Shown here piece after piece: positions 1-34,436 of a DNA stretch of 34,436 bases. This DNA is from Candidatus Avelusimicrobium aviculae. GTDB lineage: Bacteria; Elusimicrobiota; Elusimicrobia; Elusimicrobiales; Elusimicrobiaceae. Where the stretch lies: positions 1 through 34,436 of the forward strand of contig CALUXF010000017.1 of NCBI GenBank assembly GCA_944324655.1, read 5' to 3'. Each line of letters starts with the position of its first letter. The first letter of the stretch is position 1. The translations under genes were made by a program, and so were the position numbers. The notes below the pieces were generated by a model that searched no databases, was not told the origin of the DNA, and worked only from the letters and a program-made list of their open reading frames with translations.

Positions 1-419
1 ATTAATTTGCCAAACAACAGCCCCGCAAACAAAATGAGCACTGAGACAAACAACGTGGGAATAAACGCCAGAAAACGGGTAAATAAATCCCGTATAACGG
101 CCAAATGCAGAAAATCCGCCGCCAACACGATAGCGTAAAAGATAACCGCCCACGCCAATATAAACGAAATAATATACGTGGGGGATTTGCCCAACCCAAA
201 CCGCACGCACAGCTCATTAATGCCGATTTTGGAAGTCTTGTCATCAAAAGAAATTTTATTAAGCAGTTTTTTAGTCCACGAGCTGACAAAGCGGGACAAA
301 TACAACCCAATTACCAAAATAAAAAGGGCAACCACCACCTCAAACAAAAATTTGAGGCCCGTCTGCCCGATAACGGTCAAATGTTCGGTTATATTGTTGG
401 AAATGGCTTCAATATCCAT
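1..419 (-). CDS. Mechanosensitive-channel / conserved-TM-helix family membrane protein, N-terminal part only
   Basis: The reading frame opens with ATG at 419 and runs off the window edge, giving about 139 residues and no stop. The visible part has three hydrophobic segments: one near residues 20-40 (FLFEVVVALFILVIGLYL), one near 75-97 and one near 105-138 (IPTLFVSVLILFAGLLFGK). Between the first two is a charged stretch with KKLLNKISFDDKTSKIGIN. This layout resembles the conserved TM-helix repeat (PF05552) and the N-terminal membrane part of small-conductance mechanosensitive channels, which gate on membrane tension in the inner membrane. The pore helix and beta domain lie outside the window, so family assignment is tentative. 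GGAGGA lies at 426-431, and TGCTACAAT (449-441) gives an extended -10. It is divergent from recG. Confidence 0.6.
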   Translation of the reverse strand, partial: MDIEAISNNITEHLTVIGQTGLKFLFEVVVALFILVIGLYLSRFVSSWTKKLLNKISFDDKTSKIGINELCVRFGLGKSPTYIISFILAWAVIFYAIVLAADFLHLAVIRDLFTRFLAFIPTLFVSVLILFAGLLFGKL

Positions 420-440
420 AAAAAGTCCTCCTTTTGTTTC

Positions 441-449
441 ATTGTAGCA
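441..449 (-). promoter_or_regulatory. Extended -10 promoter of the mechanosensitive-channel gene
   Basis: On the minus strand this reads TGCTACAAT, an extended -10 (TGn plus hexamer). The predicted start near 434 gives a leader of about 15 bases that carries GGAGGA. No convincing -35 hexamer is visible. Confidence 0.4.
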
Positions 450-505
450 AAAATCCATTAAAGCGTATCAAATATCCTCCTGATATACGCCGCACAAAGT
501 GTTTT

Positions 506-514
506 TGCTAAAAT
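506..514 (+). promoter_or_regulatory. Extended -10 promoter of recG
   Basis: The sequence TGCTAAAAT ends at 514. The predicted transcript would start near 521 and begin directly with the AAGGA ribosome binding site at 521-525, so the leader is only about 12 bases before the GTG start codon. No clear -35 hexamer is seen. Confidence 0.45.
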
Positions 515-532
515 ATAAAAAAGGATTTTCCC

Positions 533-2626
533 GTGACAAAAAACCCCTTGCAATATTTAAAAGGCGTAGGCCCCGCCAAAGCCAAACTGTTTGAAAAGCT
601 GGAAATATCCACGCTTACGGATTTGCTGCATTACTATCCCCGCACTTATCAGGACCGGCGCCTCAACCAACCCCCCAACGATTATAACTCCGGCCAGCTT
701 ACCGTTTTTAAAGGCCGCGTACTCAACAGCCGGGAAATCCCCGCCCGCAATATCCTTATTTTTAAAGCATTTTTAGAAGATGAAAGAGGCCGACAAATAG
801 AATGCACCTGGTTTAAAAAAAGAATGTATGGGCGTTTTCGTTTTGATCCGTTTTATCAATTAAAAAAAGATTTCAAAATCAATGCGGAGGTATGGGTCAT
901 CGGCCGTCCGGAAAACCGCAACAATTTTTTTGGGGATAAAATAAACGTGGACGAATATTACCCCGTGTCTGACCCGCAATGCGCTTTGCACGCCGGGCGC
1001 ATTACACCCGTCTACGCTCTAACCGAAGGGCTTACCAACAAGCAATTCCGCCAGTTTATGCACGAGGCTTTGCAAACGGACACCTTAAATACAGAGCCGG
1101 AAATCCTCCCCCCTTCCCTCTTGCAAAAACGCAAACTGCTGGGCAGCGCGCAAGCGTTAAAAGGGATACATTTCCCCGGCAGTCTGACGGAGCTGGACGC
1201 CGCCAAAGCCCGCCTGGCGTATGAAGAATTTTTGCTTTTGGCCACCGCCTGGGGCATTAAACGCACCCAAACCAAAGTGCTGGAAAAGGGGTATCGCTAC
1301 ACCTTGAAAAGGAGCCTGCTTACCCCCTTTCGCCAAAATTTAGGGTTTGATTTTACAAACAGCCAAAAACACGTAATTAACGAGATTTTCCGGGATTTAC
1401 AATCCCCCCGCCCCATGAACCGCCTTTTACAAGGGGACGTGGGATCGGGCAAAACGGTGGTGGCGCTTTCCGCCATGCTGCTGGCGGCGGAAAACGGCTA
1501 TCAATCCGCCCTCATGGCCCCTACCGAAATTTTGGCGGAGCAACATTTTATCACCTTTGGAAAACTGCTTAAAAGCCTAGGCGTAAAAACAGCCATTTTA
1601 ACTTCCAGCACCAAAGCCGCCGCCAAAAAGAAAATACTAAAAGAATTGGCGGAAGGAAAAATACAAATTATCGTGGGCACTCATTCTTTAATCCAAGAAG
1701 ACGTGCAATTTGCCACCCTGCGCCTGGCGGTAATAGACGAACAGCACCGCTTTGGCGTACGCCAAAGAAGCCTGCTTAAGGAAAAAACCGCTAAGTTGGA
1801 TTTACTCACCATGACCGCTACCCCCATTCCCCGCACGTTGGCTTTGGCTTTTTATGGGGATTTGGAAGTTTCCACCATTAGCGAGCTTCCCCCCGGCCGC
1901 CGCCCCATAAAAACGGAAAGCGCCACGGAAAAACTGGCTTTTACGCGCGTGGCGCAAGAAGTGCAAAACGGGCGCCAGGCTTATATTGTTTACCCGCTTA
2001 TTGAAGAGAGCGAAAAAATATCCGCCAAAGCAGTAAGCGAAGAATTTGAAAAACTAAAAACCGTTTTTCCCCAGTTTAAATTGGCCATGCTGCACGGCCA
2101 AATGAGCCAGGAAGAAAAAGAAGCCGTCATGGCGGATTTTGCCTCCCACAAGACGGACATTTTGGTAGCCACCCCGGTTATTGAGGTAGGCATAGACGTT
2201 AAAAACGCTACGGTCATGGTGATTGAAAATGCCGAACGCTTTGGCCTGGCCAGCCTGCACCAGCTGCGCGGGCGCGTGGGCCGCGGGGAGCATGAAAGTT
2301 ACTGTATTTTAGTCCCCCAGCATGCGGGCAGCGTGGCTAAAGAACGGGTGGACATCATCTGCCGCACGAGCGACGGCTTTAAAATTGGAGAGCGCGATAT
2401 GCAGCTGCGCGGCCCGGGGGAAATTTTAGGCACCCGCCAAAGCGGGGAGCTGGAATTTAAAGCGGGAGACTTTTTTAAAGACCGCGACATCTTAACCTGG
2501 GCGATACAAGACCGTGATGAGCTTTTATCGCAAGACCCGTCTTTATCCCAACCCCAGCACGCGCTTTTTAAAGCCCGCCTGATCCAGCTGTATGAAAAGA
2601 ACTGGCATCTGATAGATTTAAGCTAA
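533..2626 (+). CDS. recG: ATP-dependent DNA helicase RecG
   Basis: RecG remodels stalled replication forks and branch-migrates Holliday junctions in the cytoplasm. The 697-residue length is typical. The N-terminal wedge/OB region begins with LKGVGPAKAKLFEKLEI. The Walker A motif GDVGSGKT is near residues 300-308. The Walker B variant DEQH is near 402-405, within VIDEQHRFGVRQR. Motif III (MTATPIPRTLAL) follows near 425, and motif VI lies in LRGRVGRGEHESYC. The C-terminal part has the RecG-type ERDMQLRGPGEILGTRQSG sequence. The start is GTG at 533, chosen because AAGGA lies seven bases upstream and the wedge domain starts immediately after. It is monocistronic and ends at a terminator shared with the convergent metG. 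Confidence 0.97.
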   Translation: MTKNPLQYLKGVGPAKAKLFEKLEISTLTDLLHYYPRTYQDRRLNQPPNDYNSGQLTVFKGRVLNSREIPARNILIFKAFLEDERGRQIECTWFKKRMYGRFRFDPFYQLKKDFKINAEVWVIGRPENRNNFFGDKINVDEYYPVSDPQCALHAGRITPVYALTEGLTNKQFRQFMHEALQTDTLNTEPEILPPSLLQKRKLLGSAQALKGIHFPGSLTELDAAKARLAYEEFLLLATAWGIKRTQTKVLEKGYRYTLKRSLLTPFRQNLGFDFTNSQKHVINEIFRDLQSPRPMNRLLQGDVGSGKTVVALSAMLLAAENGYQSALMAPTEILAEQHFITFGKLLKSLGVKTAILTSSTKAAAKKKILKELAEGKIQIIVGTHSLIQEDVQFATLRLAVIDEQHRFGVRQRSLLKEKTAKLDLLTMTATPIPRTLALAFYGDLEVSTISELPPGRRPIKTESATEKLAFTRVAQEVQNGRQAYIVYPLIEESEKISAKAVSEEFEKLKTVFPQFKLAMLHGQMSQEEKEAVMADFASHKTDILVATPVIEVGIDVKNATVMVIENAERFGLASLHQLRGRVGRGEHESYCILVPQHAGSVAKERVDIICRTSDGFKIGERDMQLRGPGEILGTRQSGELEFKAGDFFKDRDILTWAIQDRDELLSQDPSLSQPQHALFKARLIQLYEKNWHLIDLS

Positions 2627-2650
2627 AAAACCGGTTATTCTTTACGCAAA

Positions 2651-2674
2651 AACCCCGGCTTTCCAGCCGGGGTT
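2651..2674. terminator. Bidirectional intrinsic terminator between recG and metG
   Basis: A perfect 10-bp stem, AACCCCGGCT/AGCCGGGGTT, surrounds a TTCC loop. It is flanked by an A run on the left and TTTT on the right, so it can stop recG rightward and metG leftward. Confidence 0.85.
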
Positions 2675-2703
2675 TTACATCATATCTATTGATAAACGTC
2701 TGC

Positions 2704-4209
2704 TTATTTGTCTTCCAACCGCGGAAAAAGCGGCGGATATTTTTCAATTTTTCCCGGCAACAGCCGCTTTTGCATTTCTTTGGCAATGGTGGGCATAAAC
2801 GGCTCCAGCCACAGCGCCACGCGGCGCAGGCCGCCCACCAATTCCAACAGAACCGCTTTGGCGGCTTCGGGGTCCGTCTTAGCAAGCACCCAGGGTTTTT
2901 TATCGTCCACCAATTTATTTAAATCGCCGCCGTAGCCGTAAATGGCTTCCAATACTTTGTCAAAAGCCAGTTCATCGTAAGCTTTATCAATCGTTTGTTC
3001 CACTTCATCCGCTTTTTTAAGCAAGGGATAGTCTCCCTCAATTTTTTCAGGCAGTTCACCAATATTTTTGGCGGCCATATTCAGCGTGCGGGAAAGCAGG
3101 TTGCCTATATTGTTGGCCAAGTCTGAATTATAACGGTTCTTAAAACTTTCCATGGAAAAATCCCCGTCCTGCCCAAAAGGCACTTCCCTAAACAAGAAAG
3201 CGCGAAGCGGGTCCGTACCGTACTTGGCGGCTACTTCGGCCGGGTCCACAATATTGCCCAAGGATTTGGACATTTTCTCCCCTTCCACCGTCCACCAGCC
3301 GTGGGCAAACACTTTTTTAGGAAGCGGCAGCCCCAACGCCATCAGCATGGCGGGCCAAATCACCGCGTGAAAGCGGAAAATTTCTTTCCCCACCATATGC
3401 AAATCAGCCGGCCATAAATCTTCAAACTTATCGGCGCGGATTTGTTTTAGCTGGGCTTCGTGCTCCGCCTTGTCTTCACAAATCAGCGTGCCGTATCCGG
3501 CGGCGGAAACGTAGTTAATCAACGCGTCAAACCATACATATACCGTATGCGCCGGGTTGGACAACACCGGCACCCCCCATTTTACCTTGGTGCGGGTGAC
3601 GGACAAATCCTGCAGGCCGCCTTTTACAAAGTTAATAATTTCGTTGGCGCGGAACTTGGGGCTTAAAAAGCCGGGGTTTTCTTCATAAAACTTAAGCAAA
3701 GCGTCCTGATAGCGGGACAATTTAAAAAAGTAGGTTTCCTCATGCACGTCCGTCAGCGGGCGTTTGTGCACGGGGCACAGGCCGCCTTCCAGCATTTCGC
3801 TTTCGTTGTAATACTGCTCGCAGGACAGGCAATATTTGCCGCAATAGGAACCTAAATAAATGTCTCCGCTTTTTAACAATTTTTCAAAAATGGCCTGTAC
3901 CACATGCTCGTGTTTGGCGTCCGTAGTGCGGATAAAGTCGTCATAAGAAATGTTAAGCGTTTTCCACATTTCTTTGTATTTGGCGGATACTTCATCCGTC
4001 CATTCTTTGGGGGAAACCCCTTTGGAAGCGGCGGATTTTTCAATATTGGCGCCGTGTTCGTCCGTACCGGTTAAAAAGCGTACGTCCAGCCCTTTCTGCC
4101 GTTTATGGCGGGCCAGCACATCCAGCGCAATGGTGGTGTACGCATGCCCGATATGCGGGACGGAATTCACATAATAAATAGGGGTGGTAATATAACATTT
4201 TTTAGTCAT
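2704..4209 (-). CDS. metG: Methionyl-tRNA synthetase
   Basis: This class I synthetase charges tRNA-Met. The HIGH motif is PHIGHAYT (H19-H22) and the signature KMSKS is at residues 312-316. The single zinc-knuckle region, with CGKYCLSCEQYY and then CPVH, follows near residues 125-150. The protein is 501 residues long and ends soon after the anticodon-binding helical domain, so it lacks the C-terminal Trbp111-like dimerisation and tRNA-binding domain of the longer bacterial enzymes. It is the last gene of the kdsC-tmk-holB-metG run. Its ATG lies 12 bases after the holB stop, and CGGAGA in that gap serves as ribosome binding site. Confidence 0.97.
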   Translation of the reverse strand: MTKKCYITTPIYYVNSVPHIGHAYTTIALDVLARHKRQKGLDVRFLTGTDEHGANIEKSAASKGVSPKEWTDEVSAKYKEMWKTLNISYDDFIRTTDAKHEHVVQAIFEKLLKSGDIYLGSYCGKYCLSCEQYYNESEMLEGGLCPVHKRPLTDVHEETYFFKLSRYQDALLKFYEENPGFLSPKFRANEIINFVKGGLQDLSVTRTKVKWGVPVLSNPAHTVYVWFDALINYVSAAGYGTLICEDKAEHEAQLKQIRADKFEDLWPADLHMVGKEIFRFHAVIWPAMLMALGLPLPKKVFAHGWWTVEGEKMSKSLGNIVDPAEVAAKYGTDPLRAFLFREVPFGQDGDFSMESFKNRYNSDLANNIGNLLSRTLNMAAKNIGELPEKIEGDYPLLKKADEVEQTIDKAYDELAFDKVLEAIYGYGGDLNKLVDDKKPWVLAKTDPEAAKAVLLELVGGLRRVALWLEPFMPTIAKEMQKRLLPGKIEKYPPLFPRLEDK

Positions 4210-4221
4210 GGCAGTCTCCGG

Positions 4222-5226
4222 TTAATCAAAAATCTTTACATTTATTCCGTCCAAGCTCATCAGGGCGGTTTCCAACACTAACGCGGGCGAAACGTTGCGC
4301 GTAATGGCCCGTTTGTAATCTTCAAATTTTTTTAAGTCCCGGCGCATGGCGGCGGCTTGGGCCGGGTCGGTCTCCTGCCGCCAAGACTGGTGCAGCGCCG
4401 CAAGCAATACATCCAACACGCTTTGCGCCTCCGTGCGCGACAGCGCCAGCGTGCGCGACAGCGCCCCCGCCACCGCGCAAGGCCACGCGGCCCCCTGCTC
4501 CGCTGAAGCCAACAGCTCCAGCGCCTGCGAAGCTTTCAGCGCGCGCGCCACGGACCCGCCGGAATATTTGGCGGCCAATTGGGCGTAAGGCACTTCTTGC
4601 TGGGAAGCGGACAAAATCTTTTCCACCGTTTCCCCCGCCAGCGGCGCAAAAGCCAGCGGCTGGCAGCGCGACAAAATGGTTTTAAGCATGGTGGCGCGTT
4701 TGGAAGTAATTAAAATCCACAATGTTTTATAGGGCGGCTCTTCTATAAATTTAAGCAGCGCGTTGGCAGCAGCCGCCTGCATGGTTTGCGCGGCGTCTAT
4801 AATAAGCACCTTCCAGCCGCCCGCCACCGCTTTTTGTTGGGATTTGGCCGTTACGTCGCGTATGGTATCTACGTTAATATGCTGCTGTTTGGCAAGTTCT
4901 TTTTCCAGTTCTTCCTCATAGCCTTTGCTGGAAAAATCTTTTTTCACTTCCAAGCGGGCTTGGTACAAAAAATCGGCAAACACCACATCGGGGTGCGTGC
5001 CCTGGCCGATGGCACGGCAGCTTTGGCAAACCCCGCAGCTGTCCCCGCGCGCACGGGCGGAAGAGTCCAAACAATTGAGCGCCTTGGCAAATTCCAAAGC
5101 GGTTTTGGCTTTGCCTATGCCTTCCTCGCCAAAAAAGAGCATCGCCCCGGGGACCTTTCCCCCCGCCGCAAGCCCTTTTAAGTAAGAAACGGCCTTTTCC
5201 TGGCCTAAAATATCAGCAAACGGCAT
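4222..5226 (-). CDS. holB: DNA polymerase III subunit delta'
   Basis: Delta' is the stator of the clamp loader that places the beta sliding clamp on primed DNA. The protein starts MPFADILGQEKAV, the usual start of this AAA+ family. It has a P-loop-like GEEGIGKAKT near residue 33, a zinc-binding cysteine cluster ending CGVCQSC near residues 65-72, the segment NALLKFIEEPP, and the SRC-type sensor ILSRCQ. It is 334 residues from ATG 5226. A TTG at 5238 would add MWGQ and overlap tmk further. I prefer the ATG because of its codon, the family alignment and the GGGGG just upstream. The gene overlaps the tmk 3' end by 14 bases, implying translational coupling. The start choice is the main uncertainty. 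Confidence 0.93.
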   Translation of the reverse strand: MPFADILGQEKAVSYLKGLAAGGKVPGAMLFFGEEGIGKAKTALEFAKALNCLDSSARARGDSCGVCQSCRAIGQGTHPDVVFADFLYQARLEVKKDFSSKGYEEELEKELAKQQHINVDTIRDVTAKSQQKAVAGGWKVLIIDAAQTMQAAAANALLKFIEEPPYKTLWILITSKRATMLKTILSRCQPLAFAPLAGETVEKILSASQQEVPYAQLAAKYSGGSVARALKASQALELLASAEQGAAWPCAVAGALSRTLALSRTEAQSVLDVLLAALHQSWRQETDPAQAAAMRRDLKKFEDYKRAITRNVSPALVLETALMSLDGINVKIFD

Positions 5227-5845
5227 CTGCCCCCACAATATGGTGCTTGGCTAACAGACCAACCACCTGACGTTGTATTTCATCTACATTGCGGTCCGCA
5301 TCCACCAAATAAGCATTGGGCGTACGGGCGATTAACTCTTGATAGCCTTGGCGCATTTTTTGGCGGAAAGCAAGGTCTTCTTGTTCCAAACGATCTGAAA
5401 ACAAATACTCTCCGCGTTCGGTAAAATACTTATCTGACATTAAAAACACCAAAGTTAAATCCGGCTTAAGACCCAGGGTAGCTATTTGGTTCAGCGTTTC
5501 AATGGTTTTTAAATCTATGCCGCGGCCATAGCCCTGGTAAGCGCAGGTGGACATGGTGTAGCGTTCACAAATAACAATTTTTCCGGCTTCCAGCGCGGGT
5601 AAAATTTTCTCCTGCGTGTGTTGGGAGCGGGATGCCTCATACAAAAACAATTCCGCCATGGGGCGCACGTCCAGCCCCGGCTCCAGCACAATTTGGCGTA
5701 TACGTTCCGCCGTGGGGGTGCCGCCCGGTTCGCGCGTAAGAAGCACATCATATCCGCGCGCCAAAAAATAGTTATATAACAACTTGGCCTGGGTGGATTT
5801 GCCGCACCGGTCCGGCCCTTCCAAAACAATAAATTTACCTTTCAT
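5213..5845 (-). CDS. tmk: Thymidylate kinase
   Basis: This enzyme phosphorylates dTMP to dTDP. At 210 residues it is normal in size. The P-loop is EGPDRCGKST (residues 9-18), followed by TREPGGTP near 37-44. The DRY-type motif is changed to ERY (E94-R95-Y96), with CAYQGYGRG next. The P-loop carries Arg13 where E. coli-type enzymes usually have a small residue. That feature is associated with the yeast/human type I class. A LID with ERGEYLFSDR near residue 140 is still Arg-containing. The gene starts 16 bases after the kdsC stop with GGCAGG upstream, and its end overlaps holB. Pairing tmk with holB is common in bacteria. Confidence 0.95.
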   Translation of the reverse strand: MKGKFIVLEGPDRCGKSTQAKLLYNYFLARGYDVLLTREPGGTPTAERIRQIVLEPGLDVRPMAELFLYEASRSQHTQEKILPALEAGKIVICERYTMSTCAYQGYGRGIDLKTIETLNQIATLGLKPDLTLVFLMSDKYFTERGEYLFSDRLEQEDLAFRQKMRQGYQELIARTPNAYLVDADRNVDEIQRQVVGLLAKHHIVGADAVC

Positions 5846-5861
5846 AAATAAAACCTGCCGT

Positions 5862-6464
5862 TTAAGAAATGCCTTCCTGCGAGGTAATAATCTGCAGCTG
5901 CGGGAGGGAGTATCCCTTCCAAGAAGAGTTTTTTATACACTCTATCAACGGCTCCAGCTTGCCTTGGGCATCTAAAATAAGGTCCGTCATTTCGCGGTAG
6001 GCGCCGTCCCCCCCTTGGCGGGAAGTAATATAATGGGCCGCTTTTTTCACCTGCTCCACCGCGTTGGGCACCGTAACGGCTAAACCCACTTTTAATAAGA
6101 GGGGCAAATCCGTTATATCGTCCCCAATAAAAGCCACTTCTTCCGGGCGGAGATTCTCCCTTTTCAAAATATCTTCCAGCGGGCCCGTTTTAGTTAAAAA
6201 CCCCTGGTAAATATAAGAAAAACCCAACGCCCGCGCCCGGTACACGGTAGAGGGATGACGGCGGCCCGTAATAATACCCTGCTTAATTCCGCAGGATACA
6301 CACATGCGGGAAGCTATGCCGTCTAATGCGTTGAAAGTCTTAAATTCGTCCACACGGCCGTCGGGCAGGGCAAAAAAATTCAATTTGCCGTCCGTAAGTA
6401 TACCATCCACATCGGTTAATATGGCCTTTATCTTGGCGGCGCGTGCGCGCAATTCTTCGTTCAT
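5862..6464 (-). CDS. kdsC: 3-deoxy-D-manno-octulosonate 8-phosphate phosphatase (KdsC-type HAD)
   Basis: KdsC hydrolyses Kdo-8-phosphate to Kdo for the LPS inner core. The HAD nucleophile pair is in TDVDGILTDG (D18, D20). The cap-less C1-type layout includes KTFNALDGIASRM, the motif-II region GIITGRRHPST, the lysine segment KTGPLEDIL, and the metal motif GDDITDLPLL near 117-125. Late KdsC-specific features are YITSRQGGDGAYREMTDLIL and a length of 200 residues. It heads the operon with tmk, holB and metG. No Shine-Dalgarno sequence is visible, and the predicted leader is only about five bases. Related HAD phosphatases (YrbI-like sugar phosphatases) are the main alternative. Confidence 0.88.
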   Translation of the reverse strand: MNEELRARAAKIKAILTDVDGILTDGKLNFFALPDGRVDEFKTFNALDGIASRMCVSCGIKQGIITGRRHPSTVYRARALGFSYIYQGFLTKTGPLEDILKRENLRPEEVAFIGDDITDLPLLLKVGLAVTVPNAVEQVKKAAHYITSRQGGDGAYREMTDLILDAQGKLEPLIECIKNSSWKGYSLPQLQIITSQEGIS

Positions 6465-6475
6465 ATATATTAGGT

Positions 6476-6484
6476 ATTATACCA
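6476..6484 (-). promoter_or_regulatory. Extended -10 promoter of the kdsC operon
   Basis: The minus strand reads TGGTATAAT, a consensus extended -10. The hexamer ends 11 bases before the kdsC ATG, predicting a leader of about five bases without a ribosome binding site. Confidence 0.5.
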
Positions 6485-6520
6485 AAAACGAGGGGCCGGG
6501 TTTTGCGCTTAGAACAGGCC

Positions 6521-6548
6521 TTACCTGGCGGTTTTATTTTTATATAAT
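6521..6548 (+). promoter_or_regulatory. Promoter of clpC-recA
   Basis: A consensus TATAAT lies at 6543-6548, with a weak -35 (TTACCT, 6521-6526) 16 bases upstream. The predicted leader runs from about 6555 to the ATG at 6580 and contains CAGGGG. No CIRCE or CtsR-like operator is seen. Confidence 0.45.
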
Positions 6549-6579
6549 GAATGTAAGAGTTTTTTATCAGGGGTTAAAA

Positions 6580-9111
6580 ATGCCAAAAAGATTTACAGAA
6601 AATGCGCAAAAAATTATTCTCATCGCGCAGGAAGAAGCCAAACGTTTAAACCATGACTATGTAGGCACGGAACATATTTTGCTGGGGCTGGCGGCCATAG
6701 ACGGCACCGTTTCCGGCAAGATTTTAACCGGCTTGGGGATTACCTTTCGTAAAATACGTTTAGAAATTGAAAAGATGATCGGCATTGGGGACACTATTAT
6801 GCTGCTGGGGGAAATTCCGTTTACGCCCAGAGCCAAAAAAGTGTTGGAATTCTCGGTGGAAGAATCCCAAATGCTGGCTACGGAATACATCGGCACGGAA
6901 CACATTTTACTGGGATTAATCCGGGAAGAAGAAGGCATGGCCTGCAAAATTTTGGAAAATTTAGGCCTTAGCTTAAATACCGTGCGCGAAAGCGTATTAA
7001 ATTATATAGGCGATGCCGAACCCGGGGATTTGACGGAAGACCTGTCGGATATCCCCCAGGAAATGAATCTGCCCAACCGGGAAGATTCCCTGCGCAAAGC
7101 GGCGCCCGGCAAAAAGAAAAGCAAAACCCCCACGCTGGACGAATACACCCGCGATTTAACCGCCCTGGCCAAAGCCGGCAGTTTGGACCCGGTCATCGGC
7201 CGTGAGGAAGAAATAGAACGCCTGGTACAGATTTTAGCCCGCCGCACCAAAAACAACCCGGTTTTATTGGGTGAACCCGGCGTGGGCAAAACGGCCATTG
7301 TGGAAGGGCTGGCCCAAAAAATCGCCAAAGGGGAAATTTCCGACGTGCTCAGCGGAAAGCGCCTGCTGGCGTTGGATTTAGCCTCCGCAGTGGCGGGCAC
7401 CAAGTACCGCGGGGAGTTTGAACAGCGTTTAAAGAACATTATTGATGAAATTTCCGCCGCCCAAGACGCCATTATTTTTATTGATGAGCTGCACACCATT
7501 ATAGGGGCCGGCGCGGCGGAAGGGTCTATAGACGCGTCCAACATGTTAAAACCCGCCTTGGCCCGCGGGGAAGTGCAGTGCATCGGCGCCACCACCTTTG
7601 ACGAGTACCGCAAATACATTGAAACCGATACCGCCTTGGAACGCCGTTTCCAGCCCATTACGGTGGACCCGCCGGACATTGAAGAAACTGTTACCATTTT
7701 AAAAGGCATACGTTCCAAGTACGAACAACACCATAAAGTAAAATATACCGATGAGGCCCTCCAGGCCGCCGCCGCCATTGCGGACCGGTATATTACCGAC
7801 CGCGCCATGCCGGATAAAGCCATAGACCTTTTTGACGAAGCCGGCGCACGCGCGCGCCTTAAAAACGCGGTGCTCCCCCCGGAAATTAAAGAGAAGCAAA
7901 AAGAATATACCCAAGCCGTAGAAGAAAAAGACGAGGCGCTCTCCAACAAAGAGTTTGAAAAGGCCGCCGCCGCCAAAGACACCGAGGAACGCCTTAAAAG
8001 CTATATAGAACATTTAAAGAAAAAATGGCAGGAAGAGCGGGACCAAAAACAGCCCGAAGTAACCCAGGAAGACATCGCTTTGGTAGCCAGCAAGTGGACC
8101 GGCATTCCCGTAACGCGCCTGACCCAAAGCGAGACGGACAAAATCCTGCATATGGAAGAACATTTGCATGAGCGTATCATCGGGCAGGAAGAAGCCGTGC
8201 GCGCCGTTTCGCAGGCTATCCGCCGCAACCGCACCGGCTTGGGCAACCCCAAACGCCCGATAGGCGGTTTCCTGTTCCTGGGCCCCACCGGGGTAGGAAA
8301 AACCGAGCTGGCCAAAAGCTTAGCCATGTTTTTATTTGGGGACGAAGACGCCATGATCCGCTTAGACATGTCTGAATACATGGAAAAATTTGCCGTATCC
8401 CGTTTAATTGGGGCGCCTCCAGGCTACGTAGGTTATGAGGAAGGCGGGCAGCTGACCGAGGCCGTACGCCGCCGCCCGTACAGCGTGGTGGTGTTAGACG
8501 AACTAGAAAAAGCCCACCCGGATATTTACAATATTTTATTGCAAGTGCTGGACGAGGGGTATCTGTCTGACAATTTAGGCCACAAGGTAAGCTTTAAAAA
8601 CTGCGTGGTGATTATGACATCCAACGTAGGCGCGCGGGAAATTACCAACAAAGGCAGCAGCTTGGGTTTTGCCGCCAAAAATACGGAAGAACAACAATAC
8701 CAGGATATGCGCCAAGGCGTAATGGACGAAGTAAAGAAAACCTTCAACCCGGAATTTATCAACCGTATTGATGAAATTGTAGTGTTCCATTCGTTAAATA
8801 AAGACAATATCGCCAAAATTTTGGACTTGGCCTTAAAAGACGTGGACGACAAACTGGCGGAAAAAGAATTAACCCTTCAGTTAACCCCGGCCGCCAAAGA
8901 GTTTTTAATAGAACGCGGCTTTGACGCCAAATACGGCGCGCGCCCGCTCTTGCGCACTTTACAGCGCGAATTGGAAGACCCGCTGGCCGAAAATATTTTA
9001 GTCAGCCGTTACGCGCCGGGCACCACCATCCGCGCGGATTTAGACAAATCTTCCAACAAATTAACGTTTAAAAACGCCGCCGCCACGGCTAAACGCGCGG
9101 CGCTGATTTAA
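6580..9111 (+). CDS. clpC: ATP-dependent Clp protease ATP-binding subunit ClpC
   Basis: ClpC is an AAA+ unfoldase that feeds proteins to ClpP. The N-terminal double Clp repeat is seen twice as YVGTEHILLGL and YIGTEHILLGL within residues 1-150. Walker A1 GEPGVGKT is at 231-238, pore loop 1 in GTKYRGEFEQRL near 272, and Walker B1 IIFIDELHT near 300. A coiled middle/UVR-type segment (NKEFEKAAAAKD) lies near 445-480. Walker A2 GPTGVGKT is at 568-575, pore loop 2 GAPPGYVGYEEGG near 611, and VLDELEKAHP near 639. The start is ATG 6580 (MPKRFTENAQ), with CAGGGG just upstream. The frame is open further upstream, but that part lies over the divergent kdsC gene. The protein has 843 residues. The middle insert separates ClpC from ClpA. 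recA follows 20 bases later. Confidence 0.95.
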   Translation: MPKRFTENAQKIILIAQEEAKRLNHDYVGTEHILLGLAAIDGTVSGKILTGLGITFRKIRLEIEKMIGIGDTIMLLGEIPFTPRAKKVLEFSVEESQMLATEYIGTEHILLGLIREEEGMACKILENLGLSLNTVRESVLNYIGDAEPGDLTEDLSDIPQEMNLPNREDSLRKAAPGKKKSKTPTLDEYTRDLTALAKAGSLDPVIGREEEIERLVQILARRTKNNPVLLGEPGVGKTAIVEGLAQKIAKGEISDVLSGKRLLALDLASAVAGTKYRGEFEQRLKNIIDEISAAQDAIIFIDELHTIIGAGAAEGSIDASNMLKPALARGEVQCIGATTFDEYRKYIETDTALERRFQPITVDPPDIEETVTILKGIRSKYEQHHKVKYTDEALQAAAAIADRYITDRAMPDKAIDLFDEAGARARLKNAVLPPEIKEKQKEYTQAVEEKDEALSNKEFEKAAAAKDTEERLKSYIEHLKKKWQEERDQKQPEVTQEDIALVASKWTGIPVTRLTQSETDKILHMEEHLHERIIGQEEAVRAVSQAIRRNRTGLGNPKRPIGGFLFLGPTGVGKTELAKSLAMFLFGDEDAMIRLDMSEYMEKFAVSRLIGAPPGYVGYEEGGQLTEAVRRRPYSVVVLDELEKAHPDIYNILLQVLDEGYLSDNLGHKVSFKNCVVIMTSNVGAREITNKGSSLGFAAKNTEEQQYQDMRQGVMDEVKKTFNPEFINRIDEIVVFHSLNKDNIAKILDLALKDVDDKLAEKELTLQLTPAAKEFLIERGFDAKYGARPLLRTLQRELEDPLAENILVSRYAPGTTIRADLDKSSNKLTFKNAAATAKRAALI

Positions 9112-9131
9112 CATTTTAAGGAGAAACCATC

Positions 9132-10214
9132 ATGGACGCAAACAAACAAAAAGCCCTTGATTTAGCCTTAGGCCAAATAGAAAAAGCCTTTGGAAAAGAA
9201 GCCATTTGCAAGCTGGGTGACAGCAGCATAAAAAAAGTGGAAGCCATCCCCACCGGCGCTTTATCGTTGGATTTAGCGCTGGGCGTAGGAGGTCTTCCGC
9301 GCGGGCGCGTAATTGAGATTTACGGCCCGGAAGCCGGCGGTAAAACCACTTTATCGCTGCATGTGGCCGCCCAAACCCAAAAAATGGGCGGAACCGTGGC
9401 CTTTATTGACGCGGAACACGCCTTAGACCCGGTATACGCCACCGCTTTAGGCGTAGATGTGGACGAATTATTGGTTTCCCAGCCCGACTCGGGCGAACAA
9501 GCCCTGGAAATTGCCGAAAAGCTGGTACGCTCCGGCGCGATTGACTTAATTATTATAGACTCCGTAGCCGCCCTGGTGCCCAAAGCCGAAATTGAAGGCG
9601 AAATGGGAGACGCGCATGTAGGCTTGCAGGCCCGCTTGATGAGCCAAGCCCTGCGCAAACTGACCAGCATTTTAAGCAAAACCAAAACCAGCATTATTTT
9701 CATCAACCAAATCCGCCAGAAAATAGGCGTGATGTTTGGCAACCCGGAAACCACCCCCGGCGGTTTGGCCTTAAAGTTTTATTCTTCCGTGCGTATAGAC
9801 GTGCGCCGTATTGAAAACATCAAAAAAGGCGATGAAATCATCGGCACCCGCGTACGCGCCAAAGTAACCAAAAACAAAGTGGCGCCGCCCTACCGCCAGG
9901 CTGAGTTTATGATGATTTTAGGGCAAGGTATTTCCCGCGAGGCCTGCATCATAGACAAAGGCGTGGAAGCCGGCTTTATTGAAAAAAGCGGCAGCTGGTT
10001 CTTGTATGGGGAAGAAAAACTGGGCCAAGGGTTAGACAACGCCCGCCAATACCTGTTGGACAACCCGGACTTGGCCAACGAAATACAAGACAAGCTGTTT
10101 GTAAAATATTTGGGCCATCATTATGACGGGAAACAACTCTCCCCGGAAGAGACCGCCCAAAAAGAACAAGACGCAGCCAAAGCGTCCGCCTCTAAAAAAA
10201 CAGCTAAAAAATAA
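9132..10214 (+). CDS. recA: Recombinase RecA
   Basis: RecA forms ATP-dependent filaments on single-stranded DNA for recombination and SOS coprotease activity. The 360-residue protein has the core motifs: Walker A GPEAGGKT (65-72), the glutamate-containing [13 protein letters not shown] near 95-107, Walker [16 protein letters not shown] near 140-155, the loop L1 region [20 protein letters not shown], and the L2 region [21 protein letters not shown]. The P-loop has AG where almost all bacterial RecA proteins have SS or AS. The tail is alanine/lysine-rich (ending KKTAKK), unlike the acidic tail of E. coli RecA. AAGGAG lies just upstream of the ATG, and a strong terminator follows. Confidence 0.98.
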
Positions 10215-10222
10215 CTTCACTT

Positions 10223-10250
10223 CCCCGGCCCTCACAGGCCGGGGTTTTTT
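10223..10250 (+). terminator. Intrinsic terminator after recA
   Basis: Stem CCCCGGCC/GGCCGGGG (10223-10230 and 10237-10244) with loop CTCACA is followed by six T residues. Confidence 0.9.
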
Positions 10251-10287
10251 ATCCCTCAAATACGTTTCTGCGCTAAAAGTAATTTTC

Positions 10288-10293
10288 TATAAT
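10288..10293 (+). promoter_or_regulatory. -10 hexamer upstream of the GT-C glycosyltransferase
   Basis: A consensus TATAAT lies 26 bases before the ATG at 10320. The predicted leader of about 20 bases includes GCGGGA as a possible ribosome binding site. No clear -35 is visible. Confidence 0.4.
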
Positions 10294-10319
10294 ATGTAAA
10301 ACCCCCTGCGGGAAAACAT

Positions 10320-11783
10320 ATGCATAAAAAATTTACTAACATTATTTTTTATATCAGTGTGATTGTCAGCGCGGTGCTGGCGTTTTATCTGTTTTTACAG
10401 CGCTTTGCCAATTTATCGGCAGGGTTTTCGTATGATGAGCTTTACTCCCTAGCTACGGCGCTTCCATCTCTTCCCTTATCCCGTATTTGGAATGAATTTT
10501 TAATAAAAGATGTCAACCTCCCGCTTTACAACATTTTGCTGTATGGCTGGAACCACGTTTTCCCGTTAGAGCCGTTTTATATGCGGCTGTTCAACACGCT
10601 GGCCAGTGCGGCCGCCGTGCCGCTGGTTTGGTTTTTGGCGCCTAAATCCTGGCCCCAATACCCGCGTTTTACCTTAACAGCGTTAACGGCGGGATCATTT
10701 CTGCTAATTGCGTTTGGGGTAAATATAAGGGCGTATTCGTTTGCGTTGTTGGCGGCTTTTGCCTTTACGCTGCTGGCCCTGCGGATTATTGACGCCGTTA
10801 TGCAGCGCATCTATCCGCCCAAAAGCCTGTGGGCGGGTTTCTTTATAACCGGATTTTTAGGCAGCTATTTACATTATTTTTGCTCCGCCGTGTTTTTTAT
10901 AGCGGCCTTGGTGGTTTTCTTATACGCCTGCGCGTATAAAACGGGGCGCAAAACCGCTTTTTGGGGTACGGCCGCCGTATTTGCCCTGTGGCTTCCGTGG
11001 GTAATTAACACGTATCAGATTATGGCGTCTCCGCACGGGTCGTGGTGGTATGTGGCCCCGCTGGCGCGCTCCACATGGGACACAATTACTTTTTTAGCGG
11101 GCGGAGCGGTTATGGCCGGTTTTTGGCTGGTATTTTTTATTGTGTCGGGGGTTTCATTCGTACATGAACAAAAAGCCGGCATTTTTAAATGCCCGGCTGT
11201 CATCTTGCCTTTGGCTCAAATCATTTTGCTGGTGATTACCGTTCTGATTTTATCTCTTAAATATAATCTGTGGCTGGACCGTTACTTCCTGCTAAGCGTT
11301 CCCCCGTTTTTATTGTTAATTACCCAATGTTTAACCCATTTGCAAAAACGCCACGCCATATTGGTGCTTTTACTGCCTTTCATTTTAACAGTTTGGACAA
11401 ACCAATACTGGAAATTAGACTATCTGCGCAACCCTGAATACACGGGCCTAAAAGAAGCTTTTCATTTTGTATCCAACACATTAAAAGCGCAAAAAGTATT
11501 GGTGGACTCCGCCAAAACAGGTTATCCGTCGGACTCCTTTTCGCTGATGCTTCAATATTACATTCCAAAAGAAAGCCCGCTGCGCATTGAAATTTTAACC
11601 CCTCAAAACGCACAACAAGCTTTTGAGGAGCCCAAAATACCCGTATTACTGCCGCTGTGCTCGCAAATACACATGATACAGGCCAGCTTGGATTATAATA
11701 TGGAGGAGGACCACCCGCCTCTTATCTTTGGAAAGGACGTGTGCGTTTTTACCGTCCACCCCATACCGGAGAAAGCGAAATGA
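10320..11783 (+). CDS. Polytopic membrane glycosyltransferase, GT-C / PMT (GT39-like) family
   Basis: The 487-residue protein has roughly ten to eleven hydrophobic segments and is expected in the inner membrane. The first outward loop contains SYDELYSLATALP and KDVNLPLYNILLYGWNHVF. This is the acidic-residue loop typical of polyprenyl-phosphate-sugar-dependent GT-C enzymes such as ArnT and PMT_2 proteins. Later segments include AFGVNIRAYSFALLAAFAF and a soluble C-terminal domain after about residue 380. Family knowledge suggests transfer of a sugar from a lipid-phosphate carrier to a protein or envelope glycan. The acceptor cannot be read from the sequence. The stop overlaps the next gene's start as ATGA, so the two genes are coupled. 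Confidence 0.7.
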   Translation: MHKKFTNIIFYISVIVSAVLAFYLFLQRFANLSAGFSYDELYSLATALPSLPLSRIWNEFLIKDVNLPLYNILLYGWNHVFPLEPFYMRLFNTLASAAAVPLVWFLAPKSWPQYPRFTLTALTAGSFLLIAFGVNIRAYSFALLAAFAFTLLALRIIDAVMQRIYPPKSLWAGFFITGFLGSYLHYFCSAVFFIAALVVFLYACAYKTGRKTAFWGTAAVFALWLPWVINTYQIMASPHGSWWYVAPLARSTWDTITFLAGGAVMAGFWLVFFIVSGVSFVHEQKAGIFKCPAVILPLAQIILLVITVLILSLKYNLWLDRYFLLSVPPFLLLITQCLTHLQKRHAILVLLLPFILTVWTNQYWKLDYLRNPEYTGLKEAFHFVSNTLKAQKVLVDSAKTGYPSDSFSLMLQYYIPKESPLRIEILTPQNAQQAFEEPKIPVLLPLCSQIHMIQASLDYNMEEDHPPLIFGKDVCVFTVHPIPEKAK

Positions 11784-12667
11784 AGCCTTTTTTATTGGAA
11801 GATTTTGCCAACCACCTCACGTTTGAGCGGCAGCTTTCCCCTAACACCGTAAACGCTTATAAAAGCGATGTGGAAAGCTATTTGGAATATTGTTTGGCCA
11901 ATGAAAAAGACCCTCAACAAATCACCCCGGAATTTTTAGACCAATACCTTTACCAATTACGTGTGATAGAAAAATTGGCCCCGGCAAGCGTGTTTCGCAA
12001 AACGGAAGCAGTAAAAAGTTTGTATAAATTCCTACTGGTGGAAGAGGAGATAAAAGAAGACCCCACCCGCTTTTTAAAATCCCCTAAACTGGCGCAAAAA
12101 ATACCGGTGCAGCTTTCGCGCGAAGAGATGGACCGTTTGTTATCTTATCCCGCCAAAAAATTTGACGAAGTACGCACGCTGACTATTATTGAGCTGCTCT
12201 ACGCCGCCGGCTTGCGCGTAAGCGAGTTAATCAACCTGCGCCTAGAAAATGTAAACCTAAAAGAAGGCTGGGTATTGGCTTTTGGCAAAGGCGGCAAACA
12301 ACGCTTTGTTCCCATCCACCCGCAAGCCTGCAAACGCCTTAAACAATATATGGAATTGCGGGAAGCTCACTTTGCCGCTAAAATAGTGGGGAGCGAACTC
12401 TTTTTAAATAAGAACGGCAAAAAAATAAGCCGCCAAAGCGTGTGGAAAGATTTAGCCGCCTTAGGCCGCCTGGCGGGGATATCCCAGCCGCTGCACCCTC
12501 ATTTATTCCGCCATACCTTTGCCAGCCACTTGCTTCAGGGCGGGGCGGACCTAAGAAGCCTGCAGGAAATGCTGGGGCACGCCAATTTAACCACCACGCA
12601 AATCTACACCCATTTAAACGTGGGGGATTTAAAAGAAAAACATAAAAAATTTCACCCGCACGGATGA
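11780..12667 (+). CDS. xerD: Tyrosine recombinase XerC/XerD family
   Basis: Xer recombinases resolve chromosome dimers at dif. The N-terminal SAM-like core-binding domain covers residues 1-90 (FANHLTFERQLSPNTVNAYKS). The catalytic domain carries R146 in AAGLRVSELINL, a lysine in GKGGKQRFVPIH, the HLFRHTFASHLLQGG box (H241, R244), LGHANLTTTQIY and nucleophile Y276. At 295 residues the length fits XerC/XerD. I favour XerD from DPTRFLKSPK, but XerC or a single Xer are possible. The start is ATG 11780, which overlaps the upstream stop by four bases and has GGAG at 11768-11771. A GTG 13 codons upstream in the same frame is rejected. No dif-like site was identified. Confidence 0.9.
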   Translation: MKPFLLEDFANHLTFERQLSPNTVNAYKSDVESYLEYCLANEKDPQQITPEFLDQYLYQLRVIEKLAPASVFRKTEAVKSLYKFLLVEEEIKEDPTRFLKSPKLAQKIPVQLSREEMDRLLSYPAKKFDEVRTLTIIELLYAAGLRVSELINLRLENVNLKEGWVLAFGKGGKQRFVPIHPQACKRLKQYMELREAHFAAKIVGSELFLNKNGKKISRQSVWKDLAALGRLAGISQPLHPHLFRHTFASHLLQGGADLRSLQEMLGHANLTTTQIYTHLNVGDLKEKHKKFHPHG

Positions 12668-12669
12668 TG

Positions 12670-12695
12670 AAAGCCCTCCCGCAAGAGAGGGCTTT
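12670..12695 (+). terminator. Hairpin directly after the xer gene
   Basis: A 9-bp stem, AAAGCCCTC/GAGGGCTTT, with an eight-base loop. The downstream T run is interrupted (TTTGCGTTTTC), so it is a moderate terminator on its own. Confidence 0.6.
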
Positions 12696-12710
12696 GCGTT
12701 TTCTCTGAAA

Positions 12711-12748
12711 AGAAACAACCCCCATTACGTATTATGGGGGTTGTTTCT
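12711..12748. terminator. Long perfect hairpin between convergent xer and pilin genes
   Basis: A perfect 15-bp inverted repeat with AGAAACAACCCCCAT on the left arm and its complement at 12734-12748. The loop TACGTATT spans 12726-12733. It sits between two convergent stop codons and can terminate both transcripts. Confidence 0.75.
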
Positions 12749-12754
12749 TTCTCT

Positions 12755-13756
12755 TTACTGCGGTTTTGGAAACGTATCCGTGGGCATCATTTGGGCAAAC
12801 TGCTCACAGCGCCCGATAATAGAAGCGCATTTAATTGTTTCCCCATTATTCGCGGCGCGGCAATCCGGAGAGGAACACTCCATCCCCAAAATTTCTCCCG
12901 TTACGTTGGAAAATGTAACCTCAAACATTTTATTGCCGTTTTGGTCATAGTAAACCGCCTGGGACAACAACCCCAAACGTCCGCCCGGGGTATATTGGTA
13001 CTCACTGCCGTCTTCCCACTTAAAGGTGTAACAATTCGGGAAGAAAAACCCGCTGATGGAAGAGCACCCTTTTGTTTGGGTGTAATTGTTGGTTAACTCA
13101 ATATCACCAAAATTGTCCTCTCCCGGGGCGGGTTCCGGCTCTGGTTCCGGCTCCGGCTGGGGAGCGGGAGGTGTCGGATCCGTCGGTTTTTCCGGCTCGG
13201 AAGGTTTGTCGTCTTCTCCCTCTTCCGTTTTGTCGCAAGGGGAAGGCAGGGCGGGCTCCGCATATTCATCCACCCCTAAAAAGTCCGCGCATAACGCTTC
13301 AGACTGTTTCGTATCCGCCTTGCAATATACTGTACGGTTTGGGTCATGATAATAGGTATACACTTGGTAGTGCCCAAAAACTTCGCTATTTTCCCGCTCG
13401 GCCCGGATACCATAGTTTTTTAGGTCGCCTTCTCCGCACAAATTGATTTTAAAAGAGGTAGAAGCCGAAGGACATTGGCCATCCGTCTGCGCGCTGGCCC
13501 CGTGCAGGCAGTACAGGTCTGTATATTGGCTGTCAGGCAAACTCATAAAAGAAAGCGCTTTCCATTTGCAGGAATAATCATGTTTGCGCATACGGTACAT
13601 CTCCTGCGCTTGCCGTACGGTGCCAAAAAGCAATTCCACCTCCGCCAAGCGGGAACGTTCCACCGCCCGGGAATACATAGGCAAAGCTACCGCCGCCAAA
13701 ATGCCTATGATTAAAATAACAACTATCAGCTCCACTAAAGTAAAACCTTTCTTCAT
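12755..13756 (-). CDS. Type IV pilin-like protein with proline-rich linker and C-terminal beta-rich domain
   Basis: The class III signal MKKGFTLVELIVVILIIGI predicts prepilin peptidase cleavage after Gly4 and the conserved Glu5 of the mature protein. The hydrophobic helix is followed by SRAVERSRLAEVELLFGTVRQAQ, typical of PilE/GspG-type major pilins. A first globular domain with several cysteines runs to about residue 175. A proline/glutamate-rich linker with PE repeats follows at about 177-213. The last 110 residues contain WEDGSEYQYTPGGR and YYDQNGNKMFEVTF, which resemble short beta-hairpin (MORN/YwqK-like) repeats. The start is ATG 13756 with AAGGAG upstream, and the frame remains open further upstream without a pilin-like sequence. 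It is monocistronic with its own promoter. Function as pilus subunit or minor pilin is inferred. Confidence 0.85.
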   Translation of the reverse strand: MKKGFTLVELIVVILIIGILAAVALPMYSRAVERSRLAEVELLFGTVRQAQEMYRMRKHDYSCKWKALSFMSLPDSQYTDLYCLHGASAQTDGQCPSASTSFKINLCGEGDLKNYGIRAERENSEVFGHYQVYTYYHDPNRTVYCKADTKQSEALCADFLGVDEYAEPALPSPCDKTEEGEDDKPSEPEKPTDPTPPAPQPEPEPEPEPAPGEDNFGDIELTNNYTQTKGCSSISGFFFPNCYTFKWEDGSEYQYTPGGRLGLLSQAVYYDQNGNKMFEVTFSNVTGEILGMECSSPDCRAANNGETIKCASIIGRCEQFAQMMPTDTFPKPQ

Positions 13757-13814
13757 AAAGGGCTCCTTTATAAGAGAATAAGTAAACCAAACGCTATCAT
13801 AGACAGCTACCAAT

Positions 13815-13843
13815 ATTATAAGGGAAAACCCACAAAGCCGCAA
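13815..13843 (-). promoter_or_regulatory. Promoter of the pilin gene
   Basis: On the minus strand a TTGCGG -35 (13843-13838) and a consensus TATAAT -10 (13820-13815) are separated by 17 bases. The predicted leader is about 52 bases and carries AAGGAG. Confidence 0.55.
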
Positions 13844-13881
13844 GAGCAAATTATAAACCAAACGTTTTTGTGTGTAAAAAT

Positions 13882-13890
13882 TGATAAAAT
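13882..13890 (+). promoter_or_regulatory. Extended -10 of leuS, predicting a leaderless transcript
   Basis: TGATAAAAT ends at 13890 and six bases (GAATTT) separate it from the ATG at 13897. The predicted start point is therefore the A of the start codon. No Shine-Dalgarno sequence is present. Confidence 0.5.
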
Positions 13891-13896
13891 GAATTT

Positions 13897-16410
13897 ATGA
13901 GCATAGATAACTTTCCCCAAATAGACAAAAAACAACAAGAACGCTGGGAAAAAGAAAACCTTTTTGCCAGCCCCAAACTGCCCAAAGGCAAAAAATTTTA
14001 TTGCCTGGATATGTTTCCGTACCCGTCCGGCGCGGGCTTGCACGTAGGCCACCCGGAAGGATACACCGCCTCTGACATTCTTGTTCGTTTTAAGCTAATG
14101 AACGGCTATGACGTGCTTCATCCCATGGGGTGGGACGCGTTTGGCCTGCCGGCGGAAAACTATGCCATCGCTACCGGGATACATCCGCACGTTACCACGC
14201 AAAAAAATATTTCCAATTTTAAACGCCAAATTAAAGCCATCGGCTTAGCCTATGACTGGAACCGTGAAATCAACACCACGGACCCGGACTATTACAAATG
14301 GACCCAATGGATTTTTTTACAACTCTTTAAAAAAGGCTTGGCCTATGAGTCTACCGTACCGATAAACTGGTGCCCTTCCTGCAAAACCGGCCTGGCCAAC
14401 GAAGAAGTTTTCAACGGCAAATGCGAACGCTGCGGCCACGAAATAGAACGCAAAGCCCTGCGCCAATGGATTTTAAAAATTACCGCCTATGCCGAACGCC
14501 TGCTGGAAGACCTGCCCACCTTGGACTGGCCGGAAAGCACGCTGACCATGCAAAAAAACTGGATAGGCAAATCCCAAGGGGCCAATGTGGTGTTTAAGCT
14601 GGACGGGCACAACGAAACCTTAACCGTATTCACCACCCGGCCGGATACGCTTTTTGGCGCCACCTATATGGTAGTGTCTCCGGAGCACCCCATTTTGCAA
14701 AAAATCACCACGCCGGAGCAAAAAACCGCCGTGGAAAAATACCAGGCAGACTCCGCCAAAAAGAGCGATTTTGAACGCGCCGATTTAAACAAAAACAAAA
14801 CCGGCGTGTTTACCGGCGCCTACGCCATTAACCCCGTTAACGGCAAAAAAATACCGGTGTGGACGTCAGACTATGTGCTTATGGGCTACGGCACCGGGGC
14901 CATTATGGCCGTGCCCGCCCATGACGAAAGAGACTACGCCTTTGCCAAAAAATTCGGTTTAGACATTATTGAAGTCATCAAAAGCGAACAAGGCGTAGAA
15001 AAAGAAGCGTTCACCGGGGACGGGGAGCTGGTCAACTCCGGCTTCTTAAACGGGCTTCGGGTAAAAGAATCCAAAGCCGCCATGATTAAATGGCTTGAGG
15101 AACACGCCTGCGGCAACGCCAAAACCACGTATAAACTGCGGGATTGGGTGTTTGCCCGCCAGCGCTATTGGGGGGAACCTATCCCCATTGTGCACTGCCC
15201 CAAATGCGGGGTGGTGCCGCTGCCGGAAGACCAACTGCCGCTGCGCCTGCCGGAAGTGGAAAAATTTGAGCCGTCCGGCACGGGGGAATCCCCCCTGGCC
15301 ACGGTGGACAACTGGGTAAACACCACCTGCCCCCAATGCGGCGGCCCCGCCAAGCGCGAAACCAACACCATGCCCCAATGGGCCGGTTCCTGCTGGTATT
15401 ATTTGCGCTACATGGACCCCAAAAACGACAAAGCCTTGGTAGACCCCGCCATAGAAAAAGCCTACGGCCCGGTGGATTGCTACATAGGCGGAGCCGAACA
15501 CGCCGTATTACACTTGTTATACGCGCGCTTTTGGCATAAAGTATTGTTTGATTTGGGGATAGTGTCCCATAGGGAGCCTTTCCAAAAATTACGCCACCAA
15601 GGTATGATTTTGGCCTACTCTTACCGGGACAAAATGGGCGCTTACCACGCTTATGAAGACATTGATTTTAAAGACGGGAAAGCTTATTTAAAAACCACCG
15701 GGGAAGAATTAACCCCCATGGTGGAAAAGATGTCCAAATCCAAGAAAAACGTCATTAATCCCGACGACATCCTCTGCCAATACGGGGCGGACGCTTTCCG
15801 CATGTATGAAATGTTCATGGGCCCGTTTGAAGCCAGCAAACCCTGGGATATGAAAGGCATTGAGGGCATTACCCGCTTTCTGCGCCGCGTAGCCCAATGG
15901 GGTGAAAACGCCGTGTTAAAAGACGGACGCGATGAACGGAAACTGGAAATACTTAAAAACAAAACCATCGCCAAAATTAATGAGGATATAGAAAACTTCC
16001 GCTTTAATACGGCTATTTCCGCCTTAATGGTATTTTTTAACGAAGCCGGCAAACTGCCCCAAGTAAGCAAGCATACGTTTGAGACGTTCATCAAACTCTT
16101 GCACCCGTTTGCCCCGCACCTGACGGAAGAAATCTGGCAGCTGCGCGGTTACCCGGGGTTTGTGGTAAAAAGCGCTTGGCCGCAAGTGGACCCGAACCTC
16201 CTGCAAGACGACATGGTGGAAATAGGCGTGCAGGTAAACGGCAAAGTGAGAGACCGTATCCAAATACCGCCCGCCGCCCCCAAAGAAGAAATTGAAAAAT
16301 TGGCCTTAGCCAGCGCCAAAGTGCAGCGCAATTTGGAAGGCCTGGAAGTAAAAAAAGTAATTGTTGTACCCGGCCGGATGGTAAGCATTGTGGCCGCACC
16401 TAAAAAATAG
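13897..16410 (+). CDS. leuS: Leucyl-tRNA synthetase
   Basis: This class I synthetase charges tRNA-Leu and edits mischarged products. The HIGH box is HVGH (residues 49-52) within [15 protein letters not shown]. Zinc-type CPSC...CERC and CPKC...CPQC pairs are present. The CP1 editing domain shows [21 protein letters not shown] near residue 250 and [17 protein letters not shown] near residue 335. KMSKS is at 611-615. The full length of 837 residues is usual for bacterial LeuRS. It is the first gene of leuS-lptE-holA, an order also found in E. coli. The ATG follows the -10 hexamer after only six bases and has no ribosome binding site. Confidence 0.97.
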
Positions 16411-16420
16411 AGGAACTCTT

Positions 16421-17002
16421 ATGAAGAAAATAATGGCTCTTTTACTCACCAGCGCCGTTTTGGCGGCTTGTGCCGGGCAAGGGGTGGTTTATAAACCGCA
16501 AGCCCAAATTATGCCCCAGCATATTAAAAAAATAGCCGTACGGCCTATTTTAAATAAAACCGAAGTCTTTGCGTTGGAAGACAAATTTTACATTGAACTT
16601 TACGACCAATTCCTGCAAAACGGAACCTATCAAATTGTGTCTGAAAACAACGGGGCGGAAGGCGTGGTGGTTACCACCATTACACGCTATTTAAACATCC
16701 CCATACAGTATGACAGCCAGCTCATCCCCACCGTATACCGCATGGAAGTATGGCTGGACGTGGTGTTAATAGACAAATCCACCAACCAGCCGGTATGGAG
16801 AGAGCCCGCTTTCTTGGGCACGCAAATTTACTCCGCCTCCACCATGCCCGGCGGCATGACGGAAGTACAAGCGCGCGACGTAATTTGGCAGAAACTTTCC
16901 AAAGACATTATTAAACGCACGGTGGACGGGTTTGGTTCCGTCATGAGCGAAAATAAAAAGAAAGTCATGCAAAACCCGGAATACACCACCATTACCCAAT
17001 AA
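16421..17002 (+). CDS. lptE: LptE-like LPS-assembly outer-membrane lipoprotein
   Basis: LptE plugs the LptD barrel that inserts LPS in the outer membrane. The 193-residue protein has a type II signal with lipobox LAAC and predicted lipid-anchored Cys17. The mature part follows the LptE pattern: KKIAVRPILNKTE, an early helix (LYDQFLQNGTYQIV), a repetitive strand pattern (VYRMEVWLDVVLID), and a C-terminal amphipathic helix (ARDVIWQKLSKDIIKR). Position between leuS and holA matches the E. coli lptE locus and strengthens the call. The start is ATG 16421, preceded by GAGG and ten bases after the leuS stop. A GTG 11 codons upstream would put the signal peptide internal and is rejected. Confidence 0.83.
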   Translation: MKKIMALLLTSAVLAACAGQGVVYKPQAQIMPQHIKKIAVRPILNKTEVFALEDKFYIELYDQFLQNGTYQIVSENNGAEGVVVTTITRYLNIPIQYDSQLIPTVYRMEVWLDVVLIDKSTNQPVWREPAFLGTQIYSASTMPGGMTEVQARDVIWQKLSKDIIKRTVDGFGSVMSENKKKVMQNPEYTTITQ

Positions 17003-17005
17003 GCC

Positions 17006-18016
17006 ATGCCAAAAACCACAGCGGATAAATTACTGGCAGAAATTGAACAAAATAAAATTTCCCCCGCCTATTTACTGACGGGGGAAGATGTTTACCGCAA
17101 AAACCAAGTGATTAACCGCTTGGTGCAGGCCCTCCAGCCGGACGATTTTAATATTTACCGCAGTGAAGCCGATAAGGCCGATTTGGGCGAAGCCCTGGCT
17201 TTAGCCAATACGGCGCCCGTGTTTTCCAATACGCGCGTGGTGATTATCACCGGTGTGGAAAAATTAAGAAAAGAGCCTAAAGAAGCGCTGATACGCTATT
17301 TGGATAACCCCCTCCCCACCACAACGCTCATTTTAACGCATAATGACGCCAAAAAATTAAAAACGGATAAAACCCTGCTGGAAGCAGCGGGGGACGCCGG
17401 GCGCGTGGCGGACTTTGCCGAACTAAAAAAAGAAGAACTAAACATATGGGCCCGCAACAAAATGCAGGAAAAGGGTCTTCAGCCGGATTTTAACGCCGTA
17501 GATATGCTGTGCGAGGCGGTGGGAGCAGAACTGTCCGCCATGGAAAATGAGATAGAAAAAATTTACCTCTACACCCTGGACCGGGCAGATAAAACCGTTA
17601 CCGCGCAGGATATTTTGGCCTGCATCGGTTTTTCCAAAGAAGAAAACCCTTTTGAGCTTTCCAACGCCATTACCTCATGCGACCGCAAACGCGCCATACA
17701 ACTGGTGGACAAATTATTAGATGACGGAGAAGAACCGGTAGGCGTTTTAAGCAAAATGACTTTCCCCATTTTAAAAATGGCCCGCATTAAACGCCTGACG
17801 GAAGCAGGACTATCCCAAAGCGAAGTGCTCCGCCTGGCCGGTCTAATGTTTTGGGAAAGCCGCTTGGTGAACTCGGCCCGGCGTATGCCTGGTCAAGCGG
17901 CTTTTAAACGCACGCTGGACCGTATCATAGAAACGGACGCGGCTTTTAAATCCTCCAGCGGGGCGGACCCCAAGACCGCTTTAAAAGGCATTTTGCTTAC
18001 GCTTTTTAATAAATGA
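17006..18016 (+). CDS. holA: DNA polymerase III subunit delta
   Basis: Delta opens the beta clamp in the clamp-loader complex. The 336-residue protein begins with the usual KISPAYLLTGEDVYRK. It then shows the strand-rich domain I segments FSNTRVVIITGVEKLRK and TTLILTHNDAKKLK, and EAVGAELSAMENEIEKIYLYT in the middle domain, typical of HolA. The C-terminal helical collar is full length. Only three bases separate it from the lptE stop and there is no convincing ribosome binding site, so translation is probably coupled. Its partner subunit gene holB lies in the minus-strand operon about 12 kb to the left. Confidence 0.93.
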   Translation: MPKTTADKLLAEIEQNKISPAYLLTGEDVYRKNQVINRLVQALQPDDFNIYRSEADKADLGEALALANTAPVFSNTRVVIITGVEKLRKEPKEALIRYLDNPLPTTTLILTHNDAKKLKTDKTLLEAAGDAGRVADFAELKKEELNIWARNKMQEKGLQPDFNAVDMLCEAVGAELSAMENEIEKIYLYTLDRADKTVTAQDILACIGFSKEENPFELSNAITSCDRKRAIQLVDKLLDDGEEPVGVLSKMTFPILKMARIKRLTEAGLSQSEVLRLAGLMFWESRLVNSARRMPGQAAFKRTLDRIIETDAAFKSSSGADPKTALKGILLTLFNK

Positions 18017-18182
18017 AAATCCGGGGCTTAGCAGCCCCGGATTATTCTCTTTTCCCGGAGAAAGATTCCACTCCCTCCAGGCATATAACGCGCCATTTAC
18101 CCCCCGGTAAATTTGTTCTGCGCACGCATCGGCATATTTAAGTATACAGGACAGAAGAAACCCATAAATTCTACTTACCGGT
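18013..18182 (-). ncRNA. Candidate small RNA (about 165-170 nt), new
   Basis: No protein gene explains this stretch. A minus-strand promoter at 18217-18189 predicts a start at about 18182. The transcript would contain three hairpins: ATTTACC/GGTAAAT with a four-base GGGG loop (18112-18095), CCTGGAG/CTCCGGG with one G-T pair (about 18082-18055), and the terminator stem ATCCGGGGCT/AGCCCCGGAT (18042-18019) followed by TTTTCATTT. It matches no RNA family I recognise; the SRP, 6S and tmRNA signatures were looked for and not seen. A 22-codon frame (18165-18097) exists inside it without a ribosome binding site. The existence of the RNA is inference. Confidence 0.4.
18019..18042. terminator. Hairpin terminator after holA, usable from both sides
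   Basis: A 10-bp stem, ATCCGGGGCT/AGCCCCGGAT, with TAGC loop. To the right the tail is ATTCTCTTTT, and on the minus strand the tail is TTTTCATTT. It ends holA and would also end the candidate minus-strand RNA. Confidence 0.75.
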
Positions 18183-18187
18183 AAGTA
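18172..18187. repeat. 16-bp perfect palindrome, possible operator
   Basis: TACTTACCGGTAAGTA is its own reverse complement. It covers the predicted start point of the minus-strand promoter from about -5 to +11, the position expected of a repressor site. The core CTTACCGGTAA occurs again at 34349-34359. Confidence 0.6.
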
Positions 18188-18188
18188 T

Positions 18189-18217
18189 ATTTTAACACAA
18201 AGAAATAAAAAAGGCAA
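18189..18217 (-). promoter_or_regulatory. Strong promoter of the candidate small RNA
   Basis: On the minus strand TTGCCT (18217-18212) and TAAAAT (18194-18189) are separated by 17 bases. The hexamer has the extended element TGT directly before it (TGTTAAAAT), identical to the uvrC and dedA promoters. Confidence 0.55.
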
Positions 18218-18409
18218 GAGAGAACGCTTTTTAGTTTTTTCAACCTTTTTTCCCTCATTGGTTTTGCCCAAAAACCCGCCCTTAAAACACCTCATTTGGC
18301 AAAATATATCCCTCTCAAAAAAGGGTGGGCAAAACGCTAGAAACAAGAGACATCACGCCGGCAAGACAAAAAGACGGCAAACCTCTTTGGTTATTGCGTT
18401 GAAAAAGGG
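18218..18409. other. Non-coding stretch with a 10-bp inverted repeat, function unknown
   Basis: I see no protein gene here. GTTTTGCCCA (18261-18270) and its exact complement TGGGCAAAAC (18326-18335) enclose 55 bases. Short CCC/GGG tracts just inside could extend the stem after an AAAA bulge. The base composition is A-rich with long homopolymer runs. Confidence 0.4.
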
Positions 18410-18413
18410 AATA

Positions 18414-18439
18414 AAAAACCTCCCTTACGGGAGGTTTTT
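18414..18439 (-). terminator. Intrinsic terminator of rpsT
   Basis: A perfect 11-bp stem, AAAAACCTCCC/GGGAGGTTTTT, with a four-base loop. On the minus strand it is followed by TTTTTTAT-type sequence, directly after the rpsT stop. Confidence 0.85.
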
Positions 18440-18455
18440 GTTTGTCGCCTAAAAT

Positions 18456-18737
18456 TTATTTAGCGGCGGATTTGTTGGCCGCTTTGGCCAAGCGGGATTT
18501 CTTGCGGGCGGCCGTTTTCCAGTGAATTACACCTTTTTTGGCGGCTTTATCAATGCAGGATTCCGCTTTTTTCAAATCTTCTTTCAACGTGGCGGCTTTG
18601 GTGGAAGCGGCGGCTTTCACGGTTTTGGTGGCCACACGGACCTTTTTAATAAGCCCTTTGTTCTGGGAAGTTCTCTTCTCAGCTTGGCGCTGGGCTTTTA
18701 AAGCGCTGGTATGTCTACCGGTTTTTAATTTTGCCAT
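18456..18737 (-). CDS. rpsT: 30S ribosomal protein S20
   Basis: S20 binds 16S rRNA early in small-subunit assembly. The 93-residue, lysine/alanine-rich protein shows the family pattern: SALKAQRQAEKRTSQNKGLI at residues 11-30, KKVRVATKTVKAA, and the C-terminal GVIHWKTAARKKSRLAKA. It is monocistronic, with GAGGAATCTTAA before the ATG, a promoter of its own and a terminator immediately behind. Confidence 0.96.
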   Translation of the reverse strand: MAKLKTGRHTSALKAQRQAEKRTSQNKGLIKKVRVATKTVKAAASTKAATLKEDLKKAESCIDKAAKKGVIHWKTAARKKSRLAKAANKSAAK

Positions 18738-18771
18738 TTAAGATTCCTCTATACAAAAATCTGTTAGATAT

Positions 18772-18801
18772 ATTTTATCCAATTCCGGGGCACGGGGTCA
18801 A
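18772..18801 (-). promoter_or_regulatory. Promoter of rpsT
   Basis: TTGACC (18801-18796) and TAAAAT (18777-18772) on the minus strand are 18 bases apart. The predicted leader is about 28 bases and contains the GAGGA ribosome binding site. Confidence 0.6.
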
Positions 18802-18834
18802 CCATTTTTTTGCCGGGCGCATGCGGCCCGGAAA

Positions 18835-18843
18835 TGTTAAAAT
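18835..18843 (+). promoter_or_regulatory. Extended -10 of uvrC, predicting a leaderless transcript
   Basis: TGTTAAAAT ends at 18843, then AAAAAA, then the ATG at 18850. The predicted start point coincides with the start codon and there is no Shine-Dalgarno sequence. An imperfect inverted repeat, CCGGGC...GCCCGG (18813-18831), lies just upstream. Confidence 0.5.
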
Positions 18844-18849
18844 AAAAAA

Positions 18850-20181
18850 ATGGATCCCAGGCTTTCTATTTTACCAAATAAACCCGGCGTTTACATCATG
18901 CGTTCCAAAGAGGGCGCCATTATTTACGTCGGAAAGGCCAAAAACCTGGCGGACCGGGTAAAACAATATTTCCAAGCCTCCAACCTCTATTCCCGCGGCT
19001 GGAAACTGCCCTGCCTGCTGCCCCTCATCGCTAAAATTGATTACGTAACCACCGCCAGCGAAAGAGACGCCCTTGTATTGGAAGAGAAACTAATCAAACG
19101 CTACCAGCCCTTTTTTAATTCTTTAGGCAAAGACGGCAAAAGTTACCCTTATTTAAAACTGACCATGGGGGAAGACTTTCCCCGCCTGCATTTAACCCGC
19201 CGCCGTACCCCGGGGAAAGATTTGTACTTTGGGCCGTACCCCAAATCCAGCATTGTCAAAAGCCTGCTGCGCTTTTTATGGAAAAGCAAATACGCCCCGC
19301 TGCGCCCGTGCAAGTGGAATTTTTCCCGCCAAAAACCGCTGGACGAAAAAAAAATTAAAACCTGCATTTACTACCATACCGGCCAATGCCCGGCCCCCTG
19401 CGCGGGGAAAATATCTTATGAGCGATACCGCGAAATCGCCCAGCGCATGGCTTTGTTTTTAGAAGGAGATTTTGACAACATCACCCGCAGCATTACGGTG
19501 TTGATGCGCCGTTGTTCCCAAAATTTAGAGTATGAGCAAGCCGCCGTGTACCGCAATTTTTTACAAGCGCTGGAACACATGAAAGAACGCGTGCTGGTGG
19601 GAAAATTTAAAGAAGAAAAAATTATTACCGCCATGGATAATACCGATAAACTAAAACGCTTGGCGGAGGTCATCGGCATGCATAAACTGCCGGCCCACAT
19701 AGAAGCGTTTGACAATTCCCACCTGTTTGGGCGGGAAGCCGTAGGCTGTATGGTGTGTTTTATAAACGGTGAAAAAAATACCGAACACTACCGGCGTTTT
19801 AAAATACGCTCCAAATTGCCGCAGCGGGGCGGGAGCGATTTTACCATGATGGAGGAAAATGTATTCCGCCGCCTGCGCCAAATCAAAAGGGACCCCTCCC
19901 AAATGCCCGACTTAATTTTGCTGGACGGCGGAAAAAGCCAAATACACGCCGCCATGAACGCTTTTGAGCGGGCGGGACTGTATATACCGTTTATCGCGCT
20001 GGCGGAAACGCATGAAGGAATTTACCTGCCGGGCGCCGCCGAAAGCATCAAACTGCCTATCGGGGACCCGGCCCTCAACCTGCTTATGGAAATACGCGAT
20101 GAAGTCCACCGTTTTGCCATTACCTACCACCGCAAACTGCGCGACAAGCAAACCTTGTCAGACGGGCCCATGACCGCTTAG
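18850..20181 (+). CDS. uvrC: UvrC-like excinuclease subunit, short form without HhH domain
   Basis: UvrC makes the dual incisions in nucleotide excision repair. The GIY-YIG domain is residues 6-90 (NKPGVYIMRSKEGAIIYVGK and ERDALVLEEKLIKRYQPFFN). A cysteine cluster follows (CIYYHTGQCPAPCAGKIS, near 175). The UVR segment is near 205-245 (LEYEQAAVYRNFLQAL). The RNase H-like endonuclease domain shows EAFDNSHLFG, LILLDGGKSQ and RDEVHRFAITYHRKLR. The protein then ends at 443 residues, where UvrC proteins of about 600 residues continue into the tandem helix-hairpin-helix DNA-binding domain. There is no sign of that domain or of a frameshift in the 48 bases before the next gene. Incision without the domain is an open question. 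The gene stands alone with a leaderless-type promoter. Confidence 0.88.
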   Translation: MDPRLSILPNKPGVYIMRSKEGAIIYVGKAKNLADRVKQYFQASNLYSRGWKLPCLLPLIAKIDYVTTASERDALVLEEKLIKRYQPFFNSLGKDGKSYPYLKLTMGEDFPRLHLTRRRTPGKDLYFGPYPKSSIVKSLLRFLWKSKYAPLRPCKWNFSRQKPLDEKKIKTCIYYHTGQCPAPCAGKISYERYREIAQRMALFLEGDFDNITRSITVLMRRCSQNLEYEQAAVYRNFLQALEHMKERVLVGKFKEEKIITAMDNTDKLKRLAEVIGMHKLPAHIEAFDNSHLFGREAVGCMVCFINGEKNTEHYRRFKIRSKLPQRGGSDFTMMEENVFRRLRQIKRDPSQMPDLILLDGGKSQIHAAMNAFERAGLYIPFIALAETHEGIYLPGAAESIKLPIGDPALNLLMEIRDEVHRFAITYHRKLRDKQTLSDGPMTA

Positions 20182-20217
20182 GCCTTTTAGCCCTGGCATA
20201 CCCTGCCAAAAAATAAA

Positions 20218-20223
20218 TACAAT
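20218..20223 (+). promoter_or_regulatory. -10 hexamer of the TIKI-like gene, leaderless spacing
   Basis: TACAAT is followed by six bases and then the ATG at 20230, which places the predicted start point on the start codon. The preceding GGCCTTTT and CCCTGCCA blocks recur upstream of the decayed copy. Confidence 0.4.
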
Positions 20224-20229
20224 AGAGAT

Positions 20230-21426
20230 ATGAGACTGTTTCCCCTTTGCGTCAATATGCTGGCAGGAAGCTTACTGATCGGGTTGTCTGCTTCTGGCCT
20301 GCAGGCGCAGCCATACTCCCAACGTGCTTTTAAAGGAATACAAAAAGCCTGTAAGCGCCACCCCAGCAAAAACCCATATTTTAAAAAACAACGCCAACAG
20401 ACACCCTCTTTTAAGAAAAAGGAAGAATTAAAAAAATGGCAAAAAGAGGTGGAAAAAAATTTCTCGGCCGCCGCGGCGGAAGCCCAACTTCTGCAGCTTA
20501 CAAAAAATCCCTTCGCAAAAACCCTGCTGGGCCAATTTGATGAACTGGTTTCTTCTTTTCCGGCCGCGCTGCCAGCGGAGGTGCTGGCCCGCAATAACAC
20601 CATGGCGGCATTGTTCCGCAAACATTTTATAAGCCGTATCCGTTACATACAAAACAACCGGGAAAGTATCCTGCAACACATTGAACAAACCGTTTCCGCT
20701 AATCCGCCCGATTACTTGGCTTTGCTGGAAGATAAAAATGTTATTTTTGCCGCCGTACACCATTATGCCCCTTTTCTGGCGCCGGCTTCGCATGAAATTG
20801 TGTCTTTGGTAAAACAATATAAGGCAAAAAATCCAAAAGCGCAGGTCTTAATAGCGGCCGAGGCTTTATCCACCACTTTAAACGGCAAGCCCGTCCCGTT
20901 GCTGACGGAAGAAAACCTTTCTTTAGAATGGCTGAAAGCCAATCACTGGGGACCCTCTTTTAACCCCTATACCCCCCTAGCCCAAGAAAACGGTATTTCC
21001 TTTTTACCGTTGGAAAATTATACCCAGTTATTAAAATACGGAAAAGAAAACCAAACGCTTTACGCTAAATCCCCCCTGGGGCTGGAAGAACGCAACCGGC
21101 AGTGGGCCAAACGCATTGCAGAAGAACGGAAAAGAAAAATATTAGAAACCGGGGAAGATTATGATTTAATTTTGGTAATAGCCGGCGAAGCACACCTGCG
21201 GTATATGTTTCCCCAAAATTTACCGGCCATTATGAAGGAAAAACGTGCCGCCGTAATAGATTTTTCTTTGCGGGATGCCAAGCTTTTTGCCAATTATTTT
21301 TGGGACAAATTGCCCGGCGGCACGGCACGGCAAATGATCCCCCTTCAATACTATATAATCAAACAAACAGACCCCAAAACCGCCCAATTATTAGGGGCGG
21401 ATTTATACATAAACACCCCCTTATAG
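20230..21426 (+). CDS. Exported protein, possible TIKI/TraB/ChaN superfamily
   Basis: The 398-residue protein starts with a Sec-type signal peptide ending around LQAQ (residues 1-27). It is lysine-rich to about residue 75. The core shows FAAVHHYAP (H177-H178), a following SHEIVSLVKQY, VLIAAEAL, LEERNRQWAKRIAEE and IAGEAHLRYMF (E320, H322). The combination of an early His motif, a Glu, an RN-helix and a late G-x-x-H motif resembles the TIKI/TraB/ChaN metal-dependent hydrolase and haem-binding superfamily. I cannot confirm membership by search. Activity in the periplasm is inferred from the signal peptide. A frame-broken paralogue follows. Start ATG has no Shine-Dalgarno sequence. Confidence 0.5.
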   Translation: MRLFPLCVNMLAGSLLIGLSASGLQAQPYSQRAFKGIQKACKRHPSKNPYFKKQRQQTPSFKKKEELKKWQKEVEKNFSAAAAEAQLLQLTKNPFAKTLLGQFDELVSSFPAALPAEVLARNNTMAALFRKHFISRIRYIQNNRESILQHIEQTVSANPPDYLALLEDKNVIFAAVHHYAPFLAPASHEIVSLVKQYKAKNPKAQVLIAAEALSTTLNGKPVPLLTEENLSLEWLKANHWGPSFNPYTPLAQENGISFLPLENYTQLLKYGKENQTLYAKSPLGLEERNRQWAKRIAEERKRKILETGEDYDLILVIAGEAHLRYMFPQNLPAIMKEKRAAVIDFSLRDAKLFANYFWDKLPGGTARQMIPLQYYIIKQTDPKTAQLLGADLYINTPL

Positions 21427-21484
21427 GCCTTTTGGCCCCACACACCAGGGACTTTGGGCCCTGTCTTTTCCCCTGCCACCTGTT

Positions 21485-21490
21485 TATAAT
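21485..21490 (+). promoter_or_regulatory. -10 hexamer of the decayed TIKI-like copy, leaderless spacing
   Basis: Consensus TATAAT is followed by AATAAT and then the ATG at 21497, the same six-base spacing as in the intact upstream copy. Confidence 0.4.
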
Positions 21491-21496
21491 AATAAT

Positions 21497-22567
21497 ATGA
21501 AGCCTATTTTGCACCTCTGTTTACTTAGTATGCTGCTTTTTCCACCTGCCCCACGCATGGTTACGCCCAACGTTGGTTAAAACCCTTTCATAAAACCTCC
21601 AAAAAAGTTTTCCCCCAACAAACGCTAGCGGCAAGCTGTGTTTTTCCTTTCACGAAACAAGAAATTAAAAACGCCGCCAGGCAAGCCGAACAAATGTGGG
21701 AATTACAGCAAATCAACGCCGCCTTAGATAAAAAGTTTTGGCAGACTGGGCTTTGCAGCAAAGTGTGCGGATACAATCCCACGCGTACCACAAAGAGGCG
21801 CAGCATTTGGCTTTTATCCGCCACCATGCGCAGCGCATGCAAGCTACTTTGAAGCGTGATTTTGTACATATAAACGCCGTAAACTACACCCCTTTTATTA
21901 AAGATAAAAACAAAATACTGGTGGCGGCAGACTGGAACCCCGGCTCCCAACTGCAAATAGCCAAATTGTTAGAAACCATACGGAAACAAAACCCGCAAAA
22001 CAAAATAATAGTAGCCAGCCCTTTCATTCCTCCCAGCGCCCGGCCGTACGCATCGGGGCAATATAGTCGCTTTTTTAAAGACAATGGGGCAGACCTGTTT
22101 TTCAAACAATTATTGCGCCAACCCCATATGGTATTAGTAAATTTGAAAACAACAGAAGGTTTGTCAGTTAAAAACCAGTGGAAAAATTGGCTGGGAGAAA
22201 TAACCCCGCACTATCCCCCATCTATTTTGGGAAAAAACAAAGATATTTAATCATCATCGCGCCGACACGCTTTATTGAAGGAAATGCGGCACAGCTCAAA
22301 CAAGAGTGGCAAAACAGACTCTTTTGGAAGCAAGACAAAATACTCACTCTATCCATACGAACCCAAAAAGAGAGCAACCTGAGCGATTTTAAATGGGAAA
22401 TAATCACCTCCCGCGGGAAAACCCCCATTCCCGCCCCCTATATAAATGGTTGGCTGTTAAACGCTTTTGTGGACCGGGTAGACCCGCAGTTTAGCACGGT
22501 GTTAGGGACAGATGTGATCGTCCGCGTACATCCGCAGCTCCCCCCGCGGCGCCCGCGCCAAGAATAA
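21497..22567 (+). pseudogene. Decayed tandem paralogue of the TIKI-like exported protein
   Basis: Three frames must be joined to read this gene. Residues from 21497 give a signal peptide (MKPILHLCLLSMLLF), which shifts near the T run at 21537-21541 into HGYAQRWLKPF. It shifts again near 21736-21739 into the frame with FIKDKNKILVAADWNP, and again near 22232-22237 into KKQRYLIIIAPTRF and STVLGTDVIVRVHP. These segments align in order with the neighbour's DKNVIFAAVHHYAP, YDLILVIAGEAHLRY and TAQLLGADLYINTP. Each shift fits loss of one base in a homopolymer. The putative active-site motifs are also lost (HHYAP becomes ADWNP, GEAH becomes APTR). Repeated sequencing error is the alternative, but no other gene here shows one. 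Confidence 0.75.
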
Positions 22568-22595
22568 AAGCCTTTTTATAGCTTTTCCCAAAACA

Positions 22596-22625
22596 AAAAC
22601 CCCCGTTTAAAAAAGCGGGGGTTTT
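22596..22625 (+). terminator. Hairpin after the decayed TIKI-like copy
   Basis: A 10-bp stem, AAAACCCCCG/CGGGGGTTTT, with a 10-base loop, followed by ATATT. Confidence 0.7.
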
Positions 22626-22637
22626 ATATTAAATAAG

Positions 22638-22660
22638 AAGGGGCCTCTTTGCGGCCCCTT
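22638..22660 (-). terminator. Hairpin terminator downstream of pilT
   Basis: An 8-bp stem, AAGGGGCC/GGCCCCTT, with a seven-base loop. Read on the minus strand it lies just after the pilT stop and is followed by CTTATTT. Confidence 0.65.
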
Positions 22661-22671
22661 TTAAAATTACT

Positions 22672-23751
22672 TTATTTAAAATTACTTGTTCCCAATTTTT
22701 GCTGCAAGTAAGTTTTAAAGCCGGAAGGATCGCCCGAGTGGCCGATGGCTTCCTGATAGCTGATTTTCTTTTTAATATACAAATCACCCAGCGCCTGGTT
22801 CATGGTAATCATACCCATGCCGGCATTGGTTTGCATGGTGGAAAGAATCTGCTCGGCCTTACCTTCACGGATTAAGCTGCGCACGGCGGAGTTGGCAAGC
22901 AACACTTCGCAGGCCATGGCGCGGCGCCCGTCCAGCGTGGGAATTAACTGCTGGGATAAAATGGCTTCCAACACGAAGGACAGCTGCGTACGCACCTGAG
23001 GCTGTTGGTTCGCCGGGAACACGTCAATAATACGGTTGACGGACTGCACGGCGTCGTTCGTGTGCAAGGTGGCAAACACCAAGTGCCCGGTTTCCGCCAA
23101 GGTAAGGCAGGCTTCAATGGTTTCAATATCGCGCAACTCACCCACCAGAATGACATCCGGGTCTTGACGCAAGAAGTGTTTTAATGCCGCCTGGAAAGAG
23201 TGCGTATCAGAACCCACTTCGCGCTGGTTTACAATACTGCGTTTATGCGGATGGACGAATTCGATAGGGTCTTCCACCGTCATGATGTGGTTGCTTTCAT
23301 TCATGTTTAAATAGTTAATCATGCTGGCCAAAGAGGTTGATTTACCGGAACCCGTACACCCGGTTACCAAAACCAAGCCTTTGTTTAACTTCATGATATT
23401 GTATACCACGGGAGGCAGGTTTAATTCTTCAAAGGATTTGAAATCATTGGGAATGGAACGCAAAGCCGCGCCCACGCAGCCTTTTTGTCTATAAATATTT
23501 ACACGAAGACGACCCAAACTTTTTAAACCGAAAGAGAAGTCCAACTCTAAATTTTCTTCAAACTGCTGGCGTTGTTCGTCCGTCATGATGGAGTAAATGA
23601 GCGTCTGGGCGCTTTCTTTGGTAAGCGCCTCAAACTGGGTGGCGTACAAACGCCCCTCAATACGAAGCACTGGCGGTACGCCCACGGTAAGGTGAATATC
23701 GGAAGCGTTTTTTGCTTTCATCAGTTTAAACAGATCGTCCATGAGTATCAT
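22672..23751 (-). CDS. pilT: Type IV pilus retraction ATPase PilT
   Basis: PilT is a hexameric cytoplasmic ATPase that disassembles pili and drives twitching. The 359-residue protein has the N-terminal PAS-like domain (SDIHLTVGVPPVLRIEGRL). Walker A GCTGSGKST is at 131-139. The Asp box and Walker B are in HIMTVEDPIEF and RQDPDVILVGELRD, and the His box in TLHTNDAVQSVNRIIDVFP. The PilT-type C-terminal AVRSLIREGKAEQI separates it from PilB. The start is ATG 23751 with AGAGGG eight bases before it; ATG 23742 is an in-frame alternative. It is the last gene of the gltX-GYF-pilT run, 19 bases after the GYF gene's stop. A 15-base near-exact tandem duplication covers its stop. Confidence 0.95.
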   Translation of the reverse strand: MILMDDLFKLMKAKNASDIHLTVGVPPVLRIEGRLYATQFEALTKESAQTLIYSIMTDEQRQQFEENLELDFSFGLKSLGRLRVNIYRQKGCVGAALRSIPNDFKSFEELNLPPVVYNIMKLNKGLVLVTGCTGSGKSTSLASMINYLNMNESNHIMTVEDPIEFVHPHKRSIVNQREVGSDTHSFQAALKHFLRQDPDVILVGELRDIETIEACLTLAETGHLVFATLHTNDAVQSVNRIIDVFPANQQPQVRTQLSFVLEAILSQQLIPTLDGRRAMACEVLLANSAVRSLIREGKAEQILSTMQTNAGMGMITMNQALGDLYIKKKISYQEAIGHSGDPSGFKTYLQQKLGTSNFK

Positions 23752-23770
23752 ATACTTAACCCTCTTTGGT

Positions 23771-26008
23771 TTAATTTAATTTTCCTACCAAGTCCAGCGT
23801 TATATTATTTAAAGCGCCTATTAATTTGTTTGTGGAAACATCCACCTGAAACAAATATACCACCGGCTCCAGGCGGGTCTTGCTTATCCGGTATTTTACA
23901 ATATATACATTATTGTGCAGCGGCGTGGCGGACCAAACCGCACTATACCCGTCAGCCAGTTTGCTTTTATAAATCCTATCAAAATAATCAGCTATTTTTC
24001 CATTAGAATTGGGCAATTCATAATTTTTTACAACCTGAAGCGCCGTATCCTGCGGAGAGACTTCCGGCGCTTTGGGCGCGGGCGGCGCGGATGGAACGCT
24101 GGGCGCAGACAAAACTTCCTGTGCGGAAGGAACGTCCGGTGCGGCGTCAGGCATTAGTTCTTCCACGGCAAGGCCTTCCTGCACAATACTGGGCGTTTGC
24201 TGTTTGCCGGAAACCACCGCTTGCTGGTGGCCAAACAACCATAATAGCCCCAAAAGCGCCAGTATAACCGCCAAAAAACCGGAAGCCCACATTAGTTTTT
24301 TTGAAGCGGGAATACGGGATTTTTCTTCTTTTATTTTTTCATTTAAAAATTTATCTATTTCCGCCGTTTTCTTTAAAGAGGGTTTAACCCGGTTTACCTG
24401 CGTCTCCACCACCGGGGCCACTTCTTTTATGGGTTCTTTTACTTCCGGAGTTTCCGTTACAGCCACCGCCCCTTTAAAAATTTCGTTTACAGGGTCTTTC
24501 CCGGCATTTTCTTTAGGCTGGGCGGGAACCGCCTGCTCTTGCTGCGCTTCTTGGGCGGGCGGCAGAGGCTCAGGTTTTTTTTCCGGTTCCGGGTTAGGAG
24601 CGGGCGCCTCTTGTTTGCCTTCCGGCGCAACCGTTAAAACGGGAGAGGCTTGCTTCTCTTTTTGTTCCGCGGCGCAAGCGGCGGGCGGAGTATCTTTTGG
24701 AGCGGCCGGCTCCGCCTGCGGGGCCGTGGCCGATTGGTCGGCAGGCAAAACCGGAATCTGCGCCTCTTTGGAAGGTTCCGGCATTTTATCTTCCGTCTGA
24801 GGCTGAAAAGTTTCCTCAGTTTTTGCTTTTATCTCTTTGGGAGAGTCCTTATCCGCTTGACGCACCACAGGCGGCGTTTCCTGCGGCTCTTTTACTAAAG
24901 GGATAGATCCTTCTTTCTTAGACGGGTCTTTCCCCTCCTGCAAGGACGGGGTTTCCCGCTCAACAGAAAGAGCCTCATCTTCCTGCAAAGATAAGGAAAT
25001 GCCCTGTGATAAAGTGTTAGGCAAAGGGGCCGCTTCCAAGGTTGGTTCTTCCTGCTGGTCCGCGTGAGATAAAGGAACGGAGGAAACTTCTTCCGCCGTT
25101 TCTTTTTCCTCCGCCAAAACAGGGGCGGAAACGGCGGGCGTTTCTTGCGGTTCTTCAGTTTTGGCAAAGTCAGAAACCGGTTGAGTCTCTTGTTTTAAAG
25201 AAGATTCTTTTACGTCTTGTAAAATATTTTCTTTCTCTTGGGAAGCCGGGGTCTCCGGTTCGCCGGGTTGCTCCGCGGACGTTTGCGGCGGGACAGGCGC
25301 TTCTTGCACATCCGCATTTTCGTCCCGTTTTTTACGGATGCGATATTTGGGGTGGAAAGGCTCTTCTTGAGGTTGCCCCGCCAATACTATGGGCACCTGC
25401 TGGGTGATAGGCTCCACCCCCGCCAAATCATCTTCTAGGGAGCCTTGCTTGTCAGACAAATCTTCCTTCGCGGTAAAAGCATCAAAGGGATCATCTTCCA
25501 GCACGGATTCTTTTCCTATGCCGGAAGGCGGCTGGGTTTGGGCAAACTGGCTTTTTAATGCGCGGGCCAGATTCATGTCAGAATTTTCGCTTGGGTCCGG
25601 TATGCCCAAAATATTGCCCAGGTCCTCACCCTTGATATTATTAAAATAGTCTTCTATCGGGCCGGGTTTAGCGGGCGCATGCGCCGGAAAATGCAAATTC
25701 TCGGCCGGCTCCTGCGCTACGGGTTGTTCGGGAGATATGATGGGAGATTTTTCTTCCAACAGGGTGTTTAACTCCTCTTCAAAAACATCCTGCTTTTCCA
25801 CATCGCTTAATACAGGGGAGGCAAACTGCGCAATGGGTGTTTCAAAATGGAAATCATCGTATGAAGCGGCCTCTCTCCAAGCGGCAGACTCCTCCCCTTG
25901 TGATTCGGGGCACACCAAACTGTGGGGGCCAAATCCCTCCCGCTCCATTAACTCCTGAAGCGGGAAAGGACCCACCACATCACCATTTTCGAAAACCCAA
26001 TATCTCAT
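23771..26008 (-). CDS. GYF-domain protein with long disordered region, one TM helix and outward C-terminal domain
   Basis: I do not recognise a named family for the whole protein. Residues 1-50 form a GYF_2-like domain (WVFENGDVVGPFPLQEL, then AAWREA). Residues about 50-530 are Pro/Glu/Ala/Gln-rich and probably disordered. A basic stretch (KPSLKKTAEIDKFL, then KEEKSR) precedes a single membrane helix near 573-593 (LAVILALLGLLWLFG). About 65 Ala/Pro/Val-rich residues lead to a compact C-terminal domain (about 655-745; YSAVWSATPLHNNVYIVKYR). There is no signal peptide, so the expected topology is N-terminus in cytoplasm, C-terminus outside. AAGGAA precedes ATG 26008. Position next to pilT suggests a role in pilus assembly, localisation or regulation, which is inference. 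Confidence 0.75.
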   Translation of the reverse strand: MRYWVFENGDVVGPFPLQELMEREGFGPHSLVCPESQGEESAAWREAASYDDFHFETPIAQFASPVLSDVEKQDVFEEELNTLLEEKSPIISPEQPVAQEPAENLHFPAHAPAKPGPIEDYFNNIKGEDLGNILGIPDPSENSDMNLARALKSQFAQTQPPSGIGKESVLEDDPFDAFTAKEDLSDKQGSLEDDLAGVEPITQQVPIVLAGQPQEEPFHPKYRIRKKRDENADVQEAPVPPQTSAEQPGEPETPASQEKENILQDVKESSLKQETQPVSDFAKTEEPQETPAVSAPVLAEEKETAEEVSSVPLSHADQQEEPTLEAAPLPNTLSQGISLSLQEDEALSVERETPSLQEGKDPSKKEGSIPLVKEPQETPPVVRQADKDSPKEIKAKTEETFQPQTEDKMPEPSKEAQIPVLPADQSATAPQAEPAAPKDTPPAACAAEQKEKQASPVLTVAPEGKQEAPAPNPEPEKKPEPLPPAQEAQQEQAVPAQPKENAGKDPVNEIFKGAVAVTETPEVKEPIKEVAPVVETQVNRVKPSLKKTAEIDKFLNEKIKEEKSRIPASKKLMWASGFLAVILALLGLLWLFGHQQAVVSGKQQTPSIVQEGLAVEELMPDAAPDVPSAQEVLSAPSVPSAPPAPKAPEVSPQDTALQVVKNYELPNSNGKIADYFDRIYKSKLADGYSAVWSATPLHNNVYIVKYRISKTRLEPVVYLFQVDVSTNKLIGALNNITLDLVGKLN

Positions 26009-26038
26009 GCCGTTCCTTCCGGGTCCGGCCCGGACTGT

Positions 26039-27502
26039 TTACTTACACAAAGCCACGGCGGCTTTTAAACGCGCAACCACGGTATCTTTGCCCATATACT
26101 CCAACATCTTAAACAAAGTGGGCCCGTGGGTGCGGCCGGAAACAGCCACGCGCACCGGGTGGAAAATCTGCCCGGCCTTCATGCCGTTTTCTTTGGCGTA
26201 GGAACGGGCGGCCGTTTCCAAATTGGCTTCTGTAAAATCGGCCAAATCCCCGTATACTTTTGCCATGCCTTCCAACACGCTTTTGGCTTCCGGCTTGGCA
26301 AAAACTTTTTCCAGCGCTTCGGCTTCAAACTTTGGTTCTTCAAAGAAGAAGCGGATTAAATCCGGTATTTCCGTCAGTAGTTTATACTTTTCCTGCTCCA
26401 GGCCGATAATGCCTTCCAAGCGGGAGCGTTCCACTTTGGAAACGTCAATTCCCGCCGCCGTGATAAACGGCAAAGCCAAATCCGTTAACCGGGAAAGCGA
26501 AGTATGGCGGATATATTCCCCGTTCATCCAGTTCAGTTTTTCCGGGTCCATAACGGCCGGGCTGGGCTGACAGCCGGAAATATCAAATTTTTCTTCCAAT
26601 TCTCCCGGGGCAAAAAGCTGTTGGGAATCCGGGGTGGACCAGCCAAGCAGCGCCAAATAGTTTTTAAGCGCTTCCGGCAGGTATCCCATCTTTTGGAACT
26701 CCACCACATTGGTCGCGCCGTGGCGTTTGGAAAGTTTTTTGCCGTCCGGCCCGTGAATCATAGACAAGTGGGCAAAAATAGGTTCTTTCCAGCCCAGCGC
26801 GCGGTAAATTTGAATTTGCGCCGGCGTGTTGGAAATGTGGTCATCGCCGCGGATCACATGCGTCATACGCATTAGGTGGTCGTCCACCACTACGGCAAAG
26901 TTATAGGTGGGGTATCCGCTGGTTTTTTGGATAACCAAATCATACAAATCTTTGCTGGCAAATTTTACATGCCCGCGAATCATGTCATCCCATTCCACGT
27001 CCCCTTCCTGAGGCATGCGGAAGCGGATAACGTACTTGCGCCCCTGGGCTTCCAACTCCGCTTGCTGCTGGGGGGTTAAATCCCGGCATTTGCCGCTGTA
27101 CTTAGGCGGGCGGTGCTCCGCCAGGCATTTTTGGCGGTTGGCTTCCAACTCTTCTTCGGTGCAATAGCATTTGTAGGCTTTGCCTTCGGCAAGAAGCTGG
27201 TCAATATATTTTTTATAAATGCCCATATCGGCGCGCTGGGCTTGGTAATAAGGCGTATCCGGCCCTTTGGAAGTACCGTCTGGCATAGGGCCTTCGTCCC
27301 AATTTAACTGCATCCACTGCATTCCTTCAAAAATAGCGTCCGTAGAGGCTTGGGTGGAGCGTTCCTCGTCCGTATCCTCAATACGTAACAAAAACGTGCC
27401 TTTATTCTTTTTGGCGAAAAGGTAGTTAAAAAGCGCAGTACGAACCCCGCCTATATGCAAAAACCCGGTTGGGGACGGGGCAAATCTCACTCTTACTGTC
27501 AT
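26039..27502 (-). CDS. gltX: Glutamyl-tRNA synthetase
   Basis: This class I synthetase charges tRNA-Glu. The start RVRFAPSPTGFLHIGGVRTA carries the HIGH box as HIGG (residues 16-19). RIEDTDEERS follows, then a cysteine-containing segment (CYCTEEELEA) near residue 110, and the KMSKS equivalent KLSKR near residue 255. At 487 residues it has the normal GluRS length with a helical anticodon-binding C-terminus. AGAGGAATT precedes the ATG. The GYF-domain gene starts 30 bases downstream, so it probably shares the transcript. Confidence 0.97.
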   Translation of the reverse strand: MTVRVRFAPSPTGFLHIGGVRTALFNYLFAKKNKGTFLLRIEDTDEERSTQASTDAIFEGMQWMQLNWDEGPMPDGTSKGPDTPYYQAQRADMGIYKKYIDQLLAEGKAYKCYCTEEELEANRQKCLAEHRPPKYSGKCRDLTPQQQAELEAQGRKYVIRFRMPQEGDVEWDDMIRGHVKFASKDLYDLVIQKTSGYPTYNFAVVVDDHLMRMTHVIRGDDHISNTPAQIQIYRALGWKEPIFAHLSMIHGPDGKKLSKRHGATNVVEFQKMGYLPEALKNYLALLGWSTPDSQQLFAPGELEEKFDISGCQPSPAVMDPEKLNWMNGEYIRHTSLSRLTDLALPFITAAGIDVSKVERSRLEGIIGLEQEKYKLLTEIPDLIRFFFEEPKFEAEALEKVFAKPEAKSVLEGMAKVYGDLADFTEANLETAARSYAKENGMKAGQIFHPVRVAVSGRTHGPTLFKMLEYMGKDTVVARLKAAVALCK

Positions 27503-27542
27503 AATTCCTCTTTATATAAAGTAAAACTGCAAATACAAATAT

Positions 27543-27548
27543 ATTATA
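27543..27548 (-). promoter_or_regulatory. -10 hexamer of the gltX-GYF-pilT transcript
   Basis: On the minus strand TATAAT lies 40 bases before the gltX ATG. The predicted leader is about 35 bases with AGAGGA. No clear -35 is visible. Confidence 0.4.
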
Positions 27549-27567
27549 CTTATTATGGAAAATTTTT

Positions 27568-27573
27568 TAAAAT
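27568..27573 (+). promoter_or_regulatory. -10 hexamer upstream of the metallophosphoesterase gene
   Basis: TAAAAT predicts a start near 27580 and a leader of about 61 bases. The leader contains the palindrome CCCGCGCGCGGG (27584-27595) and GGCCGCGGGCC followed by six T residues, before AGGAG at 27629-27633. Confidence 0.3.
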
Positions 27574-27641
27574 ATAAATAAATCCCGCGCGCGGGTAACA
27601 TTGCCCCGGCCGCGGGCCTTTTTTGCACAGGAGCCGTTTTC

Positions 27642-28715
27642 ATGTTTTTTTGGATAATGACCGTAGGTCTTTTTTTTATGCAATTTACAGCCGGCGTTTG
27701 GCTGCATGTGGCTTTTCCGTCCGTACCGCTTAAATGGGCGGCGCTCATTATACCGTTTCTTTTGTCCGTCTTTGTACGTTTTGGCATGACGTATACGCGC
27801 ACCCACTTCGGCGTGTGGGAAAGCGTGCTGTATTATGTTGCCAACGCCTGGGTGGGGCTGGCGTTTATTATATTTTGCGCAAGCCTTATTTTCTTGGCAT
27901 TGCACGGTTTGCTTTTGCTTTGCCGGTGCAATATCATTCGTTTTTTAGGGCCGGCCAGCCTAGTGATAATGGTTGTCTTGTGCGCCTTGGCCATGTGGAA
28001 CGGGCTGAAAACTCCCGCCATAAAATACGTGGACGTGCATATAGACGGCGCACCCGAATTAAAAGCGGCGGTTTTGTCTGATACGCATTTAGGGGTAGGT
28101 GTCAGTTTAAAACGCTTTGAACGCGCGCTGGAAAAACTGCAAAAAGAAAAACCGGATTTGCTTTTGGTGTTGGGAGACGTTTTTGAGTACGGCCCCGGTA
28201 AAGATAGCTACGCCCAAGCGTTGGCCCGGTTTGAAGCCCCTTTAGGCAAATACGGCGTATTGGGAAACCATGAATATTACACCGGGTATGAAAATTCCCT
28301 GCGTTTTTACCGCCAAAGCGGCATTGCTCTGTTGCAAAACGAAACGGCCCGCCCAATGGAAAATTTAACCATTGCCGGGGTAAAAGACGTACGCACCGCC
28401 CGCGTCAAAGAGCAGGACGTAACCCAATTATTGGCCTCCATTCCCGCCGGGGACGCCATCTTTTATTTAAGCCACCAGCCCCTTTTGGTTCAAACCGCGG
28501 CGGACGCCGGAGCCGGCCTGATGTTAAGCGGGCACACGCATAACGGACAGATATTTCCTTTCAATTTCTTGGTAAAATGGCAGTATCCGTATGTGTACGG
28601 GCTGTATCCCGTGGGACACATGAATTTATACGTCACTTCCGGCTGGTTTTATTGGGGCATGCCGCTTAGGCTGTTTGCCCCGGCGGAGATGGCGGTCATC
28701 CGGGTAAACGCATGA
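27642..28715 (+). CDS. Membrane-anchored calcineurin-like metallophosphoesterase (YkuE/YaeI-type)
   Basis: Four hydrophobic helices occupy residues 1-120, and a metallophosphoesterase domain follows. Metal-site motifs in order are SDTHLG (D147, H149), GDVFE (D179, with Glu where the usual second Asp stands), GNHEYY (N209, H210), LSHQP and SGHTHNGQ (H298, H300). The family hydrolyses phosphoester or pyrophosphate bonds, and some members act on UDP-sugar lipids or phospholipids. The substrate cannot be read here. AGGAG precedes the ATG by eight bases. The stop overlaps the start of the NagZ-like gene as ATGA, so both are made together, suggesting an envelope-related substrate (inference). Confidence 0.85.
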   Translation: MFFWIMTVGLFFMQFTAGVWLHVAFPSVPLKWAALIIPFLLSVFVRFGMTYTRTHFGVWESVLYYVANAWVGLAFIIFCASLIFLALHGLLLLCRCNIIRFLGPASLVIMVVLCALAMWNGLKTPAIKYVDVHIDGAPELKAAVLSDTHLGVGVSLKRFERALEKLQKEKPDLLLVLGDVFEYGPGKDSYAQALARFEAPLGKYGVLGNHEYYTGYENSLRFYRQSGIALLQNETARPMENLTIAGVKDVRTARVKEQDVTQLLASIPAGDAIFYLSHQPLLVQTAADAGAGLMLSGHTHNGQIFPFNFLVKWQYPYVYGLYPVGHMNLYVTSGWFYWGMPLRLFAPAEMAVIRVNA

Positions 28716-30397
28716 AAAAATGGATATTTTTAATACTGGCATTATGGCCGTTGGCCGCCGCCGCGCAAATAAAGTTTGAAGACCTGAGTTTTGAGGAAAA
28801 ACTAGGCCAAACCTTGGTGGTATTTGTAGACGTAGACAGCGCAGAACAAAACCGCAAAGCCATTGAAGAAGGCAAAATAGGCGGGGTGCTGATACAGTGG
28901 GGAAATTACTCCCTCCCCCAAACCAAAGAATTGGTAGCCAAGCTGCAGTCTTGGGCCGCCAAAAGCCCGCATAAAATACCGCTGCTTATTTCTATCGATT
29001 ATGAAGGCGGCACCGTATACACCCCCATCACGCTGGGTTTTGAATATTTGCCTACCAACATGATGCTTTCCGCCACGCAGGACGAGGAAGCCGCCGCCAC
29101 TGTGGCCTATTTAGCCGGGTTGGAACTACGCCGCGCGGGCGTACACATCAACTTTTCCCCCGTATTAGACGTAAACAGCAACCCGCATAATCCCATTATC
29201 GGCGTGCGCTCTTTCGGGTCCGACCCGGACAATGTAACCAAGATGGGTTTGTCTTTAATGAACGGGTTTAAGGCTTCCGGCATTATCAGCGTGGTGAAAC
29301 ATTTCCCGGGGCACGGGAACACGACCGTAGATTCCCACTACAAAGTGCCTGTGGTGCACGATAAGCTGGACGTGATGGAAAAAACCCACTTAACCCCATT
29401 TGCCCAAGCCATACGGCACCAGGTCCCCGGTGTTATGACCGGGCACATTTTATATCCGGAGCTGGATATTAATAATATTGCCACTTTCTCCCGCCCGATT
29501 TTGCACGATTTGCTGCGTGAAAAAATGGGCTTTAACGGCTTTGTGGTAACAGACAGCTTAGATATGAAAAGCACCACTTTTTTCTGTAAAATACCGGATT
29601 GCGCCGTCAAAGCCTTAAACGCGGGGGCCGATATGCTTTTGCTGGGCAGATACATCAAAATAAACACCGTTTTTAACCGGATAAAAGAACAAATTTTAAA
29701 CCAAAAAAGCACCGCGCGTATGGAGGAAGCTTCCCGGCGCATATTTAATTTAAAGAAAGAGCTGGGGTTGTTAGACGGGCCCCTCCCCGTCCCCAGCCCT
29801 ACGGACAAAGCTTACCGCGCCGCCCTGCAGGACGTGAGCGACAAAGCCGTCACCCTGGTGCGCAACCGCCGCAATCTGCTTCCGTTCAAACCCGCCCGGG
29901 CGGACGGCAAAAAGCCCTCCGTTTGCGCCGTGTTTTTCGCCCCCTCCCGCTTTGCGGATCAGTTACCCAGTTTCAGCAAACCATTTTTAGAAAGCGGCTG
30001 GGACGTACGCACCTATAACGCCGCCCTTTCTCCGCGCGCCAAAGACAGCCAACGCGCCGCCCAATGCGCCAAAGGAGCGGACCTTTTGGTAGTCACCAGC
30101 CTGCAATGGGCGGATAAAACAAATATCAACCAAAAAAACGCCATTAACGGGCTGATAAAAGAAAACCCAAACACGGTTTTCATTTCTACCATGAGCCCGT
30201 ACGACATTTCCAAATATCCCGAAGCGGATACGGTACTTGCCACTTACGGCTTAAGCCGCTACTCCTTGCAAAGCGCGGCAAAAATTATTTTAGGTGAACT
30301 TGAGCCCCACGGCACTTTGCCCGTGGAACTGGAAGAAGCAGATTACGGAGCCACGTCCTTGCGGGAAGAGCGGCACGCTTTGCGGCGTTCGTTATAA
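28712..30397 (+). CDS. nagZ: Exported GH3 beta-N-acetylglucosaminidase, NagZ-like with C-terminal domain
   Basis: NagZ-type GH3 enzymes cleave terminal N-acetylglucosamine from muropeptides. Residues 1-19 form a Sec signal peptide ending AAA before QIKF. The TIM barrel shows IDYEGGTV, the loop KHFPGHGNTTVDSH (K196 to H209) with the D207-S208-H209 acid/base dyad, and nucleophile D281 in VVTDSLDM. A second alpha/beta domain starts near residue 365 (AVTLVRNRRNLLPFK), as in the two-domain enzymes of Gram-positive bacteria. Length is 561 residues. The signal peptide is unusual for a diderm, where NagZ is normally a cytoplasmic single-domain protein of about 340 residues. The 3' end overlaps the convergent DedA gene by 55 bases. 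Confidence 0.88.
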   Translation: MKKWIFLILALWPLAAAAQIKFEDLSFEEKLGQTLVVFVDVDSAEQNRKAIEEGKIGGVLIQWGNYSLPQTKELVAKLQSWAAKSPHKIPLLISIDYEGGTVYTPITLGFEYLPTNMMLSATQDEEAAATVAYLAGLELRRAGVHINFSPVLDVNSNPHNPIIGVRSFGSDPDNVTKMGLSLMNGFKASGIISVVKHFPGHGNTTVDSHYKVPVVHDKLDVMEKTHLTPFAQAIRHQVPGVMTGHILYPELDINNIATFSRPILHDLLREKMGFNGFVVTDSLDMKSTTFFCKIPDCAVKALNAGADMLLLGRYIKINTVFNRIKEQILNQKSTARMEEASRRIFNLKKELGLLDGPLPVPSPTDKAYRAALQDVSDKAVTLVRNRRNLLPFKPARADGKKPSVCAVFFAPSRFADQLPSFSKPFLESGWDVRTYNAALSPRAKDSQRAAQCAKGADLLVVTSLQWADKTNINQKNAINGLIKENPNTVFISTMSPYDISKYPEADTVLATYGLSRYSLQSAAKIILGELEPHGTLPVELEEADYGATSLREERHALRRSL

Positions 30398-31017
30398 AAC
30401 TCAAACACCGCCGGCAGACAGGAAAGCACAATAATGGCCACTATAACATAGTGGAAATGGTTTTGCACCACAGGCAAATCCGCAAAGAAATAGCCGCCCA
30501 AGGTAAACAAAAGCACCCACAGCGCGGCCCCTATTAAGTTGTAAGAAGCAAAGTGGAAATAGGTCATTTTCCCTATTCCGGCCACAAACGGGGCAAACGT
30601 GCGGATAATGGGGATAAAACGCGCCAAAATAATTGTTTTACCGCCGTATTTTTCATAAAAAGAGTGGGCTTTGTTTAAATGGTCTTTGTTTAAAAAAATA
30701 CTGTCTTTGCGGGTAAACACTTTGGGGCCGAACCATTTGCCTATTTCATAATTGCAAAAATCTCCTAGTACGGCGGCGGCAAACAGCACGGGAATTAATA
30801 TCCACAAATCAATGGGGCTGCCGGCGGTAGCGGCCAGCGCGCCGCACGCAAAAAGCAGGGAATCCCCCGGCAGAAACGGCGTAACCACCAGGCCCGTTTC
30901 ACAAAAAACCACCACAAAAAGCACCACGTACAGCCAAACGCCCATCATACCGGCCCAGGCGTTAAGATGCGCGTCTAGATGTAAAAAAATATCCACTATT
31001 TGAGCTAAAATTTCCAT
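30343..31017 (-). CDS. DedA family membrane protein
   Basis: DedA proteins move undecaprenyl phosphate and related lipids across the inner membrane and support envelope homeostasis. The 224-residue protein has the family features: ETGLVVTPFLPGDSLLFACG near residue 40, LGDFCNYEIGKWFGPKVF near 85, and ARFIPIIRTFAPFVAG near 132, the conserved arginine stretch. Several hydrophobic segments follow, with a basic C-terminus. The ATG follows the -10 hexamer after six bases and lacks a Shine-Dalgarno sequence. It is followed by nagZ in the opposite direction with 55 bases of overlap and no visible terminator between them. Confidence 0.92.
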   Translation of the reverse strand: MEILAQIVDIFLHLDAHLNAWAGMMGVWLYVVLFVVVFCETGLVVTPFLPGDSLLFACGALAATAGSPIDLWILIPVLFAAAVLGDFCNYEIGKWFGPKVFTRKDSIFLNKDHLNKAHSFYEKYGGKTIILARFIPIIRTFAPFVAGIGKMTYFHFASYNLIGAALWVLLFTLGGYFFADLPVVQNHFHYVIVAIIVLSCLPAVFEFYNERRKACRSSRKDVAP

Positions 31018-31023
31018 ACTTAT

Positions 31024-31032
31024 ATTTTAACA
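31024..31032 (-). promoter_or_regulatory. Extended -10 of dedA, predicting a leaderless transcript
   Basis: On the minus strand TGTTAAAAT is followed by ATAAGT and then ATG at 31017. The nine-base element and the spacing are identical to those of uvrC. No -35 hexamer is evident. Confidence 0.5.
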
Positions 31033-31060
31033 AAAGCAAACCGCTGTTTGGGATTTGCCA

Positions 31061-31092
31061 TAAAAAAGCCGCCCTGTTTCCCCAGGGCGGCT
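31061..31092 (-). terminator. Intrinsic terminator of the nucleoside transporter gene
   Basis: On the minus strand a 10-bp stem, AGCCGCCCTG/CAGGGCGGCT, is followed by six T residues. Confidence 0.88.
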
Positions 31093-31110
31093 AAGCAAAA
31101 CAAAGCGGTT

Positions 31111-32430
31111 TTAGTTGGCTTGCGGCTCGTGTTTATATTTAAACACCAGCGCGAACAATACCATAACCACTAAGGAGAACCCCGCGAAAACAAACCAGCA
31201 ATTGCTCCACCCTTGCACAATGGTTTGGGACAAATCCGCCGGATACGTCTGCCCCGCAGGCAGCATGCCGTGTACGGCGGTATAAGCATTAATATGCACG
31301 TTAACCAGTTTGTTAATCACCCATTGGGCGCCCAGCGTACCAATCATAGCGCCAAAGCCGTTGGTCATCAACATAAACACGCCCTGCGCGCTGGAGCGGA
31401 TGGAAGGATCCGTCTCTTTATCCACAAACAAAGAACCGGACACGTTAAAGAAATCAAACGCCACCCCATATACAATCATGGATAACACCAACATGGTAAT
31501 GCCCAGCCCGGTGGTAGGGTTGCCTATGCCAAACAAACCAAAGCGCAGCACCCACGCCCCCATACTGATCAGCATCACCCGTTTAATGCCAAAATGTTTC
31601 AGCGCAAAGGGAATAAGCAAAATACACAAGGTTTCCGATATTTGGGACAGAGAAATCAACGCATTGGCGTTGTTAGCCCCCCACGAACCGGTGAACCCCG
31701 CCAAAGAGTTAAACCCATTGATAAACGGGTTGGCATAGGCGTTGGTAATTTGCAAGGACATGCCTAAAAGCATAGAGAAGATAAAGAAAATTGCCATCTT
31801 TTTTTCTTTAAACAAAGCAAACGCTTTTAAGCCCAACGCTTCGGACAAAGATTTGGCTTTGTCTTTGCATACGGGGCAGGCCGGCAAAGTAAACGCATAC
31901 ACGGCCAGCACAATCCCCAACGCCGCGGAAAAATACCACTGCATATAATTGTTTTGAAAGCCGGTAAAGTTGGAGATCAACATGGCGCAAATAAAACCCA
32001 CCGTGCCGAACACGCGGATGGGCGGGAAAGCCGCCACCGTATCCAACCCCGCCTGGCGCAAAGCAGTATACGCCACAGAGTTAGACAGCGCCAACGTGGG
32101 CATATAAAACGCCACGCTAAGCGTGTATAAGGTATAAACGGGAGTGAAATGCACTTGCGGCAAAGAACCCATGTATCCGGCCGCGGCCAAAAAAGCCGCC
32201 GCCAAGAAATGGCACAGCCCTAATAATTTTTGGGCGGGGATCCAACGGTCCGCCACAATACCGATAACGGCCGGCATAAACAGGGACACAAAGCCCTGCG
32301 TGGCGAAAAACAAACCAATATTTTCCGCCAGACCCACATTGGCCAAAAACGCGCCCATGGAAGTCAAATACGCCCCCCAAACGGCATATTGGAGGAAGTT
32401 CATTACGGTAAGACGGGTTTTAATGTACAT
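31111..32430 (-). CDS. MFS transporter, nucleoside:H+ symporter (NupG/XapB-like)
   Basis: The 439-residue protein has about twelve hydrophobic segments. Matching features of the NHS family include an N-terminal RLTVMNFLQYAVWGAYLTSMG, a loop with ADRW, FPPIRVFGTVGFI near residue 145, and SSAQGVFMLMTNGFGAMIG in the second half. Family members import nucleosides with protons. The start is ATG 32430 (MYIKTRLTV) with AAGGGA upstream; an alternative start 12 codons earlier is less likely. It is monocistronic with a strong terminator. Nucleoside import would fit a host-associated bacterium with reduced biosynthesis, which is inference. Confidence 0.82.
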   Translation of the reverse strand: MYIKTRLTVMNFLQYAVWGAYLTSMGAFLANVGLAENIGLFFATQGFVSLFMPAVIGIVADRWIPAQKLLGLCHFLAAAFLAAAGYMGSLPQVHFTPVYTLYTLSVAFYMPTLALSNSVAYTALRQAGLDTVAAFPPIRVFGTVGFICAMLISNFTGFQNNYMQWYFSAALGIVLAVYAFTLPACPVCKDKAKSLSEALGLKAFALFKEKKMAIFFIFSMLLGMSLQITNAYANPFINGFNSLAGFTGSWGANNANALISLSQISETLCILLIPFALKHFGIKRVMLISMGAWVLRFGLFGIGNPTTGLGITMLVLSMIVYGVAFDFFNVSGSLFVDKETDPSIRSSAQGVFMLMTNGFGAMIGTLGAQWVINKLVNVHINAYTAVHGMLPAGQTYPADLSQTIVQGWSNCWFVFAGFSLVVMVLFALVFKYKHEPQAN

Positions 32431-32547
32431 AAAGATTTTCCCTTTCGCCGGCAGGCCTGAGGCCACGGCGGCAAAAGCGGATATAACCTCCGGTAAGATA
32501 AGAACAACTGGTGCAGCGGTGCTTCCCTTGTATTGTACAAAAAAATA

Positions 32548-32553
32548 TATAAT
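32548..32553 (+). promoter_or_regulatory. -10 hexamer of the yajQ-TPR transcript
   Basis: TATAAT within an AT-rich run. The predicted leader starts near 32560 and contains AGGAG at 32581-32585. No properly spaced -35 is found. Confidence 0.4.
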
Positions 32554-32592
32554 ATAGAAACCTAAAAAAGCTTTTACGCAAGGAGACCGTTT

Positions 32593-33087
32593 ATGGCAGA
32601 TTACAGCTTTGATATTGTATCTAAAGTGGACTTGAACGTTATTTCAGAAGCCGTCAGCGCGGCCAACAAAGAAATAACCAACCGCTATGATTTTAAAGGA
32701 ACCAACTCTAACATTGAACTCAACCAAAAAGACAACGAGCTTCGCCTCGCTTCCAGCGATGAATATAAAGTAAATACCTTGCGCGACATTATATTCACCC
32801 GCATTGCCAAGCGCGGCATACCGCTTAAAAACATGCAGCCCCAAAAAATAGAAGCCGCCCTGGGCGGCACCGCCAAACAGACGGTAAAAATACAGCAGGG
32901 CATCCCGGCGGACAAAGCCAAAGAAATTTCCAAATCCATTAAAGAAGCCAAGCTGAAAGTTTCCGCTTCTATACAGGGGGACCAGCTTCGCGTTTCTTCC
33001 AAATCCAAAGACGAACTGCAAGCCACCATGGCTTTGCTCAAAGGCAAAGATTTTGGCGTTGAGCTGCAGTTTACCAACTACCGCTAG
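32593..33087 (+). CDS. yajQ: YajQ family nucleotide-binding protein
   Basis: The 164-residue protein matches YajQ along its length. It starts MADYSFDIVSKVDLNVI and contains NRYDFKGTNSNIEL, AKRGIPLKNMQ, KTV-type strands around residue 95, and a C-terminal FGVELQFTNYR. Two ferredoxin-like domains are expected. Family members bind cyclic-di-GMP in some species or other nucleotides and act as cytoplasmic effectors. The ligand in this organism is unknown. AGGAG lies seven bases before the ATG, and the TPR gene follows eight bases after the stop. Confidence 0.94.
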   Translation: MADYSFDIVSKVDLNVISEAVSAANKEITNRYDFKGTNSNIELNQKDNELRLASSDEYKVNTLRDIIFTRIAKRGIPLKNMQPQKIEAALGGTAKQTVKIQQGIPADKAKEISKSIKEAKLKVSASIQGDQLRVSSKSKDELQATMALLKGKDFGVELQFTNYR

Positions 33088-33095
33088 GAGGTTTT

Positions 33096-34346
33096 ATGAA
33101 AAAGTTTTATCTATCCGCAGCCGTTTTGTTTTTATGCGTAACCGCCGGAGCCAAAGAGTCAGAAGACGCCTTGGAATTTTATCAGGCCCAGTCCCGCTTA
33201 GTGTCTGAAAACAGACGCCAAGACCAAGCTTACGCCGCCGCGTTGGCGGATTCGCTGGCGGTATGGCAGAAACGCTTTCCGCAAGACAAACAAAATAAAG
33301 ACGCTCTTCTTTTACAGGCGGATTTGTTCGTGCGGGCGCAAGATTATCCTTCCGCTTTGGCGGCTTTGCTAAAATCCCACTATTTATTTCCGGTTCCCAA
33401 CGATTCCGCCCTGCTCGGCTCCCGGGTGGAAGCCGTTATGAACGAATTGGACAAAGACCAAAAAGGCCAAGCTCTTAAACTGTTGGCGGCCAATGTGGAC
33501 GCGTTAAACAAAGAACAACGCCAAGAGGCTTACCTACGCGCGCTTTATTCCATTGACACGCCGGATATGTACGCCGTCACCGCGCTGGAGATTGACGACT
33601 TTTTAGCCCAAAACCCCGGTTACGCCCAAAACGATAAAATTGAAATTTTATACGGGGACTTGCACCGCCGTAACCATAACCCCATGGCCGCCGCCGCCCA
33701 GTATAAAAAAGTAGGGGCTTTGTATCCCAAAACAAACTATAAAGCGGCCAGCACCCGCATGGCGGCGGACGTCTACGCCGATGACTTAAAAGACCCGCAA
33801 ACCGCCACGGCCATGTATAACCAGGTGTTAAAAAATTATCCGGATTCCGTGGAAATCGGCGTAGTATACAAACACTTGGGCATTATGGAAGAAAACAATA
33901 AAAATTATGAAAACGCCCTTGCCTATTATGATAAAGCCATACAAATGCTGGAAGGCAAACCCGCCGCTTATGACGCCATGATTGGCAAGGCGGACGTATA
34001 CGCAAAAATGAAAGATTACCAAAGCGCTTACAACACGCTCGTCCAAACGGCGGATGCCTTTAACGAAAATGAGGAAAAATACGTATCCACCATGCTCAAA
34101 GCGGCCGAAGTGGCGGACCGCCGGTTAAAAGACCGCAGCCAAAAATCCGTCACGCTGGAGAAAATCCTGCTGGCCTACCCGCAGACCCGCCACGCGCCGG
34201 AAATTATGTTTGAGCTGGGCTACTGCTATGAAAAACAAGGCAAAATCGTACAGGCCGCCGCCATGTATAAAAAGCTAATACTGGCCTACCCTACCGATAC
34301 TTTTGCCGAAAAAGCCCAACCCCGTTTAGACCGTTTAAACAAATAA
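33096..34346 (+). CDS. Exported tetratricopeptide-repeat protein
   Basis: The 416-residue protein starts with a Sec signal peptide ending around TAGAKE (residues 1-19). The rest is helical with several TPR-like units, clearest near residues 210-245 (KDPQTATAMYNQVLKNYPDS), 250-290 (YKHLGIMEENNKNYENALAYY) and 360-400 (ELGYCYEKQGKIVQAAAMYKK). TPR proteins are scaffolds for protein complexes. Periplasmic ones often serve outer-membrane assembly, secretion or pilus machinery, which cannot be decided here. GGAGG precedes the ATG, and yajQ is directly upstream, so both are likely cotranscribed. A terminator follows. Confidence 0.75.
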   Translation: MKKFYLSAAVLFLCVTAGAKESEDALEFYQAQSRLVSENRRQDQAYAAALADSLAVWQKRFPQDKQNKDALLLQADLFVRAQDYPSALAALLKSHYLFPVPNDSALLGSRVEAVMNELDKDQKGQALKLLAANVDALNKEQRQEAYLRALYSIDTPDMYAVTALEIDDFLAQNPGYAQNDKIEILYGDLHRRNHNPMAAAAQYKKVGALYPKTNYKAASTRMAADVYADDLKDPQTATAMYNQVLKNYPDSVEIGVVYKHLGIMEENNKNYENALAYYDKAIQMLEGKPAAYDAMIGKADVYAKMKDYQSAYNTLVQTADAFNENEEKYVSTMLKAAEVADRRLKDRSQKSVTLEKILLAYPQTRHAPEIMFELGYCYEKQGKIVQAAAMYKKLILAYPTDTFAEKAQPRLDRLNK

Positions 34347-34348
34347 CC

Positions 34349-34360
34349 CTTACCGGTAAA
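34349..34360. repeat. Second copy of the TTACCGGTAA palindrome
   Basis: CTTACCGGTAA lies three bases after the TPR gene stop and matches the core of the 16-bp palindrome at 18172-18187. Confidence 0.4.
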
Positions 34361-34371
34361 CAAAAAAATAT

Positions 34372-34395
34372 CCCCCGGCGTAGCCGGGGGTTTTT
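34372..34395 (+). terminator. Intrinsic terminator after the TPR gene
   Basis: An 8-bp stem, CCCCCGGC/GCCGGGGG, with a three-base loop GTA, is followed by five T residues. Confidence 0.88.
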
Positions 34396-34436
34396 CACAA
34401 TACGGGCATAGCCCTCACTCTACTAGCTACTACTTT

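Follow-up and report, generated by a model that had tools for sequence, protein, structure and literature searches.

The gap between holA and rpsT in the genome of Candidatus Avelusimicrobium aviculae (G000) carries, on its minus strand, a unit that rather probably specifies an RNA of some 165 nt under TetR repression, which would base-pair with, and so titrate, a C-rich small RNA (sRNA) conserved in the genus. The unit lies in the window, by which is meant the whole 34,436-nucleotide stretch of contig CALUXF010000017.1 that was analysed. Its likely origin as a gene for an outer-membrane-barrel protein (OMP) minus the coding sequence (CDS), and the C-rich sRNA of another contig that is its likely partner, both go beyond what the initial annotation had proposed for this DNA. 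A wider reading is put forward only tentatively, namely that the same OMP gene became a stand-alone TetR-controlled sponge RNA four times in one genus, its CDS being deleted while promoter, operator, G-rich 3'UTR element and terminator were kept.

The features of the locus are collected in Table 1. The initial annotation had described, in the gap after holA, a minus-strand -35/-10 pair with 17-base spacing and an extended -10, a perfect 16-bp palindrome over the predicted start, two internal hairpins and a terminator, and all of these elements are present, with Pfam identifying holA on one side of the gap and rpsT on the other. Three promoter-like sites were seen in the 901-base region against 0.8 expected from shuffles, and the sister genome G088 shares 27 of the 29 bases from the -10 to the -35. 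Upstream of the RNA promoter, also on the minus strand, lies a second promoter-like site, TTGCCC-18-TATATT (window 18303-18332). The palindrome TACTTACCGGTAAGTA has no other match in the window at up to three mismatches (0.07 expected). Taken from 18183 to 18015, the RNA has a predicted fold of -63 kcal/mol compared with a shuffle mean of -47.5 (z = -3.45). The terminator hairpin is symmetrical, so that holA on the plus strand could use it too.

Table 1. Features of the holA-rpsT locus in the window, and the C-rich sRNA gene on contig C6 of the same genome
Feature	Position	Strand	Remarks
Promoter	18189..18217	-	-35 TTGCCT at 18217-18212, 17-base spacer, -10 TAAAAT at 18194-18189, extended -10 TG
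Putative TetR-family operator TACTTACCGGTAAGTA	18172..18187	.	perfect 16-bp palindrome over the inferred transcription start at ~18182
Inferred RNA, ~165-170 nt	18013..18182	-	ends deduced from promoter and terminator; CDS-less remainder of an OMP transcription unit
5' part, apparently the decayed remains of the deleted OMP gene's signal peptide	18118..18165	-	by eye; start codon lost in G088
G-element CGGGGGGTAAAT	18095..18106	-	exact complement to 12 bases of the C-rich sRNA loop; 12/12 same in G088
Small hairpin TTTACC-GGGG-GGTAAA containing the G-element	18096-18111	-	fold prediction
Internal hairpin, ~11 pairs, from the former OMP 3'UTR	18044..18085	-	fold prediction; 3'UTR aligns to G005 contig C67 ~500-596 beside the OMP stop codon
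Intrinsic terminator hairpin, 11 pairs, symmetrical	18018..18043	-	23/24 aligned bases same in G088
holA (DNA polymerase III delta), convergent neighbour	17006..18016	+	Pfam
rpsT (ribosomal protein S20), upstream neighbour	18456..18737	-	Pfam
C-rich sRNA (CRS) gene, ~100-105 nt	G000:C6 63120-63016 (L239, L269)	-	promoter, hairpin, terminator; ferredoxin gene adjoins

Rfam gave no family at gathering score in the window and none in the holA-rpsT gap even with permissive settings, and a known Rfam family was thus dismissed for the RNA of the gap. A small peptide product was rejected as well, since neither of the two 22-aa ORFs on the minus strand keeps its start codon in G088 (by eye), leaving no conserved ORF. 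Near the 5' end, the RNA of both G000 and G088 can be read by eye as a decayed signal peptide, FGLFLVYLLAMSVCAQNKFTGG* in G088, where no usable start codon is left, and this 5' remnant is the least conserved part of the RNA, with 32 of 45 aligned bases the same in the two sisters.

The genus sample comprised 66 genomes, the relatives being metagenome-assembled where so titled and mostly incomplete, and absences are accordingly provisional. When the gap DNA was searched in 61 genomes, the matches fell mainly on the promoter/palindrome part and at many loci, many of which have a TetR-family gene immediately 3' of the site. The operator was found in 35 of the 66 genomes and the TetR protein likewise in 35, and comparison of the two lists by eye gave the same 35. 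At 32 loci the site precedes the TetR gene by 4-26 bp, at 10 loci it precedes AcrA-like genes, and it also marks the 5' end of the OMP unit beside holA/rpsT, the palindromic operator being common to the regulator's own promoter and the target genes. The G000 regulator (TetR_N domain PF00440, E 4.2e-15) is encoded at C18:14340-14987, its own site TACTTACCGGTAGGTA lying 24 bp before the gene and a TolC-type OEP gene following it. The pairing of operator and TetR protein is strongly supported by this distribution, and the repression by a dimeric regulator that had been suggested from the palindrome gains support with it. Taken together, the sites outline what appears to be a TetR regulon under autoregulation, with efflux and the outer membrane at its centre. 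At L170, L181, L206 and L180 the operator also precedes a gene that we take to be Omp85/POTRA-like and other, uncharacterised genes, suggesting a regulon wider than efflux.

The origin of the unit is indicated by G005, a near relative whose HolA is 89% identical. Here an intact minus-strand OMP_b-brl gene (PF13505) carries the operator at its 5' end, with rpsT behind. The window aligns with G005 over 46 bases of operator and promoter and again over about 100 bases running from just past the OMP stop codon through the terminator, and the OMP gene between these two flanks is missing from the window. The sister G088 (L130, CASFXV010000024.1; HolA 97%) carries the same CDS-less unit. A comparison of the gap among relatives, proposed in the initial annotation as a check on conserved promoter and structure, finds the unit kept in the sister species, and the view of the locus as a small RNA rather than a protein gene is supported by this retention and by the apparently independent rise of the CDS-less state in three further lineages.

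CDS-less units were found in six genomes (G000, G088, G024, G064, G084 and G012), all of which retain the operator, in identical form, as well as the CGGGGGG element and the terminator. On a HolA tree of 61 rows, from which G006 and G010 (no HolA match) and HolA rows that were too short were omitted, the CDS-less state requires four changes, each of which is imposed by branches with good support; the lineages are G000 with G088, G024 with G064, G012, and G084. Loss of the OMP CDS in four lineages is strongly supported by this topology. G080, placed within the OMP clade, has lost the whole unit. Seven TetR-positive genomes (G013, G031, G033, G067, G078, G080 and G086) show no operator and no OMP in the sequence read past holA, indicating that the unit is dispensable, though some of them may never have had one. 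G087, with its OMP fragment and operator on separate contigs, and G066, whose contig stops 51 bases past holA, were excluded from the counts; G061 was counted among the 19 OMP units on the strength of its operator, OMP and G-element, the stretch read showing neither holA nor rpsT.

The OMP CDS itself often contains a G6 run in Asp-Trp-Gly codons. The run is 8 G long in the OMP of G016 (L102, C1:236633-237264) and 7 G in a paralogue of G012 (L110, G012:C27), and at this point the protein match either breaks or begins. Such a run might be a slippage hotspot and might account for the CDS having been lost repeatedly. In G001, G034, G067 and G080, genes near holA that resemble type IV pilins have a recurring T-run and inverted repeat (TTTTTTGATAAATTTTGCGTATG...CAAAATTTATCAAAAA) upstream, at several loci.

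The conserved element of the 3' tail is a run of 6-8 G, located 0-17 nt past the OMP stop codon in 17 of the 19 intact units read (the exceptions being G002 and G016) and seen in every one of the six CDS-less units. In 20 of these 23 units the run follows a C, which matches a G of the C-rich sRNA loop. None of the five OMP-like paralogues read at other loci (L110-L114) has a G run past its stop, and G-runs directly behind stop codons are otherwise seldom seen in the loci read.

A search of G000 with ATTTACCCCCCG, the 12-mer complementary to the G-element, returned two exact sites, one in the window and the other at C6:63060-63071, which forms a hairpin loop between a promoter and a terminator. 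The C-rich sRNA encoded there is given the working name CRS. DNA search and extraction recovered it from 53 of the 66 genomes, many of them without TetR or OMP, and its loop reads UUCGAUUUACCCCCCGAA in 46 of the 53. A -35/-10-like pair lies upstream in all 53, the automatic placement being doubtful for G027 and G076. The alignment holds 52 sequences, G076 being omitted for a loop one base off the cutting pattern, and the covariance model built from it recovers G076 too. All eight pairs of the terminator stem change on both sides, and none of 500 shuffles reaches the covariation score of the 52-sequence alignment. The existence of the CRS gene is strongly supported by this conservation.

In the ten other genomes that supplied a stretch of sequence the CRS model gave nothing clear, and CRS had no match among phage records. 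In viral contigs the 18-base loop gave four exact matches, which were counted as chance because the model covers only 18-19 bases there. Rfam scans at E up to 1 detected no RsaE/RoxS-type family at the CRS locus or in the holA-rpsT gap, and CRS itself is without an Rfam family. The possibility that the window holds a CRS copy was discarded when covariance model R1 gave no match. Shine-Dalgarno targets of CRS in the window were also sought among 32 ORF starts and set aside, the best reaching -14.1 kcal/mol and none having G6 at the start. Elsewhere in G000, two near-identical Peptidase_M15_4 genes (endolysin-like), at C2:92728 (L241) and C10:26210 (L247), share the ribosome-binding site CGGGGGGTGAATAATG, for which 12 pairs with the CRS loop are predicted at -23.2 kcal/mol; both genes are possible direct targets of CRS on this model. 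Hfq (PF17209) had no match in the 95% complete G000 assembly, five of 14 control genomes being positive.

The G-element is complementary to the CRS loop, a relation that is strongly supported at the sequence level. Measured against the full complement of the loop, UUCGGGGGGUAAAUCGAA, the longest exact matches in the six CDS-less units are 12, 12, 13, 13, 9 and 8 bases, while those of the OMP units are 8-11 bases in 13 of the 19 and 4-7 in the rest; four of the six CDS-less units thus have longer complements than any intact unit. Among 527 distinct 70-base post-stop regions, 18 share at least eight consecutive bases with the loop complement, and 13 of the 18 are OMP 3' ends, five not. This comparison was judged a stronger control than dinucleotide shuffles, which keep the G-richness and leave the signal clear in about half of the units. 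The signal is weak in eight units, for which shuffles with a match as long numbered, out of 300, 157 for G014, 108 for G079, 95 for G020, 44 for G081, 40 for G007, 34 for G005, 29 for G021 and 26 for G012. The predicted co-folding gain of the CDS-less RNA with CRS is a modest -6.4 kcal/mol for G000 and -7.1 for G088, in both of which the G-element is predicted to be partly paired inside its own RNA, and -12 to -15.1 kcal/mol for the other four. As the loop is nearly invariant where the G-element exists, compensatory change between the two RNAs cannot be shown.

Conservation after the deletion was compared within the two sister pairs. G000 and G088 share 55 of 57 bases over promoter, operator and G-element, a higher proportion than in the 5' remnant (32/45; Fisher p 0.0004) or at the fourfold sites of holA (121/149; p 0.004). 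For G024 and G064 the agreement over promoter, operator, G-element and terminator is 84 of 87 bases, slightly above the fourfold sites (129/146; p 0.03), in a neighbourhood that is conserved in general. As a neutral standard fourfold sites are imperfect, and with that proviso the pattern favours, short of proof, function after CDS loss.

The proposed mechanism may be set out as follows. A TetR-family repressor that also controls its own efflux operon would occupy the palindrome and block initiation; an inducer would free TetR, and the efflux genes and the RNA would be made together. The same promoter in relatives would drive the OMP mRNA, the 3'UTR of which begins with the CGGGGGG element, and with the OMP CDS deleted from the window the promoter would drive little beyond that 3'UTR. 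Pairing of the G-element with the C6 loop would then keep CRS off its targets, which are presumed to be mRNAs whose ribosome-binding sites are G-rich. Transcription of the unit, pairing in the cell, the sponge effect, the inducer and the physiological purpose are what we infer from these sequence features.

Several other explanations bear on the same evidence. The main rival is that the unit is a passive relic, in which the OMP CDS has been deleted, promoter, operator and 3'UTR have not yet decayed, and the RNA, if transcribed, is inert. A simple internal deletion leaves its flanks by default, the terminator was possibly retained for holA, and the divergences given above for the holA fourfold sites are modest; the loss of the whole unit from G080 and the decaying signal-peptide remnant of G000 and G088 fit a relic too. 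Such a relic leaves it odd, however, that promoter, operator and G-element have diverged less than either the RNA's own 5' remnant or the fourfold sites, that all four independent deletions kept operator, G-element and terminator, and that the complements of 12-13 bases in four of the six CDS-less units exceed the maximum of 11 in intact ones. We regard an inert relic as unlikely on these grounds. It is quite unlikely, in our estimation, that the OMP mRNA is simply a target of CRS, which would bind just past the stop codon and control mRNA stability, the CDS-less units being by-products. OMP mRNAs are classic targets of sRNAs, and the position of the G-element in the intact units agrees with this account, but binding past a stop codon would not block translation initiation, and a target-only role leaves unexplained the persistence of element, promoter and operator after CDS loss in four lineages. 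A target role would not exclude a sponge role.

Two further alternatives concern single elements. The G-element may have another role, such as RNA end protection, protein binding or a small-ORF ribosome-binding site, with an incidental match to the C-rich loop. G-runs complement C-runs in general, and the window sequence GGGGGGTAAATG resembles a Shine-Dalgarno site with an ATG opening a 22-aa ORF. This ATG is ATA in G088, though, G-runs just behind stops are rare otherwise in the loci read, and the C preceding the run in 20 of 23 units matches the loop G, the matches reaching into UAAAU or UUC, all of which makes an incidental match improbable. That the palindrome is the site of another regulator, or a structural RNA element, has in its favour that the operator overlaps the RNA in part, making folding conceivable; given the co-occurrence of TetR and operator in the same 35 genomes and the 32 loci with the palindrome directly upstream of the TetR gene itself, it is extremely unlikely.

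If the wider reading, with its four separate conversions, is right, lasting selection would have acted on the noncoding tail and not on the protein. Through this tail the regulator of an efflux pump would be coupled to a C-rich sRNA that is spread across the genus, in a genome where no Hfq was detected. Were a TetR regulator of efflux to work via an RNA sponge, post-transcriptional control would be tied to the sensing of drugs or toxic compounds. For the origin of new regulatory RNAs, a single genus presents intact mRNAs with a pairing element in the tail, CDS-less units that differ in age, and loss of the whole unit. The analysis also uncovers an sRNA conserved across most of the genus, together with a concrete, testable partner.

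A search of the open-access literature found no work on sRNAs of this phylum and none on a TetR-controlled sponge of this kind, and several systems elsewhere share single aspects with it. RepG of Helicobacter pylori targets the homopolymeric G-run of tlpB, which is variable and situated in the 5' leader (PMC8295292), compared with 6-8 G in the 3'UTR here. SroC/GcvB, SkatA/PrrF1 and PspH/Spot 42 have the sponge sequence in the 3' part of an mRNA, as in the intact OMP units; according to PMC9438474 they derive from coding transcripts, whereas the units of six genomes here lack a CDS and keep a promoter of their own, and G000 yielded no Hfq. G-rich regions of RsaI bind C-rich partner sRNAs such as RsaE in Staphylococcus aureus, although RsaI, as described in PMC8216469, also has a C-rich region for mRNAs, and no homology with it was seen here. 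By analogy, the closest working model for the window unit is offered by Bacillus subtilis, where the G-rich RosA is a sponge of the C-rich RoxS and of FsrA, and the RosA promoter is repressed by CcpA through a predicted site at the start point, -1 to +12 (PMC8216469). The two cases share a stand-alone G-rich RNA directed at C-rich regions of a conserved sRNA, and a repressor site at the start. They differ in phylum, in that neither partner here has an Rfam match, and in the sponge effect, which is predicted here from sequence; furthermore, the repressor here would be of the TetR type and tied to efflux, and the RNA appears to be what became of an OMP mRNA once the CDS was lost.

What the first reader, a model, noticed from the sequence alone, without database searches (positions are those of the whole stretch)
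18835..18852. A set of genes with the -10 box exactly six bases before the ATG: predicted leaderless mRNAs
Five genes show the same geometry: leuS (TAAAAT-GAATTT-ATG), uvrC (TAAAAT-AAAAAA-ATG), dedA (TAAAAT-ATAAGT-ATG), the TIKI-like gene (TACAAT-AGAGAT-ATG) and its decayed copy (TATAAT-AATAAT-ATG). Six bases after a -10 hexamer places +1 on the A of the ATG, and none has a usable Shine-Dalgarno sequence in the predicted mRNA. Other genes in the window (recA, rpsT, pilin, yajQ) have normal leaders, so two translation-start modes seem to coexist. kdsC is close to this class with a five-base leader.
Basis: partly seen in the sequence, partly recalled or inferred. Interest (0 to 1): 0.65.

Follow-up and report, generated by a model that had tools for sequence, protein, structure and literature searches.

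The report
Leaderless gene starts in Elusimicrobia
In this gut bacterium and its relatives about one gene in twelve has its promoter pressed up against its start codon, so the message probably begins at the first letter of the gene; this way of starting genes is known from other bacteria, but I found no report of it for this group.

Summary
All five TANAAT-N6-ATG strings are present: four precede intact genes (leuS, uvrC, a TIKI-like gene, dedA), the fifth a frameshifted relic.

In 434 kb of the host genome (class Elusimicrobia, 1.62 Mb), 30 of 565 candidate start ATGs have TANAAT exactly six bases upstream. About 2.3 are expected at other spacings, and 3 of 344 out-of-frame ATGs match. Almost nothing lies closer than six bases.

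The sites look like extended -10 promoters: TGn precedes 14/29, and all eight sampled tRNA genes carry TGnTAnnnT. They sit at transcription-unit starts (29/30); many other genes use Shine-Dalgarno sites.

Orthologues keep the element. uvrC has it in 17/17 congeners at fixed spacing. dedA has it wherever it heads a unit and lacks it in the four genomes where it directly follows another gene.

The N6 excess occurs in Elusimicrobiaceae and most sampled sister families of the class, but is absent or marginal in other classes of the phylum.

Best reading: extended -10 promoters making leaderless (0-3 nt) mRNAs, a mode known in Deinococcus and Actinobacteria. Transcription starts are unmapped, so +1 on the A is inferred.

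The parts
18835..18852 (+). uvrC leaderless-type start: TGT (18835-18837), -10 TAAAAT (18838-18843), six-base spacer (18844-18849), ATG (18850-18852)
   Evidence: sequence; TG and TA...T invariant and spacing six in 17/17 same-genus orthologues
13882..13899 (+). leuS start: TGA, TAAAAT, GAATTT, ATG
   Evidence: sequence; box conserved among orthologues, spacing 6-9
20218..20232 (+). TIKI-like gene start: TACAAT, AGAGAT, ATG; no TGn
   Evidence: sequence; nearest relative has TAAAAT-ACTGCT-ATG, same spacing
21485..21499 (+). start region of the decayed TIKI-like copy: TATAAT, AATAAT, ATG; the reading frame after it is broken
   Evidence: the corresponding copy in the nearest relative reads TATAAT-ATTAGT-GTG
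31015..31032 (-). dedA start: TGT (31032-31030), TAAAAT (31029-31024), ATAAGT, ATG (31017-31015)
   Evidence: sequence; TANNNT-N6 in 22 of 29 orthologues, absent in the four that follow a gene by 2-6 nt
6462..6484 (-). kdsC-like gene: TGG (6484-6482), TATAAT (6481-6476), 11 nt, ATG (6464-6462); short-leader neighbour of the class
   Evidence: sequence; Pfam HAD hydrolase

Best explanation
These are housekeeping-type extended -10 promoters, consensus roughly WWTGnTA[ACT]AAT, placed so that RNA polymerase starts on or within a few bases of the A of the start codon, six bases after the -10 box. The mRNAs are leaderless, or have 0-3 nt leaders, and are translated from a 5'-terminal AUG without a Shine-Dalgarno sequence. 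About 8% of all genes in the sampled part of this genome, and about 12% of genes that head a transcription unit, use this mode; many of the rest have Shine-Dalgarno sites. Shown from sequence: the spacing excess, the promoter motif, restriction to unit-first genes, conservation and lineage distribution. Inferred: use of the housekeeping sigma factor, the +1 position, and leaderless-type initiation.
For: Spacing peak at six in-frame only. TGn before 14/29 boxes against 32/1074 coding and 67/457 other intergenic TANAAT. TGnTAnnnT upstream of all 8 sampled tRNA genes. TGnTAnnnT-to-ATG distances: 4 cases in all at 0-5 nt, then 13 at 6, the floor expected if the transcript must contain its AUG. 29/30 sites head a unit against 211/344 other genes. 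uvrC 17/17 and dedA 25/29 conservation (N6-N8), with loss in exactly the four genomes where dedA follows another gene by 2-6 nt. N6/N12 ratio 1.9-3.8 in f1, f2, f7, f8 against 0.96-1.25 in other classes.
Against: No transcription-start data. T at -1 is also common at other genes (54%), so it is weak evidence for +1 on the A. About half of the 29 sites lack TGn. leuS spacing varies 6-9 among relatives. Gene starts came from a simple caller of my own. Secondary upstream promoters cannot be excluded.
Confidence: 0.85

Rival explanations
1. The boxes are real promoters, but the true start codons lie downstream, so the messages are ordinary leadered ones and the adjacent ATG is misread as the start.
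For: Start codons were predicted, not measured; the coding-score caller sometimes preferred a start 27-57 nt downstream.
Against: N-terminal residues from M1 are conserved in uvrC, leuS and dedA orthologues, and the ATG itself is invariant in the uvrC set. In-frame but not out-of-frame ATGs show the excess.
Confidence: 0.06
2. The TANAAT box is a translation-enhancing AT-rich element rather than a promoter, with transcription starting further upstream, as in non-Shine-Dalgarno initiation of Bacteroidetes-like type.
For: AT-rich sequence just upstream of starts is known to aid translation in some groups (own knowledge).
Against: The same TGnTAnnnT motif precedes tRNA genes, which are not translated. 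The element is missing at operon-internal genes and in operonic dedA orthologues, where a translational element would still be needed.
Confidence: 0.06
3. Base-composition chance: AT-rich intergenic DNA produces TANAAT near ATG.
For: TANAAT is common in AT-rich intergenic DNA.
Against: Neighbouring spacings and out-of-frame ATGs in the same DNA show no such excess. GC-rich relatives show the strongest N6/N12 ratios (G125, GC 63%: 80 against 9), while AT-rich genomes of other classes show none.
Confidence: 0.01

Closest known systems
-10-motif (TANNNT) leaderless genes of Deinococcus-Thermus (PMC12340547)
   Same: A -10 box immediately upstream of the ORF serves as promoter for leaderless mRNA and coexists with Shine-Dalgarno-led genes.
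   Different: There about 30% of ORFs and shown by experiment; here about 8% and by sequence only. Extended -10 TGn is a strong feature here.
Bacterial leaderless genes with TA-like signals about 12 bp upstream of the start (Zheng et al. 2011, PMC3160421), including Actinobacteria
   Same: Same signal and same distance: the first T of the box lies 12 bases before the ATG here.
   Different: The held text does not name Elusimicrobia. In this genome the N6 class is almost only ATG: 29 ATG, 1 TTG, no GTG.
Leaderless transcriptome of Mycobacterium tuberculosis (PMC3898074, seen as abstract only)
   Same: Promoter whose start point coincides with the start codon, in many genes of one genome.
   Different: Mapped by RNA sequencing there; not mapped here.

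Membership tests
[quoted passage not shown]
   29-30 in-frame start ATGs at N6 against about 2.3 expected
Bacterial leaderless genes with a -10 box adjacent to the ORF | box acts as a promoter | tested here: inconclusive
   motif shared with tRNA promoters, TGn extension, restricted to unit-first genes; no expression test
Bacterial leaderless genes with a -10 box adjacent to the ORF | no Shine-Dalgarno sequence in the transcript | tested here: met
   0/29 sites have a Shine-Dalgarno-like match at -15 to -4; largely forced by the fixed box
Bacterial leaderless genes with a -10 box adjacent to the ORF | mRNA 5' end at the start codon | not testable with these tools
   no RNA data for this lineage; one paper matched Elusimicrobium with transcription start site and its title and abstract concern sigma-54

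The most novel reading that the evidence does not exclude
Leaderless initiation from extended -10 promoters is a lineage trait of most of class Elusimicrobia, weak or absent in sister classes. It is retained gene by gene (uvrC, dedA) with a nearly fixed six-base geometry and changes together with operon structure. The sample includes several translation and repair factors (leuS, peptide deformylase, rbfA, bS6, an HflX-like GTPase, mutS, ruvA, uvrC), so the mode could mark a regulatory class; enrichment of such functions was not tested.
Probability: 0.35. Interest if true: 0.55.

Novelty: new member of a known kind. Interest (0 to 1): 0.42.

Why it matters
It extends a non-Shine-Dalgarno way of starting genes to a lineage for which I found no report in the open literature held here. 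It offers many closely related genomes in which gain and loss at single genes can be followed, and a simple promoter code (TGnTAnAAT) that would improve start-codon annotation in a group known largely from metagenomes. The contrast between classes of one phylum makes the gain or loss of leaderless usage testable.

Tried and rejected
Coding-score gene starts were noisy, so an in-frame versus out-of-frame ATG contrast was used instead of trusting single starts. The reversed-pattern control of the genome search does not end in ATG, so a same-pattern N12 control was run. T at -1 as proof of +1 on the A was downgraded, because other genes show it too. No -35 signal was seen in the 29-site profile. 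Small samples of several relatives were too thin, so larger ones were taken.

Full report
What is there. The five TANAAT-N6-ATG strings are real. The window is contig 17 of a 1.62-Mb, 53-contig genome. Its nearest named relatives by LeuS are Elusimicrobiales/Elusimicrobium metagenome genomes at 83-86% identity. Pfam confirms LeuS, UvrC and a VTT-domain (DedA-type) protein; the TIKI-like protein has no Pfam match. The 'decayed copy' is broken in all frames. The sixth match in the window (7739) lies inside the clpC-like ORF.

Is it more than chance? Over 434 kb of the own genome, TANAAT-Nk-ATG on both strands peaks at k=6 (53), with k=7 at 34 and k=28 at 36; most other spacings lie between 11 and 27. 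Restricted to candidate gene starts, in-frame ATGs give k=5: 1, k=6: 29, k=7: 7 of 567; out-of-frame ATGs in the same DNA give 2 of 338 at k=6. A second gene-calling run gives 30/565 against 3/344 (Fisher P = 3e-4; against other spacings Poisson P about 3e-23). 25 of the 29 sites lie outside the window. The genome has 134 matches in all against 61 for the same pattern with N12. Of the 25 genes outside the window, 21 have a Pfam domain, among them MutS, RuvA, peptide deformylase, RbfA, bS6, an HflX-like GTPase and LytB; four have none.

What the element is. At the 29 sites, positions not used for selection are non-random: T 21/29 and G 19/29 at -15/-14 (an extended -10) and A 24/29 at -6. T is 23/29 at -1, but 54% of other genes also have T there. 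TGn precedes 14/29 of these boxes, 32/1074 coding TANAAT and 67/457 other intergenic TANAAT. All eight tRNA genes found in the sample carry TGnTAnnnT 18-66 nt upstream. Since tRNA genes are not translated, the motif is best read as a promoter. Distances from TGnTAnnnT to the next in-frame ATG show a floor: 4 cases in all at 0-5 nt, then 13 at 6, 5 at 7, 3 at 8, 5 at 9. That is expected if transcription starts about six bases after the box and the transcript must contain its AUG. No -35 signal is visible in the profile.

Context. 29 of 30 N6 genes head a transcription unit by distance or divergence; 133 of 344 other genes lie within 20 nt of a same-strand neighbour (P = 3e-5). Other genes have Shine-Dalgarno-like sequences in 45-53% of cases against 8-9% in a control interval. 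The two modes coexist, and published work lists Elusimicrobia among classes with a CCUCCUUU anti-Shine-Dalgarno (PMC10783764).

Conservation. In 17 same-genus uvrC orthologues TG and TA...T are invariant and the spacing is always six, while the N6 itself (0.56 mean major-base frequency) and the DNA upstream of -20 (0.42) vary. dedA has TANNNT-N6 in 22 of 29 genomes, and by eye N7 or N8 in three more (L233, L253, L250). The four without any such box (L242, L243, L252, L255) are exactly those in which dedA follows another gene by 2-6 nt. leuS keeps the box at 6-9 nt, so a leader of 0-3 nt is likely there. The TIKI-like orthologue in the nearest relative has a different box at the same spacing, and the neighbouring copy reads TATAAT-N6-GTG. 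Orthologues are related, so these counts are not independent events.

Distribution. N6/N12 ratios, summed for 88 of the 150 genomes: own genus 2.6, other Elusimicrobiaceae 1.9-2.2, f2 1.9, f7 3.1 (up to 8.9), f8 3.8, f5 and f6 1.7-1.9 (one genome each), f3 1.4 (one genome, not significant), f4 0.98, f9 1.1. Families f10-f22 of other classes give 0.96-1.25; f10 (1.15) is statistically above 1 but small. In-frame start counts agree: G125 (GC 63%) has 4 and 5 at N6 and N7 where most other spacings have 0-1; G034 has 11 at N6 against about 3; G012, outside the class, has 3 at N6, no more than at other spacings.

Mechanism and status. The best reading is extended -10 promoters giving leaderless or nearly leaderless mRNA. 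Shown by sequence: spacing, motif, position in units, conservation, lineage pattern. Inferred: sigma factor, +1 on the A, initiation at a 5'-terminal AUG. The mode is known: Zheng et al. 2011 put bacterial TA-like signals about 12 bp upstream of the start (PMC3160421), and Deinococcus-Thermus has been worked out by experiment (PMC12340547). I found no report for Elusimicrobiota in the open library, but most subscription papers are not held there. It is a new lineage for a known kind, not a new kind.

Noticed in passing
window 506-533 (+): recG: TGCTAAAAT followed by 18 nt to a GTG start, with AAGGA between; the same extended -10 promoter type at a short-leader gene with a Shine-Dalgarno-like site.
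   Followed up: no
window 20230-22560 and genome contig 10, about 7584-11868: The TIKI-like gene belongs to a paralogous family with tandem copies elsewhere in the genome and in several congeners; a frameshifted copy lies just downstream of the window gene.
   Followed up: partly
families f4 and f9 of the class: Sampled genomes of these two families lack the N6 excess although their class mates have it, suggesting loss or that they never gained it.
   Followed up: no
[quoted passage not shown]
   Followed up: partly
29 N6 genes of the own genome sample: Several are translation or repair factors (leuS, peptide deformylase, rbfA, bS6, HflX-like GTPase, mutS, ruvA, uvrC). Enrichment was not tested.
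   Followed up: no
L262:2720-2745: In the nearest relative the second TIKI-like copy has TATAAT-ATTAGT-GTG, a possible leaderless GTG start.
   Followed up: no
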